Shown in pieces: positions 1 through 64,000 of a DNA stretch of 64,000 nt (within the stretch, counting starts at the first letter, position 1; each line of letters begins with the position of its first letter). The stretch spans positions 4,030,001-4,094,000 of the forward strand of contig NZ_CP113975.1 in assembly GCF_026870155.1 (NCBI RefSeq), read 5' to 3'. The notes under the pieces were generated by a model. That model worked only from the letters and a program-made list of their open reading frames with translations, ran no database searches and had not been told where the DNA came from. Both the position numbers and the translations under genes were made by a program. The DNA is from Flavobacterium marginilacus. GTDB taxonomy: Bacteria; Bacteroidota; Bacteroidia; Flavobacteriales; Flavobacteriaceae.

Positions 1-411
1 TAAAAGTCCTTTTTCCTCATAGAAAAAAGAATGGTTCTCTTTGGCAAAATCCTGATACAATTCTTTGCTCAAAAGCGATAGATGACAAAGTGCCGGCATT
101 GCTTTCTCCACATGCTGTAAATTGGCATGCTTATAAAACTGTAATCCCCATTTCATCAAATCCAGATTTAATCTGGGTTTCACATAGAAAGGACTGTGAC
201 TATCAAACATCCATTTTATCCCTTGGGCAATCATGCCTGGCTGTGCAAGCGGAATTATATGGGACGGCACAATCATTCCTGCATTCCCGTAAGAACAGCC
301 GTCTGTCATATCTGATTTATCAAAAACAGCTACTTCATAGCCTTCTTTGGCTAAATAATAAGCTGAACACAAGCCTATTATTCCTCCGCCTATTATACTT
401 ACTTTTTTCAT
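1..411 (-). CDS. FAD-dependent D-amino acid dehydrogenase (DadA-like), N-terminal part
   Basis: This is the first 137 codons of a gene whose 3' part lies beyond the left edge of the window. The protein opens with an FAD-binding Rossmann motif (MKKVSIIGGGIIGLCSAYYL) followed by the acidic end of the second strand, as in the DAO/DadA family. It lies downstream of a hydroxyproline epimerase on the same strand, with a 72-base gap. The expected reaction is therefore oxidation of cis-4-hydroxy-D-proline to 1-pyrroline-4-hydroxy-2-carboxylate at the inner membrane. The substrate is inferred from neighbours; the family is clear. The catalytic C-terminal half cannot be seen. Confidence 0.85.
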   Translation of the reverse strand, partial: MKKVSIIGGGIIGLCSAYYLAKEGYEVAVFDKSDMTDGCSYGNAGMIVPSHIIPLAQPGMIAQGIKWMFDSHSPFYVKPRLNLDLMKWGLQFYKHANLQHVEKAMPALCHLSLLSKELYQDFAKENHSFFYEEKGLL

Positions 412-483
412 TATTCACATAAATTAAAAAAACATTGGCAGTGATACTTATCCGCAAACCAATTATTTTTCATTACTATTTAC

Positions 484-1494
484 TTAAATCACCTGAAAAC
501 CAAAAGCATACGGATCATCATCTTCATCGATAATAATCGTATTGTAACCATATACTTTTGCCCAGCCCTGAATGCTTGGTACAATAGCACTAATATCTCC
601 TATGGATGTTTCTTCTTCAACCCTTCCGATGAATTTGCTTCCGATAAAACTTTCATGAACATAATCTTCTCCCTTTTTCAATTTTCCTTTGGCATGAAGC
701 TGTGCTATTCTAGCCGAAGTTCCTGTACCGCAGGGAGAACGGTCTATGGCTTTATCTCCGTAAAAAACAGCATTTCTGCCGGATGACGCAGGATCTATCG
801 GTTCTCCTGTCCATAGCATATGACTTACATCACGAATCGTGTCATTTTCAGGATGAATAAAAAGATTTGGATATTTTTCATTAATCCGTTTTCTCACTTC
901 CTGACTGTACTGCACAATTTTTCCAGCCGTAAAATCCTGAATACCTGAAAAATTCTTTTGCGGATCCACAATAGCATAATAATTTCCGCCATAAGCCACA
1001 TCAAAAACAATCTCTCCCAATTCAGGACAATCAACAGTAAGACCTTCGGCTGCCAGATATGATTTTACATTTGTCAAACGAACCCAATCCACCTTTTTTC
1101 CTGTCTGCTGGTATTCAATCTGAACCAGACCGGCAGGAGCTTCCATTTTTATTTTCCCAGGGATTTTGGGTGTAATCAATCCTTCTTCGACGGCAATGGT
1201 TATAGTTCCAATGGTTCCGTGACCGCACATAGGCAGACATCCTGAAGTCTCGATGAATAAAATTCCAATATCATTCTCCGAATTACTCGGCGGATACAAG
1301 ATACTGCCGCTCATCATGTCGTGACCTCTCGGTTCAAACATTAATCCTTTACGGATCCAATCGTATTCTTTTAAAAAATGCTGCCGCTTTTCACTCATGT
1401 TGTTTCCAACAAGATTTGGGCCTCCGCCGGCAACTACTCTTACTGGATTACCGCAAGTATGCGCATCTACACAAAAAAATGTTTTTCTTGGCAT
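484..1494 (-). CDS. 4-hydroxyproline 2-epimerase (proline racemase family)
   Basis: The 336-residue protein converts trans-4-hydroxy-L-proline to cis-4-hydroxy-D-proline in the cytoplasm. Both catalytic cysteines of the family are present: Cys90 in MCGHGTIG and Cys255 in DRSPCGTGT. The N-terminal family signature with DAHTCGNP is also present. Length fits the hydroxyproline epimerases. The gene starts only 3 bases after the stop of the dehydrogenase gene upstream (1498-3066), so they form one operon. Two Cys residues argue for an epimerase and against the Cys/Thr dehydratase branch. Proline racemase is the alternative, but the surrounding pathway genes favour hydroxyproline. Confidence 0.93.
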   Translation of the reverse strand: MPRKTFFCVDAHTCGNPVRVVAGGGPNLVGNNMSEKRQHFLKEYDWIRKGLMFEPRGHDMMSGSILYPPSNSENDIGILFIETSGCLPMCGHGTIGTITIAVEEGLITPKIPGKIKMEAPAGLVQIEYQQTGKKVDWVRLTNVKSYLAAEGLTVDCPELGEIVFDVAYGGNYYAIVDPQKNFSGIQDFTAGKIVQYSQEVRKRINEKYPNLFIHPENDTIRDVSHMLWTGEPIDPASSGRNAVFYGDKAIDRSPCGTGTSARIAQLHAKGKLKKGEDYVHESFIGSKFIGRVEEETSIGDISAIVPSIQGWAKVYGYNTIIIDEDDDPYAFGFQVI

Positions 1495-1497
1495 AAA

Positions 1498-3066
1498 TTA
1501 TATTGGATTCTTTGTTAGTATATCATTTATGGTTCTAGTGATATTCCGCAGATTTTTATCCTGCAGAGCTGCTGGCAGCAATGCATCCGGCCAATCCTGA
1601 TAAGTTACCGGGCGCACCCATCTTTTTACTGAAGTTAATCCCACTGACGTAAATTTACTGTCTGAACTCGCAGGAAATGGTCCGCCGTGTGTCATTCCGG
1701 AACAAACCTCAACTCCCGTAGGAACATTATTAAAAACTAACCTTCCTACTTTATTTTTGAGGTTTTCGATTACTTCCCTGAACTCATCCAATTCTTTTAA
1801 ATCAGAATTTATTATCGTTCCTGTCAGCTGTCCTTCCAAATCATGAATAATTTCATTCAGCTGATCCACATCATCACATTTGACAACAACCGAAAAAGGC
1901 CCGAAAACTTCCTTATGGAATGTTTTATTTTTTAAAAAAGTACCGCCATCAACCGATATTATATTCTGCAGTGCATAATTTGGTTTTATCTCTTTATTCA
2001 AATTGGTCTGCTGTTTATATCCTTCTTGTTCAAGAACTTCTGATTTTAGGTTTTCGTATTGTCTTTTAATATTAGGATGTAACATGCAGGATGGCTCTAA
2101 TTTATCTGTCTCTAAAGCTAAAATAGTAATAAAATCCTCCAATTCCTTGCTGTTTATCCCTAAAATAAGTCCTGGATTTGTACAAAATTGGCCTGTTCCA
2201 GCCGTAATTGATGCAGCATAATTTTTGGCCCATTTTTCGCAGTCTGTTTTTAAAGCTGAAGGCAGAACCAATACTGGATTAATACTTCCCATCTCTGCAT
2301 AAACCGGAATCGGAACGGATCTGTTGGCTGCAATTTTACAAAGTGCTGTACCTCCGTTGATACTTCCTGTAAAACCAACAGCTTTAATTGACGAATGCTC
2401 TACCAGCGCTTTTCCAACAGCAATACCGCTGCTGTTAATATTGGAAAAAACTCCATTTGGCATTCCTGTTCTTTTAGCTGCTTTAATAATGGCTGAAGCA
2501 ACTAATTCTCCCGTTCCGGCATGAAGCGGATGTGATTTTACAATAACAGGACAGCCTGCTGCCAAAGCACTTGCCGTATCGCCACCAGCGGTGGAAAAAG
2601 CAAGCGGGAAATTACTGGCTCCAAAAACTACAACAGGACCAATTGGAATCTGCATTCTCCTAATGTCTGGTTTGCCTTCTGTTTTATTGATAATTGCTTC
2701 CACCCATGAACCTTCTCTCAGCATAGCTGCAAATGCTCTCAATTGTCCGGTTGTTCTGGCACGTTCACCATTGGCCCTTCCGGCAGGAAGACCCGATTCC
2801 TGAACATACGTCACTAATAAATCTTCTCCCAAAGCTTCTATTTCTTCGGCAATGGCTTCTAAAAAAGCAGCTTTTTTTATATCTTCAATAGTTCCGTATA
2901 TTTTAAAAGCGGTTTCTGCCAATGCAGCTGCCTGAGAAATTTCGTCTTCTGTGGCTTCATAAAAAACAGTTTCATTCTCCAGATTTAATTCTGGATTTAT
3001 TGTTCTATATGTCGTTTCCCCTTTTGCGGAAAGCGTATCTCCAATATAATTTTTCCCTGTTATCAT
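1498..3066 (-). CDS. alpha-ketoglutaric semialdehyde (2,5-dioxopentanoate) dehydrogenase
   Basis: This 522-residue NAD(P)-dependent aldehyde dehydrogenase has the catalytic Asn152 (GASNFPLAF), Glu258 (AEMGSINP) and nucleophile Cys295 (TAGTGQFCTNPG). The ASNFPLAFSTAGGDTASALA stretch is typical of the ketoglutaric-semialdehyde branch used in hydroxyproline and pentose/uronate catabolism. It would oxidise 2-oxoglutarate semialdehyde to 2-oxoglutarate, the last step of the pathway encoded here. It sits between the deaminase gene (20-base gap) and the epimerase gene (3-base gap), which supports the substrate. The ATG start has the usual family N-terminus. Confidence 0.92.
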   Translation of the reverse strand: MITGKNYIGDTLSAKGETTYRTINPELNLENETVFYEATEDEISQAAALAETAFKIYGTIEDIKKAAFLEAIAEEIEALGEDLLVTYVQESGLPAGRANGERARTTGQLRAFAAMLREGSWVEAIINKTEGKPDIRRMQIPIGPVVVFGASNFPLAFSTAGGDTASALAAGCPVIVKSHPLHAGTGELVASAIIKAAKRTGMPNGVFSNINSSGIAVGKALVEHSSIKAVGFTGSINGGTALCKIAANRSVPIPVYAEMGSINPVLVLPSALKTDCEKWAKNYAASITAGTGQFCTNPGLILGINSKELEDFITILALETDKLEPSCMLHPNIKRQYENLKSEVLEQEGYKQQTNLNKEIKPNYALQNIISVDGGTFLKNKTFHKEVFGPFSVVVKCDDVDQLNEIIHDLEGQLTGTIINSDLKELDEFREVIENLKNKVGRLVFNNVPTGVEVCSGMTHGGPFPASSDSKFTSVGLTSVKRWVRPVTYQDWPDALLPAALQDKNLRNITRTINDILTKNPI

Positions 3067-3086
3067 GACTTCTTTTTAAGCTTAAA

Positions 3087-4001
3087 TTAAATTTCTTGGT
3101 AAGCAGGCAGAATCGGTCTGTTTTTCATTGCAGCATCAATGATTGCCAGAACACGTTCTCTTTCTATTCCCTGCAGCGGAAGTCTTGGAGCTCTTACATT
3201 TTCTGTTCCAAGTCCTGTGGCTACTTCTGCCAATTTGATATTCTGCACCAGCTGCGGAGAAATATCCAATTCCAGCAGTGGCATAAACCATTTATAAATT
3301 TCTACAGCTTCCTCTATTCTTCCTGCTTTTACGAGTTTATAAATCGCTACGGTTTCTTCCGGATAGGCCACTACCAAACCTGCAACCCATCCGTCAGCAC
3401 CTGTTACCAAACTTTCAAGTGCCAAAGTATCAACACCGCAAAGCACTTTTAATCGATTACCAAAACGATTTCTGATTCGAATTACATTACTGATATCCCT
3501 TGTTGATTCTTTTACCGCCTGAATATTATCCAGTTTTAAAAGTTCTTCAAACATGTCTAATGTCACTTCGATTTTATAATCGACAGGATTGTTATAAATC
3601 ATGATGGGTAATGAAGTACTTTTTGCTATTTCCTTAAAATAGACAACGGTTTCATAATCGGTAGCTTTATACCTCATCGGAGGCAGCAGCATCAAACCAT
3701 TTACGCCTAATTCCTCTGCCCTTTTTGCCAAAGCAACAGCCTCACTGGTAGACTGCTCGGCTATGTTCAAGATAACCGGAATTTTCCCTTCTGCTAATTT
3801 TAAAGTTTCATTAATTAGAACTTCTTTTTCTGCCTTAGTCAATGTACTGGCCTCTCCAAGAGTTCCTCCCAGTATAATTCCATTGACACCAGCTTCGATT
3901 TGAGCTTTAATATTTTTTTCGAACATTACAAGATCTAATTGACCTTCTTCTGTAAACTTGGTAGTTACAGCCGGCATTACGCCTTCCCATTTTATTTTCA
4001 T
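3087..4001 (-). CDS. DapA-family lyase, probable 1-pyrroline-4-hydroxy-2-carboxylate deaminase
   Basis: The 304-residue TIM-barrel protein belongs to the dihydrodipicolinate synthase/N-acetylneuraminate lyase superfamily. The Schiff-base lysine is Lys164 (QAVKEST) and the assisting tyrosine is Tyr136 (IMIYNNP). In the hydroxyproline pathway this family deaminates and dehydrates 1-pyrroline-4-hydroxy-2-carboxylate to 2-oxoglutarate semialdehyde, the substrate of the next gene's enzyme. ATG at 4001 is preferred; an in-frame TTG three codons upstream would add a non-family extension. It is the first gene of the catabolic operon. Lysine-pathway DapA is the alternative but is not supported by context. 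Confidence 0.88.
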   Translation of the reverse strand: MKIKWEGVMPAVTTKFTEEGQLDLVMFEKNIKAQIEAGVNGIILGGTLGEASTLTKAEKEVLINETLKLAEGKIPVILNIAEQSTSEAVALAKRAEELGVNGLMLLPPMRYKATDYETVVYFKEIAKSTSLPIMIYNNPVDYKIEVTLDMFEELLKLDNIQAVKESTRDISNVIRIRNRFGNRLKVLCGVDTLALESLVTGADGWVAGLVVAYPEETVAIYKLVKAGRIEEAVEIYKWFMPLLELDISPQLVQNIKLAEVATGLGTENVRAPRLPLQGIERERVLAIIDAAMKNRPILPAYQEI

Positions 4002-4051
4002 ATATAGCAATTTATTGTTTTTAATCTGTTATATGTAATCCGCATATCATT

Positions 4052-4070
4052 ATTAGTACCTAATACTAAT
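4052..4070. promoter_or_regulatory. inverted repeat between araC-type gene and hydroxyproline operon
   Basis: ATTAGTA-CCTAA-TACTAAT is a perfect 7-base inverted repeat about 50 bases upstream of the deaminase start and upstream of the divergent AraC-type gene. A second, weaker dyad (ATATG ... CATAT) lies at 4031-4047. The 9-mer CTAATACTA in this site (4060-4068) recurs upstream of susC at 11684-11692. It is a candidate binding site for the AraC regulator. Function is inferred; in AT-rich DNA a dyad of this size can arise by chance. Confidence 0.45.
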
Positions 4071-4232
4071 CTGCAGTTATGCGTATTATTCCATAACCTA
4101 TTTTTTTATCAAAAATAAAACTTATACAGGGTGGCCTCTTTGTTATTATTAGCTTATATCAAGACTATATTACCCCATCTATTGCACAATATCATTTTTT
4201 TGATAATATTTACATACTTAAAAAACAAACCA

Positions 4233-5075
4233 TTGAAAATCCTTCCTTTTAAAATACCTAAAACCGAAAGAGAAGCGCTTATTTATCAAGAGGATATTGA
4301 ACGCGTTTTTTACAATCATCTTCACCAGCATGAAGAGATTCAGATAAGCTATATCGTGAAAGGATGCGGCACATTGATAGTGGGAGATTCCATAAACGAT
4401 TATAAAGAAAATGATATTTTAGTGATTGGCGAGAACGTGCCCCATGTTTTTAAAAGTGATGCAGAAACCTGTCCGGAATCAATAATGTTCACTTTGTTTT
4501 TTACAAAAACATCATTCGGCAAAGATTTTTTCAGTCTTAATGACATGAGCAGTGTTGATGATTTTTTTAAGAACTCGGAGTACGGAATCAAAGTTTTGTC
4601 AAACCACAATAAAATCATCCATCATTTTGAAAAATTAAAAAAACAGAATAAAATTCAGCGCATTGCCTCATTTCTAAAAATCATAAACATTATCATAAAC
4701 TCAGAAAAAGCGCCTCTTTCATCATTTATCTATAGAAAAAAATATACTGATGATGAAGGAAGACGAATGAGTGCCGTTTTTGAATATGCTATAGAGTTTT
4801 ATCATCAGAACATTACTTTGGAAGAAGTAGCAGAAAAAGCCAATATGAGTAAAAACGCTTTCTGCAGATATTTTAAAAAACGTACTAACAAAACTTTTTT
4901 TCAGTTTTTGATTGAAATCAGAATTGAAAATGCGTGCAAACTTCTCCATAACAAAAAGGATCTTTCGATTGCTTCCATATCTGAACTCTGCGGATTTCAG
5001 GATATTGCTAATTTCAACAGAAAATTCAAAGAATTAAAAGGGATTTCGCCTTCGCAGTATCGCGGGCAGTTTTAA
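4233..5075 (+). CDS. AraC family transcriptional regulator
   Basis: The protein has an N-terminal cupin-type sensor domain (around LHQHEEIQISYIVKG, then a GENVPHVF loop). A C-terminal pair of helix-turn-helix motifs follows: ITLEEVAEKANMSKNAFCRYF and then SIASISELCGFQDIANFNRKF. It probably senses a hydroxyproline-pathway metabolite and activates the divergent catabolic operon. TTG at 4233 (LKILPFKIPKTE) matches the usual family N-terminus. The longer frame from GTG 4131 would add a hydrophobic leader that the family lacks, so the start is uncertain. The target and effector are inferences from position. Confidence 0.85.
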   Translation: MKILPFKIPKTEREALIYQEDIERVFYNHLHQHEEIQISYIVKGCGTLIVGDSINDYKENDILVIGENVPHVFKSDAETCPESIMFTLFFTKTSFGKDFFSLNDMSSVDDFFKNSEYGIKVLSNHNKIIHHFEKLKKQNKIQRIASFLKIINIIINSEKAPLSSFIYRKKYTDDEGRRMSAVFEYAIEFYHQNITLEEVAEKANMSKNAFCRYFKKRTNKTFFQFLIEIRIENACKLLHNKKDLSIASISELCGFQDIANFNRKFKELKGISPSQYRGQF

Positions 5076-5149
5076 TTTTTTACAAATGCAATAAGCTGCA
5101 GCACAAGTTTCAGAATATAACTGTCCTGTCAGCCTATTACTTATTGTCT

Positions 5150-6736
5150 TTATTTAAAAATAGACTTTCTGATTTCCATCTGCAATGGGGAAGTTTCTGA
5201 TAATTCTTTTATTTCAAAACTTCTTTCAATCAAAGTATCATTTCCAGCGGCAGATTTCATCGGACTTAAATCTATCTGAAGTCCTGCATACTTTAAATAT
5301 CTCTGATAATCAACAGCCTTTACGGTATTTACATAGGTTTTTATTTCGTCCAAAGATTTTCCAGCAATTTGTTCAGAAACCTGCCAAAACTCAGCTTCGG
5401 TAAAACCCCTTCCCTTTTTTTCATAAAATTCGTTATACAAAAAACGCATTACATCGTCCAAAGATTTTTGGTTTCGGGTATTATTTCTGATTTCTAAATC
5501 TAATAAAAGCGCAATTACCGGTCCTTTGTTGTAATATGATATTGTTGTCTGCTTGGCATTGCTTTCGTTGTTGAAAAAGTTCAGCCAAATATCAAAACTG
5601 GAGCGGGATAAGGACATGTGTTTACTGCCTTCAATATTTTCATACCTCTTTATGGATTCAGTGAAATATTTATAGGCATCTTTACTTTCAAGCAGGCCGG
5701 CTCTCATCATGATAATGTATTCATAATAAACAGTAAAACCCTCAGAAACCCATAACATCGACGTGTAATTTTCTTTGTTATAATCAAATGGTCCTAATTC
5801 TATCGGGCGGATTGCTTTTACATTGTAAAGATGAAAATATTCATGGGTTACAAAATTCAAAAAATCCGTATACTCCTCTTTGGATTTAAAATCAAAAGTT
5901 CCATTGGTAAATATAGCTTGGGAATTCCAATGTTCCAGACCTCCTCCGCCAGCTTCCATCATGATAAAACTATAATAATCATAGGGCACTTTTTTCATAA
6001 CAGCCGTTGTGGCTGTCATAATTTTTTTGAGATCCGAGGTAAATTTTTCTTTGTCTAATCCTTGCGGAGACGCAATTCCTAAGGAATATGATTTTCCTTC
6101 GTACTCAAAATCTACTGTCAATTGATTTCCAATATAAACCGGGCTGTCATACAATATGTCAAAATTATTGGCAAAAAAAGTATTTGTTCCTTCTTTTACC
6201 CTTTTCAGTCCGGTTGAAATTTTATTCCATTTTTTATACGGATTAAAAGTTACCTGCACAGGATTATTAATCTGATTTTCGATGTGCATGAAGACATTGT
6301 TAGGCATTATGAAAGCTTTTTCACCATCAGCATACGATTCTGCAACCGATTTTCGATTGGCAAAAAAACGATACGTAATTACAATCTTTCTATGCTTACC
6401 GTTTTCGACCACCCAGTTGTTTTTGGATTTTTTATGCCAAAACAATTTATTCCCGCTGCTATCCATTACATCAAAATCCACGATATGTCTCGGAGTGTCC
6501 AAAATCATGTAATAACCCGGCGACCACACCGGAAGCATAAAACTGGTTTGATTATCTGTCAGTCCTTCGCATTCCAAACGAATATCCAGATAATGCAACT
6601 CTGGCTCTTCCATCGAAACGGTATAATTCATTATGATTGATTTATTGGCAAATGATTCCGCTTTACTCACACTTAAGAATAAAAATGCCAGCAGACATGC
6701 AAAAAATCTAAACTTAAAATCTAATTTTTTCATCAT
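5150..6736 (-). CDS. secreted M61 family (glycyl) aminopeptidase
   Basis: The 528-residue protein has a cleavable signal peptide (about residues 1-25). It carries the M61 zinc site HEYFH (298-302) with a downstream glutamate (WVSEGFTVYYEY) and the upstream GGGGLEHW motif (263-270). M61 enzymes remove N-terminal glycine or alanine from peptides. Many members continue into a C-terminal PDZ domain near 600 residues; this one ends about residue 528 without a recognisable PDZ. It follows susCD on the same strand, which suggests periplasmic trimming of imported glycine-rich peptides. Family is sure; the glycine preference is family knowledge. Confidence 0.88.
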   Translation of the reverse strand: MMKKLDFKFRFFACLLAFLFLSVSKAESFANKSIIMNYTVSMEEPELHYLDIRLECEGLTDNQTSFMLPVWSPGYYMILDTPRHIVDFDVMDSSGNKLFWHKKSKNNWVVENGKHRKIVITYRFFANRKSVAESYADGEKAFIMPNNVFMHIENQINNPVQVTFNPYKKWNKISTGLKRVKEGTNTFFANNFDILYDSPVYIGNQLTVDFEYEGKSYSLGIASPQGLDKEKFTSDLKKIMTATTAVMKKVPYDYYSFIMMEAGGGGLEHWNSQAIFTNGTFDFKSKEEYTDFLNFVTHEYFHLYNVKAIRPIELGPFDYNKENYTSMLWVSEGFTVYYEYIIMMRAGLLESKDAYKYFTESIKRYENIEGSKHMSLSRSSFDIWLNFFNNESNAKQTTISYYNKGPVIALLLDLEIRNNTRNQKSLDDVMRFLYNEFYEKKGRGFTEAEFWQVSEQIAGKSLDEIKTYVNTVKAVDYQRYLKYAGLQIDLSPMKSAAGNDTLIERSFEIKELSETSPLQMEIRKSIFK

Positions 6737-6771
6737 AACTCTTTCTTTTTAAAACAACTTACCTGCAGACC

Positions 6772-6921
6772 CTAATAAGAAGTAAGCAGGTAAGTACCAT
6801 TCAAAATATTTTTTAAAATTCTAAAAAAGAAAGCCATTCCCAATACTATAGGAATGGCTGTCCATACACTTACAAGTAACCAGCTTGCAAAATTTTCATG
6901 CTTTTTAAGATTAAAACTCAT
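6772..6921 (-). CDS. small hydrophobic protein between susD and the M61 gene
   Basis: A 49-codon ATG-to-TAG frame encodes a short charged N-terminus (MSFNLKKHE), one membrane-length hydrophobic segment (about residues 13-33) and a short tail. It lies 52 bases after susD and 35 bases before the peptidase gene, in the same direction, so it would be co-transcribed. A short palindrome (6921-6946) sits just upstream. I do not recognise a family. A small single-pass membrane protein is plausible, but no conservation evidence can be given here and it could be a chance frame. Confidence 0.42.
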   Translation of the reverse strand: MSFNLKKHENFASWLLVSVWTAIPIVLGMAFFFRILKNILNGTYLLTSY

Positions 6922-6973
6922 TTAAACCGTTTTATAACAGTTTAAAAAAATAATCAATAAGCTTTTCTGCTTA

Positions 6974-8575
6974 TTAGTATCCTGGGTTTTGTTTTAAATT
7001 ACTATTCTTATCCATTTCCGACTGTGGTATTGGAAGAATAGCTCTAAAAGCTGCACCAGGATTTTTTACCTTTGAAAACCAAGATTTTGTAGAATACACT
7101 CCAAATCGTATTAAGTCTTGTTTTCTATGTGCTTCTCCAACAAACTCCCAAGCCAATTCATCTAAGAAACCGCCATATTTAATATCAGCACCTCCTTCAT
7201 AATTTGTAATCACTCCAGCTTTGTAGGTTCCATATTTATAAACGCTTCCTCCTAAAAGTTTTGCTCCTGTAACTGTTGCTTTAGCTGGATTGGTGTTTTT
7301 GAAATCTCTTTGTCTAATTTGAGTTACAATAGCTGCTGCTGCATCAGCATCTCCTGTTCTTAATAAACATTCGGCTTTAATCATCATAGCATCTGTTAAT
7401 CTATAAAAAGGAACATCATTACTTCCTTGTCCAATTTCACCAAGCCCAATTTCATATTTAACCATTCTAAAACCTTCGTTAGGCTCACAGCCATTAACAT
7501 CGGTTAAAAAGTTAATATATTCAAATTGTTTACCGTCAACCATTATTGGCTCTCCTTTACTTGTAAACTGTTTGCCACCCAGCCAAGAATCCTTTAATCG
7601 TTGATCATCTGGATCATAGGTATCAATAAATTGAGGAATACCTCCAGAGCCATTCCAAGGACCTCCACTCATGTCAAATGTTGCTTGACTTGGTCCTGCC
7701 AAAGTTTTAAAAGGCCAATAATTTCCCCCCGTCTTTTTTTGGTCAAATGGGATGGATAATATTTCTTCTGAAGATCCCTCATTTTTAATCTTGAAGTTAT
7801 CCAAATAATTAGCTGTCAGACTAAACTTCCCACTATCTATAATATCATTAACTTGAGCTAAAGCCTCATTCCATTTAGGTGTCCCAGTATATACACCAGC
7901 ATTCAAATACAATTTTGCCAAAGTCATTTTAACAGCCCAGGTTGTAACTTTACCATAAGATGTTGGATCATTTTTATCACTTAAATATGGCAAAGCTGTT
8001 TTTAATTCACTTTCTACAAAATCATATACTTCTTTTCCTGTATTTTGTGTAGGCAAATAGCCTTTAGGAACATCAAATTTGGTTACGATTGGCACATTTC
8101 TGAAATTATCTAGCAACAAATAATAATAAATGGCTCTTAAGGCTTTTAGTTCCTGAATTACATTTTCTTTTTTATCAATGCCTTGTATTTGCTCTATTTG
8201 ATAAATAGCCCTGTTAACATTGGTAACTCCTGAGTACAAATAATACCAGTTACCCTCTGCATGAGGCAATGCTGTTCCCCATGTGTGTTGATGCATCGTT
8301 ATATAATAATCTCCCCAGCCAATTCCATTTCGTTGTGGTGTTACTATCAAATCGGATGATTCTTCATAAAGACAGAAAGCCGCATCCCAGCCCCAAAAGA
8401 TATCTCTAAACGAAGTATATGCAGGTGCCATAATACTTGTTAAATCTTCGGAGGTCAATACCGTACTCTCGGCAGATATTTTATCATAAACTGTTTCATC
8501 CAAATCTGTACATCCTGTACCTAAAAGGAACAAGCCTGAAATAAGGATTTTAAAAACTATATTTTTATTTTTCAT
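6974..8575 (-). CDS. SusD/RagB family outer-membrane lipoprotein
   Basis: The 533-residue protein has a lipoprotein signal peptide with lipobox cysteine Cys22 (LGTGCTDLDET). The RagB/SusD tetratricopeptide-type fold is suggested by LRAIYYYLLLDNFRNVPIV and a C-terminal AWEFVGEAHRKQDLIRFG segment, both typical of the family. It would form the surface lid of the SusC channel encoded 11 bases upstream and capture substrate. No glycoside hydrolase is nearby; the neighbours are a peptidase and amino-acid catabolism. A peptide substrate, as for RagAB of Porphyromonas gingivalis, is therefore likelier than a glycan. The substrate is inferred. Confidence 0.92.
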   Translation of the reverse strand: MKNKNIVFKILISGLFLLGTGCTDLDETVYDKISAESTVLTSEDLTSIMAPAYTSFRDIFWGWDAAFCLYEESSDLIVTPQRNGIGWGDYYITMHQHTWGTALPHAEGNWYYLYSGVTNVNRAIYQIEQIQGIDKKENVIQELKALRAIYYYLLLDNFRNVPIVTKFDVPKGYLPTQNTGKEVYDFVESELKTALPYLSDKNDPTSYGKVTTWAVKMTLAKLYLNAGVYTGTPKWNEALAQVNDIIDSGKFSLTANYLDNFKIKNEGSSEEILSIPFDQKKTGGNYWPFKTLAGPSQATFDMSGGPWNGSGGIPQFIDTYDPDDQRLKDSWLGGKQFTSKGEPIMVDGKQFEYINFLTDVNGCEPNEGFRMVKYEIGLGEIGQGSNDVPFYRLTDAMMIKAECLLRTGDADAAAAIVTQIRQRDFKNTNPAKATVTGAKLLGGSVYKYGTYKAGVITNYEGGADIKYGGFLDELAWEFVGEAHRKQDLIRFGVYSTKSWFSKVKNPGAAFRAILPIPQSEMDKNSNLKQNPGY

Positions 8576-8586
8576 TTTAATTCAAT

Positions 8587-11500
8587 TTAGAAAGTTACAT
8601 TTAAACCTAAAGTTATACCAGTAGTACTTGGATATTTATCTCTATTGTCCATCCCCTGTGACAAAGGATCACCTCTTTGTATCTCTGGATCTAAACCTTT
8701 GTATTTGGTAAATGTGGCTAAATTATTTCCAGACACATACAATCGCATTGCATTTATAATCTTAAATGGGGTGACATCGAAATTATAAGATAAAGTAATG
8801 TTGTCTACTTTCACATAATCACCTTTTTCAAGATAATAACTAACATACGTTTGGTTATAATTTAACACCGATTTGCCATACACTTTATCGAATGCACTAT
8901 CTAACATATTGTAAGCAATCGTTGGGTTTTCATAAAACATACGTTGTGTATTTAGTATTTGAAAATCGAAAGCCCCTGTTAAAACCACACTTAAATCGAA
9001 TTTTTTGTAGGTAAAAGTATTCGTCCAGCCTGCCAAATATTTAGGAATACCATTCCCTAAATATTGTTTATTATCATCATTATACATTTCTGTTGTTAGT
9101 GTTTTTCTTGTACCGTCTGGTAATTCAATAATCCATTTTCCATTATCTTCAGGTTTAGACATACCTTGTGTAATATCCACTGATTTTAATCCCCAAAAAT
9201 TACCTATTGATTGCCCTACTTCCAGCCTATGAGTTGCAAATGAGATTGGATCTCCAGTATTCCCTGTATTGACAAATTCGTTCTCTATTGAGTAAAAATC
9301 ATTAGAAAGACTAGTCAACTTATTTTCATTATGAGAAAAAGTCATTGAAGAATTCCATGAAAAATTATCTGTTTTAACTGGAATTGTGTTCAAAAGAATT
9401 TCAAATCCCTTGTTCTCCATTTTACCAACATTTGCAGTAATATTACCAATCAAATTAGGAGGAGTTGGCACATTATAATCCCAAAGCATGTCGCTTGTTT
9501 TTTTGCTATAGACATCAAAGCTTCCACTAATTCTATTATTCAAAAATCCAAAGTCAAGACCAATGTTTACCTCTGCCGTTTTCTCCCAGCGTAAGTCGGG
9601 ATTAGGATTTTGATCAGGAACTAATCCTTTAACCCATTTTCCGTCACTGAAAAAATAACCATCATATCTATACAATGTTTTAGACAAATAAGAACCTCCT
9701 GGAATTACTCCTGTTTCTCCATATCCAGCTCTTAACTTTAAAGCATTAACATAAGATACATCTTTCAAAAATGATTCTTTATTTATACTCCATCCTGCAG
9801 AAACAGCTGGAAAACTACCCCATTTATGATTGTCTCCAAACTTAGAGGAACCTTCTCGCCTAATACTGAACAATAAATCATATTTACTGTCAAAATTATA
9901 GTTAGCTCTACCAAAGAAACCAATTAATTTACTATCACCTTTATAACTTCCCATTGCATATTGATATCCATCTGATATAGCATTTCCAGCGCCTAAATTA
10001 TTATAAGAAAAAGCATCTGTAGGGAAATCATAATTATTGGCAGAAAATCCTTGATTTAATGAATATTGGTAACTATACCCCCCTAAAACCGTAAACTCAT
10101 GTTTGTCAAAAATCTTATGGTATTTAGATGTTATTTCTACATAATCATTATCTGAAGTTCCTGTATCTCTTGAAGCTACTCCATTTCGTTTATTTATAGT
10201 ATTTGAATAATGCTTTTTACTTTCAGAATATCCATTTAAACCTGTATTTTTATTTTTTGACAACTGTGCTCCTACATCCCAGCCTGGCAATAAATCAAGT
10301 GTTAAATTAGCCGTAAATCGTTGCCAAGTATTATTTCTATCTTGTGTTGTTTCATTCATAATGGCAACAGGGTTATAATACTGAAGCTTATTAAGATCTT
10401 CATTATATGTCCCATCTGGATTATATACAGGAGCAGTAGGATTTCTAATCATAGCTTGTCTATAAGCATAGGCAGCTGTTCCTTCTGAAAGCCCCATGTT
10501 TTGTGTACCATTTAATAAGCTTAAATTAATTCTTAACTTATCTTTGAACATGGAATGATTCACATCAAATGAAAATCGGTACTCTTTATTAAAGGTGTTA
10601 ACAAAAACTCCAGACTGATTTACATAATTAAGGTTTACTACATAATTCGTTTTTGCACTTCCACCTTTTAAAGCTAAATTATGATTTTGAGCAAATCCGC
10701 TTCCTGATATTTCGTCTAACCAATCTGTATCAGCTCCACCATCAGCAAAAGGTATTGTCAATCCTTGAGAACGCAAAGCTCTCTGCTGACCAGCATCTAA
10801 AAATTTAGCTTTATTATAAAAGTTAGATATTGTAGCAAATGTCGAATAGGTAATGGTTGGAGCTGTTTCTTTATTAACGGTCTTTGTGGTAATGAGAATT
10901 ACTCCATTGGCTCCTCTTGTTCCATAAATTGCTGCGGCCGAAGCATCTTTCAACACATCTATCGAAGCGATTTCATTTGGAGCAACGGTATCTATACCAC
11001 CTGGAACACCATTAATTAAGACCAAAGGGCCAGTGCTTCCTTTTAAAGTAGAAATTCCACGCAATGAAATATTTGGTCCAGATCCTGGATCTCCAGAACC
11101 ATTGCTAATGGTTAGACCTGCGACTTTGCCTTTAATAAGATCAGAAGCATCATTAATTGCTCCTTTTGTAAAATCTTTTTCTTTTATACTGGCAATGGCA
11201 CTGGTAACTCTTGATTTTTTTTGAGTACCGTATCCTACTACAACTACTTCGGTCAATTCTTGCGTACTACTTGCTAGAAATACTTCAATTTGGCTTTTAT
11301 TTGCAGTTACTACTTCCTTATCTTTAAATCCTATATAAGTAAAAAGCAAATTAGAATTTTCCTTTTTTAGTACAATCTCAAATTTTCCATCAAAATCGGA
11401 CAATACAGAATTGGACATATTCTTTTCTGTAATTGTCACTCCGGATAGAGGTATACCATTATTATCCTTTATTATACCTTTAATTTTCTGCTGTGAAAAT

Positions 11501-11598
11501 GATGCACAAAATACAAACAGAAAAACAACAGTATGAAAAATCTTTTTTCTAAAGAAAAGATTTTCTTTACTTTTAAAACAATACATATTTAGTCTCAT
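8587..11598 (-). CDS. SusC/RagA family TonB-dependent outer-membrane receptor
   Basis: The 1003-residue protein has a signal peptide (about 1-36) and a carboxypeptidase-like regulatory domain (KGIIKDNNGIPLSGVTI). The TonB-box/plug junction reads TEVVVVGYGTQKKS, and the plug ends in the SusC signature DASAAAIYGTRGANGVILITT. A 22-stranded barrel would fill the rest, ending on a hydrophobic aromatic strand (GITLGLNVTF). It imports oligomers using TonB energy and pairs with the SusD gene 11 bases downstream. The ATG at 11598 lies about 37 bases from a candidate promoter. See the locus finding for the likely peptide substrate. Confidence 0.94.
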   Translation of the reverse strand: MRLNMYCFKSKENLFFRKKIFHTVVFLFVFCASFSQQKIKGIIKDNNGIPLSGVTITEKNMSNSVLSDFDGKFEIVLKKENSNLLFTYIGFKDKEVVTANKSQIEVFLASSTQELTEVVVVGYGTQKKSRVTSAIASIKEKDFTKGAINDASDLIKGKVAGLTISNGSGDPGSGPNISLRGISTLKGSTGPLVLINGVPGGIDTVAPNEIASIDVLKDASAAAIYGTRGANGVILITTKTVNKETAPTITYSTFATISNFYNKAKFLDAGQQRALRSQGLTIPFADGGADTDWLDEISGSGFAQNHNLALKGGSAKTNYVVNLNYVNQSGVFVNTFNKEYRFSFDVNHSMFKDKLRINLSLLNGTQNMGLSEGTAAYAYRQAMIRNPTAPVYNPDGTYNEDLNKLQYYNPVAIMNETTQDRNNTWQRFTANLTLDLLPGWDVGAQLSKNKNTGLNGYSESKKHYSNTINKRNGVASRDTGTSDNDYVEITSKYHKIFDKHEFTVLGGYSYQYSLNQGFSANNYDFPTDAFSYNNLGAGNAISDGYQYAMGSYKGDSKLIGFFGRANYNFDSKYDLLFSIRREGSSKFGDNHKWGSFPAVSAGWSINKESFLKDVSYVNALKLRAGYGETGVIPGGSYLSKTLYRYDGYFFSDGKWVKGLVPDQNPNPDLRWEKTAEVNIGLDFGFLNNRISGSFDVYSKKTSDMLWDYNVPTPPNLIGNITANVGKMENKGFEILLNTIPVKTDNFSWNSSMTFSHNENKLTSLSNDFYSIENEFVNTGNTGDPISFATHRLEVGQSIGNFWGLKSVDITQGMSKPEDNGKWIIELPDGTRKTLTTEMYNDDNKQYLGNGIPKYLAGWTNTFTYKKFDLSVVLTGAFDFQILNTQRMFYENPTIAYNMLDSAFDKVYGKSVLNYNQTYVSYYLEKGDYVKVDNITLSYNFDVTPFKIINAMRLYVSGNNLATFTKYKGLDPEIQRGDPLSQGMDNRDKYPSTTGITLGLNVTF

Positions 11599-11634
11599 AA
11601 TTTAACATTTTGGTTAGTGTTATTTGTACACTTG

Positions 11635-11692
11635 TAAAATTATGTTAAATGTTATTTACCAAAAATGCTAATATTACCACATGCTAATACTA
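11635..11692 (-). promoter_or_regulatory. candidate susC promoter with upstream direct repeat
   Basis: Read on the minus strand, TTTG (11660-11663) and TAATTTTA (11635-11642) are separated by 17 bases, close to the Bacteroidota consensus TTTG/TAnnTTTG with one mismatch. Directly upstream, ATGCTAATA occurs twice on the plus strand (11665-11673 and 11681-11689), a 16-base period suited to an AraC-type activator. CTAATACTA at 11684-11692 also occurs at 4060-4068. The rest of 11693-12024 is AT-rich spacer in which I see no gene. Confidence 0.45.
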
Positions 11693-12024
11693 TATTATCC
11701 TGTTTTAAGCCGTATTGCAGCATTTTACAGAAATATCAGTTTATTTGATAACGAATTAGAGTTATACTTGCATATAATGAAGCTTTTTGAAGAAAAATCA
11801 AGATAATAAACATACGCTAAAGCCCGAAACATTCAGATCAGGTTACCCTGTGGAATTTTAGAACCTTTATTAATGTGAAAGGATTTAACCAAGTTTTAAA
11901 TCAAAGTGAAGAAATATTGACATTATAGTTTTTTGCATCAATTCATTAAATTTTGAATCCATTTTTTATTAATGGGTAAACATCGCAAATGAACTACGGA
12001 ATACGATTAGACAACAATATTTCT

Positions 12025-12819
12025 CTAACGAATATTACTTACTGAATTTTTAGCTGTATCGTGTTTTGTTTTCAGAACACCTTTCTCAACAGAAAAACCT
12101 ATTCGGACTTGTGTTTTTAAGGTATCTTTTAAACCGGATGTTGCTTTTTCGATTATAATAAATACTAATTGATATTCACCGTCAGTTAAATCAATTACAG
12201 TATTTTTTTCAGAATCATTGATTTTCAAAACATTTTTTTCAGAATCCGGTTTTGCAGTTCTTCCCGTTGCAGCATACGAAGCCGATGCAGCACCGCTTCC
12301 GCCGCCGGCTAAACTGCTTATACTTGAAACCGCTGCTGAAATAATCGCTCCGCCCGGCATAGCACCTCCTAATAAAGAAGCTCCCTGCGACAAAACACTG
12401 CCTGCTGCATGTAAGCCTTGATTCACTTTTTCGCCAAAGGCTGCACATTCAGTGCTGGTCAATTCCTTAATGCTATTGTTTGCTGTATTGACTCTGTAAC
12501 CCTCATTGGAAGGAAACAAAACAATGCATCCGCCATCGATCAGTGTTACATTTATTTTTCCCGAATTTACTTTTTCGCCAAAAGATGCTCCCTGCGTCTG
12601 CTTTGCAACTGTAACATTCATCGAGATCCTGTTTGGCATCCCGCTATTGTTTATGCCGTTTATATTACTTTTTTGAGCAGATCCGTCTAAAGTGGTTTCC
12701 AAACTGGAACTTGATTTTATCGTTTTTTCTTTTACTGTTTCGATATCTTGTCCCTTTACATTTACCAAATAACACAATGCTAATGCCATTGTAAAAACTG
12801 AAGTCTTAAAATTTTTCAT
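12025..12819 (-). CDS. secreted protein of unknown function
   Basis: A 264-residue protein with a signal peptide (about 1-23, ending NVKGQ). I do not recognise the family. Visible features are a Gly/Ala/Ser-rich low-complexity middle (about 140-185, with GGAMPGG and LAGGGSGAASASY) and a repeated motif FGEKVN-x-G near residues 81 and 128. A C-terminal beta-rich part (TDGEYQLVFIIIEKA ... TQVRIGFSVEKG) follows. The gene stands alone, with a terminator for the next operon about 165 bases upstream. Exported location is reasonably sure; no role can be assigned. Confidence 0.75.
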   Translation of the reverse strand: MKNFKTSVFTMALALCYLVNVKGQDIETVKEKTIKSSSSLETTLDGSAQKSNINGINNSGMPNRISMNVTVAKQTQGASFGEKVNSGKINVTLIDGGCIVLFPSNEGYRVNTANNSIKELTSTECAAFGEKVNQGLHAAGSVLSQGASLLGGAMPGGAIISAAVSSISSLAGGGSGAASASYAATGRTAKPDSEKNVLKINDSEKNTVIDLTDGEYQLVFIIIEKATSGLKDTLKTQVRIGFSVEKGVLKTKHDTAKNSVSNIR

Positions 12820-12983
12820 ATCGCTGTAGTTTTAATGATTTATTACTAGATAAACAAAATTCATTTTTTGTTACCCTGCTTTACTTTTAAAACCAATATT
12901 GTTTCTCAAAAAACTGAATATTAAAACATTAAAGTTACAGCTATTTCATTAGACAGTAATTTTACTTTCTCAATTCTTATAAA

Positions 12984-13020
12984 AAAAAATGCAAAAGTTC
13001 TTAGTCCTTTTGCATTTTTT
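12984..13020. terminator. terminator hairpin downstream of the epimerase gene
   Basis: A perfect 14-base stem (AAAAAATGCAAAAG ... CTTTTGCATTTTTT) with a 9-base loop sits 11 bases after the stop of the minus-strand epimerase gene. In that direction it is followed by a T-run, so it should act as its intrinsic terminator. Confidence 0.8.
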
Positions 13021-13031
13021 CAAAATTTAAA

Positions 13032-13973
13032 TTATAAAAAATTATTCTGATACCATTCTACCTGCACTTTCAGTCCTTCATACAAACTGGTTTTGGGATT
13101 ATAATCTAATAATTTCCTTGCTTTATCAATCACTGCTTTTGTCCGCAGCTGATCGCCGCTCCTAGCCTCTACAATCTGCAGATCAATTTTTTTATTTAAT
13201 ATTTGCTCAACAATTTCAATACCATGCTGTGTTGTATTTTCTTCTTCAGTCCCCAAATTGATGATTTCATTATTCACTATATCTTCCAAACCAATAACAC
13301 TAACCACACCGTCTACTATATCTTGGACATACGTAAAACTCCTCAAGTGATTCTCACTTCCTTTATATAATGGAAAGGGAATGTTTTTAAAAGCATTTGC
13401 AATCAGTTTAGTATACAACTTTTCAGGTCTTTCCCTTGGTCCATAAACAGAATACAGCCGCAAAGAACACGCTTTTATATCACCAAGCCTGCTGCTTTCC
13501 AAAACCAATTGCTCAGCTGCCAGCTTTGTCACTCCATAATGAGAAACAGGTGTGGGAGGAACTGATTCATCAAAAGCTGCATGAATTCCATAAATAGAAG
13601 AAGTTGCAATATTTACAAAAAGATTTAAATTTTTATTTTTAAATGCAAAATCAAGTAAATTTTTGGTACCGATTACATTATTCCCTAAATAATCTTCAAA
13701 ACTAGAAGCTGCAGAAATACCTGGCTGTGCCGCAAAATGAAAAATATAATTAAAATCTGCTGGTAAGTTTTGAAGTTCCTCACTGTAACGCAAATCTATT
13801 TTCTCAATCCTAATACCTTTTTCTTCTAAAGCTTTTGCATTGAGCTTTTTTAAAGACACATCGTAATAATCTGAAAAATTATCCAAACCTACCACCTCAT
13901 TTCCAAGTGATTTCAGCCTTTCAGCGACATGTGAACCAATATATCCTGCTGCACCGGTAACCAATATTTTCAT
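13032..13973 (-). CDS. NAD-dependent nucleotide-sugar epimerase, UDP-glucuronate 4-epimerase-like
   Basis: The 313-residue short-chain epimerase has the NAD motif TGAAGYIG (residues 7-14) and the catalytic YxxxK in SHYGVTKLAAEQL. The early segment GLDNFSDYYDVSLKKLNAKA resembles UDP-glucuronate 4-epimerases, which make UDP-galacturonate, more than GalE. It is divergent from a GT2/LAB_N/GT39 operon starting 125 bases away, so it may supply the donor sugar for that pathway. UDP-glucose 4-epimerase or another NDP-sugar epimerase cannot be excluded from sequence alone. Confidence 0.82.
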   Translation of the reverse strand: MKILVTGAAGYIGSHVAERLKSLGNEVVGLDNFSDYYDVSLKKLNAKALEEKGIRIEKIDLRYSEELQNLPADFNYIFHFAAQPGISAASSFEDYLGNNVIGTKNLLDFAFKNKNLNLFVNIATSSIYGIHAAFDESVPPTPVSHYGVTKLAAEQLVLESSRLGDIKACSLRLYSVYGPRERPEKLYTKLIANAFKNIPFPLYKGSENHLRSFTYVQDIVDGVVSVIGLEDIVNNEIINLGTEEENTTQHGIEIVEQILNKKIDLQIVEARSGDQLRTKAVIDKARKLLDYNPKTSLYEGLKVQVEWYQNNFL

Positions 13974-14074
13974 AACTAAAAATTTTACATATAAAAATAA
14001 GAATAAACATTATTATCTTTAAATAACAACCAGAATTTTAATGAAAACTTAATCTAGTTCTTCTTAAAATAAAA

Positions 14075-14082
14075 TACTTTTG
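14075..14082 (+). promoter_or_regulatory. -7 element of the GT2 operon promoter
   Basis: TACTTTTG matches the Bacteroidota -7 consensus TAnnTTTG and lies 16 bases before the ATG of the glycosyltransferase gene. No clear TTTG was found at the -33 position, so the assignment rests on the -7 box. Confidence 0.45.
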
Positions 14083-14098
14083 TATAAATCCCATCAAT

Positions 14099-14812
14099 AT
14101 GAATTTTGAATTAACAATCATTATACCCGTATATAACGAAGAAGATAACCTAAATCGTGTACATCAGGAAATGAAACAGTTTTTGAGCATTTCCAAAAAA
14201 AAGACAAAAATTCTGTTTGTCAATGATGGTTCCAAAGACGGCAGTCAAATTTTAATTGAAAAAATCTGCAAAGACAGCGAAGACTTTACCTTTATTTCTT
14301 TTGAAAAAAATGCAGGTTTAAGCGCTGCTATAAAAGCTGGTTTTGATTACACAGATACTCCTTGGGTTGGCTATATTGATGCCGATCTGCAGACTGCTCC
14401 TGAGGATTTTAATATACTGATGGAATATGCAGGAGAATTTGATTTGGTTACAGGAGTAAGATCAAACCGAAAAGATTCTTTTACAAAGAACATGTCTTCT
14501 AAAATTGCCAACGGTATCCGAAGAACTTTTACCGATGACGGCATGGACGATACTGGCTGTCCTTTGAAAATTATCCGAACCGATATGGCAAAAAGAATCC
14601 CAATGTTCAATGGACTGCACCGTTTTTTACCCGCCATGATTCTGCTGCAGAACGGCAAAATCAAACAGACTCCAGTGAGACATTTCCAAAGAATAGCAGG
14701 TGTTTCCAAATTCAATCTATGGAACCGTTTATTGGGTCCGTTACAAGACTGCTTTGCTTATTTATGGATGAAAAAAAAATACATCAATTACAGCATAGCT
14801 AAACAAGGATAA
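14099..14812 (+). CDS. GT2 glycosyltransferase, polyprenyl-phosphate sugar synthase type
   Basis: The 237-residue GT-A fold protein begins IIIPVYNEEDNL and has the DAD metal-binding motif at 94-96 (YIDADLQTAPED). It lacks the C-terminal membrane helices of ArnC/GtrB and so resembles the soluble DPM1 type. Such enzymes load a sugar onto polyprenyl phosphate at the inner face of the membrane. The stop codon overlaps the next start (TAATG), and the GT39 transferase two genes on would use the lipid-linked sugar. The sugar identity is inferred from the adjacent epimerase. Confidence 0.88.
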   Translation: MNFELTIIIPVYNEEDNLNRVHQEMKQFLSISKKKTKILFVNDGSKDGSQILIEKICKDSEDFTFISFEKNAGLSAAIKAGFDYTDTPWVGYIDADLQTAPEDFNILMEYAGEFDLVTGVRSNRKDSFTKNMSSKIANGIRRTFTDDGMDDTGCPLKIIRTDMAKRIPMFNGLHRFLPAMILLQNGKIKQTPVRHFQRIAGVSKFNLWNRLLGPLQDCFAYLWMKKKYINYSIAKQG

Positions 14813-15444
14813 TGAACAGCATCATCGTCTATTCGATAGGTTTTATTGCCCAGATTTTGTTTTCGAGCAGAATGATACTTCAATGGATTATTTCTGAAAA
14901 AAACAAAAAGGTACTTACGCCAGTTTTATTTTGGGAAATCAGCTTATTTGCTTCCTTTTTGCTATTTGTTTACGGTTATTTCAGACATGATTTTTCGATT
15001 ATGCTGGGACAGACAATTACCTATTACATTTACATTCGAAACATTCAATTGCAGAACGACTGGAAAAAACTGCATATTCTTTTGAGATGGTTTGTAGTTC
15101 TTTTTCCCTTTTTTATAATTGGATACGGATACAATAACAATGTAATAGATGTAGATTTCCTGTTTAAAAACGAAAAAATTCCGCAATGGCTGCTTTGGAC
15201 AGGAATAATAGGTCAAGTACTATTTACATTGCGTTTTGTGTATCAATGGATTTATTCTGAAAAGAAAAAAGATTCAGTTTTACCCTTAGGCTTTTGGATT
15301 ATCAGCCTGATCGGATCTCTTATCATATTTATTTATGCAATAATTCGAAAAGATCCTGTATTACTGGCAGGTCACGCGATTGGTTTAGTCATTTATACCA
15401 GAAATATAATAATCATAAAAAAGGATGTCAAAATTAACGGATAA
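14812..15444 (+). CDS. membrane protein with two LAB_N (lipid A biosynthesis N-terminal) domains
   Basis: The 210-residue integral membrane protein contains two copies of the LAB_N motif. The first is IAQILFSSRMILQWIISEKNK (about 9-29) and the second is IGQVLFTLRFVYQWIYSEKKK (about 133-153); each is followed by helices and a YIYIRN or VIYTRN end. LAB_N is the domain fused to LpxB in some species and occurs alone beside GT2 and GT39 genes. It may handle the polyprenyl-sugar or lipid A substrate. It overlaps the GT39 gene by 20 bases. The exact role is not established. Confidence 0.87.
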   Translation: MNSIIVYSIGFIAQILFSSRMILQWIISEKNKKVLTPVLFWEISLFASFLLFVYGYFRHDFSIMLGQTITYYIYIRNIQLQNDWKKLHILLRWFVVLFPFFIIGYGYNNNVIDVDFLFKNEKIPQWLLWTGIIGQVLFTLRFVYQWIYSEKKKDSVLPLGFWIISLIGSLIIFIYAIIRKDPVLLAGHAIGLVIYTRNIIIIKKDVKING

Positions 15445-17059
15445 CTACGCTTTTTGGCTGTTTGCTGTAGCCTGCCTCATGCTTTTCCCCCATTTAGATG
15501 TTATTGAAACCAACATCATGGAATCGCGTAACTTCATTACAGCCAGAGAAATGGTTACCAGCAACCATTGGATACTGACAACACTAAACGATTTGCCACG
15601 TTATGAAAAACCGCCGTTACCAACCTGGCTTACAGCAATTTCTGGAATTGTTTTTGGTTTTAACACTATTTACGGCATGCGTCTGCCTGTAGTTTTAATA
15701 ACATTACTGCTTGTTTTTGGCACTTTTAGACTTTCAGAAAAAATTGGTTTGTCCAAACAGCAGAGTTTTCACAACGGACTGATTTTAATTACCTCTTTTT
15801 ATATTTATTTCGCTGGAAGAGACAATCAATGGGACATGTACACTCACAGTTTCATGATAATCTGCATATTTTTTTTATGGAATTTATTGAATACCCCTAA
15901 TAAACCGCTTCTTAATGCTGTATTGGCAGGATTATTTTTTGGTTTCTCCTTTTTGAGCAAAGGACCAATTTCAGTTTATGCTTTATTACTGCCTTTTTTA
16001 ATTGCCTACGGATTTACCTATAAATTTCAATTAAAAGACAAAAAAATATATCTTATAATCATTTTTGTAATCGGCTTGATTATTGGTCTGTCATGGCCTT
16101 TATATGTAAAATGGGCAGACCCTGCGACCTATCTGCAGGTCACCAAAATAGAAAGCAGCCGATGGGGAAATTATAACACCAAACCTTTTTATTATTACTG
16201 GAGCTTTTTTACCCAAAGCGGAATCTGGACAGTTCCTGCTTTTATTGCATTGCTTTACCCATATTTAAAAAGCAGAGTTACTAACCTTAAAGCGTATCAG
16301 TTTACGCTGTTATGGACATTGGCATCGGTGGTATTGCTTTCGATAGTGCCTGAAAAAAAATCGAGATACTTACTGCCCGTTTTAATTCCGATGGCACTGA
16401 ATACCGGATTTTATATTGAATATTTAATTCAGAATTTCAAAAACATCAGTCAAAAAAAAGAAAAAGGAATCGTTTATTTTGCTTTTGGACTTATTGTACT
16501 TATTTGTTTTGCTATTCCTGTTGTGATTTTTATCAAAGTAAAAAATGATTTAGCTGGATTCGAATTTTGGCTGATCGGCTTGACTCTTTCATTGTTTACA
16601 ATAGGTTATTTATTGCTTACCAATCTTAAAAAACAAAATTTCAAAAAAGTATTTTATAGCGTAATAGCTGTACAAGCGGCAGTAATTGTTTTTGGAATAC
16701 CGTTTACCAAACTCATTCTAAAAAATCCAGATTACGCCAGCGCAAAAGCAATTAGAGACAATGAAAAAAAACTGGGCATTAAAAGCTATGAATTGAAAGC
16801 ATTTACTCCCGAAATAATTTGGGATTACGGATATAGCATCCCTATTTTATTAAATGAAAAAACCAATAAACTAAACTTACCTGTTGAGAATAAATTTGGT
16901 TTACTGGCTTTTAAAAAAGACAGTATTACTGCCAAAAAAGAATTCAGCAGTTACACTATAAAGGAGACTTCGTATATAGATCTAAATCACGTTCCAAAAG
17001 AATCAAAGAAACATAACGACCGATTGACAAGAATATATTATATCGTTACAAAGAAATAA
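15425..17059 (+). CDS. GT39/ArnT-like integral membrane glycosyltransferase
   Basis: The 544-residue protein has about 12 hydrophobic segments. An early periplasmic loop holds the DVIETNIMESRNFITAREM acidic motif and RYEKPPLPTWL, both typical of ArnT/PMT-like (GT39/GT83) enzymes. These transfer a sugar from a polyprenyl phosphate carrier to lipid A or another envelope acceptor on the periplasmic side. The ATG at 15425 follows an AAAAAGG sequence and lies inside the end of the preceding gene. With the GT2, LAB_N and epimerase genes it forms a lipid-linked sugar pathway. Confidence 0.9.
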   Translation: MSKLTDNYAFWLFAVACLMLFPHLDVIETNIMESRNFITAREMVTSNHWILTTLNDLPRYEKPPLPTWLTAISGIVFGFNTIYGMRLPVVLITLLLVFGTFRLSEKIGLSKQQSFHNGLILITSFYIYFAGRDNQWDMYTHSFMIICIFFLWNLLNTPNKPLLNAVLAGLFFGFSFLSKGPISVYALLLPFLIAYGFTYKFQLKDKKIYLIIIFVIGLIIGLSWPLYVKWADPATYLQVTKIESSRWGNYNTKPFYYYWSFFTQSGIWTVPAFIALLYPYLKSRVTNLKAYQFTLLWTLASVVLLSIVPEKKSRYLLPVLIPMALNTGFYIEYLIQNFKNISQKKEKGIVYFAFGLIVLICFAIPVVIFIKVKNDLAGFEFWLIGLTLSLFTIGYLLLTNLKKQNFKKVFYSVIAVQAAVIVFGIPFTKLILKNPDYASAKAIRDNEKKLGIKSYELKAFTPEIIWDYGYSIPILLNEKTNKLNLPVENKFGLLAFKKDSITAKKEFSSYTIKETSYIDLNHVPKESKKHNDRLTRIYYIVTKK

Positions 17060-17287
17060 TTATTCTTCGTAACGGGTGATTTCTCTGTCGTAAAATTCAT
17101 TAGCAAGAACGATAAGCCCTTCCATTTCGGCATTTAGCTCAGCTTCATCAAGATCCTCGGCCTCTTCCATGAATTCTACTTCATCATCTTTCAGGTTAAT
17201 GATGAATCTTGGGTAATCCAGATGAATAATAAATATATCATCTGGAAAATCGGTATTGTCTCCTAATAAGAATTTTGGTAATTCCAT
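17060..17287 (-). CDS. small acidic conserved hypothetical protein
   Basis: A 75-residue, very acidic protein (FMEEAEDLDEAELNAEMEG near the middle) with a hydrophobic strand-like first half (DDIFIIHLDYPRFIINL). It converges with the GT39 gene, the two stops being adjacent. I recall similar small proteins in other flavobacteria but know no function. The balanced codon use and the clear ATG support a real gene. Nothing in the sequence suggests secretion or membrane insertion. Confidence 0.7.
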   Translation of the reverse strand: MELPKFLLGDNTDFPDDIFIIHLDYPRFIINLKDDEVEFMEEAEDLDEAELNAEMEGLIVLANEFYDREITRYEE

Positions 17288-17500
17288 GTGTTTCTATTTT
17301 TTAATGTAAGGGCGTAAAAGTACGTTTTTTATTGAGATTCTCTTTTTAAAAATATTCTTTAAAAAAATGAAGCTTTCGCCCAGCCATTATGGAATAGACA
17401 TCTCCCGATTTAGAAAAACAAGGCTTTTTTGCCGTAGTTTTTGTTAATCGGGAATATACGGACAGCAGGTGAAATGCTGTTGGAAAAACAAATTATCTTT

Positions 17501-18889
17501 CTAAACTTCTTTATCAGTATGCTGTGTAACCAGTTTTTTTGTCAGGCGTACAAATCGAATATATAAAAATAAAGCCGCCGCCGTCAGTCCCGCCAAAAGT
17601 CCGATCCAGACCCCCACGGCTTTCAAATCAGTATATTTCCCCAAATAAAAAGAAATAGGAAAACCAACTATCCAATAGGCAACAAACGTAATGTACATAG
17701 GAACTTTTACATCCTGCAGACCTCTCAAAGCTCCAAGAACTACAACCTGAATTCCATCTGAAATTTGAAAAATAGCGGCTATCAATAATAATTTTGAAGT
17801 AATCATAATGATTTCTTTATTATCTAAAGTTTGTGCTGGATCGTGCATATTCAGAAACAAATGCGGCAGATAATTATGAAAAACTACAAAGATTAATGCA
17901 AAGAAAGCTTCGGTAATTATTGCTAATAAAAAGATAGATCGGGCTACAATAATCAAATTTTTATAGTCTGCCACACCTCTGGAATGCCCCACACGAATCA
18001 TCGCGGTAACACTCAAACCCATTGCTACCATAAATGTTGACGATGCTAATATAAGCGCAATCTGATTCGCCGCCTGACTGTTTTTTCCCAGCGATCCCGA
18101 AAGCCATATTGCAGCCGTAAACAAAGTCACCTCAAACAGCATCTGCATTGCAGAAGGGATTCCAAGGTTAATAATTTTTTTGATTATTGATTTTTTGATT
18201 TCTTTGAAAGTGAAATTTTTAAAATATTTATGCATCACAGCATTGTGCTTCATCAGATAATGCATAAAAACGACCATCATTATTCTGGAAATAACCGTTC
18301 CCAATGCTGCTCCCGTCACGCCTAATTTTGGAAAAAACCAAAATCCATAAATCAGTACATAATTAAAAAAAACGTGAACCACATTGGTCAGAATAATCGA
18401 ATACATCGAATATTTCGTCAAAGACAAACCGTCAGCAAATTGCTTATATCCCTGATACATCACAACCGGAATCAAGGAAAAAGCAACCCAGTCAACATAA
18501 GGAGCGGCTAGTAAAACCACTGCTTCTGGCTGATTCATATAATACATTAACTGCTTTGACAGCACAGTTATAATGAACAATGAGATTCCCAAAACAGTAC
18601 ATAACAGCAGGCCATGATGAAACGTAGTTCGGATCTTTTTATCATTTTTTTCGGCATCTGCTTCTGCCACCAAAGGTGTAATTGCTGTAGAAAATCCTAT
18701 TCCGATGGCCATAGCCAAAAAGATAAAACTATTCCCCAAGGAAACTGCCGCCAGTTCGGTAGAGCCTAGATTTCCAACCATATAATTATCAACAATACCT
18801 ATAAGAGTATGTCCAAGCATTCCTAAAATTACCGGGTAAGCCAACTTAATATTATATGCAAATTCTTGGGTGTATTTAGAAAAATTCAT
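17501..18889 (-). CDS. MATE family multidrug/metabolite efflux transporter
   Basis: The protein (462 residues from this start) has twelve predicted membrane helices and the MATE N-terminal pattern PVILGMLGHTLIGIVDNYMVGNLG. It would export cationic or aromatic compounds by Na+ or H+ antiport. An upstream ATG at 18955 would add 22 residues, but a consensus promoter lies at 18909-18942, inside that extension, so 18889 is the better start. It stands alone; the substrate cannot be predicted. Confidence 0.9.
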   Translation of the reverse strand: MNFSKYTQEFAYNIKLAYPVILGMLGHTLIGIVDNYMVGNLGSTELAAVSLGNSFIFLAMAIGIGFSTAITPLVAEADAEKNDKKIRTTFHHGLLLCTVLGISLFIITVLSKQLMYYMNQPEAVVLLAAPYVDWVAFSLIPVVMYQGYKQFADGLSLTKYSMYSIILTNVVHVFFNYVLIYGFWFFPKLGVTGAALGTVISRIMMVVFMHYLMKHNAVMHKYFKNFTFKEIKKSIIKKIINLGIPSAMQMLFEVTLFTAAIWLSGSLGKNSQAANQIALILASSTFMVAMGLSVTAMIRVGHSRGVADYKNLIIVARSIFLLAIITEAFFALIFVVFHNYLPHLFLNMHDPAQTLDNKEIIMITSKLLLIAAIFQISDGIQVVVLGALRGLQDVKVPMYITFVAYWIVGFPISFYLGKYTDLKAVGVWIGLLAGLTAAALFLYIRFVRLTKKLVTQHTDKEV

Positions 18890-18908
18890 TTTGATTTTAT
18901 TTAGTCGG

Positions 18909-18942
18909 CAAAGGTAATTAGAACAAACTGATTCTGTCAAAA
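18909..18942 (-). promoter_or_regulatory. promoter of the MATE gene
   Basis: On the minus strand TTTTG (18938-18942) and TACCTTTG (18909-18916) are 21 bases apart, matching the Bacteroidota consensus. The -7 box ends 19 bases upstream of ATG 18889, which fixes the start choice. Confidence 0.6.
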
Positions 18943-19121
18943 TTATTTTATTCATAAAAAACTTAATGCAGATCAGCTCCGAATTATATAAAAACTCAAA
19001 ATAACTCTATACATAATAATTTTCCAAGATAGAATAATAATAGAAATCCAGGTAAAGGTGTTAGCTAGGCAGGTATTTGCGCTGCTTATGGTTTTGATTT
19101 ATAAAATCATCCAGCTTCTAT

Positions 19122-19152
19122 AAAAAATGTGCAGTTTTTCGGCACATTTTTT
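19122..19152. terminator. bidirectional hairpin terminator
   Basis: A perfect 11-base stem AAAAAATGTGC ... GCACATTTTTT has a 9-base loop and T-runs on both strands. It lies in the spacer between two divergently placed genes, so it probably ends readthrough or a short unannotated transcript. Confidence 0.55.
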
Positions 19153-19195
19153 TTGCTCAAAAATTAAATTACAGTTTATATACTGTATTTTTGAA

Positions 19196-19293
19196 GGAGC
19201 TTAATCCAGCTGTTCACTGCAAATGCAATTCACTGAACTCCTATGAAAATAAAAGTTAGTGAAGTAATAATTTCCACTTCCATCTGGGCTAGG
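19196..19293. repeat. dispersed intergenic repeat, copy 1
   Basis: It begins GGAGCTTAATCCAGCTGTTC and ends CCACTTCCATCTGGGCTAGG. The same borders, GGAGCTAAATCCAGCTGTCC and CCACTCCCATCTGGGCTAAG, flank copy 2 at 33939-34015, while the centre differs. The copies have a conserved outer frame and a variable core. The remainder of the 18890-19318 spacer shows only the promoter and terminator listed. Confidence 0.7.
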
Positions 19294-19318
19294 GCATTCA
19301 TTTTCAAAACAACATTTA

Positions 19319-20155
19319 ATGGAAAAATTCACACTTGAAATTCTTTTTCACATCATCGGAATTGGTTCTGCCTCCGGACTCATCTACAAAGATAACAGCT
19401 TATTTATCATTGGCGACAATAGCGGATTTTTATACGAATACGCCATTCCCTCACAAACCTTGCAGCAGCATAAAATCATAGAAAACGCAACCGCAAATAT
19501 TATAAAAAGCGAGAAACCCGATTTTGAGGCTATTACTCATTTTGGAGACACGCTTTATGTTTTTGGTTCAGGATCTACCCAAAAAAGAAACGCGATGGTA
19601 GAAATTAATACCCTGCAAAAAGAAATCCGAACAAACGATCTTACCGATTTATACGGGGTAATGCAAAGTTTCGGCGAAATCAAACCCGAAGATTTTAATA
19701 TTGAAGGCGCCATTTACACTGGCGAAGAATGGTATTTATTCAACCGAGGCAATGGCGAATCGGCAAAAAATACAGTTTTCACCGTTCAAGGCAAAAACTT
19801 AGTAAACGAATTCAAAATTCTTTCTAACAGTTATAAATTACCCAAAATAAAAGGAGTACGAAGCAGTTTTACAGATGCTGTTCTGCTCGATGGCAAAATT
19901 TATTTCCTTGCAACTGCCGAAGATACTAAGTCAACTTACCACGATGGCGAAATCCTGGGAAGCTTCATTGGCTGTATTGATACCAAAACAATGAAAATCG
20001 ACTTTACCAAAAAAATCAGTGACACCCAAAAATTCGAAGGAATTACCGTTTATCAAAACAGCGGCAATTCAATTGAGTTTTTGCTTTGCGAAGACAAAGA
20101 CACCGAAGTTTTAGAAACCACTATTTATAAATTATCCATTCCAAAACATAAATAA
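19319..20155 (+). CDS. conserved protein with probable beta-propeller fold
   Basis: A 278-residue soluble protein without a signal peptide. Repeated strand-like segments (SGLIYKDNSLFIIGDNSGFLYEY, DFEAITHFGDTLYVFGSGS, DAVLLDGKIYFLATAED, FEGITVYQNSGNSIEFLLCEDKD) resemble propeller blades, and it belongs to a family of unnamed proteins common in flavobacteria (DUF6929-like, from memory). No catalytic motif is visible. It precedes the sigma factor gene by 80 bases in the same direction, which may or may not mean co-transcription. Confidence 0.7.
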   Translation: MEKFTLEILFHIIGIGSASGLIYKDNSLFIIGDNSGFLYEYAIPSQTLQQHKIIENATANIIKSEKPDFEAITHFGDTLYVFGSGSTQKRNAMVEINTLQKEIRTNDLTDLYGVMQSFGEIKPEDFNIEGAIYTGEEWYLFNRGNGESAKNTVFTVQGKNLVNEFKILSNSYKLPKIKGVRSSFTDAVLLDGKIYFLATAEDTKSTYHDGEILGSFIGCIDTKTMKIDFTKKISDTQKFEGITVYQNSGNSIEFLLCEDKDTEVLETTIYKLSIPKHK

Positions 20156-20235
20156 AAAATCACTTTTAAAAAATTTTTCCACTCCTTCCCAACCTTTTTC
20201 TCTTTTTCATCCTCTTTAGTAGAAAGATAACAATT

Positions 20236-20772
20236 GTGATAAACGAAAACTTAATTTCTGACTGCAAAAAAATGCACCGCGATGCCCAGCGTCAGGTGTA
20301 TGAGCTTATGGCTCCCAAATTGTATCGCACCTGCAAGCGTTACCTAAAGAAAGAAGAAGAAATAGAAGAAGCCTTGGCCGATGCTTTTTATACTATTTTT
20401 ACCAAACTCGATCAACTGAAAGAGTTTGGCGCTTTTGAAGCCTGGTCTCGAAAAATCGCAGTCAATCATTGTTTGGCGACGATTAAGAAAAAGACCAATT
20501 TCAATTTATATCTCGATGATGTCAAAACTATTTCTCAGCCATTTACAGACGAAGTAACAGAACTTGAGGAAGAAGATTTACTCAATTTGCTAAATCATAT
20601 TCCAGACGGCTGCAAAACCATTTTTAATCTTTTCGTTATCGAAGGTTTCAGTCACAAAGAAATTGCGGCTATGCTTAACATTTCCGAAGGCACTTCTAAA
20701 TCACAATTGAATGCTTCGAAAACCAAGCTCAAAGAGTTAGTAAACAATTTGTATTACCAAAAAGCGAAATAG
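20236..20772 (+). CDS. ECF-type RNA polymerase sigma factor
   Basis: The 178-residue protein has region 2 (EEEIEEALADAFYTIFTKLDQ, AFEAWSRKIAVNHC) and region 4 (GFSHKEIAAMLNISEGTSKSQL). It directs RNA polymerase to a specific regulon, presumably in response to an envelope signal. The start is GTG at 20236. The next gene begins 2 bases after its stop and encodes a protein with a cytoplasmic N-terminus and one membrane helix. That is the layout of a sigma/anti-sigma pair. Confidence 0.92.
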   Translation: MINENLISDCKKMHRDAQRQVYELMAPKLYRTCKRYLKKEEEIEEALADAFYTIFTKLDQLKEFGAFEAWSRKIAVNHCLATIKKKTNFNLYLDDVKTISQPFTDEVTELEEEDLLNLLNHIPDGCKTIFNLFVIEGFSHKEIAAMLNISEGTSKSQLNASKTKLKELVNNLYYQKAK

Positions 20773-20774
20773 TC

Positions 20775-23213
20775 ATGGACAATCAAGATAAAATATTCAA
20801 TAAAATAAAAAATGCTTCTCAAAAAGCAGAAGAAAAAGACTTTCCTGCCTTCGAAAAGGTATGGATGCGTGTAGAAGAAAAACTCGACAAAAAAGAAGAT
20901 AAAAAAGCAATTGTTCTTTGGAAAAAGCTGGCAATTGCAGCTTCACTCCTGTTGTTTTTTTCATTGGGATATCAGTTTTTCAAAACAGATTCAGAAATTA
21001 GCATTCCAAAAGGAATTCGAGAAAACAATGTGGTTATTGAAGAAAAAAAAGATACTAAAGCGACTCAAGAACCTTCAGAAGCTATTAAATCCGATGCCGA
21101 AACTATATTGAAAAAGCAGCTTTCAAAACAAAATCCATTAGCTGTTTTAGATACCATTTATGAAACAAAAGTGAGTTCGGTTGGAAATGAAGCTATACTA
21201 GTTGAAGAAAGTCCTAATGCTTTAAATGAAGTAGTGGTTATTGGTTATGGAACTCAAAAAAAATCAAGTGTAACGGGTTCTGTTACTACTGTTACTGCTG
21301 ATGATTTACAAAAAAGCAAATCATCTAATAATATTCAAACTTTGCAAGGAAGAGTTGCTGGAGTTCAAATCTCAAACAATGCAGGATATGTAAGTCCAGA
21401 ATATTATTACTCAACAAATAAAACAAAATTGATTCCTGGTACAAAAATAGCTACTGGAAATGCATATCTAGCACTCAATAAATCAAAAAAAGAAGAATCA
21501 GAACAAATTAGAATTCGAGGAAATGCATCAATTTCACAAACAGGAGAACCATTATATGTGGTAGATGGAATTCCTGTAAATGATATTTCAGAAATAAATC
21601 CAAATGACATTAAGAATATGAATGTTCTTAAAGATGCTACTTCAACAGCAATATACGGAAGTCGTGCTTCAAACGGAGTAATTTTAATAACAACTAAAAA
21701 TGGTACCTATCAAAACCTTTCTAAAAAACAATTGGAAAGAAAACTGAAAAAACTAAATAAAAACAAAGAATCTGAAGTTCAAAAACCAGCTCCACAATCC
21801 ATTGAAGTTTCTACTGAAGATTATGATAATTTTGTAGAAAATCAATTTGAAAGTCCAAAAGCAGCACCGCTATCTACTTTTTCTATTGATGTTGATAATG
21901 CTTCCTACACCAATGTAAGACGATTTCTAAACAACGGTCAAACGGTTCCGAAAGACGCTGTGAGACTCGAAGAAATGATGAATTTCTTTAAATACAAATA
22001 TCCTCAGCCACAAAATCAGCATCCTTTTTCTATCAATACCGAATACAGTAGTTGCCCTTGGAATCCAAAGCACCAATTATTAAAAATTGGTTTACAGGGA
22101 AAAAATATTCCAACAGATAATCTGCCCGCTTCTAATTTGGTTTTTCTGATTGATGTATCAGGTTCTATGAGTGATGCTAACAAATTACCATTGCTAAAAC
22201 AATCAATGAAAATTTTGGTAAACGAACTTCGCAAAAAAGACAAAGTTGCCATTGTTGTTTATGCAGGTGCCGCAGGAATGGTTTTGCCTCCGACAAGTGG
22301 AGACGAAAAACAAACCATAATCGATGCTTTAGAAAAACTTAATGCCGGAGGAAGTACGGCTGGCGGAGCAGGAATAGAATTGGCTTACAAATTAGCCGAA
22401 GAAAATTTCATCAGAGGAGGAAATAATCGTGTGATTCTAGCTACCGATGGCGATTTTAACGTAGGCGCGACATCCAATACTGATATGCAGACATTGATTG
22501 AACAAAAAAGAAAATCGGGTGTGTTTCTAACTTGTCTGGGTTACGGAATGGGGAATTACAAAGACAGCAAAATGGAAACGTTATCCGATAAAGGCAATGG
22601 AAATTATGCTTATATCGACAACATTCAGGAGGCGAATCGCTTTTTAGGAAAAGAATTCAAAGGTTCTATGTTTGCTATCGCCAAAGATGTTAAAATCCAA
22701 ATCGAATTCAATCCAAAACAGGTACAGGCCTATCGCTTGATTGGTTATGAAAACAGAAAATTACGCCCAGAAGATTTTACCAACGATGCTATTGATGCGG
22801 GCGAATTAGGAAGCGGACATACCGTTACGGCTTTGTATGAAGTGATTCCGATAGGTGTAAAGAGTGAGTTCTTAAACAATCAGCCAGATTTAAAATACAC
22901 CAAAACAACTTCAACTGAAAATGATTATTCTGATGAACTGGCAACTATCAAATTCCGTTATAAAAAACCAGATGGAGACAAAAGCATCGAAATGGTAAAA
23001 GTGATTGAAAACAAATCAATTCCGTTGAAAAACTCATCGGATGATTTTAAATTCAGCACTGCAGTCGCTTGGTTTGGACTGAAATTAAGAGATTCAAATC
23101 TGGTTCCGAATAAATCCTCAGAAGAAATTAAAAACCTGGCAAAAGAAGGATTATCAAATGATGAAGACGGTTATAAAGCAGAATTTATCCGTTTGGTAGA
23201 AACTGTTAAATAG
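20775..23213 (+). CDS. membrane-anchored fusion of TonB-plug domain and von Willebrand A domain
   Basis: The 812-residue protein has a charged N-terminus (1-48) and one membrane helix (about 50-69). A SusC-like plug domain follows (about 150-310), with NEVVVIGYGTQKKSSVTGSV, IRIRGNASISQTGEPLYVVD and a DATSTAIYGSRASNGVILITT end. A VWA domain comes next with MIDAS residues DVSGS (460-464), then a C-terminal DUF3520-like part. No beta-barrel follows the plug. VWA domains bind proteins through a metal ion. Adjacent to an ECF sigma factor, it may combine sigma control with protein binding in the periplasm. Role inferred; domain order is seen. Confidence 0.88.
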   Translation: MDNQDKIFNKIKNASQKAEEKDFPAFEKVWMRVEEKLDKKEDKKAIVLWKKLAIAASLLLFFSLGYQFFKTDSEISIPKGIRENNVVIEEKKDTKATQEPSEAIKSDAETILKKQLSKQNPLAVLDTIYETKVSSVGNEAILVEESPNALNEVVVIGYGTQKKSSVTGSVTTVTADDLQKSKSSNNIQTLQGRVAGVQISNNAGYVSPEYYYSTNKTKLIPGTKIATGNAYLALNKSKKEESEQIRIRGNASISQTGEPLYVVDGIPVNDISEINPNDIKNMNVLKDATSTAIYGSRASNGVILITTKNGTYQNLSKKQLERKLKKLNKNKESEVQKPAPQSIEVSTEDYDNFVENQFESPKAAPLSTFSIDVDNASYTNVRRFLNNGQTVPKDAVRLEEMMNFFKYKYPQPQNQHPFSINTEYSSCPWNPKHQLLKIGLQGKNIPTDNLPASNLVFLIDVSGSMSDANKLPLLKQSMKILVNELRKKDKVAIVVYAGAAGMVLPPTSGDEKQTIIDALEKLNAGGSTAGGAGIELAYKLAEENFIRGGNNRVILATDGDFNVGATSNTDMQTLIEQKRKSGVFLTCLGYGMGNYKDSKMETLSDKGNGNYAYIDNIQEANRFLGKEFKGSMFAIAKDVKIQIEFNPKQVQAYRLIGYENRKLRPEDFTNDAIDAGELGSGHTVTALYEVIPIGVKSEFLNNQPDLKYTKTTSTENDYSDELATIKFRYKKPDGDKSIEMVKVIENKSIPLKNSSDDFKFSTAVAWFGLKLRDSNLVPNKSSEEIKNLAKEGLSNDEDGYKAEFIRLVETVK

Positions 23214-23217
23214 TTTT

Positions 23218-23256
23218 AGACCTAACAGGTTTTTGAAACCTGTTAGGTCTTTTTTG
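23218..23256 (+). terminator. intrinsic terminator of the sigma/VWA operon
   Basis: A perfect 15-base stem AGACCTAACAGGTTT ... AAACCTGTTAGGTCT with a 3-base loop, followed by TTTTTTGT, begins 4 bases after the stop codon. Confidence 0.92.
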
Positions 23257-23288
23257 TATTTAATGTTCTTCTGCCTAAACAAATACCT

Positions 23289-23296
23289 TAACTTTG
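23289..23296 (+). promoter_or_regulatory. -7 element before the SDR gene
   Basis: TAACTTTG matches TAnnTTTG and ends 25 bases before the ATG, downstream of the previous terminator. No good -33 box was found. Confidence 0.4.
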
Positions 23297-23321
23297 ATTT
23301 CTGAACAAATAGAAAACAAAA

Positions 23322-24038
23322 ATGAACGACTTAAAAAATAAGAATGCACTGATTACAGGTGCTGGAAAAGGAATTGGAAAAGCAATCGCATTAGCTTTAG
23401 CCAAAGAAGGAGTGAATGTGATTTTAGTAGCAAGAACACAAGAGGAAATCGACAATGTAGCTGCAAAGGCACGTTCCTTAAGAGTGAAATCTTTAGCAAT
23501 AACTGCTGATGTTGCCGATATCAACTCGGTAAATACTGCCGTGGAGAAAGCTTTATCTGAATTCGGATCGATTGATATTTTAATTAATAATGCAGGAATT
23601 GCTGCTTTTGGCAAGTTTCTGGAATTGGAACCTGCCGAATGGGAACGTATCATTCAGGTGAATTTAATGGGAACGTATTATGTTACCCGCGCTATTTTAC
23701 CCAATATGATCGAAAGACAAACTGGTGATATTATCAACATTTCATCCACAGCGGGATTGAACGGAAATGCTTTAACCAGTGCTTATAGTGCTTCTAAATT
23801 TGCAGTTTTGGGATTGACAGATTCTTTGATGCAGGAAGTACGCAAACACAACATTCGTGTTACAGCTTTGACTCCAAGTACGGTTGCGACTGATATGGCA
23901 AAAGATTTAAAACTCACAGATGGCAATCCAGAAAAAGTAATGCAATCTGAAGATATGGCTGAATTAATCATCGCTCAGCTAAAATTAAACCGACGCGTTT
24001 TTATCAAAAACAGCAGTATTTGGTCAACGAATCCTTAA
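23322..24038 (+). CDS. short-chain dehydrogenase/reductase (FabG-like)
   Basis: The 238-residue SDR has the cofactor motif TGAGKGIG (12-19), NNAG (89-92) and the catalytic Ser/Tyr155/Lys159 set ([14 protein letters not shown]). The closest pattern is 3-oxoacyl-ACP reductase, but many SDRs share it and no fatty-acid genes lie nearby. It is a single-gene unit between a terminator and a repeat-filled spacer. The substrate is unknown; an NAD(P)H-dependent ketone or alcohol reaction in the cytoplasm is expected. Confidence 0.88.
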
Positions 24039-24047
24039 GAATTATTA

Positions 24048-24155
24048 AACACGAATTTCACGAATGAGCACGAATTAATTTATAATTTCAAGTACGATTC
24101 GTGAAATTCGTATTTTTTAAATTTAAAATTTGTGAAAATTTGTGAAATTCGTGTT
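24048..24155. repeat. intergenic inverted repeat of the CACGAATTTCAC family
   Basis: AACACGAATTTCAC (24048-24061) and GTGAAATTCGTGTT (24142-24155) are exact inverted copies. An inner pair, CGAATTTCACGAAT and ATTCGTGAAATTCG, adds further pairing. Related elements lie at 38615-38686 and 59261-59390. It separates two converging genes and could act as a terminator-like fold. Confidence 0.75.
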
Positions 24156-24162
24156 AGCGTCT

Positions 24163-25491
24163 TTAAACTTCAACATTTAAAAATTCCATTCTCACGCTTC
24201 CGTCTTCGTCAATTTTTGTCAGATTGATTTCGTGCAGCGTATTTACTAATTCTGGATTCCAAGGTGTTTTTACTTTTACATAGTTTTCTGTAAAACCATG
24301 TATGTAACCTTCCTTATTTTCGCTTTCAAAAAGTACCGTTCTGTTTGTTCCTAACTGACTTTCGTAAAACGCGCGGCGTTTTTTTACGGATAAACCACGA
24401 AGCATTTTACTGCGTTTAGCGCGGACATTCGCAGGAACAACACCTTCCATTTCGGCAGCTTCGGTATTATCTCTTTCCGAATATGTAAAAACATGTAAAT
24501 AGGAAATATCCATTTCATTCAGAAAATGATACGTTTCCAGAAAATGCTCATCGGTTTCGCCCGGAAAACCAACAATCACATCAACGCCAATACAAGCGTG
24601 CGGCATAACTTCCCGAATTTTATTAACTCTTTCGGTATATACTTCACGTAAATAACGGCGCTTCATTAATTTTAAAATAGCATTGCTTCCCGATTGCAGC
24701 GGAATATGAAAATGCGGTACAAATGTTCTGCTTTTAGAAACAAATTCTATAGTTTCATTCTTCAGCAAATTGGGTTCAATAGAGGAAATACGCAGTCTTT
24801 CGATTCCTTCCACTTTGTCCAAAGCCTGAACTAGTTCCAAAAATGTATGCTCGTGTTTTTTATTCCCAAATTCCCCTTTTCCATAATCTCCGATATTAAC
24901 TCCTGTCAGAACAATTTCTTTGATATTTTGTTTCGAAATTTCGTAGGCGTTTTTCAAGACATTTTCCAGTTCATCACTTCGAGAAATGCCGCGTGCCAAA
25001 GGAATTGTACAATATGTGCATTTATAATCACAGCCATCCTGCACTTTTAGGAAAGCTCGGGTTCTATCTCCTATCGAATAACTGCCAACATAAAAATCGG
25101 CTTCGGCAATCTCACAGGAGTGTACTTCGCCAAAATCATTTTTGGATAAATCATTGATATAATCTGCTAATTTGAATTTTTCTGTAGCTCCAAGGACTAG
25201 ATCTACACCATCAACATCGGCTAATTCTTCGGGCTTTAGCTGTGCATAGCATCCAACTGCAGCGACAAAAGCTTTGTCGTTTAACTTCATCGCCTTACGC
25301 ACTACTTGTTTAAACTGCTTATCGGCATTCTCTGTAACCGAACAGGTGTTGATTACATACATATCGGCCACTTCTTCAAAATCTACCCGATCAAAACCTT
25401 CATCTTCTAAATTTCGAGCGATTGTAGATGTCTCCGAAAAATTCAATTTACAGCCAAGCGTGTAAAAAGCCACTTTTTTTCTATTCTCCAT
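24163..25491 (-). CDS. mtaB: tRNA N6-threonylcarbamoyladenosine methylthiotransferase MtaB
   Basis: The 442-residue radical SAM methylthiotransferase has the N-terminal UPF0004 cluster cysteines (TLGCKLN, INTCSVTE, AVGCYAQ) and the radical SAM motif in GCDYKCTYCTIP. A C-terminal TRAM-type domain follows. It adds a methylthio group to t6A37 of ANN-decoding tRNAs. The LGCKLN start and overall length place it in the MtaB branch and not with MiaB or RimO. It is a single gene with a -7 box upstream. Confidence 0.92.
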   Translation of the reverse strand: MENRKKVAFYTLGCKLNFSETSTIARNLEDEGFDRVDFEEVADMYVINTCSVTENADKQFKQVVRKAMKLNDKAFVAAVGCYAQLKPEELADVDGVDLVLGATEKFKLADYINDLSKNDFGEVHSCEIAEADFYVGSYSIGDRTRAFLKVQDGCDYKCTYCTIPLARGISRSDELENVLKNAYEISKQNIKEIVLTGVNIGDYGKGEFGNKKHEHTFLELVQALDKVEGIERLRISSIEPNLLKNETIEFVSKSRTFVPHFHIPLQSGSNAILKLMKRRYLREVYTERVNKIREVMPHACIGVDVIVGFPGETDEHFLETYHFLNEMDISYLHVFTYSERDNTEAAEMEGVVPANVRAKRSKMLRGLSVKKRRAFYESQLGTNRTVLFESENKEGYIHGFTENYVKVKTPWNPELVNTLHEINLTKIDEDGSVRMEFLNVEV

Positions 25492-25536
25492 AATTACCTT
25501 AAATCAATGAAATCGTTGTCAAAAAATTTAAGTGTG

Positions 25537-25544
25537 CAAATTTA
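25537..25544 (-). promoter_or_regulatory. -7 element of mtaB
   Basis: TAAATTTG on the minus strand fits TAnnTTTG and lies about 45 bases upstream of the mtaB ATG. No -33 box stands out. The remaining spacer to 25989 is AT-rich, without a gene, repeat or hairpin that I can support. Confidence 0.4.
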
Positions 25545-25989
25545 CAAACAAAAATCTACACTATAAAGCTGATGTTTATTTATATTTAACTGCTTTTGAG
25601 TCATTAAATGTAATTTTATCTTTGCGTTCATTAAACTTATAGAACTTACATATCAAAATCTTTATTTTTTCGTTCAAGGCTTTGTTCCTATTCATTTAAA
25701 TATTAATTTCACGACTCCAAAAACAAGCTAACGTATAAGCTCTAAATTGTACTAAATAGGAACATATCGCTATGTAAAAATCTAAATTATTACAAAAATA
25801 AAACAGAGCGGATAATATTATTTAACTTTTTGTGTTTTAGAAAGTATAAAGACAATTAATATAACTTTTTTTACAATATTCTTAAATGTCAAAAATTTGA
25901 CTTTGGAAAAAAATATTTTAATAACAATAATATGGGATCGCCGAAAACCATAAAGAGTAGGCAAATATTAAATTAAATAATAACATAAA

Positions 25990-26511
25990 ATGAAATCATT
26001 CTGCCTCACAATCTCCCTACTATTTATCGCACTTTGTTCACAAGCTCAAAATGCACCAGCTATAGCAACCAAAAACCCATTTCCTACAATCAGCACTTTG
26101 ACTGCTTGGGCGAGCTATAATTCACAGGAAAAATTCAACCTTGACATTAGAAGCCTTGGTTTTAAATTTGAAGAAAAATCAGCAGAAACAGCTTCTACTT
26201 CTTACACTTACATCAGAAAAGTTTCAGTTGACAATATAAACTATACTGACAGAATCGTTTACAGAATTGCAAATGACAATTCAGCCAGCATTATTTCATT
26301 GGTAACAGCATCAACCGATTTGGTTTCTTTTTACACGCCGCAATTGGCTGGTTATAAAACTGGAAAATGCGATAATGAAATGTCAAAAGACAAAAAAACA
26401 ACCTGTACCTGTTACAACAATGACAAATTTGTTATCGATGTATGTGACGAAAGGGTAAAGCTAACAATGGGTGACGGAAATAATTATTTTATTTCGGTTG
26501 CAAAAAAATAA
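25990..26511 (+). CDS. secreted protein of unknown function
   Basis: A 173-residue protein with a classic signal peptide (1-19, ending CSQAQ). The mature part has no recognised domain. It contains four clustered cysteines near the C-terminus (GKCDNEMSKDKKTTCTCYNN, then VIDVC), which could form disulfides in the periplasm. It stands alone between a 478-base AT-rich spacer and a strong terminator. Export is likely; the role is unknown. Confidence 0.75.
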   Translation: MKSFCLTISLLFIALCSQAQNAPAIATKNPFPTISTLTAWASYNSQEKFNLDIRSLGFKFEEKSAETASTSYTYIRKVSVDNINYTDRIVYRIANDNSASIISLVTASTDLVSFYTPQLAGYKTGKCDNEMSKDKKTTCTCYNNDKFVIDVCDERVKLTMGDGNNYFISVAKK

Positions 26512-26569
26512 CGAAAACTAAATTCTTTAGTTACAAAGATACACTGCAGTGCATGTCTATCCACAACAA

Positions 26570-26608
26570 AAAAATCCGTTTCATTTCAAAAAAATGAGAC
26601 GGATTTTT
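26570..26608. terminator. bidirectional terminator between converging genes
   Basis: A 15-base stem AAAAATCCGTTTCAT ... ATGAGACGGATTTTT with one G-U pair has T-runs on both strands. It lies between a plus-strand gene ending at 26511 and a minus-strand gene ending at 26623 and can serve both. Confidence 0.88.
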
Positions 26609-26622
26609 ATTTTGCGAAAAAA

Positions 26623-27150
26623 TTACAAATTTGGATTTTCAGCACTATACCAAACATGTTCTTCTCCTTCATATTCAAAGAAATTAACATAATGCATTCC
26701 CAGTTTTTCCAGAATATTCCTTGAGCCCTTATTTCCGGCATCTGCGTAAGCATAAAGATTCTCGATTTTCATTTCATTAAAAGCAAATGCAGTAAAAGCC
26801 AATCCAGCTTCGGCAGCATAGCCTTTTCCCCAATGTTTTTCTATAAACCGATATCCTATTTCATAAAAATTCTGATGATTATTGATTGTCTCCTTAATTA
26901 ATTTTATCCCAGACCAGCCAATAAACTCGTTGGTTTCTTTAAGAATAACAGCCCAGCGTCCAATTCCATTATCTATATACTGCTGTCTGATTTTTTCAAT
27001 CATCAGCCTGCTCTCCTCAATATCTTTTACAGGCTTCTTCCCTACAAATCGATGCACTTCAGGATTTGAGTCCAATTCGAACATTCCTTTATCATCAGAA
27101 GGCAATAATTCTCTTAAAATCAGTCTTTCTGTTTCTAAGCAAGATTTCAT
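26623..27150 (-). CDS. GNAT family N-acetyltransferase
   Basis: The 175-residue protein fits the RimJ/RimL-like GNAT family: TERLILRELLPSDD at the N-terminus, YRFIEKHWGKGYAAEAG for the acetyl-CoA-binding loop, and NKGSRNILEKLGM at the C-terminal end. It would acetylate an amino group of a protein or small molecule. Its ATG overlaps the stop of the HAD gene by one base (TAATG), so the two are co-translated. The substrate is unknown. Confidence 0.9.
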   Translation of the reverse strand: MKSCLETERLILRELLPSDDKGMFELDSNPEVHRFVGKKPVKDIEESRLMIEKIRQQYIDNGIGRWAVILKETNEFIGWSGIKLIKETINNHQNFYEIGYRFIEKHWGKGYAAEAGLAFTAFAFNEMKIENLYAYADAGNKGSRNILEKLGMHYVNFFEYEGEEHVWYSAENPNL

Positions 27151-27962
27151 TACTTTAAAATGTAACGCTGAATTACCTCGGCAACACCATGATTATTATT
27201 GGATGCCACAATAACATCGCCAAACTCTCTTAATTCTGCATCAACATTATCAACCCAAACACCCAGTCCAGCATACTGCACCATCGTCAAATCGTTTCCT
27301 GCATTTCCAACGGCTATGATTTCACTTTGATGAATATTGAGTTTTTCGGCCAAAATCTGAATTGCAGCTCCTTTATCAATTCCATTTGGTGCAGCTTCCA
27401 GAAAAAAGGGTTTTGACATACACACACTCAAATCCGGCATAGCATTTTTCAATACTGGTTCAACGCTTTTAAGATAACTTGGCTCTTCCAGCAATAAACA
27501 TTTTACAGCCGAAGTTGTTACAGCATCTTTAAAACTAGGAACAATCACAAGTTCCATACCAGTGATAGTACTTTCAATATCAATATATTCTGAATGTCTT
27601 TCACTAATAATCTGTTCGCCCAAATAAGTAATAATATGAGTATTGTTCTGCTGGCTGAAATCGTAAAGAGAATGTATTTGTTCTTTGGTCAAAGCGTGCT
27701 CAAAAAGCACTTTATCCTCTTTCAAATCAGTAATCGTCGAACCATTAAACGAAATCATATAGGAATTATAATAATCCATTTTCAGTTCTTTGGCATATTC
27801 TGTCATAGCCGATGTTGGTCTGCCCGAAGCTAAAACCACATAAACTCCCATCTCCTGGGCTTTAAAAATCATTTCTTTATTCTCATCAGATATGATATGA
27901 TCGTCGTTTAAAAGCGTATCATCCATATCCACAACAATCATTTTGTATTGTACTTCTTTCAT
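27150..27962 (-). CDS. Cof-type HAD-superfamily hydrolase
   Basis: The 270-residue HAD phosphatase has motif I DMDDT (residues 12-16), motif II in VLASGRPTSAM, Lys198 in GIDKGAAIQILAEKL and motif IV GNAGNDLTMVQYAG. The C2B cap and length match the Cof subfamily, which dephosphorylates sugar phosphates or cofactors such as FMN and pyridoxal phosphate. It is the first gene of a two-gene unit with the acetyltransferase. In motif IV the usual GD-x3-D reads GN-x3-D; this variant is known in the family. Confidence 0.9.
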   Translation of the reverse strand: MKEVQYKMIVVDMDDTLLNDDHIISDENKEMIFKAQEMGVYVVLASGRPTSAMTEYAKELKMDYYNSYMISFNGSTITDLKEDKVLFEHALTKEQIHSLYDFSQQNNTHIITYLGEQIISERHSEYIDIESTITGMELVIVPSFKDAVTTSAVKCLLLEEPSYLKSVEPVLKNAMPDLSVCMSKPFFLEAAPNGIDKGAAIQILAEKLNIHQSEIIAVGNAGNDLTMVQYAGLGVWVDNVDAELREFGDVIVASNNNHGVAEVIQRYILK

Positions 27963-27983
27963 TATAAAATTATTATATTATAA

Positions 27984-28017
27984 AAAGACCCTGATACTAA
28001 TACGTCCCAAGGTCTTT
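27984..28017 (-). terminator. probable terminator of the DUF2007 gene
   Basis: Read on the minus strand, AAAGACC pairs with GGTCTTT (9 of 10 pairs when extended) and is followed by TTTATA. It starts about 30 bases after the stop of the small minus-strand gene. Confidence 0.55.
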
Positions 28018-28045
28018 CAAAAAAAATTAAATCAATTTAATTTAA

Positions 28046-28264
28046 CTAGATACTCAACCTAAATTCCTCGATAACCGGATTTGCTTTTGCAAAATCAGTT
28101 TCCTGAATAAATACTTCAACAGCTGAATCTGAATTTGGAAATCCTGACATTCTAGCCGACTGAATATTATTTTTAACCGTGGTTTCAACACCAGCAGCTT
28201 CTATTTTCTCCTGCAGAGCCAATGCTAAAATTTCACTTCCCGAAAATACTTTCATTAATCCCAT
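28046..28264 (-). CDS. DUF2007 family protein
   Basis: A 72-residue protein with the short alpha/beta pattern of DUF2007 (MKVFSGSEILALALQEKIEA, then VEVFIQETDFAKANPVIEEF). This fold is related to the GlnB-like hairpin and is annotated as a putative signal-transducing protein; no biochemical role is known. It is probably co-transcribed with the alpha/beta hydrolase gene 33 bases upstream. Confidence 0.82.
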   Translation of the reverse strand: MGLMKVFSGSEILALALQEKIEAAGVETTVKNNIQSARMSGFPNSDSAVEVFIQETDFAKANPVIEEFRLSI

Positions 28265-28297
28265 GATGTTCTATTTTTTAATTATTGTTATCTAAAT

Positions 28298-29116
28298 CTA
28301 TTTTTGCATCAAAATTTTGAGCTTATCTTTGTAATCTGCATTCTGATTCATCAGTAAATGATCCTGGTTTTCCAATGGATAAAAATGACTCTCTTTATGT
28401 AACAATTTGCTCAATCTTACCGAATTCTCAATTGGTATTAAATAATCCTGTTTTCCATGAAATATAAAAACAGGAACTTTTACATTTGCCAAAAAAAGAT
28501 TAGTTTCAATTTTAAACTTCTTGAATAAATCAGGAATATATGGAATTCTTGTATTTGAAAATTCTAAAAAATTGTAATACGGAGATTGTAAAATTAACAT
28601 TTTAGGCTTATTCTTTGAAGCTAACCAAGCAGCAAAACCTGTACCAATTGAATATCCAATTATAACTACGTCCTTTTCTTCATACCGTTCCAGAATGTTT
28701 TTATAGGCAAAAGAAAGATCTTTCAGAACTTGTTGTTCATTTTCTATTTTTCCTTCGCTCTTCCCAAAACCTCTATAATCCAAGATAAAAATATCATATC
28801 CTAAATCTGTGTAAATAGATGCTATATCTCCCCAAGTATCTAATGACCCCGAATTTCCATGCAAATAAAAAACAATTCCCTTAGATTCTTTTGCTTTAAA
28901 TAATAATCCATTTAACTTTTTACCATCAAAAGATTTTACATTTATTTCTTCAAATTCTTGTTGGTATTGGAACTTATAATTTTCAGGTAATTTAGAACCA
29001 GCAAAAATTATTTCTTCCTGATTAAAATAAATATAAGAGACAAAAAAGATATAAATTACCGCAATCACGCTAAAAGTTACTATCAATACAAATCTAATCG
29101 TTTTCAATATCTCCAT
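28298..29116 (-). CDS. membrane-anchored alpha/beta hydrolase
   Basis: The 272-residue protein has an N-terminal membrane helix (about 9-29) and then an alpha/beta-hydrolase fold of the FrsA/BEM46 type. HGNSG marks the oxyanion region, GYSIG holds the nucleophile serine, and FIFHGKQDYLIP and ENQDHLL supply the Asp and His. It would hydrolyse an ester or peptide-like bond near the membrane. The substrate is unknown. It lies upstream of the DUF2007 gene on the same strand. Confidence 0.88.
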   Translation of the reverse strand: MEILKTIRFVLIVTFSVIAVIYIFFVSYIYFNQEEIIFAGSKLPENYKFQYQQEFEEINVKSFDGKKLNGLLFKAKESKGIVFYLHGNSGSLDTWGDIASIYTDLGYDIFILDYRGFGKSEGKIENEQQVLKDLSFAYKNILERYEEKDVVIIGYSIGTGFAAWLASKNKPKMLILQSPYYNFLEFSNTRIPYIPDLFKKFKIETNLFLANVKVPVFIFHGKQDYLIPIENSVRLSKLLHKESHFYPLENQDHLLMNQNADYKDKLKILMQK

Positions 29117-29187
29117 ATACCATTTTAGTTACCGCCCTAAATAGCTTATGACCTTACTATTTACATATAAAACTTGAATGATAATCT

Positions 29188-29907
29188 CTATTCTTCTTCA
29201 TTATCATCAATTTCCTCATCTTCTTCTTCAAAATCATCAATATCATGAAATACAGATTCCTCCTCATCGAAATCATCTTCATCTTCGTCATATTCCTCTT
29301 CAAAATCAAAAACATAAGGCTCAACCAGCATTTTTTCGGCCAAAATTTCAATTCTTTCCGTTAACTGATCGGTAAAAATGATACGCTGCGTTTTGGCAAT
29401 GCTATTTGATATCCGCATTATTTTTGGTTCATGGCGGAGTTTCAAAATAGAATCGGCATCATCAAGTATAAACATTCTTAATCGGTTTACATTATAACCG
29501 GCAGTAGAAAACATATCACTTAATTTAGCAGGAGTTCCTATAAGCACATCAATCCCTGCTGAAATATAGTTTTTATCATAATCCATATCTCCTTTTTCAT
29601 GAACACCATAAACTCTCAAATTAGTGAATTTTCCAAGATTTTCAAAAAGCTCTTCCATTGCGAGAACCTTAGCTTTATCTTCTACAATAATTAAAGCACG
29701 AGGCGACTCTTCACCTTCACAAACCAGCTGCTGGATAACATTCAATACAATAGTTGTTGATTTTCCTGAACCCTTTGAAGAAACAATAATTGCATCTGCA
29801 CCGCTTTTTATAGTTGAAAAAGTTTCTTTCTGCATATCGTTTGCTTCTGTGAGCCCGCTATCGATTAAGGCTTCCTGCAATACTTGGTTTATTTTTTTTA
29901 ATTTCAT
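29188..29907 (-). CDS. DEAD-like helicase core lacking the second RecA domain
   Basis: About 239 residues. A Q-motif-like start (ANDMQKETFSTIKSG) is followed by Walker A SSKGSGKST and a motif Ib-like GTPAKLSD. Motif II reads DDAD instead of DEAD, and motif III is not clear. The helicase C-terminal RecA domain is absent and is replaced by an extremely acidic tail (last 35 residues mostly Asp/Glu). ATG 29907 is preferred; the longer start at 29934 would translate into a palindromic repeat. It may bind ATP and RNA without unwinding. Function unknown. Confidence 0.82.
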   Translation of the reverse strand: MKLKKINQVLQEALIDSGLTEANDMQKETFSTIKSGADAIIVSSKGSGKSTTIVLNVIQQLVCEGEESPRALIIVEDKAKVLAMEELFENLGKFTNLRVYGVHEKGDMDYDKNYISAGIDVLIGTPAKLSDMFSTAGYNVNRLRMFILDDADSILKLRHEPKIMRISNSIAKTQRIIFTDQLTERIEILAEKMLVEPYVFDFEEEYDEDEDDFDEEESVFHDIDDFEEEDEEIDDNEEE

Positions 29908-29916
29908 TTTTTTTAT

Positions 29917-30006
29917 GCTATAAGCTTTAGGCATTAAGCCGTAAGCAAATTGATTATTCGTATTTTTTCAGCTTTTGCTTAGAGCATAACGCCTAAAGCT
30001 TATAGC
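29917..30006. repeat. intergenic palindrome (GCTATAAGCTTTAGGC)
   Basis: GCTATAAGCTTTAGGC (29917-29932) and GCCTAAAGCTTATAGC (29991-30006) are exact inverted 16-mers. Pairing continues imperfectly inward (AGGCATTAAGCCGTAAGCAAA against TTTGCTTAGAGCATAACGCCT), giving arms of nearly 40 bases. It fills almost the whole gap between the regulator gene and the DEAD-like gene. Confidence 0.8.
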
Positions 30007-30013
30007 TTTCTAT

Positions 30014-31177
30014 TTATTTGCTTGCGAAAGCGTTAACATCACTTTCAGAAATTTCGTTTCCTCCAAGGATTATCAAGCGTTCAATCACGTTTCTTAATTC
30101 ACGAATATTACCTGTCCAGTCGTATTCCTGCAGCTGACGGACTGCATCGGCAGAGAAGTGTTTAACTGCATTTCCCTGTTCACCGGCAATTTTGGAAGCA
30201 AAATGCTCTATCAGTGCCGGAATATCAGCCCTTCTGTCATTTAAGGAAGGCACTTTAATGAGAATAACTGCCAAACGATGATATAAATCTTCTCTAAATC
30301 GGCCTTCTGCTATTTCAACTTTTAAATCTTTATTGGTGGCAGCAATCACACGGACATCAATTTTTATATCGCTGTCAGCTCCCACGCGTGTAATGATTCC
30401 TTCCTGCAAAGCCCTCAGAACTTTGGCCTGAGCCGACAGACTCATATCACCAATTTCATCTAAGAAAATAGTTCCTTTGTTTGCTGCTTCAAATTTCCCA
30501 GCACGATCTTTCACTGCCGATGTAAAAGCACCTTTTACATGCCCGAACAATTCGCTTTCAATCAATTCACTAGGTATCGCAGCACAATTCACTTCGACCA
30601 TAGGAGCAGCAGAACGTTCACTTTTATCGTGCAGCTGATGAGCGACTAATTCCTTTCCTGTTCCATTTGGTCCGGTAATCAAAACTCTTGCATCGGTGGG
30701 AGCGACTTTATCAATCATTATTTTTACTAGATTGATAGGTTCGCAGTCTCCAATTATTTCGTATTTTTTACTGACTTTCTTTTTTAAAATTTTATTTTCG
30801 ACAGCCAGTTTTTTCCTGTCCAAAGCATTTCGGACTGTATTCAGCAGGCGGTTTAAATCCGGCGGTTTTGAGATATAGTCAAATGCCCCAAGGCGCATCG
30901 TATTAATCGCCGTTTCCATATCTCCATGACCTGAAATCATTACGATAGGAACTTCAGTATCAATCTTTTTTACCGCTTCCAGCAATTCTACGCCGTCCAT
31001 TTTTGGCATTTTTATGTCGCATAAAACCAAATCATAGTCGTTTTCTTTTATTTTTCCAAACCCTATAACACCATCTTCGGCGACATCAACTTCATAAGAC
31101 TCATTTTCTTCACAGAGTATTTTGGCTAACACTCTCCTGATTGCTTCTTCGTCTTCAATAATCAGTATTTTACTCAT
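30014..31177 (-). CDS. NtrC-like sigma-54 response regulator without DNA-binding domain
   Basis: The 387-residue protein has a receiver domain (phospho-acceptor Asp54 in LVLCDIKMP) and an AAA+ sigma-54 activator domain (Walker A GPNGTGKE 169-176, ELFGHVKGAFTSA, Walker B LDEIGDM). It stops right after the AAA+ domain (SESDVNAFASK), so the Fis-type helix-turn-helix is missing. GAFTGA is changed to GAFTSA (216-221). Flavobacterial homologues of this length exist, so it is not a frameshift. It may activate sigma-54 from solution or regulate by protein contact. The kinase is not adjacent. Confidence 0.9.
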   Translation of the reverse strand: MSKILIIEDEEAIRRVLAKILCEENESYEVDVAEDGVIGFGKIKENDYDLVLCDIKMPKMDGVELLEAVKKIDTEVPIVMISGHGDMETAINTMRLGAFDYISKPPDLNRLLNTVRNALDRKKLAVENKILKKKVSKKYEIIGDCEPINLVKIMIDKVAPTDARVLITGPNGTGKELVAHQLHDKSERSAAPMVEVNCAAIPSELIESELFGHVKGAFTSAVKDRAGKFEAANKGTIFLDEIGDMSLSAQAKVLRALQEGIITRVGADSDIKIDVRVIAATNKDLKVEIAEGRFREDLYHRLAVILIKVPSLNDRRADIPALIEHFASKIAGEQGNAVKHFSADAVRQLQEYDWTGNIRELRNVIERLIILGGNEISESDVNAFASK

Positions 31178-31180
31178 ATT

Positions 31181-31349
31181 TTTTAAGTTTCTGAGTTTCT
31201 AAGCTTCTAAGTTTCTAAGCTTTTCCCAAAAACTTAGCAACTTATCAACTTAGCCACTTTTTTTTAAAAATACACTCAAATTCTAAGCTTTCCATTAATC
31301 TATAAAACTAAAAAACTTAGCAACTCAGCTACTTAGTAACTTAGCAGCT
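31181..31349. repeat. intergenic phrase repeat (AAGTTTCTAAG / CTTAGCAACTT)
   Basis: The spacer consists of variants of one 11-base phrase in direct and then inverted orientation. AAGTTTCTGAGTTTCTAAGC and TTCTAAGTTTCTAAGCTTTT are followed by CTTAGCAACTTATCAACTTA and later by CTTAGCAACTCAGCTACTTA and GTAACTTAGCAGCTTC. The copies can pair as a long imperfect stem. It covers essentially the whole gap between two minus-strand genes. Confidence 0.72.
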
Positions 31350-31350
31350 T

Positions 31351-32667
31351 CTAATATTTAAGCCATTTATATAACTCTTTCCAGCTTGGTTTTTTGCCAT
31401 ACATCAAAATTCCAACACGGTAAATCTTGGCAGCAAACCAAACCACGCCAAAAAATGTACCGAATAACAAAGATACGGAAATTGCAATCTGCCACCATGG
31501 CACACCAAAAGGAATACGCATCAGCATCACTATAGGAGATGTCAGAGGAATCATTGAAAAAACCACGGCAACTGTCCCGTGAGGATTATTTATTACTGTA
31601 AAAAAACCAATATAAACACTCAGCATCAACGGCATTATAATCGGTAAAAGGAACTGCTGTGAATCTGTCTGATTATCAACTGCGGCACCAATCGCTGCGT
31701 AAAAAGAACTATACAAAAAATAACCTCCAATAAAATACACAACAAAACCAATCAGGATGCCGGCAATAGGAAGATTCCATATTTCTTTAATATACATTTG
31801 GGCAGTACCGGTCAATTCCTGTTGTGCTGCGTGCATGATTTCTGGAGAAACCCTAGATGTGGGACCAATATTTACTCCAAAAAAAGCCGAAGCTGCAAAC
31901 ATTAATGACAAACCAATTACAGTCCAAATCAAAAACTGCAGTAATCCAGCCAATGAAGTTCCTATTATTTTTCCCATCATCAATTGGAAAGGTTTAACCG
32001 AAGATATTATAATTTCAACAATACGGTTGGTTTTCTCTTCGATCACGCTCCGCATCACCATATTCCCATAAATAATAATAAACATCATAATAAGATAACC
32101 AAAAGCCCCTCCTATTCCAATTTTAATTTCATTAAGTCCTCTAAGACTTTCTTCGCCAGAGGCTTTTGATAATTTAAAAACCACTTGAGCTTTGGCTTTT
32201 CTAATTGCTAAAGTATCCAAATGTGCTAATTCCAGATTATTCTTGGTTAACTTGTCTGCAATAATTCCTTGTGTACTTTCGATAAAGCCAATACTTGGGC
32301 TTTCATTAGAAACCAGCTGAATTTTAGTTTCCAGCTCTTTGCTATTAACCGTTTTAGGAACATACAGCAAGGCTTCAAAATTTTCTTTAACAATACTGTC
32401 TTTCAAAAACTGGATGTCTATTTTAGATAAATCCAAGTATTTATAATCACCATTTTTATTATTTAATGCCATAAACTCATTAACAAACAAACCCGATTCG
32501 TCATGAATCGCAATAAGTTTAGTATCTGGCTTCATGGAACTTAAATACGTAATAAAAGCAGTAATTGCAACAAACAGCAAAGGACTTAAAAATGTCATCA
32601 CAATAAACGACTTATTGCGTACCTTGGCTATAAACTCTCTTTTTATAATTAATGATATAATACTCAT
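31351..32667 (-). CDS. ABC transporter permease (NatB/ABC-2 type)
   Basis: The 438-residue protein has an N-terminal membrane helix, a roughly 150-residue soluble extracytoplasmic domain, and five or six C-terminal helices. This is the ABC-2/NatB arrangement (YGNMVMRSVIEEKTNRIVEIIISSVKPFQLMMGKI is the conserved cytoplasmic loop, shown from about residue 220). It pairs with the ATPase encoded upstream to export Na+ or an unknown substrate. A 179-base repeat-bearing spacer separates the two genes. Confidence 0.9.
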   Translation of the reverse strand: MSIISLIIKREFIAKVRNKSFIVMTFLSPLLFVAITAFITYLSSMKPDTKLIAIHDESGLFVNEFMALNNKNGDYKYLDLSKIDIQFLKDSIVKENFEALLYVPKTVNSKELETKIQLVSNESPSIGFIESTQGIIADKLTKNNLELAHLDTLAIRKAKAQVVFKLSKASGEESLRGLNEIKIGIGGAFGYLIMMFIIIYGNMVMRSVIEEKTNRIVEIIISSVKPFQLMMGKIIGTSLAGLLQFLIWTVIGLSLMFAASAFFGVNIGPTSRVSPEIMHAAQQELTGTAQMYIKEIWNLPIAGILIGFVVYFIGGYFLYSSFYAAIGAAVDNQTDSQQFLLPIIMPLMLSVYIGFFTVINNPHGTVAVVFSMIPLTSPIVMLMRIPFGVPWWQIAISVSLLFGTFFGVVWFAAKIYRVGILMYGKKPSWKELYKWLKY

Positions 32668-32770
32668 TTTTGATTTACGATTTATGGTATACGAATTACG
32701 ATATTCTCATATACGATTTACGATGTTGGAAATACGAAGTATGATTCGTGATTTTAATTTTTCTAATATT
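32668..32770. repeat. intergenic phrase repeat (TACGATTTACGAT)
   Basis: Variants of the phrase TACGATTTACGA or TACGAATTACGA recur four or five times (GATTTACGATTTATGGTATA, CGAATTACGATA, ATACGATTTACGATG, GAAATACGAAGTATGATTCG). It is a third phrase type in this stretch of minus-strand genes and lies between the two ABC transporter genes. Confidence 0.6.
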
Positions 32771-32846
32771 TGATTAAACAAAATACTATTTCAAAAATCA
32801 AACATCCTCAATTCCATATCCTATATCAAATATCTTACCTCGTATA

Positions 32847-33767
32847 TTATTTACTAACTGTCTGGATAAAAATATCATTCACACTAGGGATTTTTTCGAC
32901 AAAATGGGTTACTTGTCCGCGTTGTGTCAAGACATGCAGCAGCTCATTTGGTGAAGCATTTCCAATTTGAATTTCTAATTTTATTTCATCGTTTAATGAT
33001 TTAAAATTTGCCGACCCAACCTTAAATTTCTGAGTAATATCAAACATCAGACCTTCCACATTGTCTGACAATATACCTACTTCAAAACTATTGGTTTTGA
33101 ATTGTCTTTTTACATCAATCAGCTTGCCTTCAATCAGCTTGTTCGATTTATGAATCAGTGCAATATGATCGCACAGTTCCTCTACGCTTTCCATTCTGTG
33201 GGTCGAAAAAATAATCGTTGCTCCATCTTCTTTCAATGCTAAAATCTCGTCTTTAATCACATTGGCATTTACTGGATCAAAACCAGAAAAAGGCTCATCA
33301 AAAATCAACAATTTAGGTTTGTGCAGAACGCAGACCACAAACTGAATTTTCTGCGCCATTCCTTTTGAAAGTTCTTGAATTTTCTTGTTCCACCATCCCT
33401 GAATTCCAAGACGGTCAAACCAATATTCAAGCTGTTTTTTGGCCTCAGCCTTAGACAATCCTTTCATTTGTGCCAAATACAGGCACTGCTCCCCGACTTT
33501 CATAGTGCTGTATAAACCTCTCTCTTCGGGAAGATAACCAATATGCTGAATGTGTTTTGGCAGCAGTTTTTCACCGTCAAGGATGATTTCACCGCTGTCT
33601 GGCATCGTAATCTGATTGATGATTCGGATCAGCGAAGTTTTCCCAGCTCCATTTGGACCCAAAAGTCCGTATATGCTTCCTTTCGGCACATTTAATGATA
33701 CCTCGTTAAGCGCAACATAATCACCATATTGCTTTATGACTTTATTTACTTCAAGAATACTGCTCAC
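32847..33767 (-). CDS. ABC transporter ATP-binding protein (NatA-like)
   Basis: The 306-residue ATPase has Walker A GPNGAGKT (38-45), signature LSKGMAQ, Walker B LLIFDEP, and the H-loop STHRME. A C-terminal DUF4162-type domain follows the ATPase core, typical of NatA and drug-export ATPases. It energises the permease encoded next. The signature reads LSKGM in place of LSGGQ, which is common in this subfamily. Confidence 0.93.
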   Translation of the reverse strand: MSSILEVNKVIKQYGDYVALNEVSLNVPKGSIYGLLGPNGAGKTSLIRIINQITMPDSGEIILDGEKLLPKHIQHIGYLPEERGLYSTMKVGEQCLYLAQMKGLSKAEAKKQLEYWFDRLGIQGWWNKKIQELSKGMAQKIQFVVCVLHKPKLLIFDEPFSGFDPVNANVIKDEILALKEDGATIIFSTHRMESVEELCDHIALIHKSNKLIEGKLIDVKRQFKTNSFEVGILSDNVEGLMFDITQKFKVGSANFKSLNDEIKLEIQIGNASPNELLHVLTQRGQVTHFVEKIPSVNDIFIQTVSK

Positions 33768-33938
33768 ATCTAATTTTTTAGAATTGCAAAAATAGTTAAT
33801 TCGTGCTGATTATGGCAGGATTATTACACAAAAACCAATGATTTGAGCCTTTTGCCAGCCATAGCGGATAAAAACCTCTGAAAAAAGAGCATTCCTTTTC
33901 AAGCCTTTCAAAAGATTAAATTATAAAATGATTTTTCA

Positions 33939-34015
33939 GGAGCTAAATCCAGCTGTCCGTTATATCTGTGTGCCTGAACCCCAGGCACACAGGATGCCAC
34001 TCCCATCTGGGCTAA
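33939..34015. repeat. dispersed intergenic repeat, copy 2
   Basis: The borders match copy 1 at 19196-19293. The core is a perfect hairpin: CTGTGTGCCTG (33966-33976), loop AACCC, CAGGCACACAG (33982-33992). The rest of the 33768-34206 spacer is AT-rich, without a gene or clear promoter. Confidence 0.72.
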
Positions 34016-34206
34016 GTAGAACATTAGGAATTTTAAGAACTTTTAGCTTAAAATTGTTCTTTGACGATTTGTAAAAAATTGTTTATATATTAGCATTAAA
34101 GAAAGTTTGGTATTTATTGTATTTTTTTAAACCGATTCAGCCCATTTGATTTTACTTTTATCAGACATATTGACAAGTTAGTGACCATTTTTTAAACATA
34201 GCTTTA

Positions 34207-35031
34207 ATGAACAACGAATTTGCTAATCCCGAAAAATACTTTAAAGAATTTTCTTCAAGAATTCTAACATTCATTGCTAATTATCGGTCAGAAGTTTTAG
34301 GTCATATTTATTCCGATGATAGATTCAACAAAGAAGATGAAAAGTTTTTTTTTACAATCGTATTAAAAACGCTTAACACATTTGAGACTGCAAACATATT
34401 TATTAGAAATTTTGATAGTTCAAGAGATTTCCAGATTTCACTATACATTCTCATTAGAGCGATTTTAAATGATATTTTGATTGCTGAGTATGTGATTGTT
34501 CAACCAGAAAATGATGAAGAACGAATCAAACTTATTAACCAAATAAATTTTGATCATTTAAAACATATTATATCAACATTAAAAGTCGAAAAAGAAGCAA
34601 GGAAATTAACTGAATCAGAATATCAAAAAGAAATTCGAGATTTAAAAAATAGCTTTGAAAAATATTTCAATGAAGATGGCACAGACAAAATTATCCCACT
34701 GCGTACTTCAGTTCAAAATTTAGTAAAATCGATGTTAGAAAAATCTAACGATGAAAGATCACATAAATTAATTTCAGCAGCTTACATTCTTTATAACTCT
34801 TTTTCTAAACTTGAACATTACGGGGAATTAAGTTTTGCCTTAGTCAACATCGTTTATCATGACTCAAAACAACAAAGATTGACAAATGAGTTATTTAATT
34901 CGGTAAAAGTAATTGTCGCCGCTCTAAATAATTACTGTAAGTTATGGGACGATTTGAAAATCAATTATGAAAAATTAAATAATTTAGAGATTGAAATTTT
35001 GAAAATGCTCCCAAATCAAAACGGCCACTAA
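34207..35031 (+). CDS. hypothetical alpha-helical protein, accessory
   Basis: A 274-residue, largely helical, charged soluble protein with no recognised domain, no signal peptide and no membrane segment. Blocks such as FKEFSSRILTFIANYRSEVL and a C-terminal HYGELSFALVNIVYHDS suggest a family of orphan proteins often found in variable regions. It is directly followed by an attC-like folded element whose left arm contains its stop codon, as in gene cassettes. Function unknown; lateral acquisition is plausible. Confidence 0.7.
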   Translation: MNNEFANPEKYFKEFSSRILTFIANYRSEVLGHIYSDDRFNKEDEKFFFTIVLKTLNTFETANIFIRNFDSSRDFQISLYILIRAILNDILIAEYVIVQPENDEERIKLINQINFDHLKHIISTLKVEKEARKLTESEYQKEIRDLKNSFEKYFNEDGTDKIIPLRTSVQNLVKSMLEKSNDERSHKLISAAYILYNSFSKLEHYGELSFALVNIVYHDSKQQRLTNELFNSVKVIVAALNNYCKLWDDLKINYEKLNNLEIEILKMLPNQNGH

Positions 35032-35161
35032 CTGGCGTTCCAAGAAATTTCCGGGTTTCCGATAGCCGAAAGTTGCGGTTTCACGAAGAAATATTATCTT
35101 CGGCAGAGAGAACTCAGTTCGCTCTGATCATTAACTTCGTGGAGTAGCGTAACGTTATGTG
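35026..35161 (+). other. structured attC-like element after the orphan gene
   Basis: The outer arms CACTAAC (35026-35032) and GTTATGTG (35154-35161) pair with one bulged T, like the R boxes of integron attC sites. Inside, CACGAAG (35082-35088) pairs with CTTCGTG (35135-35141) and extends with G-U pairs. A hairpin CAGAGAGAAC-TCA-GTTCGCTCTG (35104-35126) forms the tip. The element overlaps the stop codon of the upstream gene, as cassette attC sites do. No integrase is in the window, so this is a structural resemblance only. Confidence 0.45.
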
Positions 35162-35188
35162 AGATGCCCGACCAAAACTACTAAAATT

Positions 35189-35272
35189 ATGAAGTTAACC
35201 TTATTTTGTGTGATTATTTCAATGCTCAATAGTTTTCAAAATCAAAACAAACGATTCATTATCAAACAGTAA
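35189..35272 (+). pseudogene. short signal-peptide-like ORF, possible gene remnant
   Basis: A 27-codon frame beginning MKLTLFCVIISMLNSF, which reads like the first part of a secreted protein and then stops. It begins 27 bases after the attC-like element, where the next cassette gene would be expected. It may be a decayed gene or chance. The spacer to 35459 shows nothing else. Confidence 0.3.
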
Positions 35273-35459
35273 TTATATTTTATTTTTAGATAAAGTTAAT
35301 GAAAACAGTAATTCTAGTGTCGATTCAAATTGGTTATAATTAAAAAAAAACATGCACACCGCTTAGGAATTTTCAAACATTTTAAGTTTACTAGAATTAT
35401 AACTTTTACTTTATTTAACAGAAAACTTATCTTTAACTTTCTATACACTCAAATTAACT

Positions 35460-35873
35460 ATGCAATTTAAATATTCCATTTGCCATCCTGATAAAAAAGA
35501 TATAGAATACAGAAATAATCCAATTTCAGACAAAGATGTATTGAAAATAGCCGAAAACTATCCTTGGATTCAGCAATTAAATCTTTCCGATTCTATCAAT
35601 GAAGTTTATTACAGTCCATCTTTAGATTTTAATTGTATTGAAAACGGACAGAGTTTTTGTTTGACTGCAATATATGATGACCAAAAAAAACTGGCATTCT
35701 CAATATGGTATAATCGACCAAAAAAGGTTAAAGTACTATTTGGTTTATTTGGCGAATCGGAAAAATTGATTGTTGATGATTATTGGTCATTAAATATTGA
35801 AGATGCATTAAAATACCTTCAATATTTTGTAGAAGGAAACTATCAAAAAATTGAAGAATTGTATAAAAAATAA
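35460..35873 (+). CDS. hypothetical protein
   Basis: A 137-residue soluble protein with alternating strands and helices, rich in Tyr, Lys and Asp, and no recognised domain (FSIWYNRPKKVKVLFGLFGE in the middle, IEDALKYLQYFVEGNYQKI at the end). No signal peptide. It is followed 5 bases later by an NTF2-like gene, so the two are probably translated from one mRNA. It could be an immunity-type or other accessory protein, but there is no direct support. Confidence 0.65.
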   Translation: MQFKYSICHPDKKDIEYRNNPISDKDVLKIAENYPWIQQLNLSDSINEVYYSPSLDFNCIENGQSFCLTAIYDDQKKLAFSIWYNRPKKVKVLFGLFGESEKLIVDDYWSLNIEDALKYLQYFVEGNYQKIEELYKK

Positions 35874-35878
35874 CAATC

Positions 35879-36241
35879 ATGAATAACAAAACCAATTTGT
35901 TTCAAAGCTTAATAAAAAAAGCATATTCTGCTTTTAATTCAAGGGATATTGACACAGCACTCTCTACATTTCACTTGGATGTGCAGTGGCCAAAAGCTTT
36001 TGAAGGCGGTTATGTTACCGGACATGATGCCATAAGAGAATATTGGACAAGACAATGGACTGAAATAAATCCCAATGTTGAACCAATCGGATTTAATGAA
36101 AGACCAAACGAAACATTCGAAGTCACAGTTCACCAGATTGTGAAGGATTTACAAGGAAATCTGTTGTTCGACGGAATGGTAAAACACATTTATGTTATAG
36201 AAGACAATTTATTGCGAAGAATGGATATTGAACTTGAATAG
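35879..36241 (+). CDS. SnoaL-like/NTF2-like protein
   Basis: A 120-residue cone-shaped alpha+beta protein of the NTF2/SnoaL superfamily: AYSAFNSRDIDTALSTFHLDVQWP, the GHDAIREYW segment, and a C-terminal strand VKHIYVIEDNLLRRMDIE. Members act as small-molecule isomerases or cyclases, or as binding domains; many are uncharacterised. It follows the preceding gene by 5 bases. The substrate cannot be predicted. Confidence 0.82.
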   Translation: MNNKTNLFQSLIKKAYSAFNSRDIDTALSTFHLDVQWPKAFEGGYVTGHDAIREYWTRQWTEINPNVEPIGFNERPNETFEVTVHQIVKDLQGNLLFDGMVKHIYVIEDNLLRRMDIELE

Positions 36242-36309
36242 ACAATCAAAAATTAAAATCACAATTGACAACAACTTATTCCTACATTAAAACTAAGTCA
36301 AAATACTTT

Positions 36310-36672
36310 ATGAAAAATTTTAAATTTAACATTATATTATTTTTGATTTTAAGCAGTTTACCTATTTATTCACAAGAAAAGACCGCCGACTGCCTGGAAA
36401 TTTATGGAGAATGGAAAACGTATTATATACAGCAGCCTTTTGGAATTGATCCTGGAAACAAATCTGAGACATGGATTTTTAATGACGATAAGACACTTTC
36501 AATAGATGGTAAAATGACTAAATATAGTTTAGAGGAGGATTGTTCAAAATTAATTATCGAAAACGATTCAAAATCATTTTCTATAGAAATAATTAAAGAC
36601 ACTTTGTTTATGACTAAAAGAACTTTAACACACGAATCATATAATCTTCGATTAAAAAAAATAAAGCATTAA
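36310..36672 (+). CDS. secreted lipocalin-like protein
   Basis: About 120 residues from ATG 36310, with a signal peptide (IILFLILSSLPIYSQ). The mature part shows a lipocalin-like pattern: EIYGEWKTYYIQQP for the first strand, then ETWIFNDDKTLSIDG and successive strands. Similar small proteins in Bacteroidota are periplasmic with unknown ligands. A longer frame from TTG 36265 would place charged residues before the signal peptide, so 36310 is preferred. A strong terminator follows. Confidence 0.7.
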   Translation: MKNFKFNIILFLILSSLPIYSQEKTADCLEIYGEWKTYYIQQPFGIDPGNKSETWIFNDDKTLSIDGKMTKYSLEEDCSKLIIENDSKSFSIEIIKDTLFMTKRTLTHESYNLRLKKIKH

Positions 36673-36674
36673 AA

Positions 36675-36714
36675 AAAATCCCCACTCTAAAACCAAATGT
36701 AGAATGGGGATTTT
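36675..36714. terminator. terminator between converging genes
   Basis: The stem AAAATCCCCACTCT ... AGAATGGGGATTTT has one mismatch and a 12-base loop, with T-runs on both strands. It lies between the lipocalin-like gene and the end of dnaJ. Confidence 0.82.
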
Positions 36715-36740
36715 ATATTTTAAACCTTTTAAAAAATAGT

Positions 36741-37856
36741 TTAAGAAAACATATCTTTTACTTTTTCAAAAAATGATTTGTCTGATTTTTCAGGATTTGG
36801 AGTAAAGTTATCATCCGTCAACGCTTTTTCAAAGAATTGTTTTTGTTCTTTGTTTAACGTTTTTGGAGTCCAGACATTTACATGAACCAGTAAATCTCCG
36901 CTGCCGTAACCGTTGATACTTGGAATACCTTTCCCTTTTAATCTTAGAATTTTACCCGATTGAATTCCTTCTTCCAGTTTGATTCTTACTTTACCGTTTA
37001 CAGCATCAATATCTTTGGAAATTCCAAGAACCGCTTCGGCAAAACTGATGTATAAATCGTAATGAAGATTTTCGCCTTCACGTTTCAAGAATTCATGTTC
37101 AATTTCTTCGATAACAACGATCAAATCTCCTGCAACACTATTACCCGGAGCGTCGTTACCTTTACCAGAAACTTTTAACTGCATTCCATCTACAACACCA
37201 GCTGGAATTTTGATAGAAACAGTTTCATCTTCAGCAACCATTCCTTGAGCATCAGCATTATTTGGTTTTTTATCCAAAATCTGACCAGATCCACCGCATG
37301 TCGGACAAGTTGAAGCCGATTGCATTCTGCCCAAAATAGTATTAGTCACACGCATTACCTGACCTTGACCATTACAGGTAGAACAAGTTTTATAGGTTAC
37401 TCCTGGTGCCTGAACTTTACGCTTAACTTTTACTTTTTTCTCAACACCATTAGCGATCTCTTCAATAGTCAGTTTTACTTTGATACGTAAATTGCTTCCT
37501 TTGACACGACGGGAACCCCCGCCTCCGCCTCCGCCAAATCCGCCGAAGCCACCACCGAAAATATCACCAAACTGACTGAATATATCATCCATGTTCATAC
37601 CGCCGTGACCGCCGCCGCCAAATCCGCCAGAACCGTCAAATGCCTGATGTCCATATTGGTCATATTTTGCTTTTTTGGCAGGATCACTCAATACTTCATA
37701 AGCTTCTGCCGCCAGTTTGAACTTTTCTTCTGCCTCTTTGTCGCCAGGATTCTTGTCAGGGTGGTATTTCAAAGCGCTTTTTCGGTATGCTTTTTTAATT
37801 TCAGCTGCATCTGCACCTTTTGAAATGCCTAATATTTCGTAAAAATCTTTTTTCAT
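36741..37856 (-). CDS. dnaJ: molecular chaperone DnaJ
   Basis: The 371-residue Hsp40 has a J domain with HPD at 32-34, a glycine/phenylalanine-rich linker ([10 protein letters not shown] and following), a shortened zinc region and a C-terminal substrate-binding domain. Only two CxxCxGxG motifs are present (CSTCNGQG and CPTCGGSG) against the usual four, so one zinc centre is lost. It delivers clients to DnaK and stimulates its ATPase. It lies 53 bases after grpE in one heat-shock unit; dnaK is not here. Confidence 0.95.
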
Positions 37857-37909
37857 AATTAAAGTAATTCCAAATTAAAAACCTTTAAACTCCTAATATA
37901 AACCGGAAT

Positions 37910-38485
37910 TTAACTGCCAATTACCACTTTTGGAAAACGAATAATTTTGTCTCCTAGTTTGTAACCTTTCTCAAGAACATCAACAATTTTTCCTTTCATA
38001 TCATCTGAAGGTGCTGGTATTTGAGTAATTGCTTCAGCGAAATCAGCATTAAATGAGTCGCCGGCTTTTACATCAACAAGCTCTAATCCTTTAGTAACTA
38101 AAGTGCTTTTCAATTTTTCATGAATAAGTTCCACTCCTTTAGCCAGCAATTCATCTTCAGATTTACTGATTTCAATTATCGCTCTGTCAAAATCATCTAA
38201 AACTGGCAGCATAGAAAGCAAAACTTCCTGATTAGCTGTTTTAAACAATTCAATTCTTTCTTTAGTAGTACGTCTTTTGTAATTTTCAAATTCAGCAAAT
38301 AATCTCAGAAACTTATCTTTTTCTTTTGCTAAGTCTTGCGCTAATTGCTCTTCAACACTTAATTCTTCAATAATAATTTGCTCACCATTTGCATTATTTT
38401 CTAATGTCACGTCATCTATTTCTTGATCGAATTCTGTATTTTCTGTAGTCATATTACTTTTATTTTTAAAAAAATTCTTAAACAT
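37910..38485 (-). CDS. grpE: nucleotide exchange factor GrpE
   Basis: About 191 residues. An acidic N-terminal region leads into a long coiled coil (EKDKFLRLFAEFENYKRRTTKE), and the C-terminal beta domain ends in KVVIGS. GrpE releases ADP from DnaK. ATG 38485 (MFKNFFKNK) is preferred; a consensus promoter lies at 38511-38543, and an upstream extension would run through it. It is the first gene of the grpE-dnaJ unit. Confidence 0.93.
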   Translation of the reverse strand: MFKNFFKNKSNMTTENTEFDQEIDDVTLENNANGEQIIIEELSVEEQLAQDLAKEKDKFLRLFAEFENYKRRTTKERIELFKTANQEVLLSMLPVLDDFDRAIIEISKSEDELLAKGVELIHEKLKSTLVTKGLELVDVKAGDSFNADFAEAITQIPAPSDDMKGKIVDVLEKGYKLGDKIIRFPKVVIGS

Positions 38486-38510
38486 AGTTTTATTCGTTAT
38501 TTTTTGATTG

Positions 38511-38543
38511 CAAAAGTACTGCCAAAACTTATAAAATGTCAAA
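38511..38543 (-). promoter_or_regulatory. promoter of grpE-dnaJ
   Basis: TTTG (38540-38543) and TACTTTTG (38511-38518) on the minus strand are 21 bases apart. The -7 box lies 25 bases upstream of the grpE ATG. It is a housekeeping-type promoter; no CIRCE-type inverted repeat was seen. Confidence 0.65.
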
Positions 38544-38614
38544 TTGTCACTCTTTTTAAACAATAAAAAAATTATATGACTATCCGTGACTAATACCAAA
38601 TCGATAAAATTGGA

Positions 38615-38686
38615 CACAGATTATAAAGATTAACACAGATTTCTAAAAAATGCATGTAAAATCTATGAGAAACTTTGTAATCTGTG
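38615..38686. repeat. intergenic inverted repeat of the CACAGATT family
   Basis: CACAGATTATAAAG (38615-38628) pairs with CTTTGTAATCTGTG (38673-38686), 13 of 14 bases. The inner phrase TTAACACAGATTT repeats the left arm. Its organisation resembles the CACGAATTTCAC elements at 24048 and 59261. The remaining spacer to 38910 is AT-rich, with nothing I can support. Confidence 0.62.
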
Positions 38687-38910
38687 GCAAAAAAAGATTT
38701 AGTATGCTTTGCGAATAGTCATGTTAAAAAAATTATTTAAAAAAGTTTATGGATTTTGTTTCAAAAAATTAATATAATTTTAAGACTATTACGATATAGT
38801 TTACTTAAATTTGGAACTGAATACTATTCTAGCCCCAAGAATACAACTCACAAAATTCGAATCTAAGGTTGTCTTCTGTTTATAATTATTAATTCACCAT
38901 GCCTTATATC

Positions 38911-38945
38911 AAAAAAGCTTCGTTTTAATACAACGAAGCTTTTTT
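38911..38945. terminator. terminator downstream of the DUF4442 gene
   Basis: A perfect 14-base stem AAAAAAGCTTCGTT ... AACGAAGCTTTTTT with a 7-base loop lies 20 bases after the stop of the minus-strand gene, with T-runs in both directions. Confidence 0.88.
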
Positions 38946-38964
38946 TTATTTCATAAAACAGATT

Positions 38965-39417
38965 TTATTTTAAGCGGATACTCCATTCAAAATCCATTTC
39001 AGATACCTGAACTCCTTCCTCATTGGTTCCAATAGATTTCATCCAAAATGTCTGGCCTTCGCCATTGGCAATCGTCTTTTGAACAGCTTCTTCAATCAAA
39101 TGACCATCCTTGCACACAAAAGTGATGCGACCTGTAGCCTTTTTGGAAAAATTGGATTTATTATTGGCCACAAGCATTGATATTTTTTTTCCGCTTTGCT
39201 GAATTTTATCGATTACCATCGCACCAGTTGTCAGCTCAGCAGCCATCGCCTGCACAGCAAAATACATAGAATTAAAAGGATTCTGATTGATCCATCGGTG
39301 TTTTACAGTTACCACACACTTTTCTTTATCTATAGATTTCACACGTATTCCACAAATAAATGCTGATGGCAGTTTAAAAAATACAAAGCGATTCAATTTT
39401 GATACCGTCAATTCCAT
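38965..39417 (-). CDS. DUF4442/thioesterase-like hotdog protein
   Basis: 150 residues from ATG 39417 (MELTVSKLNRFVFFKLPSAF). The pattern NQNPFNSMYFAVQAMAAELTTGAMVI matches the DUF4442 hotdog fold related to acyl-CoA thioesterases. No catalytic residue set can be assigned with confidence. A longer frame from 39504 adds a cysteine-rich non-family leader and is not preferred. It is a single gene with its own terminator. Confidence 0.82.
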   Translation of the reverse strand: MELTVSKLNRFVFFKLPSAFICGIRVKSIDKEKCVVTVKHRWINQNPFNSMYFAVQAMAAELTTGAMVIDKIQQSGKKISMLVANNKSNFSKKATGRITFVCKDGHLIEEAVQKTIANGEGQTFWMKSIGTNEEGVQVSEMDFEWSIRLK

Positions 39418-39590
39418 AAGTATATTTTTTTTGACTAAAATACAAAAAATACTATGCGTACATATAAAATGTTTTAGAATTTTAAAATACATAATCAATA
39501 ACATAAGTTTTACCGTACAAATATCGTTATTTTTGTTAATATTTTGTTAATATACACTACTATGCGATACAAGATACTCGCTTTTGAACA

Positions 39591-39598
39591 TATATTTG
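39591..39598 (+). promoter_or_regulatory. -7 element of the DUF4870-PadR-PspC operon
   Basis: TATATTTG is a perfect -7 box 73 bases upstream of the first gene of the operon. No TTTG sits at the expected distance upstream. Confidence 0.45.
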
Positions 39599-39671
39599 CA
39601 TAAGAAATTACTAGGCAAATCAACTTGCTGATTTCTAAATCAATCATCAATCAAAAAACGAAAATCAAATC

Positions 39672-40127
39672 ATGGAAACTTCAACCGAAAAAAAAATTGC
39701 TGCACTTACACACTTGAGTACATTTAGCCAGTATATCATTCCGTTTGGAAATTATATTTTTCCGATAATCATTTGGACTTCTAAAAAGGACGAATCAGAG
39801 TTTGTAGATCATAACGGCAAACAAGTGCTGAACTTTCAGCTGAGTATTTTAATTTACTCTTTAGTTTTAGCAATGATCGCTATTCCGGTATTTTTATTCA
39901 CTGTACTGAAAAACATTTCTTTTAATGATTTAATAAACAACGAAGACATTATCATTAAGAATTTTGATTACGGAAACAGCATCGGGTTATTGACAATAGG
40001 CGCTTTGGCTCTTTTTGCAATTGCCTGTATAAAAGTTGCCGAATTCTTTTTAGTCATTTATGCTTCGGTAAAAGCTTCCAATGGAGAAAGATATACTTAT
40101 CCTCTGACGATACCTTTTTTAAAATAA
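39672..40127 (+). CDS. DUF4870 family membrane protein
   Basis: A 151-residue protein with four membrane segments and the DUF4870 pattern AALTHLSTFSQYIIPFGNYIFPIIIW, followed by DESEFVDHNGKQVLNFQLS. The function of the family is unknown. It is the first gene of a run with a PadR regulator, a PspC protein and two GIN-domain proteins, which suggests a role in envelope homeostasis. A spacer of 87 bases precedes the PadR gene. Confidence 0.88.
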   Translation: METSTEKKIAALTHLSTFSQYIIPFGNYIFPIIIWTSKKDESEFVDHNGKQVLNFQLSILIYSLVLAMIAIPVFLFTVLKNISFNDLINNEDIIIKNFDYGNSIGLLTIGALALFAIACIKVAEFFLVIYASVKASNGERYTYPLTIPFLK

Positions 40128-40214
40128 TACCATTCAAAATCAATCAATCATCAATCATCAATCAAAAAATGGACAAATTAATCAACCAGTCAAATCAACT
40201 CAAATTTAAAAATT

Positions 40215-40544
40215 ATGAACATTGAAAACACAAAAGCACAGATGCGTAAAGGTGTTCTTGAGTTTTGTATCTTATCCGTGCTAAAAGAGAAAGACGCTTA
40301 TACCTCAGAAATATTGGACACTTTAAAAGACGCTAAATTATTGGTCGTAGAGGGAACCATTTATCCGTTATTAACCAGATTAAAAAACGACGGATTACTC
40401 AACTACCGCTGGGAAGAATCCACATCAGGACCACCACGAAAATATTATGGTTTGACCGAGATAGGACAAACTTTTCTAAAAGAACTGGATGGCACATGGA
40501 CGGAACTGTCTAATGCCGTAAATTTGATAACCAACCAAAAATAA
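40215..40544 (+). CDS. PadR family transcriptional regulator
   Basis: A 109-residue winged-helix protein with the PadR pattern MRKGVLEFCILSVLKEKDAY, then VEGTIYPLLTRLKNDGLLNYRW and PRKYYGLTEIG. It is the short PadR-s2 type without a long C-terminal domain. Such regulators are usually autorepressors controlling adjacent membrane-stress or efflux genes. The PspC gene starts 5 bases after its stop, so PadR very likely controls this operon. Confidence 0.93.
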   Translation: MNIENTKAQMRKGVLEFCILSVLKEKDAYTSEILDTLKDAKLLVVEGTIYPLLTRLKNDGLLNYRWEESTSGPPRKYYGLTEIGQTFLKELDGTWTELSNAVNLITNQK

Positions 40545-40549
40545 TAGTC

Positions 40550-42280
40550 ATGAACAAAACTGTAAATATAAATTTAGGAGGAATGTTCTTCCATATAGAT
40601 GAAGATGCATACCAAAAGTTAACCCGTTATTTTGACGCCATAAAGAGATCTCTTTCAAAATCATCTGGCCAGGAAGAAATCATCAAGGACATCGAAATGA
40701 GAGTTTCGGAATTACTGACTGAGAAACAAAAAACTGAAAAACACGTAGTTACCCTTAGAGAAGTTGACGAAGTTATTGCTGTAATGGGACAGCCAGAAGA
40801 TTACATCATTGAAGAAGATTCTACTAATAACAGCAATAATAATTACAATAATTATACAGCACCCAGCAGTACCAGAAAACTATACCGTGATAAAGACAAC
40901 GGAATGATTGGAGGAGTTTTGGCAGGACTTGGACACTATTTTGGAATAGACAAAGTTTGGCTTCGTATCTTTCTTTTGGTATTAGTTTTAGCATGGGGGA
41001 CGGGAGTTTTAGCTTATATCATTCTTTGGATTGTAATGCCTGAAGCGATAACAACTTCAGAAAAACTTGAAATGACCGGAGAACCTGTTACCATTTCAAA
41101 CATCGAAAAAAAAGTTCGTGAGGAATTTGAAAATGTTTCTGGTAAATTCAAAAATGGTGATTACGACAAATATGGCAACCAGATAAAAACAGGAGCTGAG
41201 AAATTGGGAAACTCTTTCAGCGATTTCATAATGACAGTTTTCAAAATTTTTGCTAAATTTTTAGGAGTCATTTTAATCATGGCAGGCTTAACAATGTTAG
41301 TGCTTCTTTTAATTGGAGTATTTACTTTGGGAACCAGCGTTTCAATGGATTTCCCTTGGCAGAGTTTTGTGGAAGCTGGTAACTTTACCGATTATCCTGT
41401 ATGGTCTTTTGGATTACTGATGTTCTTTGCAGTAGGAATTCCGTTCTTTTTCATGACATTATTAGGTTTTAAATTATTAGCACCTAATATGAAATCAGTT
41501 GGGAATATTGTAAAATATACTTTACTGGCACTTTGGTTAATTGCTGTTTCAATTGCTATCTCAATTGGTATTAAACAAGCTACTGCATTTGCTGTAAACG
41601 GCAGAACGGTTCTTAAAGAAAAAATCAGTTTTAAACCAACTGATACAATATCTGTTAAATTCAAGCATAATGATTATTTTGCTAAAGATGTAAACGACCG
41701 CCACGAATTCATGATTACCAAAGATTCATTAAACAACGACATTATTTACTCTAATGAAGTTCGGATCCGAATAGAAAAATCAGATGAAAAATATGGTTAT
41801 ATCCAGATTGAAAAAGAAGCTAAAGGAACATCATTATCTGAAGCTAAAAAAAGAGCAGATGCCATAAGATACAGTTATAAAATTGTAGGCAGCCAATTGA
41901 TTTTTGATAATTATCTGATCACTGATGCTAAAAATAAATTCCGTGACCAAGAAATCGAAATAACTTTGTTCCTGCCTGTGGGCACGCTAATAAAACCAGA
42001 CGATTCTATGGCTCATTATGACAAAACTGATGATGATTTCTTTTACTGGTATCCAGAAGACAATGGAATATACAGAGTTGGGGAAAACAAAATAAAATGC
42101 CTTACTTGTCCTAACCGTGATAATGAAGACGATGACTCAGATAATGAAAACAGCCACGAAAGCAACATAACCATTAATGAAAATGGAGTTACAGTTGAAA
42201 GTGACACTGTTGTTAAAACCAAAAAGAATTTCAAGGAATTGAAAATTAATAAAGATGGCATTATCATCAAAACTGAATAA
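40550..42280 (+). CDS. PspC domain envelope-stress membrane protein
   Basis: A 576-residue protein with an N-terminal region (about 1-105) containing helices and a linker rich in Asn/Ser. The PspC domain is KLYRDKDNGMIGGVLAGLG and VWLRIFLLVLVLAWGTGVLA (about 107-165). Several further membrane helices and a large C-terminal extracytoplasmic beta-rich region follow. PspC proteins sense or stabilise the inner membrane. The extended form with a beta-rich tail is typical of Bacteroidota. It is co-transcribed with the PadR gene. Confidence 0.9.
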   Translation: MNKTVNINLGGMFFHIDEDAYQKLTRYFDAIKRSLSKSSGQEEIIKDIEMRVSELLTEKQKTEKHVVTLREVDEVIAVMGQPEDYIIEEDSTNNSNNNYNNYTAPSSTRKLYRDKDNGMIGGVLAGLGHYFGIDKVWLRIFLLVLVLAWGTGVLAYIILWIVMPEAITTSEKLEMTGEPVTISNIEKKVREEFENVSGKFKNGDYDKYGNQIKTGAEKLGNSFSDFIMTVFKIFAKFLGVILIMAGLTMLVLLLIGVFTLGTSVSMDFPWQSFVEAGNFTDYPVWSFGLLMFFAVGIPFFFMTLLGFKLLAPNMKSVGNIVKYTLLALWLIAVSIAISIGIKQATAFAVNGRTVLKEKISFKPTDTISVKFKHNDYFAKDVNDRHEFMITKDSLNNDIIYSNEVRIRIEKSDEKYGYIQIEKEAKGTSLSEAKKRADAIRYSYKIVGSQLIFDNYLITDAKNKFRDQEIEITLFLPVGTLIKPDDSMAHYDKTDDDFFYWYPEDNGIYRVGENKIKCLTCPNRDNEDDDSDNENSHESNITINENGVTVESDTVVKTKKNFKELKINKDGIIIKTE

Positions 42281-42322
42281 GATTACTAAAAGCATTCTAA
42301 TTTAATTTAAAACCGAATAGTC

Positions 42323-43063
42323 ATGCTAAAAATCATCACATTAATTACCAAATTTATTGTTATTACATTAATAGCATTATTTTTTGGATCTTGCAATCAG
42401 ATAAGCGAACTGCGGTCTATAAAAGGAAGCGGTCATGTTACCACCGAAAAAAGACCTGTGACAGGAGATTTCAAAAATGTAGAAGTAAGCAATGCTTTGG
42501 ATCTAGTTATTGAACAATCGGACAAAACAGAAATAACTGTCGAAGCCGATGATAATCTACAAAAAGAAATTACGACAAAAATAGAAAATGGAGTATTAAT
42601 CATTTCCTGTAAAATTGGCAGCTTTGTAAATGTCTCTTCCAAAAGAATAACTGTAAAAATGCCAGTTATAGAAGGACTTGAAGCTTCATCAGCTTCAACA
42701 ATAAATGCCAACAGCACATTAAAAGGAAACAGTTTAAGTCTGACCTCATCGAGTGCAGGATCCATTAGTGCAACTGTAGAATATGAAACTGTTCAATTAA
42801 CAAGCAGCAGTGCCAGCAATCAAAACATTAATGGAAAAGCAATCCATCTGGAAACATCTTCTTCCAGCGGTTCAGTTCTAAATGCTGGTGAGTTACTGGC
42901 AAATGAAGTGAGTGCCAGTGCTTCGAGCGGTTCATCAATAACAGTTTCGCCAATTGTAAATTTAAAAGCAGAAGCATCAAGCGGCGGAAGCATCGCTTAC
43001 AAGAGAACTCCAAAATCGATTCAAAAAGAAGAAAACTCAGGAGGAAGCGTACATGAGGAATAA
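42323..43063 (+). CDS. GIN-domain (DUF2807) lipoprotein
   Basis: A 246-residue protein with a lipoprotein signal peptide (lipobox FGSCN, about Cys24) and a DUF2807 right-handed beta-helix-like domain. It contains FKNVEVSNALDLVIEQSDK and a Ser/Ala-rich repetitive middle (LTSSSAGSISATVEYE, LTSSSASNQNINGK). GIN-domain proteins occur next to PspC and PadR genes; they are extracytoplasmic with unknown ligands. It lies 42 bases after the PspC gene. Confidence 0.88.
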   Translation: MLKIITLITKFIVITLIALFFGSCNQISELRSIKGSGHVTTEKRPVTGDFKNVEVSNALDLVIEQSDKTEITVEADDNLQKEITTKIENGVLIISCKIGSFVNVSSKRITVKMPVIEGLEASSASTINANSTLKGNSLSLTSSSAGSISATVEYETVQLTSSSASNQNINGKAIHLETSSSSGSVLNAGELLANEVSASASSGSSITVSPIVNLKAEASSGGSIAYKRTPKSIQKEENSGGSVHEE

Positions 43064-43081
43064 TATTCCAGCATTAAAATT

Positions 43082-43117
43082 AAAAAATCATCCATCAAAA
43101 ATGGGTGATTTTTTTAT
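43082..43117 (+). terminator. terminator after the first GIN-domain gene
   Basis: The stem AAAAAATCATCCAT ... ATGGGTGATTTTTT with one G-U pair and a 5-base loop sits 18 bases after the stop. Its 3' T-run merges with the -7 box of the next gene. Confidence 0.72.
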
Positions 43118-43122
43118 ATTTG
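43115..43122 (+). promoter_or_regulatory. -7 element of the second GIN-domain gene
   Basis: TATATTTG lies 22 bases before the ATG at 43145, within the tail of the preceding terminator. No -33 box was recognised. Confidence 0.45.
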
Positions 43123-43144
43123 CATCTAACCCAAAACGTATAAA

Positions 43145-43978
43145 ATGAAATATTCACATCTTGTTGTTTTTTTTCTATTGACAACAACTCTGGCTATTGG
43201 TCAAAATAAAGAAAAAATAAAAGGTTCTAAAACAGTCATTGAAAAACCAAAAGAAATTAGCGAATTTACCGCTTTGGAAATTGAAGACAACCTTACTGTT
43301 TTCTTGGAAAAGGGAGCCAAAAACGAAATAAAGATTGAAGCAGATGACAATCTTCAAGATGTCATTTCATTTGACATCAAGGAAAAAACACTTCGCATTT
43401 ATACAACCAAAGAAATCAGCACTTTTAAAAAACTTTCATTAAGAATTAAATACACCAATGATTTAAAATCGGTGACCGCTAAAAATGTTTCTATTATAAA
43501 TGCGCTTGAAGCAGTTCAGCTTGATGATATTACTTTTAAATCATTAGATTTTGCCAAATTATATTTAAATGTAAATTCTAAAATCTTCGGTTTGATTTCT
43601 GACGATAAATCAAAAGTCGAACTGAATTTAAAGGCGGAAAAATCCAAGATTCAATTGAGCAAAACGGCTCAGCTTAAAGCATTAATTAACTCGACTGATC
43701 TTGCATTAGATATGTATCAAAAAACGACAGCCATAATTGAGGGAGAAAGTACCAATGCAATTTTGCGTCAAGACAATAACAGCGTATTTACTGGAGTTAA
43801 TTTTACAGTTCACAACGCTGATATTACTACGGAAGCTTCGGCAGTGAGTAATTTAAGAGCAGATACAAGTCTTATAGTTGATGCAAATGGTTCATCCAGA
43901 ATATATTTATTGGGTACACCAAGAATTGAAGTGCGCAAGTTTTTAGGCGAAGCCCAATTAATTAAAAAAGCGAAATAA
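43145..43978 (+). CDS. secreted GIN-domain (DUF2807) protein
   Basis: A 277-residue protein with a signal peptide (1-19, ending LAIGQ). A DUF2807 domain starts EFTALEIEDNLTVFLEKGAKNEI and continues IEADDNLQDVISFDI, paralleling the preceding gene's protein (VEADDNLQKEI). The two are probably diverged duplicates. This one has no lipobox, so it should be soluble in the periplasm or exported. It has its own promoter-like -7 box and a terminator. Role unknown. Confidence 0.85.
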   Translation: MKYSHLVVFFLLTTTLAIGQNKEKIKGSKTVIEKPKEISEFTALEIEDNLTVFLEKGAKNEIKIEADDNLQDVISFDIKEKTLRIYTTKEISTFKKLSLRIKYTNDLKSVTAKNVSIINALEAVQLDDITFKSLDFAKLYLNVNSKIFGLISDDKSKVELNLKAEKSKIQLSKTAQLKALINSTDLALDMYQKTTAIIEGESTNAILRQDNNSVFTGVNFTVHNADITTEASAVSNLRADTSLIVDANGSSRIYLLGTPRIEVRKFLGEAQLIKKAK

Positions 43979-43998
43979 ACTCAACCTATCCGCATAAA

Positions 43999-44029
43999 AA
44001 AAGTCCCAGTTTAAAAAATTGGGACTTTT
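43999..44029. terminator. bidirectional terminator before trxB
   Basis: The stem AAAAGTCCCAGTTT ... AAATTGGGACTTTT with one G-U pair lies between the converging GIN-domain and trxB genes, with T-runs on both strands. Confidence 0.85.
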
Positions 44030-44047
44030 ATATTTTCAAACATTTTC

Positions 44048-44998
44048 TTAATGTTTTGCAGCTAAATATCTTTCAGCATCCAAAGCTGCCATACAGCCTG
44101 TTCCTGCAGCAGTAATCGCCTGACGGTATACATGGTCTGCAGCATCTCCAGCCACAAAAACTCCTTCAACATTCGTTTTTGAAGTTCCTGGAGTATTAAT
44201 AATATATCCTGTTTCATCAAGGGTAAGATACTCTTTAAAAATATCCGTATTGGGTTTATGACCAATAGCTGCAAAGAAACCTGTCGCAGGAATATCAAAA
44301 ATATCTCCCGTTGTTTTGTTTTTTGCTTTCACGCCAGTTACCACATTTCCATCACCTAAAATTTCAACTGTATCGTGGTTCATCAAAATAGAAATGTTTT
44401 CAGTTTTGCGGACACGCTCTTCCATAATTTTTGATGCTCTAAATTTATCGCTGCGAACAAGCATTGTCACTTTCGAACATAATTTAGATAAATAATGTGC
44501 TTCTTCACAAGCTGAATCTCCTGCTCCAACAATAACTACTTCTTGGTTTCTGTAAAAGAATCCGTCGCAGACAGCGCAAGCAGAAACACCGCCGCCCATT
44601 TTCAAATAATGCTGTTCCGAATCTAATCCTAAATATTTAGCTGATGCTCCTGTAGAAATAATTACTGTTTCACAATGCAATTCTATTTTATCATTGATCC
44701 AAACTTTGTGAACTCCACCAGCGTTAAATTCAACTTTAGTAGCCCATCCATCACGGATATCTGCACCAAAACGCTGTGCCTGCTGCTGTAGCTGCACCAT
44801 CATTTCCGGACCGGTGACACCATCTACATAACCTGGAAAATTTTCTACTTCGTTAGTTGTAGTCAATTGACCACCTGGCTGCATTCCTTGGTATAATACT
44901 GGATTCATATTGGCTCTGGCGGCATAAATTGCTGCAGTATAACCTGCAGGTCCAGAACCTATAATAAGACATTTTATTTTTTCGATTGTATCTGACAT
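44048..44998 (-). CDS. trxB: thioredoxin-disulfide reductase
   Basis: The 316-residue flavoprotein has the FAD motif GSGPAGYTAA, the redox-active disulfide CAVC (Cys141, Cys144), the NADPH motif GAGDSACEEA and the C-terminal FAD contact GVFVAGDAAD. It transfers electrons from NADPH to thioredoxin in the cytoplasm. Length is standard. It is a single gene with a terminator downstream; no thioredoxin gene is adjacent. Confidence 0.95.
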   Translation of the reverse strand: MSDTIEKIKCLIIGSGPAGYTAAIYAARANMNPVLYQGMQPGGQLTTTNEVENFPGYVDGVTGPEMMVQLQQQAQRFGADIRDGWATKVEFNAGGVHKVWINDKIELHCETVIISTGASAKYLGLDSEQHYLKMGGGVSACAVCDGFFYRNQEVVIVGAGDSACEEAHYLSKLCSKVTMLVRSDKFRASKIMEERVRKTENISILMNHDTVEILGDGNVVTGVKAKNKTTGDIFDIPATGFFAAIGHKPNTDIFKEYLTLDETGYIINTPGTSKTNVEGVFVAGDAADHVYRQAITAAGTGCMAALDAERYLAAKH

Positions 44999-45108
44999 AG
45001 TATATTTCTTTTTTTAAAACAGCACAAAAATAAGTTTTTATTATTGGAAAACTAGATAAGAATTATCACTATTTATTATCTTAAAATAGATAAATAAAAC
45101 ATAATATA

Positions 45109-46194
45109 TCATTTCCCGAGTTTATATAACTTTAAATCCAAATCATAAAATGTGTCTTTTGAAGTTTGAATATAAATATTCGTAATTTCTCTGTTTTTGT
45201 TTATCATATCAACTGGAACTTCAATAGCTGGGTTATATGAATTTTCACCTTTATTATAATTGTACAAAAGTGGCTCTAAAGATGAATAATTCAAATACAG
45301 AAAATCATTTTTAACAGCTGGTTTTATTTTCCACTTCATTGTAACCAAATCAAAAACTCCAGATTTTTTTCCTTCACAATCCATTATAGCATATCCAATT
45401 GACTGTGCGTCATTTTCCCAGTTTGAAGAACTAACAAAAGTTTCTTCTATGTATTCACCTTTCAATAATGATTTAAAAACATATTGGTCTTTACCAGTCT
45501 CCATAAGAAACCACACATCTTCGTCGCTAGAATATATTTGTTTTCTATGTGGGTACTTTGGAAGGTTTTCAAAGTTGGAAAAAGGTTTTCCATTTTGATC
45601 AATAACACTATATGTAGAGGATGAGTTATCTGCTGATCGGTTCGCAACAATAGCATAATATTTATTTTTTAAAGTAATAACATCAAGAATATTGGGTTCC
45701 TCTTTACTATTATTGTAGTATTTGGAATTAAAATAAGTTAAATTTCCTCCAGCATCAACCTCAAAACCAGGTAAATCATCTTTAATCATACTTTTATATG
45801 ATTTTTTAGTTTCTTTATCCCAAGAACCTGAACTCTCAAATATCTGATAACCGCTAGATTCTAAATTCTCAACACGATAGTTCTCTTTACTACCCAAAAT
45901 TTTACCGTTACAACCATTTTCTTTCCCATCAGTTTCTAAACTATAATATAGATTTATATAAGGATGAAAAAAGAAAGCATCCTTCATTACAGGTTCGGTG
46001 ATTTTCCTTTTAGTCACTCGATGAAAATAGCCCCATTTACCTTCTTTTTTAGAATAATAAGGAATTAAATCATTCGACTGAAATCCTTTAATCTTTTCAA
46101 TTAAAAATTTATTTGCTTTTTCTTCACAAGTCATCTCTTGTGCGGAAACATTTATACTCCAAACTATTAAGTAAACAAACAAGGTTTTTTTCAT
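45109..46194 (-). CDS. secreted protein with WG-repeat-like segment
   Basis: 361 residues from ATG 46194 (MKKTLFVYLIVWSINVSAQE gives a signal peptide). The KKEGKWGYFHRVTKRKITEP segment resembles a WG repeat, and later IDQNGKPFSNFENLP may be a degraded copy; the rest is beta-rich. The longer frame from 46224 adds a charged leader before the signal and is less likely. No partner genes are adjacent. Function unknown. Confidence 0.72.
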   Translation of the reverse strand: MKKTLFVYLIVWSINVSAQEMTCEEKANKFLIEKIKGFQSNDLIPYYSKKEGKWGYFHRVTKRKITEPVMKDAFFFHPYINLYYSLETDGKENGCNGKILGSKENYRVENLESSGYQIFESSGSWDKETKKSYKSMIKDDLPGFEVDAGGNLTYFNSKYYNNSKEEPNILDVITLKNKYYAIVANRSADNSSSTYSVIDQNGKPFSNFENLPKYPHRKQIYSSDEDVWFLMETGKDQYVFKSLLKGEYIEETFVSSSNWENDAQSIGYAIMDCEGKKSGVFDLVTMKWKIKPAVKNDFLYLNYSSLEPLLYNYNKGENSYNPAIEVPVDMINKNREITNIYIQTSKDTFYDLDLKLYKLGK

Positions 46195-46361
46195 TAGATT
46201 TTTTTTAGTTTTTATATTTTTCAATCAATACCAATTTATATAAAAACTTACTTAGCTTTTAAAAGCATTAATTTGATGCTAAATTATAGTTTATTTATCT
46301 CACTAAAATAATTCTACTAAAGAATTTACAACCCGTTTTAAACAAAATAATCCGAAAATAA

Positions 46362-47030
46362 TTATTTAAAGAAATAAACAATCCATAAAAACTGACTATA
46401 GCCATAAACCGCATCTTCAATGGGAATAGTGAGCATTCGAATACCTAAGAATTCATTAGGATTATAATTCACAATTGGAGATTCCAATCCTGTACCTGTC
46501 AATATTCCGTTTACAGGAAAAAAACCGAGCATTAGAATCAAATACACCATAGAAGCTTGAGAAATCCAAGGAGCACGAACAAAAAAATGGAGATAAACTA
46601 ATGTAAAAACAGTAACAATAGCTGTTACAAAAGTATAAGCTTTGTCTGAATGCAACAAAGCAATAAGACTGCAAACAATGATGCTTACAAAGACAATCAT
46701 ATTATTAAAACCTACCAACCAATCCAATTTAAAAAACTTGTTTATGCAGAAATAAGTAAATAGACACGAAAACGGAATACAGATAAAAAACAACCATTCT
46801 TCAAGAGGTAAACCTGTAATGACAATCCCGCAAGTGTAATCAAAATTGAACCACCAAACACCATGAGCCGTAAACCAAACATCCCATAAAATAAAAGGGA
46901 TCCCAACTATAACCGCTGATTTTAGAAATGCTCCAAAATGTTTATTGAATCCTAATCTTTTATCAAAAGAAGCAATAAAACATACAAAAACTGTAAAAAA
47001 AAGAATTAGTAAATAAGTATACGGCTTCAT
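46362..47030 (-). CDS. lycopene cyclase domain protein (CrtYcd type)
   Basis: A 222-residue integral membrane protein with six or seven helices and the motifs GLPLEEWLFFICIP and IPIEDAVYGY of the heterodimeric/fused bacterial and fungal lycopene beta-cyclases. It would close the ends of lycopene to give beta-carotene. It is the last gene of the carotenoid operon, 2 bases after crtZ, with both halves of the cyclase in one chain. That arrangement is typical of Flavobacterium and contrasts with FAD-dependent CrtY. Confidence 0.9.
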   Translation of the reverse strand: MKPYTYLLILFFTVFVCFIASFDKRLGFNKHFGAFLKSAVIVGIPFILWDVWFTAHGVWWFNFDYTCGIVITGLPLEEWLFFICIPFSCLFTYFCINKFFKLDWLVGFNNMIVFVSIIVCSLIALLHSDKAYTFVTAIVTVFTLVYLHFFVRAPWISQASMVYLILMLGFFPVNGILTGTGLESPIVNYNPNEFLGIRMLTIPIEDAVYGYSQFLWIVYFFK

Positions 47031-47032
47031 TG

Positions 47033-47476
47033 CTATTTTGTTTTGAAATATTTTTTAGGAACATATAAAAATCCAAAACACTCACCATCCATTTTGCCTA
47101 AATGTTTATGATGCTGTTTGTGTGCCCTGCGAAGTGCCAAAAAATACATGTTTTTAGTATTTCGCAATACTTTTATCCTTTGATGAATAAAAATATCATG
47201 CACAAAAAAATAGGCCATCCCGTAAAAAGTTATTGAGAAACCAATATAAAACAAATAATTAAAATCTGCGAGTGAACCAAAATACATTAATGCAATCGCC
47301 GGCAATGCAAAAATGACAAAGAAATAATCGTTTTTCTCGAATGCGCTTTCGCTGCTGTGATCATGATGATCCTTGTGCAAAATCCATAAAAAACCATGCA
47401 TAACGTACTTATGGATAAGCCAAGTTGCGCCTTCCATGCTAATAAATACTGCTAGTACGATTAGAAAATTTATCAT
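47033..47476 (-). CDS. crtZ: beta-carotene hydroxylase CrtZ
   Basis: A 147-residue membrane di-iron hydroxylase with the histidine clusters HKYVMHG, HKDHHDH, FVHD..IHQR and AHKQHHKH. It hydroxylates the 3 and 3' positions of beta-carotene to form zeaxanthin. It overlaps the SRPBCC gene by 4 bases and precedes the lycopene cyclase gene. Family and position agree, so zeaxanthin is the expected pigment. Confidence 0.93.
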   Translation of the reverse strand: MINFLIVLAVFISMEGATWLIHKYVMHGFLWILHKDHHDHSSESAFEKNDYFFVIFALPAIALMYFGSLADFNYLFYIGFSITFYGMAYFFVHDIFIHQRIKVLRNTKNMYFLALRRAHKQHHKHLGKMDGECFGFLYVPKKYFKTK

Positions 47477-47943
47477 TTCACCTGATTTTGATTAAATTTT
47501 TTATTTAAATATTGAAACCGATAATCAAAGATTTCGTTAAGCTTTTTTTTGACAAATAAATAATGAGCAATCTGGCCCAAAATACCAAAAGGCAATTCAT
47601 AGTCGACAGTATCTTTCATCAAGACCCCATCAGCATTAAGAATAAATTCATGGTGATGATTCCAAAGCTTGTAAGGTCCTTTTGCCTGAAAATCGGTAAA
47701 GCTTTTTTGAAAATCTACCTGCAGAATATGAGTTTTCCATTTCATCGGAATTCCTAATAATGGCGAAACCGTATAATCAATTTCCATTCCTTCGTAAATA
47801 ATATCACCAGCATTTTTGGTAAGCACAACAAATCCCATATTCTTTGGTGTAATCTCCGAAAGATTGTCCGGATTGGAAAAAAAAGTCCAAGCTTCAGACA
47901 AATCGCAGCAAAGCTGTTGTTCTCTATATAATTGATATATCAT
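47473..47943 (-). CDS. SRPBCC (START-like) ligand-binding protein in the carotenoid operon
   Basis: A 156-residue protein of the SRPBCC fold: CCDLSEAWTFFSNPDNLSEITPKNMGF at the N-terminus, and VDYELPFGILGQIAHYLFVKKKL near the C-terminal helix. The fold has a hydrophobic pocket for lipids or pigments. Position inside the crt operon, coupled to crtZ by a 4-base overlap, suggests a role in handling carotenoid or its membrane, but this is inference. Confidence 0.85.
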   Translation of the reverse strand: MIYQLYREQQLCCDLSEAWTFFSNPDNLSEITPKNMGFVVLTKNAGDIIYEGMEIDYTVSPLLGIPMKWKTHILQVDFQKSFTDFQAKGPYKLWNHHHEFILNADGVLMKDTVDYELPFGILGQIAHYLFVKKKLNEIFDYRFQYLNKKFNQNQVK

Positions 47944-47949
47944 TTGTAT

Positions 47950-48405
47950 TTATTTTAAAACAGAATCTAACAGATTTAAAACAGCTGTTGAATTAATCTG
48001 CTCTTTATTTTTCTTCAAAAATTCTTCATCCTCCTGAATGTTTTTATTGTATCCTAAAAAAGCAGGACAATTTTTTTGTACCGATAATCGGACCAATCGG
48101 ATTTCAAAATTATTGCTGTCTTTTTTAACTGCATCTACAATTGCTGCTTTTCCTTTACTGAAAGTACTCAATTTGGAAAACGGATTGACAACATGATTTG
48201 CCCAAATTGTCTGTAATGCCCCCAAATAAGCTAAATGTACACTAGTAAGGGGTGTTTTCTCTAACTCCGTTATCATCTCTCTGCATATTTTTTTATCAGA
48301 TGCCGCCTGCCCATAATGATTTCTAATGTAATCCAAATCCATAGAAAAGGCAAAACTATTGATGGCAAAAATTAAAAAAACACTATACAGCATTATCGTT
48401 TTCAT
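47950..48405 (-). CDS. small secreted protein in the carotenoid operon
   Basis: A 151-residue protein with a signal peptide (about 1-20) and a helical mature part (REMITELEKTPLTSVHLAYLG, KLSTFSKGKAAIVDAVKKDS). Its start overlaps the crtB stop by 4 bases (ATGA) and it is 6 bases before the SRPBCC gene, so it is translated with the pathway. I recall such proteins next to crtB in other flavobacteria. No enzyme motif is visible. Confidence 0.75.
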   Translation of the reverse strand: MKTIMLYSVFLIFAINSFAFSMDLDYIRNHYGQAASDKKICREMITELEKTPLTSVHLAYLGALQTIWANHVVNPFSKLSTFSKGKAAIVDAVKKDSNNFEIRLVRLSVQKNCPAFLGYNKNIQEDEEFLKKNKEQINSTAVLNLLDSVLK

Positions 48406-49241
48406 CCTAAAAACTCAATTTTATAACGAACATAACTGCGCATCATTACGTTCATTTTTTGAAAATTTGGAATACGGATGCGCTCCTGCAGAATATTCTC
48501 GGCAGCGGTTCTTTTTATTTTTTTAAACAAAGACAAATAATAACGATAGGCTAAATAAACGCCAAATTTTGAAGTAGCAGGCAGCATTTTAATACCTGTC
48601 AGAGCTTCTTTGAACTCGATTTCAATTTCACTTTCGATTGCTTTTTTTACTTTATTATCAAAAACATTCATGTCAATATTAGGAAAATAGGTTCGCCCCA
48701 AAGTCCTATAATCTTCGTTCAGATCACGTAAAAAATTCACCTTTTGAAAAGCAGAACCCAGTTTCATTGCAGATGGCTTCAGTTCTTCATATTTCTCTTT
48801 ATTTCCATTGGTAAAAACCTGAAGACACATCAAACCTACTACTTCTGCAGAACCATAAATATATTCTTTATACAAATCGGAATTGTAATCCATCTTTTCC
48901 AAATCCATTTCCATACTATGCAAAAATTGATTGATCAGGCTGTAATCTATCTGATATTTATGCACAGTGTCCTGGAATGACTGCAGAATTGGGTTGAGCG
49001 ATATTTTTTCATATAAAGCAACCTGAGTTTCTTTCTTGAACCTCATCAAAAGTGTTTTCTTATCAAAATCATGAAAACTATCCACTATCTCATCTGCCAA
49101 TCTGACAAAACCATAAATGGCATAAATCGCAGGCCTGATTGACGGTTTCAGTGCCAAAATCCCGAGAGAAAAACTGGTGCTGTACTTTTTAGTTGTCTTT
49201 TTGCTTACCTCATAGGACAATTCATCAAATAACTTTTTCAT
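48402..49241 (-). CDS. crtB: phytoene synthase CrtB
   Basis: A 279-residue squalene/phytoene synthase family protein. The first Asp-rich motif is DEIVD (50-54, in RLADEIVDSF) and the second is in NFLRDLNEDYRTLGRTY. It condenses two geranylgeranyl diphosphates to phytoene at the inner membrane. It overlaps the crtI 3' end by 17 bases, so the two are coupled. Confidence 0.94.
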   Translation of the reverse strand: MKKLFDELSYEVSKKTTKKYSTSFSLGILALKPSIRPAIYAIYGFVRLADEIVDSFHDFDKKTLLMRFKKETQVALYEKISLNPILQSFQDTVHKYQIDYSLINQFLHSMEMDLEKMDYNSDLYKEYIYGSAEVVGLMCLQVFTNGNKEKYEELKPSAMKLGSAFQKVNFLRDLNEDYRTLGRTYFPNIDMNVFDNKVKKAIESEIEIEFKEALTGIKMLPATSKFGVYLAYRYYLSLFKKIKRTAAENILQERIRIPNFQKMNVMMRSYVRYKIEFLG

Positions 49242-50733
49242 CTTTATGCCTTTTTAATTGATTTACTTCTGTTGCTACGATTTTTCCAGATATAATAGAA
49301 GGTGGAACACCAGGTCCTGGCACCGTTAATTGTCCCGTATAAAATAAATTCTGTATTTTTTTGTTCTTAATTTTTGGCTTCAAAACTGCGGTTTGTGAAA
49401 GCGTATTGGCTAATCCATACGCATTGCCTCCATATGCATTATAATCACTGGCAAAATCAGACACGCAATAGCTTTTTTTGTACACTATTTTAGACTGCAG
49501 ATTTTGAGTTCCTGTAAGGCTTTCGACACGCTGAATCATTGCTGCCAAATATTCTTCTCTCTTGGATTCGGCGTCATCTATTCCGATAGCCAAAGGCATC
49601 AGTAAAAAAAGGTTTTCTCCTTCCGCCGGTGCCACATCTGGATCAGTTTTTGATGGACAGCAGGCATAAAACAATGGTTTTTCAGGCCATCTTTTATCTC
49701 CATAAATAGCATCAATATGGATATCCAGATCATTTTCAAAAAACAATGTATGATGTCTTAGATTCGGTATTTTATCTTTGAACCCTAAATAATAAATCAA
49801 GCATGAAGGAGCAAAAGTTCTTTTCTTCCAATACGATTCAGAATAATTTCGTTCGTCTTCCTCAAGTAATGTTTCGGTGTGATGGTAATCTGATGAAGCC
49901 ACTACCGCATCAAATTCATAATTTTTGCCATTGATAAGCAGCGAGCTGACTTTACCTTTCTCGGTAATAATCTTATCTACCGTCCGATTAAAATGAATAA
50001 AAGCACCTTGTGACTCAGCAACTTTCTGCATTGCCAAAACCAATTGGTAAAAACCTCCCATCGGATACCATGTCCCTAGTTTATAGCCTCCATAATTCAT
50101 CAAACTGTACAAAGCTGGAATATCCTTTGGCGAAGCCCCAAGAAATATTACGGGAAATTCCATTAATGTTCTCAGCTTTTGATTTTTAAAATTCTTAGCT
50201 ACATACGACCTAAAATTAGTGAGCAAATCCAATTTTAATGCACTCGAAGCAATTTTAGGAGATATAAATTCCATCCAGTTGTGACAGGGCTTTTGAACAA
50301 AATCCTTCATGCCAACCTCGTATTTATACTGTGCGGCATTCATAAAACGTTCCAATTTTCCGCCAGCCCCTTTTTCTAAACTTTCAAACAAAGCTTTCAT
50401 CTCCTGAAAAGATTCGGGAACAGCCATTTTCATATCTGAAAAAATCATTTCGAATTGAGGATTCAGGGCTACCAATTCAAAAAAATCAGAAGCCTTGCAA
50501 TCAAAATCGTTAAAAAAACTTTCTATAATATCCGGCATCCAATACCAGCTCGGTCCCATATCAAAAGTAAAACCATTATCGGTAGTAAATTGTCTGGCTC
50601 TGCCTCCAGGTTGGTCATGTTTTTCGAAAATATGAACATTATGACCAGCTTTGGCAAGATATGCCGCTGCCGAAAGACCCGAAAAACCAGCACCAATTAC
50701 TGCAATAGTTTTTTTTGCATTTGATTTATCCAT
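49225..50733 (-). CDS. crtI: phytoene desaturase CrtI
   Basis: A 502-residue FAD-dependent desaturase with the N-terminal dinucleotide motif IAVIGAGFSGLSAAAYLAKA, then HDQPGGRARQF, and the C-terminal signature GQLTVPGPGVPPSIISGK. It introduces double bonds into phytoene to form lycopene. It is the first enzyme gene of the operon, 38 bases after the MarR gene. Length is typical of bacterial CrtI. Confidence 0.95.
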   Translation of the reverse strand: MDKSNAKKTIAVIGAGFSGLSAAAYLAKAGHNVHIFEKHDQPGGRARQFTTDNGFTFDMGPSWYWMPDIIESFFNDFDCKASDFFELVALNPQFEMIFSDMKMAVPESFQEMKALFESLEKGAGGKLERFMNAAQYKYEVGMKDFVQKPCHNWMEFISPKIASSALKLDLLTNFRSYVAKNFKNQKLRTLMEFPVIFLGASPKDIPALYSLMNYGGYKLGTWYPMGGFYQLVLAMQKVAESQGAFIHFNRTVDKIITEKGKVSSLLINGKNYEFDAVVASSDYHHTETLLEEDERNYSESYWKKRTFAPSCLIYYLGFKDKIPNLRHHTLFFENDLDIHIDAIYGDKRWPEKPLFYACCPSKTDPDVAPAEGENLFLLMPLAIGIDDAESKREEYLAAMIQRVESLTGTQNLQSKIVYKKSYCVSDFASDYNAYGGNAYGLANTLSQTAVLKPKIKNKKIQNLFYTGQLTVPGPGVPPSIISGKIVATEVNQLKRHKDEKVI

Positions 50734-50771
50734 AGTTTCTTTTCTAATTCTTAATAACCTGTTTTTTATCG

Positions 50772-51440
50772 CTAAATTGCTTTTAAATAGGCATCGTATG
50801 CGATATTCAATAGCTGGGAGGAATCCGAATTATTATGATACAAAGGCTTATGAAAATGATCCAATTTTTGGAGCAGACTAATTAACTGCAGCTTTTCAAT
50901 ACTGCTCAGATCTCCAGTTACAACATTAGTAGCCTGCCTGATTTTATCCATTTGCTTTTCCAAAGCCATCCTGCCATTATCTGTAATGGTTATCACTTTA
51001 CTTCTTTTATCAAATTCAGAATCAACCTGATCAACCCAGTCTTTCTGAATCAATCGGTCTATCACTTTCATGCCTGTGGGTTTGTCTTGAATATTCTTTT
51101 TAATCAATTCCATTTTCGACATCGAACCAAAAGCTTTTAGATTAATTAGATAAATGAAATCTTCTTGAGTCGAAAATTCAGAACCATAAATCGCTGACTT
51201 GGAATATGATTTTGCATACCTGTTCATATGCACAATCAAGGTATTGATGACACTTTCCGGACTTCTTCCGTTTTCTTTTCCTTCCCAGTATGGTTCCTGG
51301 TTCTTTATATCATTTTCGCATCTTCGACAAATCCAATCCTTAAACCCTTTTAGGTCATCAGTATATAGATTACTGGAAATACTTGCCTCTTCAAACTCCT
51401 GTACCAGCCCTACAACATCCTTGAGTAAATTATAATTCAT
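50772..51440 (-). CDS. MarR family regulator of the carotenoid operon
   Basis: A 222-residue protein with a MarR winged helix (about 90-195: STQEDFIYLINLKAFGSMSKMELI, then PTGMKVIDRLIQKDWVD and DKRSKVITITDNG). The N-terminal extension of about 90 residues is longer than in a classic MarR and may bind a ligand. It is transcribed ahead of crtI in the same direction, so it probably controls pigment synthesis and itself. A 46-base dyad covers its upstream region. Confidence 0.88.
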   Translation of the reverse strand: MNYNLLKDVVGLVQEFEEASISSNLYTDDLKGFKDWICRRCENDIKNQEPYWEGKENGRSPESVINTLIVHMNRYAKSYSKSAIYGSEFSTQEDFIYLINLKAFGSMSKMELIKKNIQDKPTGMKVIDRLIQKDWVDQVDSEFDKRSKVITITDNGRMALEKQMDKIRQATNVVTGDLSSIEKLQLISLLQKLDHFHKPLYHNNSDSSQLLNIAYDAYLKAI

Positions 51441-51563
51441 AAAAAATAATGTAATTAAATTGCAAAATAACTCCTATTTGGCATTAGCTGTAATTAAAAC
51501 ACAGGAGTAAATTGTTTTAATAACAAAAGTCAAAAATCATACTTCCATTTTAAATATAGAATA

Positions 51564-51614
51564 CAAATATACTATTTTTTGAATTAAAATTATTATTTCA
51601 ATTCAAAATAGTAT
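51564..51614. promoter_or_regulatory. dyad and -7 box upstream of the MarR/crt operon
   Basis: ATACTATTTTTTGAATT (51569-51585) and AATTCAAAATAGTAT (51600-51614) form a near-perfect inverted repeat with a 2-base difference. On the minus strand TATATTTG (51564-51571) overlaps its edge, so a repressor bound here would block the promoter. The rest of 51441-51746 is AT-rich. MarR binding is inference. Confidence 0.55.
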
Positions 51615-51746
51615 ATACATACACTATTTAATTACAAATAAATAATTAAATCATTGAAATATCACTCCTTAAAAGCTACATTGAAGATTTTTATATACGC
51701 AGCTTTTTTATTAAAAATAAATTTTAAATTTATTTTACTATTTTGC

Positions 51747-51776
51747 TTTGAAAAGCAGAAATAAACACTATATTTG
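51747..51776 (+). promoter_or_regulatory. consensus promoter of tRNA-Pro
   Basis: TTTG (51747-51750), 18 bases, TATATTTG (51769-51776), and 11 bases to the tRNA 5' end. This is the cleanest -33/-7 promoter in the window. Confidence 0.85.
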
Positions 51777-51787
51777 CACTCGCAATA

Positions 51788-51862
51788 CGGGGTGTAGCGT
51801 AGCCCGGTTATCGCGCCTGCTTTGGGAGCAGGAGGCCGCAGGTTCGAATCCTGCCACCCCGA
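51788..51862 (+). tRNA. tRNA-Pro (anticodon TGG)
   Basis: The acceptor arms CGGGGTG and CACCCCG pair perfectly. The anticodon loop in CCTGC-TTTGGGA-GCAGG gives TGG for proline. The T loop GGTTCGAATCC is standard. CCA is not encoded; the discriminator base is A. A terminator follows directly. Confidence 0.97.
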
Positions 51863-51863
51863 C

Positions 51864-51896
51864 AAAAAGCCGAACAGCAATGTTCGGCTTTTTTTG
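51864..51896 (+). terminator. tRNA-Pro terminator
   Basis: A perfect 12-base stem AAAAAGCCGAAC ... GTTCGGCTTTTT with a 6-base loop and a T-run immediately follows the tRNA. Confidence 0.92.
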
Positions 51897-52002
51897 TGGA
51901 AAAATTTAAAACCTGATAGTTACCAAAAAAACAAGACAAATAATAATAAAAAATCCCAGCTGTTCAACCGGGATTGTTATAAAATAAAAGCTTTTAACTC
52001 CT

Positions 52003-52254
52003 CTATTTTTGCTGTGGCTTATTTCCTGAAGGCAGATAATACAGCCAGCTGAAGCCTATTAAAAACAGCACCAAAGAAGCAACAAATGCCGGAATTAAAA
52101 TTTCTTTATTATTTTCCAAAGCATTGTTCAGCGAGGCATACAACAGCCAAATCTGGATTGTGACATTCAAAATTAATATGAATATCAAAGTTGAAAGTAT
52201 GTTGTTCAGTTTATTTGGGTTCGCTTGATTCTGACTTGTTCTAAAAGTACTCAT
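52003..52254 (-). CDS. small two-helix membrane protein next to the nitrate genes
   Basis: 83 residues from ATG 52254 (MSTFRTSQNQANPNKLNN) with two hydrophobic helices (about 22-45 and 54-76) and a short basic tail. The longer frame from 52278 adds eight residues and is less likely. It lies 104 bases downstream of the Rieske gene on the same strand, and small membrane proteins with this layout accompany such nitrate genes (from memory, not checked). It may help anchor the complex; no proof. Confidence 0.6.
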   Translation of the reverse strand: MSTFRTSQNQANPNKLNNILSTLIFILILNVTIQIWLLYASLNNALENNKEILIPAFVASLVLFLIGFSWLYYLPSGNKPQQK

Positions 52255-52358
52255 GGCTATTGGGTTTTGGCAAAACATTTTATTTTTTTACCATTAAAGA
52301 ATTAAGCAAAGTTAAGTTTTAGCTTAATGATTCTTAATTTCTTAATGGTTCATAATTT

Positions 52359-52874
52359 TTAAACTTCGTGTTCTTCCTGATGGGAAGCTTTTACATAAAT
52401 ATCATTTTCTTTAAAAAAAACTTCCAGGCTTGGCAATGCTCTTGGTGGCGGCCCGCCCAAAACATCTCCTGTTTTAGCATCAAATGAGCCTTCATGACAA
52501 GGACAATGAATAATTCCAGTGCCTGGTTTGTAAAATACGGAACATGATAAGTGTGTACATTTTTGCTCATAGGCCTTGAAGTCGCCATTTTCCAGATGAA
52601 TCAGAATATAAGGAATAGTGCTTCCCTCGATCACAAAACCGCGGGTTCCGCCTACTGGAACTTCATCTTTCCTGCATACAAAATGCTCGCCCTCGACTTC
52701 TTCTTTCGGAAGCAGATAGGCTTTGGCGGCAACGAGTCCGCTGCCTACCATCAGTCCGCCCGAAACCAGAGTCAGGAACTTGGCAAAATCACGACGGCTT
52801 ACATTAGTCGCCTGTTGTTTGAGTACTGGAAAATCTTTCTTCCAGTTTTTATTTAAATTATCTTCTTTTGACAT
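52359..52874 (-). CDS. Rieske [2Fe-2S] protein with Tat-type signal
   Basis: A 171-residue protein with a twin-arginine motif SRRDFAKFL (26-34), a hydrophobic segment, and the Rieske cluster ligands Cys106/His108 (CTHLSC) and Cys124/His127 (CPCHEG). It should be exported folded and anchored by its N-terminal helix, carrying electrons in the periplasm or at the membrane. It is encoded with a molybdopterin reductase and a ferredoxin subunit, which is unlike the classic bc1 setting. Confidence 0.9.
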   Translation of the reverse strand: MSKEDNLNKNWKKDFPVLKQQATNVSRRDFAKFLTLVSGGLMVGSGLVAAKAYLLPKEEVEGEHFVCRKDEVPVGGTRGFVIEGSTIPYILIHLENGDFKAYEQKCTHLSCSVFYKPGTGIIHCPCHEGSFDAKTGDVLGGPPPRALPSLEVFFKENDIYVKASHQEEHEV

Positions 52875-52933
52875 TTTTATATGGTGTGAAAAGTTTAAAG
52901 GTTTAAGAGTTTAATGTTTGACATTCTTAATTC

Positions 52934-53503
52934 CTAGTATATAATTAACTCATTGCTTCCTTTCGGCATCATGATGTTGACTTTGGTATTGACAATTTCT
53001 TTTCCAAAAATAAAAGTATTAACCGGTGTACTGTTAGGACGCATTTCCTCGATTTCGGTTCTTGTACCAAAAAACAAGGCACCACTTGGACAAACCGTTG
53101 CACACATTGGTTTTTTGCCAATGCTGGTTCTGTCGTAACACATTGTACACTTCATCATCAAATCATAGGACTCTTCTTTTTTTGGCACACCAAAAGGACA
53201 GGCCAAGACACAATTCGAACAACCAATACATCTTTCAGTATTTGCGGTATGCACGATTCCGTGCTCGTCTTTGGAAATCGCATCGGCGGGACATACATTC
53301 GCACATACGGGATCGTCGCAGTGCATACACACCTGAACGGTCGTCTGCACCGTTGAAGCCCTATCTACATAATTGACGCTGATTAAAGATTCCTGACCGT
53401 TAGTCTCACATTCGGCGCAAGCCATTTCACAGGCTTTACAGCCAATGCAGCGCTGCATATCTACAAAAAATTCCTCGTTTTTATTGAAACTCGTATAATT
53501 CAT
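52934..53503 (-). CDS. four-cluster 4Fe-4S ferredoxin subunit (DmsB/NrfC-like)
   Basis: A 189-residue protein with four cysteine groups: [37 protein letters not shown] and [21 protein letters not shown]. This is the electron-transfer subunit of molybdopterin oxidoreductases, moving electrons between the quinone side and the catalytic subunit. It lies 16 bases after the catalytic subunit gene and 59 bases before the Rieske gene. No signal peptide. Confidence 0.92.
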
Positions 53504-53519
53504 TTTTCCTTTTTATAGA

Positions 53520-55736
53520 TTAAATACTTGCATACGCCGTTGATTCTTTAGACGGAGGCGCAATTTCCTTAAGCGGTTCCAAGTGACAGGCACATACTTT
53601 AAACTCCGGTATTTTGGAAATAGGATCCAATGTTCCCGGCGTTAACTGATTGGCCGATTTTTTACCCGACCAGTGGTACGGTATAAAAACGGTATCCTCC
53701 CGAATGGTTTCCACAATATTCGCGGGAAAAATCCCTTCTCCTCTTCGGGTGGAAACCTTTATTAATTCTCTTTGTTTGATTCCGTATTGCTGTGCCAGTT
53801 TAGGGTGAATTTCCAATAACGGTTCAGGATATTGGTCAACCAGCTTGCCTATTCTTCGTGTTTGTGTACCGCTCAAATATTGTGATACGACACGGCCCGT
53901 TGTCAAAATCACGGGATAATCCGCATCGGTCACTTCGCCCGGAAGCTTGTAAGGCGCAGGATTAAAATGTGCTTTCCCGTCAGGAGTCTTAAACTTTCTG
54001 TCTTCCCATAACCTTGGCGTTCCCGGATGGTCTTCACTTGGACATGGCCAAAACATTCCCATATTATCCTCAATTCGCTTATAGGTGATTCCGTAGTAAT
54101 CTGCCGTTCCGCCTTTAGAAGCCACGCGCAATTCGTTGAAAATAGCTTCACTATTTTCATATGTAAATTTATCCTTCACACCCAAACGCTTGGCCAATTC
54201 CAAAATAATCGAAGTATCGGTTCTTGCCATTCCCGGAGGCGTTACCGCCTGACGAATTCGAATCACTCGACCCTCTGCCGATGTGGTGGTACCTTCCTCT
54301 TCTTCCTGCAAAGAACCAGCCAATACAATATCGGCATGGCGTGCGGTTTCATTCAGGAAAAAGTCTATACATACATAATATTCCAGTTTTTCCAAAGCCT
54401 CACGAACATAATTACTGTTCGGTAAAGACACTAACGGATTGAAACAAATAGAAATCAATCCCTTAATTTCCCCACGGTGAATAGCTTCGATTATTTCGTA
54501 GGCCGAAAGCCCTTTCCCCGGCAAATCTTTCTCGTTGATTCCCCAAACTTCCGAAATATACTTACGGTGTTCAGGATTTTCAATATCCCTGTTTCCGGGT
54601 AACTGATCACATTTATGACCGTGTTCCCTACCGCCCTGACCATTTCCCTGGCCGGTAATCGTTGCGTAACCGCAATACGGCTTTCCTATTCTTCCGGTTG
54701 CCAATACCAAATTGATACAACCCAAAACATTGTCCACTCCTTTTGAGTGGTGCTCAATTCCGCGGGCGTGAAGCAAGAAACTCGTTTTGGCTCTGCCCCA
54801 TAATTCGGCTGTTTCGCGTATTTTATTTTTGTCAATTCCGGTCACTTCCTCTGCCCATTCCAAGGTGTAATCCTTAACGGCATCAATCGTTTCCTGAAAT
54901 CCTGAAGTATAATTATCTATAAAATCATGATCCAGCATATCGTGATCCACTAGGTATTTCAAAATCGCGCCATACAAAGCTGAATCAGTCCCAGGACGTA
55001 CGTCCAAATGAATATCGGCAGTTCGCGCCAGCGGAATCATCCTTGGATCCACCACAATAATTTTGGCACCGCGGTCACGGGCTTTCCAAATCCAGTGCGT
55101 CAACGTTGGAAAAGTCTCGCTGATATTCGCTCCAGCCACAATAATCACTTCGGCATATTCCAAGTCCGAATAATTATTTGAGCCCCTGTCCAGTCCAAAC
55201 GCTTTTTTGTTTCCCGCACCTGCACTCACCATGCACAAACGTCCGTTATAATCAAGGTTTTTAGTTTTCAAGGCCACACGTGCAAACTTCCCAACCAAAT
55301 AACTTTTCTCATTCGTCAATGAAACCCCAGACAACATCGAGAACGCATCATTCCCGTATTTCTCCTGAATCCTTTTAATTTCCGAAACCGTTTTATCCAT
55401 CGCATCATCCCAGGAAATAGGCGCAAATCCCTGTCCCGGAACGTTTTTCAAAGGAGACATCAATCGGTCAGGGTGGTTATTCTGCAGATAACGCTGAACC
55501 CCTTTTGGACAAAGCCTTCCCTCATTAAAAGGAAATTCCATCCAAGGCTCAAACCCCACCACCGTATTATCTTTCACCAACAATTGAATCCCGCACTGCA
55601 TCCCGCAAAAACAACAATGCGTTTTCACGGCCTCATCCGGCTCGTCCCTTCCCACATATCCGTCCTTTGGCGCATAATTCAGGGTCGGCCCAAAATGCTT
55701 TACTATATTCTCCTCTGCTACAGGTAATTTTGCCAT
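53520..55736 (-). CDS. molybdopterin oxidoreductase, probable nitrate reductase (NasA/NarB-like)
   Basis: A 738-residue protein. The N-terminal [4Fe-4S] ligands Cys41, Cys44, Cys48 and Cys76 follow CxxCxxxC-x27-C, leading into the bis-MGD domain ([41 protein letters not shown]). It lacks the C-terminal [2Fe-2S] or FAD extensions of some NasA. No Tat signal is visible, so it is cytoplasmic unless it rides on a partner. Adjacent NarK supports nitrate. Formate dehydrogenase is the main alternative. Confidence 0.88.
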
Positions 55737-55851
55737 TTTATATTTTTATAAATGTATGTTCTCTTTTTCTAAAATCTTAAATCAAAAATAGTTACCCGAG
55801 CCTGAAAGGCGAACAGGCGAAGCAATCTGCAATCTAAAATCATCATCCTTT

Positions 55852-55965
55852 GGGCGTGACCACAATAGAAAAAGGGGCTGATTTAACAGGGTCTTTATTC
55901 GCCCCTTTTTCTATTGCGGTCGGGCTATCCGCGCTACTTCGGTAGCCAGCTTCTATCCCTCACGC
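55852..55965. repeat. large palindromic intergenic repeat (GGGCGTGAC type)
   Basis: Starts GGGCGTGACC and ends CTTCTATCCCTCACGC. A perfect 16-base stem CAATAGAAAAAGGGGC / GCCCCTTTTTCTATTG (55863-55878, 55901-55916) is followed by a tetraloop hairpin GCTAC-TTCG-GTAGC (55933-55946). The rest of the 55737-56104 spacer is AT-rich. Similar elements with variable cores are, from memory, common in flavobacterial genomes. Confidence 0.8.
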
Positions 55966-56104
55966 GGTCGCAAATCAACATCAGGTTTTCAATCAAAAAC
56001 ATTTCGTTCTTTTAACACATTCTCCCTCTCACAACCTGCCTACTTAAATCTATTCTATTTTTTCTAACTTCTATCCTCTAACCTCTTTTTTCTAACCTCA
56101 AACA

Positions 56105-57154
56105 TTATCCAAACAAATTCCCCCCCTGCTGTCTTGCTTTCAAATGCGCCATTGCCAGTCGGGATCTTTTCCCTTCAGGGCTCAAATCCAAATGCGATGT
56201 TCCGTCTTCGTGGGTAAAATCAAAACCCAATTCTTCCGTAACCGTTTTCAAATCCTGAATGTGCAGTTTAGTGGCAAACTCCTCGCCCGTATGCGGACAA
56301 ACCGCCATACCCATTTTCATTCCCTGTTTCTTGTAAATATGAGCCCCGATTTGAGCCGGACGCTGAATGATATGGAAAAACTTCCCGAACGGAATCCAAA
56401 TCAAGAACATTATCACCGTAACCGCATGCAAAACCGCCAGGAAATCAAAAGCAAAACCTTTCATGAACTGATACGAATACGTCAATCCCAATCCCGTAAC
56501 CGAAATGGCTATCAATAAAATAAGCGGTAACAAATCTCCTTCAAAAGACTGAGTGGCAATCAATCCAGGGTTTGTCAAACGTCTTCTTAAATAATATAAT
56601 GATCCAAAAATAACCAAATACGAAGACCAGTTCAACGCATGAAAGGTCAAAAAAGCGGTAATCGAATCCAAATTGAAATCCATCACCTTAAACCCGAAAA
56701 AATACGCTTCATACACCGAAATGGAATTCGGGGCCATCGCAAAATTAATCCACCCAAAAGTAAGCGGTATCGTAATCAAAAATGCCGAAGTACAGCCCAC
56801 AGCAATCATAAAATGCGCCACCCAGCGGTATTTTCCCCTTGGATAAATAAACTTCTGAAACGCAATATTCTCCACCGATTCTTTGGTGGCAAACCAAAAA
56901 TGCGAAAACACTTTTCCGGTCACCAAATATGTAATTCCTCTTTTAAAGTAAATCCAAGTCGGTGGCCGTTGTAGCCAAACAGTATAGCGATATACAATCC
57001 CAAAGAAAGCAAACACCGTCCCAAATAAATAAGTTACCAATGCTGCGTCAAAATTCTGCAGTTTTCTTGACCCATAAAACACTAGGGCAATCATAAAGAT
57101 CGAGAGCCCGGTTGCAATCAGTAAAGCTTTGGTGTTATAGGTTTTGTTTTTCAT
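56105..57154 (-). CDS. b-type cytochrome-like membrane protein of the nitrate module
   Basis: A 349-residue protein with about seven membrane helices and histidines placed like haem ligands (VAHFMIAVG, TFHALNWSSY, AVLHAVTVIM, FGKFFHIIQRP). It ends in a soluble tail of about 85 residues (KMGMAVCPHTGEEFATKL onward). It resembles the membrane quinol-oxidising subunits of complex iron-sulfur molybdoenzymes (NarI/DmsC-like) but is not a clear member. It is upstream of the reductase gene on the same strand. Haem binding is inferred. Confidence 0.75.
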   Translation of the reverse strand: MKNKTYNTKALLIATGLSIFMIALVFYGSRKLQNFDAALVTYLFGTVFAFFGIVYRYTVWLQRPPTWIYFKRGITYLVTGKVFSHFWFATKESVENIAFQKFIYPRGKYRWVAHFMIAVGCTSAFLITIPLTFGWINFAMAPNSISVYEAYFFGFKVMDFNLDSITAFLTFHALNWSSYLVIFGSLYYLRRRLTNPGLIATQSFEGDLLPLILLIAISVTGLGLTYSYQFMKGFAFDFLAVLHAVTVIMFLIWIPFGKFFHIIQRPAQIGAHIYKKQGMKMGMAVCPHTGEEFATKLHIQDLKTVTEELGFDFTHEDGTSHLDLSPEGKRSRLAMAHLKARQQGGNLFG

Positions 57155-57240
57155 AAATCTAAAATTTAATACGGTTTTAAACTTCGTAAAATCAGTTAAA
57201 AAAGACCGTTTTATTTTTGTTGTAAAATTAGCAAAAGAAT

Positions 57241-57263
57241 TACTAAGTAAAAATACTTAAGTA
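57241..57263. promoter_or_regulatory. dyad upstream of the nitrate reductase genes
   Basis: TACTAAGTA and TACTTAAGTA form an inverted repeat with a one-base indel, 87 bases upstream of the membrane subunit gene. It could be an operator for a nitrate- or oxygen-responsive regulator; weak evidence. Confidence 0.3.
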
Positions 57264-57379
57264 GTTTTGAAAACACAAATCAATTAAAATATGTTACAAT
57301 ATCTAAAGTCAACGCAGTATTCTTTAATTAATATTACGCTGACTTTTATTTATACCATTAAAAATAAATTCCTAAAAGC

Positions 57380-58972
57380 TTAGCTTGGTTTCTCACATCC
57401 TTTGCGGTTATAAAACCACCAATTTACAGAAGTAGCTAAGATAGTGAAAAGAATCAGACCAATAAAGAACTGATTTACAGTTCCGTTTGCTGTAATGTTG
57501 TTTCCAATTAGTTTTGAAAAAATAAAAGGTCCAAAAGCGGCAATTGCAGCAGTCCATCCAATCACTCCAGCAGCTTGACGCTGATTCTCTGAAAATATGA
57601 TAGGAAACTGTCTAAAAGTACCTGCATTTCCAACTCCTGTAAAGAAAAACATAGCTAGTATCACTGCGACAAACATTGGAAACTGATCCATACTCGTTGG
57701 AGAAACCAATCCTTGTGTGACCAAAATAACTGCACCAGTCAAAATTCCGATTCCGGTTATAGTTGTCAATATAGCCCCTCCTACTTTATCGGCCACAAAA
57801 CCAAAACAAACCCTGCTCGCAGAACCAATCAGCGGACCATAAAAAGCATATACCAAAGGATCTGGTGCATTTGGAAAATCACCATACAAGAATTTAATCA
57901 TCAATGGAAAAGCTGCAGACAGACCAGCGAATGTTCCAAAAGTCATCACATAAGTTATGGTGCAGAACCAAGTGTGTTTGTTTTTGAAAATATCCATCTG
58001 TTCTTTTATGGAAGCCTGCATTGGAATGCTTTTCAAAAAGAACCAGCTGATTACGCCCAAAACCAAAAGAAAACCAATGTACCAGAATGCAGCCGATTGA
58101 ATGTAGATTTCCTTATGCGTAACCGCCTCATTTTCGGGACTAATTTTGTTTAATATTTTTTCGGCCAATTTAGGGTTTGCATTGGCAATCGCTTTAGATT
58201 TCTCATTGAGTGGCAATGCAGAAAAAATCTTGAAATTTTCATTTGATTTCGTTACCGCAGTAACCGAATCTAATACTGGTTTCTTTACAGCAGCCAGAAT
58301 TTTATTTTGTGATTTGTCATCCAAGGCTGCAAAAACTTCATTTTGTTTTTCAACTGTTGAATCTTTTAAAACATTCTTTGTTTCCTTAACATCGATGCTT
58401 GTAAATACCGAAGTAGTTCCGTAAATACTAACACTCAAAATAATCGGTGTAATAAACTGTGCTAAACTAACTCCAAAATTCCCAATTCCCGCTTGGATTC
58501 CCAAAGCCGTCCCTTTTAATCTTTTTGGAAAAAACAAACTGGTACTAGGCATAAAGGATGAAAAATCACCGCCGCCAAAACCACTGGTAATAGCCAAAAG
58601 AACAAATACCCAAAACGGAGTATTGGTATCCATCACCGCAAATCCGATACCGACTACCGGGATGAGTTTCAATAAAGTAGCTACGGTCACAACGTGTCTT
58701 GTTCCATAAATTGGCAAGATAAATGTGTGGATAATCCTTAGGAAACCTGCAGCCAAACCTGGTATAGCCACCAGCCAAAAAAGCTGATCTTTAGAAAAAG
58801 GAAAACCCAGCCCTGGTAATTTCACCGCTATTACGCTCATCATAAACCATGAGGCGAAAGAAAATATCAATGACAAAGTTGTAATTGTCAATGTTTTCCA
58901 TGCAATTTTGCTTCCTGTATTTTTCCAGAATTCATCGTTTTCTGGTTCCCATTTGTCTAACCACGTTTTCAT
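57380..58972 (-). CDS. narK: NarK-type nitrate/nitrite transporter with a large loop insertion
   Basis: A 530-residue major facilitator protein with the nitrate signature SGFGGGDFSSFMPSTSLFFP (130-149) and, in the C-terminal half, TGVGNAGTFRQFPIIF. Typical NarK has about 460 residues. The excess is a hydrophilic loop of about 100 residues (roughly 188-290, rich in Lys, Ala and Asp) in the middle of the protein. It imports nitrate or exchanges it for nitrite for the reductase encoded downstream. Confidence 0.92.
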   Translation of the reverse strand: MKTWLDKWEPENDEFWKNTGSKIAWKTLTITTLSLIFSFASWFMMSVIAVKLPGLGFPFSKDQLFWLVAIPGLAAGFLRIIHTFILPIYGTRHVVTVATLLKLIPVVGIGFAVMDTNTPFWVFVLLAITSGFGGGDFSSFMPSTSLFFPKRLKGTALGIQAGIGNFGVSLAQFITPIILSVSIYGTTSVFTSIDVKETKNVLKDSTVEKQNEVFAALDDKSQNKILAAVKKPVLDSVTAVTKSNENFKIFSALPLNEKSKAIANANPKLAEKILNKISPENEAVTHKEIYIQSAAFWYIGFLLVLGVISWFFLKSIPMQASIKEQMDIFKNKHTWFCTITYVMTFGTFAGLSAAFPLMIKFLYGDFPNAPDPLVYAFYGPLIGSASRVCFGFVADKVGGAILTTITGIGILTGAVILVTQGLVSPTSMDQFPMFVAVILAMFFFTGVGNAGTFRQFPIIFSENQRQAAGVIGWTAAIAAFGPFIFSKLIGNNITANGTVNQFFIGLILFTILATSVNWWFYNRKGCEKPS

Positions 58973-59260
58973 AACTATATTTTTTATTTCAGAATTTAAC
59001 TTTAGCAGTAATTACTAATCTATCGAAAAATAAGACAAATAAGTCCTTTATTTGCTGATGTAAAATTAAAAGACAATAAAACATTAAAATATGATATTTA
59101 TCAGTTGAATTAAATAAATTACAACATCAAAAATCCTTTAATTTATAAGCCTCTGAATCCAACAAAAAGCTGTTTAATAATGACGACAGGACACAACTTA
59201 TTAACTACTGATAAAACCAAAATCCAGCTTCATCACGGCATTCGCATTTAAAAAAAAATA

Positions 59261-59390
59261 AACACGAATTTCACCAATTAACACTAATTCTTATCAAAAT
59301 TGAAATCAAATTTTATAACTTTTTACAGTTTCGAATATTTTGTGTAATTAAACAGCAATCTTAATTCATGCAAATTAGTGTAATTCGTGT
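59261..59390. repeat. intergenic inverted repeat of the CACGAATTTCAC family
   Basis: AACACGAATTTCACCAATTA (59261-59280) plus ACACTAATT pairs with AATTAGTGTAATTCGTGT (59373-59390). It is related to the element at 24048-24155. The rest of 58973-59489 is AT-rich, with no gene seen apart from the promoter below. Confidence 0.68.
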
Positions 59391-59457
59391 CAGAAACTTT
59401 TAAAAGCGAATGCCGTGCAGCTTCATTAAAATTATATTTTATCAACAGAATTATTTC

Positions 59458-59465
59458 TATTTTTG
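59458..59465 (+). promoter_or_regulatory. -7 element of udk
   Basis: TATTTTTG fits TAnnTTTG and lies 24 bases before the udk ATG. No -33 box at the expected spacing. Confidence 0.45.
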
Positions 59466-59489
59466 CATTCTAAACAAACAAAAATTAAT

Positions 59490-60098
59490 ATGCTCATTAT
59501 AGGAATCGCAGGAGGAACGGGGTCAGGAAAAACAACAGTAGTACATCAAATCATGAATGAACTGCCAGAAGCTGAAGTGGGGATTATATCTCAGGACTCC
59601 TACTATAAAGAGACACATGATTTAAGTTATGAGGATCGTTCTAACATCAATTTTGATCACCCAAGAGCTATTGATTTTGAATTATTAGTAGCCCATCTCA
59701 AAGAATTAAAAGCAGGAAACATCATAAACCAGCCGGTCTATTCTTTTGTACAGCACAACAGAACTGATGATGTTGTAATTACTCACCCACGAAAAGTAAT
59801 GATTGTAGAAGGAATTCTAATTCTGACAAACCCTGAATTGAGAAAGCTTTTTGACATTAAGATATATGTACATGCCGATTCGGATGAACGCTTAATCCGA
59901 CGTTTAAAAAGAGATATTGCCGAGCGCGGAAGAGACATGAATGAAGTTCTAAACCGCTACCAGCATACCTTAAAACCAATGCATGAGCAATTCATAGAAC
60001 CGACAAAAGCTTTTGCTGACATAATTATTCCAAATGACAGATTTAATACTGTAGCAATCGACGTAGTCCGCGCAGTAATTAATCAGCGTATTTTATAA
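59490..60098 (+). CDS. udk: uridine kinase
   Basis: 202 residues from ATG 59490. P-loop GGTGSGKTTVV (residues 7-17), the family motif ISQDSYYK, and YVHADSDERLIRRLKRDIAERGR. It phosphorylates uridine and cytidine with ATP or GTP for pyrimidine salvage. An upstream TTG (59463) would overlap the promoter -7 box, so ATG 59490 is right. The next gene follows after 112 bases. Confidence 0.93.
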   Translation: MLIIGIAGGTGSGKTTVVHQIMNELPEAEVGIISQDSYYKETHDLSYEDRSNINFDHPRAIDFELLVAHLKELKAGNIINQPVYSFVQHNRTDDVVITHPRKVMIVEGILILTNPELRKLFDIKIYVHADSDERLIRRLKRDIAERGRDMNEVLNRYQHTLKPMHEQFIEPTKAFADIIIPNDRFNTVAIDVVRAVINQRIL

Positions 60099-60210
60099 TT
60101 TTATTGTAATTTTATAGGCATATAAAACGCAACAGATCTTTGCTTTCCTGTAAAACAAAGCGATGCAAAACAAAATCTCAATTTTCTATTAAAATTAGGC
60201 AAACAACCCG

Positions 60211-60534
60211 ATGAAAAACCCTTTTAAAAACAGCTATTGGTTTAAAATTTTAAGCAACAAATACGTTTGGGTCTCGTTATCATTTTTAGTCTGGATGGTT
60301 TTTCTAGATAATTACTCTTATTTTGAACATCGATTTTTAAATAAACAAATTGATGAACTCGAAGATAATGCAACTTATTATGAGGGAGAAATCAAGAAAG
60401 ATGAAGAAAAAATCAAACAGTTAAAAAATCCTTTGCAGATAGAGAAATATGCCCGTGAAAAATACTATATGAAAAAAGATAGTGAAGACATTTATATCAT
60501 TCAATTTGATAGTGATACTGTTAAAAAAAAATAA
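60211..60534 (+). CDS. FtsB/DivIC septum-formation initiator
   Basis: A 107-residue protein with one N-terminal membrane helix (about 18-36) followed by a coiled coil (LEDNATYYEGEIKKDEEKIKQL) and the DivIC/FtsB end (IEKYAREKYYMKKDSEDIYII). It would join FtsL and FtsQ in the divisome. Neither partner is nearby. It lies ahead of the methylmalonyl-CoA mutase genes with a 34-base spacer, an arrangement I recall from other flavobacteria. Confidence 0.9.
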   Translation: MKNPFKNSYWFKILSNKYVWVSLSFLVWMVFLDNYSYFEHRFLNKQIDELEDNATYYEGEIKKDEEKIKQLKNPLQIEKYAREKYYMKKDSEDIYIIQFDSDTVKKK

Positions 60535-60568
60535 CCCTACCGCGTATTAAATCTAATTACAAGCAAAA

Positions 60569-61933
60569 ATGGCAAAGAATTTATTCGATGATTTCAGTCC
60601 GGTTTCAGCAAAACTTTGGAAACAGAAAATTCAGTTTGAACTCAACGGAGCCGATTATAATCAAACCTTAATCTGGAATTCTACTGAAGACATCAAGGTT
60701 AAGCCATTTTATGATAAAGAAGATACTGCAAAAAAATATTCGGTTTCAACAAAAGCCTCTCAATTCAAAATCTGCCAAAATATCTTTGTTTTTGATCTTG
60801 ATAAATCAATTGAAAAAGCTTTGGACTCCATCAGCCGCGGAGCTGAAAGCCTTCGTTTTACAATTCCAGATTCAAACATAAACATCATAAAACTATTGGA
60901 AAGACTTCCTTTAGAAAAAATTGCTGTTTACTTTCGTTTCCGATTTATTTCAATCGATTTCGTCAAAAGGATTGATGCTTTTGTAAAAGAAAAAAAAGCA
61001 GCTGTCTATTGTCTTTTAGACCCGATTGGCCAATTAGCCAAAGACGGAAATTGGTACGCAACGCAAGAAAAAAATAATTTTGAAACACTAAATATAATTG
61101 CCAAAGAAACTGCATCTCTTTCACTTATCAGCATCAACAGTGGTTTGTATCAGAATGCAGGAGCCAATATTGTACAGCAGATTGCATACAGCCTTGCCCA
61201 TGCTAATGAATATTTTAACAGAATAGATACCATTAACAAACCTATTGTTTTTCAAATTTCAGTAGGAAGCAATTATTTCTTTGAAATTGCAAAACTTCGG
61301 GCATTCCGAATACTGTTTAAAAAAATAGCTCAAGAATATGAGCACAAATTAAACTGTCATATTCTTGTCACTCCATCTAAGCGCAATAAAACCATTTACG
61401 ATTATAATGTCAATATGCTTCGTACAACGACGGAATGCATGAGTGCAATTCTTGGCGGAGCCGATGCAGTTGCCAATCTGCCGTATGATTCATTATATCA
61501 CAAAGACAATGAATTTGGCGGCAGAATTGCAAGAAATCAACTGCTGCTTTTAAAAAATGAAAGTTATTTTGACAAAGTAGATAATCCTGCGGAGGGCAGT
61601 TATTATATCGAAAGTTTAACGAATCAATTAGCAGAAAAAGCATTATTATTATTTAAAGATATTGAAACTAAAGGCGGTTTCCTAAAGCTATTGAACGAAG
61701 GTGTAATCAAAAGAAAAATACAAGAAAGTGCTGATGCAGAACAAGCTCTCTTTGATTCCGGCAAAGAAACATTATTGGGAACCAATAAATATCCTAACAA
61801 GAATGACAAAATGAAACACGATTTAGAATTGTTTCCTTTTGTAAAAATCAAACCCCGAAAAACATTGATTACACCTATCATTGAAAAACGATTGGCAGAA
61901 AAAATGGAACAGGAAAGGCTTTCGGAAGAGTAA
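60569..61933 (+). CDS. mutA: methylmalonyl-CoA mutase small subunit
   Basis: A 454-residue protein with the mutase TIM-barrel features of the small subunit (LFDDFSPVSAKLWKQKIQFE, TTECMSAILGGADAVANLPYD). It lacks the C-terminal cobalamin-binding domain seen in the roughly 620-residue MutA of other bacteria; the short form is, from memory, the usual one in flavobacteria. It pairs with the catalytic large subunit downstream to interconvert methylmalonyl-CoA and succinyl-CoA in propionate metabolism. Confidence 0.9.
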   Translation: MAKNLFDDFSPVSAKLWKQKIQFELNGADYNQTLIWNSTEDIKVKPFYDKEDTAKKYSVSTKASQFKICQNIFVFDLDKSIEKALDSISRGAESLRFTIPDSNINIIKLLERLPLEKIAVYFRFRFISIDFVKRIDAFVKEKKAAVYCLLDPIGQLAKDGNWYATQEKNNFETLNIIAKETASLSLISINSGLYQNAGANIVQQIAYSLAHANEYFNRIDTINKPIVFQISVGSNYFFEIAKLRAFRILFKKIAQEYEHKLNCHILVTPSKRNKTIYDYNVNMLRTTTECMSAILGGADAVANLPYDSLYHKDNEFGGRIARNQLLLLKNESYFDKVDNPAEGSYYIESLTNQLAEKALLLFKDIETKGGFLKLLNEGVIKRKIQESADAEQALFDSGKETLLGTNKYPNKNDKMKHDLELFPFVKIKPRKTLITPIIEKRLAEKMEQERLSEE

Positions 61934-62010
61934 TCAGACTGCAGTAACTCAGTCTTTAGTAAACGACAGAATCAATTTGGTATTAACTAAAAAGATTAAT
62001 GACCAGACAA

Positions 62011-64000
62011 ATGAAAAGAAAAGATTTACAGCATATATCACTCCAAAACGATTTTCAGCCCGCAGAAAACAAACTGCCAGCTGAAAGCTTTCTTACGGCC
62101 GAAGGAATTGAGCTTAAAAAGACTTATTCTGAAAAAGACATAGAAACTCTCGAGCATCTTGATTTTGCTGCAGGCTTTGCACCATATCTGCGCGGTCCTT
62201 ATACTTCAATGTATGTTCGAAAACCTTGGACAATCCGTCAGTATGCAGGATTTTCTACGGCACAGGAAAGCAATGCATTTTACAGAAGAAATCTTGCCGC
62301 AGGACAAAAAGGACTTTCCATCGCTTTTGATCTGCCGACACATAGAGGATATGATTCTGATCATGAGCGTGTAGTGGGCGATGTTGGAAAAGCCGGAGTA
62401 GCTATTGACTCTGTTGAAGACATGAAAATATTATTTGATCAGATTCCGCTTCATGAGATGTCTGTTTCTATGACGATGAATGGTGCTGTACTGCCAATTA
62501 TGGCTTTTTATATTGTTGCTGCAGAAGAACAGGGAGTAAAGCCAGAACAGCTTTCGGGAACTATTCAAAATGATATCCTGAAAGAATTTATGGTACGTAA
62601 TACTTACATCTACCCGCCAGCACCTTCAATGAAAATCATTGCTGATATATTTGAATTTGCAAGCGATAAAATGCCAAAATTCAATTCTATTTCCATCTCC
62701 GGGTATCATATGCAGGAAGCTGGAGCTACTGCTGATATTGAATTGGCTTACACACTCGCCGATGGATTAGAATACATTAGAACAGGATTGGCAGCAGGAA
62801 TGAAAATAGATGATTTTGCTCCACGCTTGTCCTTTTTCTGGGCGATCGGGATGAACCATTTCATGGAAATTGCCAAGATGAGAGCAGGAAGGATGATTTG
62901 GGCAAAACTTCTAAAACAGTTTAATCCAAAAGATGAAAAATCATTAGCACTAAGAACCCATTGCCAAACATCCGGCTGGAGTTTAACAGAACAAGATCCG
63001 TTTAATAATGTAGCCCGTACCTGTATAGAAGCAACGGCAGCAGTTTTTGGAGGAACACAGTCTTTACATACCAATGCTCTGGACGAAGCAATAGCTTTAC
63101 CTACAGACTTCTCAGCCCGAATAGCCCGAAATACCCAAATCTATCTGCAGGAAGAAACTAAAATCACCAAAACAGTAGACCCTTGGGCAGGAAGCTACTA
63201 TATTGAAAGCTTAACTAATGAAATTGTAGAAAAAGCCTGGAAACTCATTGAAGAAGTGGAAGAATTAGGCGGAATGACCAAAGCTATTGAAACTGGAATC
63301 CCTAAAATCCGGATTGAAGCAGCAGCAGCCCGTAAACAGGCCCGAATAGACAGCGGGCAGGATATAATTGTAGGTGTTAACAAATACCGATTAGAAAAGG
63401 AAGACCCATTACAGATTCTAGATGTAGACAATCAAATGGTACGCCTGCAGCAAATAGAACAATTAAGCAGAATAAAAGCATGCAGGGATTCTAGCAAAGT
63501 TCAAGCTTCACTACAAAAATTAACCAGCTGTGCACAAACTGGTCAGGGAAATTTATTGGAAATTGCAATTGAAGCTGCCAGAAACCGCTGTACATTGGGA
63601 GAAATCAGTGATGCTTTGGAAACTGTTTTCGGAAGATATAAAGCGCAGATTAAATCTTTTAGAGGTGTATACAGCAAAGAAATGAAAGACGATAAAAGCT
63701 TTGAAAAAGCAAAACAGCTGGCAGACAGCTTTGCCAAGCAGGAAGGCCGCCGCCCAAGAATAATGATTGCCAAAATGGGGCAGGACGGTCATGATCGAGG
63801 TGCCAAAGTAGTTGCAACTGGCTATGCCGATGTAGGTTTTGATGTCGATATTGGTCCACTATTTCAAACTCCTGCCGAAGCCGCCAAACAAGCCGTTGAA
63901 AACGATGTGCATATTCTTGGAGTATCTTCACTGGCGGCAGGACATAAAACATTAGTACCACAGGTAATCGAAGAATTAAAAAAATACGGCAGAGAAGATA
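62011..64000 (+). CDS. mutB: methylmalonyl-CoA mutase large subunit, cut by the right edge
   Basis: About 663 residues are visible and the 3' end lies outside the window. The N-terminal barrel contains [20 protein letters not shown]. The C-terminal cobalamin domain has [17 protein letters not shown] with the lower-ligand histidine, then [15 protein letters not shown]. This subunit carries the active site and B12. ATG 62011 ([11 protein letters not shown]) matches the family start; ATG 61999 four codons upstream is possible. It is co-transcribed with the small subunit gene. Confidence 0.92.

What the first reader, a model, noticed from the sequence alone, without database searches (positions are those of the whole stretch)
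1..11700. Possible collagen/hydroxyproline peptide utilisation locus (SusCD + M61 peptidase + full Hyp pathway)
Seen: SusC, SusD, a small ORF and an M61 peptidase gene on the minus strand, then an AraC gene, then a four-gene hydroxyproline catabolic operon with the D-hydroxyproline dehydrogenase at the left edge. Known: M61 enzymes release N-terminal Gly/Ala, RagAB-type SusCD pairs import peptides, and free hydroxyproline comes mainly from collagen (Gly-Pro-Hyp). Inference: a polysaccharide-utilisation-type locus repurposed for collagen peptides, from uptake through glycine removal to 2-oxoglutarate.
Basis: partly seen in the sequence, partly recalled or inferred. Interest (0 to 1): 0.75.

Follow-up and report, generated by a model that had tools for sequence, protein, structure and literature searches.

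The report
Plant cell-wall glycoprotein (extensin) eating locus
A Flavobacterium carries a 31-kb gene cluster that looks built to strip the sugars from plant hydroxyproline-rich wall proteins, probably extensins, import the pieces and burn the hydroxyproline, rather than to eat animal collagen as first thought.

Summary
In detail: SusC, SusD, M61 peptidase, AraC regulator and a trans-4-hydroxyproline (Hyp) operon lie where stated. The collagen reading is not supported. The window cuts the cluster. Left of it the same strand continues with an amino-acid permease, DPPIV-type S9 peptidase, GH146-type beta-L-arabinofuranosidase, DUF885, DUF5695, GH43, M24 prolidase, a DUF6055 metallopeptidase distantly matching the extensin-cleaving Svx family, and a GH36 enzyme. 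These match the bonds of extensin: Ser-alpha-Gal, alpha-1,3-Ara, beta-Ara-Hyp, and the Hyp-rich backbone.

SusCD and Hyp genes belong together. All 9 SusD orthologues of at least 80% identity found in 199 Flavobacterium genomes lie within 13 kb of the Hyp epimerase gene, in two gene orders. A 15-bp site occurs exactly twice in the 64 kb, before the Hyp operon and before susC (none in 100 shuffles). It recurs in relatives, where variants also precede GH146. Four of the five nearest SusC outside the Hyp-linked clade have a GH127 gene close by.

The kind of system (a SusCD utilisation locus) is known. A locus joining Hyp-glycoprotein deglycosylation to catabolism of the backbone amino acid was not found in my literature searches. 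DUF5695 is a candidate new enzyme. Activities are inferred; nothing was assayed.

The parts
8587..11598 (-). SusC (TonB-linked outer-membrane importer)
   Evidence: TIGR04056 724 bits; Hyp-linked SusC clade
6974..8575 (-). SusD (surface lipoprotein, binding lid); 11 bp from susC
   Evidence: PF07980, PF14322; 9 of 9 orthologues of >=80% identity lie within 13 kb of hypE
6832..6859 (-). hairpin plus T-run between susD and M61 gene
   Evidence: partly conserved in relatives
5150..6736 (-). M61 peptidase with signal-like start and HEYFH motif
   Evidence: PF17899, PF05299; motif
4131..5075 (+). AraC-family regulator (probable start near 4233)
   Evidence: PF12833; start by comparison
3087..4010 (-). 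HypD-type deaminase of the DHDPS family (Hyp step 3)
   Evidence: PF00701; conserved position in Hyp operons
1498..3066 (-). 2-oxoglutarate semialdehyde dehydrogenase-type ALDH (Hyp step 4)
   Evidence: PF00171; no NCBIfam model above cut-off among those shown
484..1494 (-). 4-hydroxyproline epimerase (Hyp step 1)
   Evidence: NF010578 592.7 bits, cut-off 376; Cys motifs
1..411 (-). D-hydroxyproline dehydrogenase-type FAD enzyme (Hyp step 2), cut by the window edge (whole gene C1:4029176-4030411). The same strand goes on left of the window, genome C1 coordinates: APC permease 4027572-4028987; S9/DPPIV-type peptidase 4025151-4027406; LamG/Big_4/GH146-type arabinofuranosidase 4022045-4025098; DUF885 4020318-4022009; DUF5695 4017564-4020254; GH43 4015413-4017557; M24 4014157-4015368; DUF6055 4012759-4014099; GH36 4010505-4012700
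   Evidence: DAO and neighbours; far-left genes; solved relatives of S9 and GH146; DUF6055 and GH36 model matches; motifs
4161..4175 (-). putative regulator site before the Hyp operon (lies inside the over-long AraC frame, upstream of its probable true start)
11686..11700 (-). putative regulator site about 90-100 bp before susC, with a second partial copy 21 bp on

Best explanation
The cluster is a utilisation locus for plant hydroxyproline-rich glycoproteins, most likely extensins. Inferred order of events: an exported Svx-like DUF6055 peptidase and the glycosidases (GH36 for Ser-alpha-Gal, GH43 for the terminal alpha-1,3-Ara, GH146 and perhaps DUF5695 for the beta-Ara chain on Hyp) open the glycoprotein. 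SusCD imports glycopeptides. Periplasmic S9 (DPPIV-type), DUF885, M24 and M61 peptidases cut the Pro/Hyp-rich peptides. The APC permease takes up Hyp or small products. Hyp goes to 2-oxoglutarate through epimerase, D-Hyp dehydrogenase, deaminase and dehydrogenase; arabinose enters central metabolism elsewhere in the genome. The AraC regulator, sensing a Hyp-related signal, binds one site before both transcription units. Shown here: gene content, synteny, catalytic motifs, shared conserved site. Inferred: every enzyme activity, localisation, the inducer and the extensin assignment.
For: (1) Gene set of the 31-kb cluster; 13 genes from GH36 to hypD lie on one strand with gaps of 3-188 bp. (2) Enzyme logic: GH146 members XeHypBA1 and Bll4HypBA1 act on Araf-beta-Hyp (PMC10850190 sections read; PMC6085000 passages). 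Extensin carries alpha-Gal on Ser and beta/alpha-Araf on Hyp (PMC5371791 abstract). Svx degraded a carrot extensin fraction but not mucin or concanavalin A (PMC13164431 abstract and section 2.2). (3) The GH set stays with the Hyp/SusCD genes in both gene orders: DUF5695 and GH43 in 5 of 5 class A relatives and 4 of 4 class B genomes examined. (4) Genes of three alpha-galactosidase-containing families sit at Hyp loci: GH36 (own and 5 of 5 class A relatives; also 4 class C loci), GH97 (4 of 4 class B; one of them scanned, 734 bits to the retaining alpha-galactosidase model, cut-off 800), GH27 (L121, L122). (5) About 75 GH127/146 genes in 32 other genomes: 11 lie within 15 kb of hypE, 0.5 expected (hand count). 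(6) Spirosoma plasmid from rice grain: SusCD, AraC, three Hyp genes, GH127-type, GH146-type, permease, DUF885. (7) SusC tree: 18 class A/B SusC form a clade (support 98), inside a 23-row clade (100) of whose other 5 members 4 have a GH127 gene close by. (8) Shared site. (9) L-arabinose isomerase family present in the genome.
Against: No activity was measured. GH36, GH43, GH42 and GH97 are common in many PULs (recalled). The nearest solved GH146 (5opj, which I recall to be BT0349) belongs to a rhamnogalacturonan-I PUL (PMC10850190), and another GH146 acts on arabinogalactan protein. NCBIfam names no substrate above cut-off: the GH36 protein matches only a beta-L-arabinopyranosidase model (75 bits, cut-off 1100), the GH146 protein an aceric acid hydrolase model (96, cut-off 950), the GH43 protein arabinan endo-arabinosidase models (30 or less), and the DUF6055 protein the Svx model at 55 bits against 625. 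Some class A species carry fish-related names (piscis, salmonis), others plant-related ones. The shared site was not found in the Hyp loci with GH127 scanned outside Flavobacteriaceae (L115, L122, L126, L154, L185, L186), in the class B HypD promoter of 2 of 4 genomes (L009, L014), and is degenerate before the own S9 gene. DUF5695 also occurs in 4 of 14 positive phylum genomes without a HypE hit.
Confidence: 0.8

Rival explanations
1. The locus degrades arabinogalactan proteins (another Hyp-rich glycoprotein class) or a mixture of HRGPs, not extensin in particular.
For: GH146 Bll3HypBA1, also with LamG domains, acts on AGP; relatives add GH42 beta-galactosidase-type genes; M61 preference for Gly/Ala (recalled) would suit Ala-Hyp repeats; the GH36 protein's only NCBIfam hit is a weak arabinopyranosidase one, and arabinopyranose is an AGP sugar (PMC10850190).
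Against: Of the core AGP enzymes named in PMC10850190, no GH30 appeared among the cluster genes scanned, though the GH43 subfamily was not determined; alpha-galactosidase-type genes and the Svx-like peptidase fit extensin better.
Confidence: 0.3
2. Collagen or gelatin peptide utilisation locus.
For: M61, DPPIV-type and prolidase-type peptidases plus the Hyp pathway would also serve Gly-Pro-Hyp peptides.
Against: Glycosidases of six families in the cluster or at Hyp loci of relatives: GH146, GH43, GH36, GH42, GH97, GH27; GH127/146 repeatedly beside Hyp genes; SusC kin near GH127. No M9 collagenase match in the genome, but that search also rang in no control genome, so it is inconclusive.
Confidence: 0.08
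3. An ordinary arabinan or rhamnogalacturonan PUL that happens to lie next to a Hyp operon.
For: GH43, GH146, GH36 and GH42 are found in pectin side-chain PULs (recalled); 5opj is the nearest solved enzyme; the GH43 protein's weak NCBIfam hits are arabinanases.
Against: Association holds in 9 of 9 orthologous SusD loci through two gene orders, recurs in other families, and the two halves share a regulator site.
Confidence: 0.07

Closest known systems
Bacteroidota polysaccharide utilisation loci (SusCD PULs), e.g. those for arabinan and AGP in Bacteroides
   Same: SusC/SusD pair, linked glycosidases, linked regulator
   Different: Joined to proline-type peptidases and a Hyp catabolic operon; AraC regulator shared (inferred) with that operon
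Bifidobacterium longum HypBA1/HypBA2/HypAA system and Xanthomonas XeHypBA1/BA2/AA (PMC10850190, PMC6085000; PMC7263609 start of abstract in a listing)
   Same: Removal of Hyp-linked L-arabinofuranosides; GH43 and GH146/127-type enzymes; in Xanthomonas a prolyl oligopeptidase gene nearby
   Different: B. longum uses an ABC transporter; in the passages and sections I read neither description includes Hyp catabolism, alpha-galactosidase or SusCD
Bacterial trans-4-hydroxyproline pathway (epimerase, D-Hyp dehydrogenase, deaminase, semialdehyde dehydrogenase)
   Same: All four gene types, in the order seen in other Flavobacteriaceae
   Different: Here extended by peptidases, glycosidases and SusCD
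Svx/AvrXca extensin peptidases of soft-rot bacteria and Xanthomonas
   Same: HEXXHX(n)E gluzincin motif; weak model match of the DUF6055 protein
   Different: Far below the Svx model cut-off; here in a nutrient locus of a Flavobacterium
RagAB peptide importer of Porphyromonas
   Same: SusCD-type pair
   Different: Window SusC scores lower with RagA than with 8aa4 or 5t3r

Membership tests
SusCD polysaccharide utilisation locus | tandem susC/susD pair | tested here: met
   TIGR04056 above cut-off, PF07980, 11 bp apart
SusCD polysaccharide utilisation locus | linked carbohydrate-active enzymes | tested here: met
   GH146-type, GH43, GH36; GH42, GH97 in relatives
SusCD polysaccharide utilisation locus | co-regulation of susCD with the enzymes | tested here: inconclusive
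   Shared site conserved before hypD and susC, and one-mismatch copies before GH146 in 4 of 4 class B genomes; no expression data
trans-4-hydroxyproline catabolic operon | 4-Hyp epimerase equivalog | tested here: met
   NF010578 592.7 bits, cut-off 376
trans-4-hydroxyproline catabolic operon | D-Hyp dehydrogenase, HypD deaminase and KGSA dehydrogenase | tested here: inconclusive
   Right superfamilies and conserved order, but no NCBIfam model above cut-off among those shown
GH146 beta-L-arabinofuranosidase | closer to GH146 than GH127 enzymes, with Cys3-Glu zinc site | tested here: met
   5opj 219 and 8k7y 141 bits against 73 or less for the other entries (8k7x, 140 bits, is the same enzyme family as 8k7y); ETC and CC motifs aligned
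GH146 beta-L-arabinofuranosidase | hydrolysis of Araf-beta-Hyp | not testable with these tools
   needs an enzyme assay
Svx/AvrXca peptidase family (NF040510) | model score above curated cut-off | tested here: not met
   55 bits against 625; not filed as a member
Svx/AvrXca peptidase family (NF040510) | HEXXHX(8,28)E motif | tested here: met
   HELGH...E at residue 163
RagAB-type peptide importer | SusC closest to RagA | tested here: not met
   8aa4 384 bits, 5t3r 264, RagA 211
collagen-utilisation locus | M9 collagenase in the genome | tested here: inconclusive
   no match, but no control genome rang either

The most novel reading that the evidence does not exclude
This is a complete glycoprotein-mineralising locus for extensin, carrying both the glycan and the backbone Hyp to central metabolism in one AraC regulon. 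DUF5695 is a new, unclassified enzyme of that pathway, possibly doing the job of the GH121 beta-L-arabinobiosidase (GH121 itself was not searched for in the genome), and DUF6055 supplies an extensin-directed peptidase in a nutrient locus.
Probability: 0.4. Interest if true: 0.85.

Novelty: new variant of a known kind. Interest (0 to 1): 0.72.

Why it matters
Extensins are structural proteins of plant walls, and the bacterial routes for them that I found in print stop at arabinose release or at a single protease. A locus that joins sugar removal, uptake, proline-type peptidases and Hyp oxidation would explain how some Flavobacterium and other Bacteroidota use this material; several carriers have plant-related names (Root420, soyae, panacis, glycines). 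It gives a testable substrate for a set of SusCD pairs of unknown cargo, and points to DUF5695, DUF885 and DUF6055 as enzymes of Hyp-rich glycoproteins. It also corrects a tempting error: Hyp genes beside SusCD do not imply collagen.

Tried and rejected
Collagen reading: tested through gene content, synteny and SusC kinship, and dropped. M61 as the defining enzyme: dropped, because relatives with SusCD and GH146 lack it. RagAB kinship: dropped. M9 collagenase search: uninformative, no control rang. DUF5695 profile against PDB sequences: no match at E up to 5, so its fold is unknown. No TAATAT[AT] string was seen before the M61 gene except in 3 of 9 rows (L011, L012, L047), at another place and in another context. 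The own-genome control for the site (0 hits in 41 stretches L187-L227) is weak because most of those stretches hold only about 100 bases upstream of susC. The Poisson value printed is not used as a probability, because four of the nine genomes are of one genus and two of another.

Counts that mix both sets contain them twice.
Full report
What is in the window. On the minus strand lie SusC, SusD, M61, HypD-type deaminase, semialdehyde dehydrogenase and 4-hydroxyproline epimerase, with an AraC regulator on the plus strand between M61 and hypD. The window is C1:4030001-4094000 of a 5.3-Mb genome. The named genome closest to it by the semialdehyde dehydrogenase is Flavobacterium sp. HJJ (98%). The unnamed G733 is listed as the same species and has a contig of the same length as HJJ's.

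The cluster is cut by the window. Left of it, on the same strand, come a D-Hyp dehydrogenase-type enzyme, an APC permease, an S9/DPPIV-type peptidase, a LamG/Big_4 protein with a GH127-clan domain, and DUF885. Further left come DUF5695, GH43, M24, DUF6055 and GH36. Thirteen genes from GH36 to hypD follow with gaps of 3 to 188 bp. With AraC, M61, SusD and SusC the cluster is 31 kb and 17 genes.

The arabinofuranosidase is of the GH146 type. Its best solved relatives are 5opj (219 bits) and 8k7y/8k7x (141 and 140 bits; by their titles I take them to be the B. longum GH146 of PMC10850190), against 73 bits or less for the others. The alignments keep the Glu-x-Cys and Cys-Cys motifs of the zinc site. 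PMC10850190 (abstract and sections 3, 18 and 23 read) states that two GH146 enzymes, XeHypBA1 and Bll4HypBA1, act on Araf-beta1-Hyp, and that Bll3HypBA1 has LamG domains and acts on AGP and arabinan. PMC6085000 (passages) gives Ara-Hyp as the preferred XeHypBA1 substrate, GH43 for the alpha-1,3-Ara of Ara4-Hyp, and a prolyl oligopeptidase gene beside xehypAA. PMC5371791 (abstract and opening text) gives the extensin code: alpha-galactose on Ser, one to five arabinofuranoses on Hyp.

NCBIfam gives no substrate above cut-off for these enzymes. The GH36 protein matches only a beta-L-arabinopyranosidase model (75 bits, cut-off 1100), GH146 an aceric acid hydrolase model (96, cut-off 950), GH43 arabinanase models weakly. 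DUF6055 matches the Svx/AvrXca model at E 5.7e-15 but at 55 bits against 625. DUF6055 keeps HEXXHX(19)E. PMC13164431 (abstract and section 2.2) reports that Svx degraded a carrot extensin fraction but not mucin or concanavalin A. PMC9266454 and PMC10815107 (passages) describe the motif and the predicted alpha-Gal-Ser recognition. I do not file the window's protein as an Svx; it may work like one.

Synteny within Flavobacterium. HypE above its cut-off is in 31 of 199 genomes, own included (a 32nd is below cut-off). Their loci fall mainly into three arrangements, with a few partial or mixed ones. Class A, the window's, has GH146, S9 and APC beside the Hyp core and, where the stretch allows, SusCD on the other side. 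Class B has M61, APC, DUF885 and S9 in another order. Class C has DPPIV, aminopeptidase P and often SusC with a different SusD family or an M43 protease. Searching the window's SusD found 13 of 199 genomes at E 1e-80 or better. The 9 of at least 80% identity (own included) lie 4 to 13 kb from hypE: five class A and four class B. The other four are a 66% one on a separate contig of a class A genome (G162) and three of 42 to 46% in genomes without HypE. Class B also carries GH146, DUF5695, GH43 and GH97 on the far side of the Hyp genes in 4 of 4 genomes, and 5 of 5 class A relatives examined keep DUF885, DUF5695, GH43 and GH36. M24p was seen in 4 of those 5. A GH42 gene is present in three of the five class A and two of the four class B genomes; the window's genome has none there.

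Wider synteny. Among 80 named loci, the 16 Flavobacterium loci L035-L050 have a GH127-clan gene in 15 and SusC in 12. The other 64 (L051-L114, mostly genera I know as marine) have neither in any. Among 55 loci of other families, GH127-clan genes were in 7 of the stretches of up to 20 kb. By genome positions, 11 genes in 9 of 55 genomes (five genera) lie within 15 kb of hypE, with 0.5 expected from about 75 genes that I counted by hand (76 were entered). A Spirosoma plasmid from rice grain has SusD, SusC, AraC, three Hyp genes, one GH127-type and one GH146-type gene, a permease and DUF885. F. daejeonense (L049) has SusC, SusD and a GH127 in a row beside its Hyp genes. Two of four loci of one genus carry a GH27 alpha-galactosidase-type gene between GH127 and hypD (L121, L122, not L123, L125).

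SusC kinship. The window's SusC has 43 to 92% identity to 22 relatives in Hyp or GH127 loci, with one exception named below. Its best own-genome paralogue of 39 has 35% over 1024 columns; one shorter match of 216 residues has 40%. In a tree of 83 sequences (quick method, SH-aLRT), 18 class A and B sequences form a clade (98). I counted L180 in it although its contig end holds no hypE. Its sister group of five holds two SusC beside both GH127 and Hyp genes (L185, L186), two with GH127 in the same run but no Hyp genes (L182 directly; L181 after two genes), and one with neither (L183). Class C SusC is a separate clade (100) far from it, so SusCD appears to have been recruited to Hyp loci more than once.

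One regulon. GGNTAATATAGTNTT occurs exactly twice in the 64 kb, at 4161-4175 and 11686-11700, both on the minus strand, before hypD and about 90-100 bp before susC; 100 shuffles gave none. With two mismatches allowed there are 6 matches against 3.3 expected. I built the pattern after seeing both copies, so the shuffle test is descriptive. The independent support is conservation. All 21 class A-type rows have GGTAATATAGT before hypD, and all 16 SusC rows have the site or a close variant at -102 or -103 (some rows duplicated). In class B, one-mismatch copies precede SusC and GH146 in 4 of 4 genomes and HypD in 2 of 4. With a slightly looser pattern and one mismatch, 104 hits fell in 77 Flavobacterium stretches, 89 of them intergenic and within 260 bp of a gene start: HypD 41, SusC 19, S9 18, GH146 4, DUF6055 1, others 6. 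Four class C GH36 genes have it 436 to 517 bp upstream. In 64 other Flavobacteriaceae loci 34 of 48 hits precede HypD in that way. In 63 stretches of other families there were 6 hits, 2 of them before HypD. In 41 own-genome control stretches there were none. In the window's own genome the S9 copy is degenerate. So the site looks like an ancestral Hyp-operon operator of Flavobacteriaceae, later shared with SusCD and glycosidase genes. That the linked AraC protein binds it is inference.

DUF5695. It is found in 11 of 199 Flavobacterium genomes above cut-off (12 at E 0.001 or better), all 11 among the genomes with HypE, and within 25 kb of hypE in the 9 where both lie on one contig. In 395 phylum genomes it is in 14; 10 of these have HypE above cut-off, and 8 lie within 25 kb of it; G351 and G668 do not, and 4 have no HypE hit. 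No PDB sequence matches its profile, and only one held paper mentions the name (listing only). A role in Hyp-rich glycoprotein breakdown is likely; the reaction is unknown.

How it works, step by step. Shown: genes, order, motifs, conservation, shared site. Inferred: opening of extensin by DUF6055 and the glycosidases, import by SusCD, trimming by S9, DUF885, M24 and M61, Hyp oxidation, arabinose use through the isomerase gene at C1:4986146, and control by AraC. Signal sequences were judged by eye from N-termini.

Literature. Searches found no description of SusCD, glycosidases for Hyp-arabinosides and Hyp catabolism in one locus. Of the listed papers I opened seven, in the parts named above or here. 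PMC4454575 (passages) proposes HRGP use by Latescibacteria from GH127 genes, without a Hyp operon in the passages seen. Subscription papers are not held, so the absence is not proof.

Verdict. Collagen is unlikely; a plant Hyp-rich glycoprotein, most likely extensin, is the best-supported substrate.

Noticed in passing
L053-L112 (named other Flavobacteriaceae): A full-length DUF885 gene sits in or beside the Hyp operon, often right after the semialdehyde dehydrogenase, in 31 of 64 loci L051-L114 without SusCD or GH127-clan genes (my own profile at 50-70 bits; L100 confirmed by Pfam), hinting that DUF885 is a Hyp-peptide peptidase.
   Followed up: partly
L008, L013, L017, L023 and other class C loci: Class C Flavobacterium Hyp loci pair a different SusC/SusD-like_2 with DPPIV, aminopeptidase P and secreted M43 proteases; four also have GH36 with the regulator site upstream. 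Their substrate may be another Hyp protein.
   Followed up: partly
G004, G006, G030 and others: A second proline-racemase-family gene (about 260-274 bits to the HypE model, below cut-off) is present in 13 of the Flavobacterium genomes with HypE, in some on the same contig near the Hyp locus, perhaps for trans-3-hydroxyproline or proline.
   Followed up: no
window 19199-19294 and 33942-34017, minus strand: Two Flavo-1 RNA family matches above gathering score.
   Followed up: no
window 25931-25963, plus strand: DUF805b cis-regulatory RNA match just above gathering score.
   Followed up: no
window 12025-12819, minus strand: 264-codon ORF with a signal-like start and no Pfam or NCBIfam match at E 0.001; among L035-L114 a match to it was labelled only in L035, taken to be the same species.
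   Followed up: no
L039, L040, L045: In three class A species the SusCD pair is a divergent version (SusC about 50% identical) in the same place, as if replaced or fast-evolving.
   Followed up: partly
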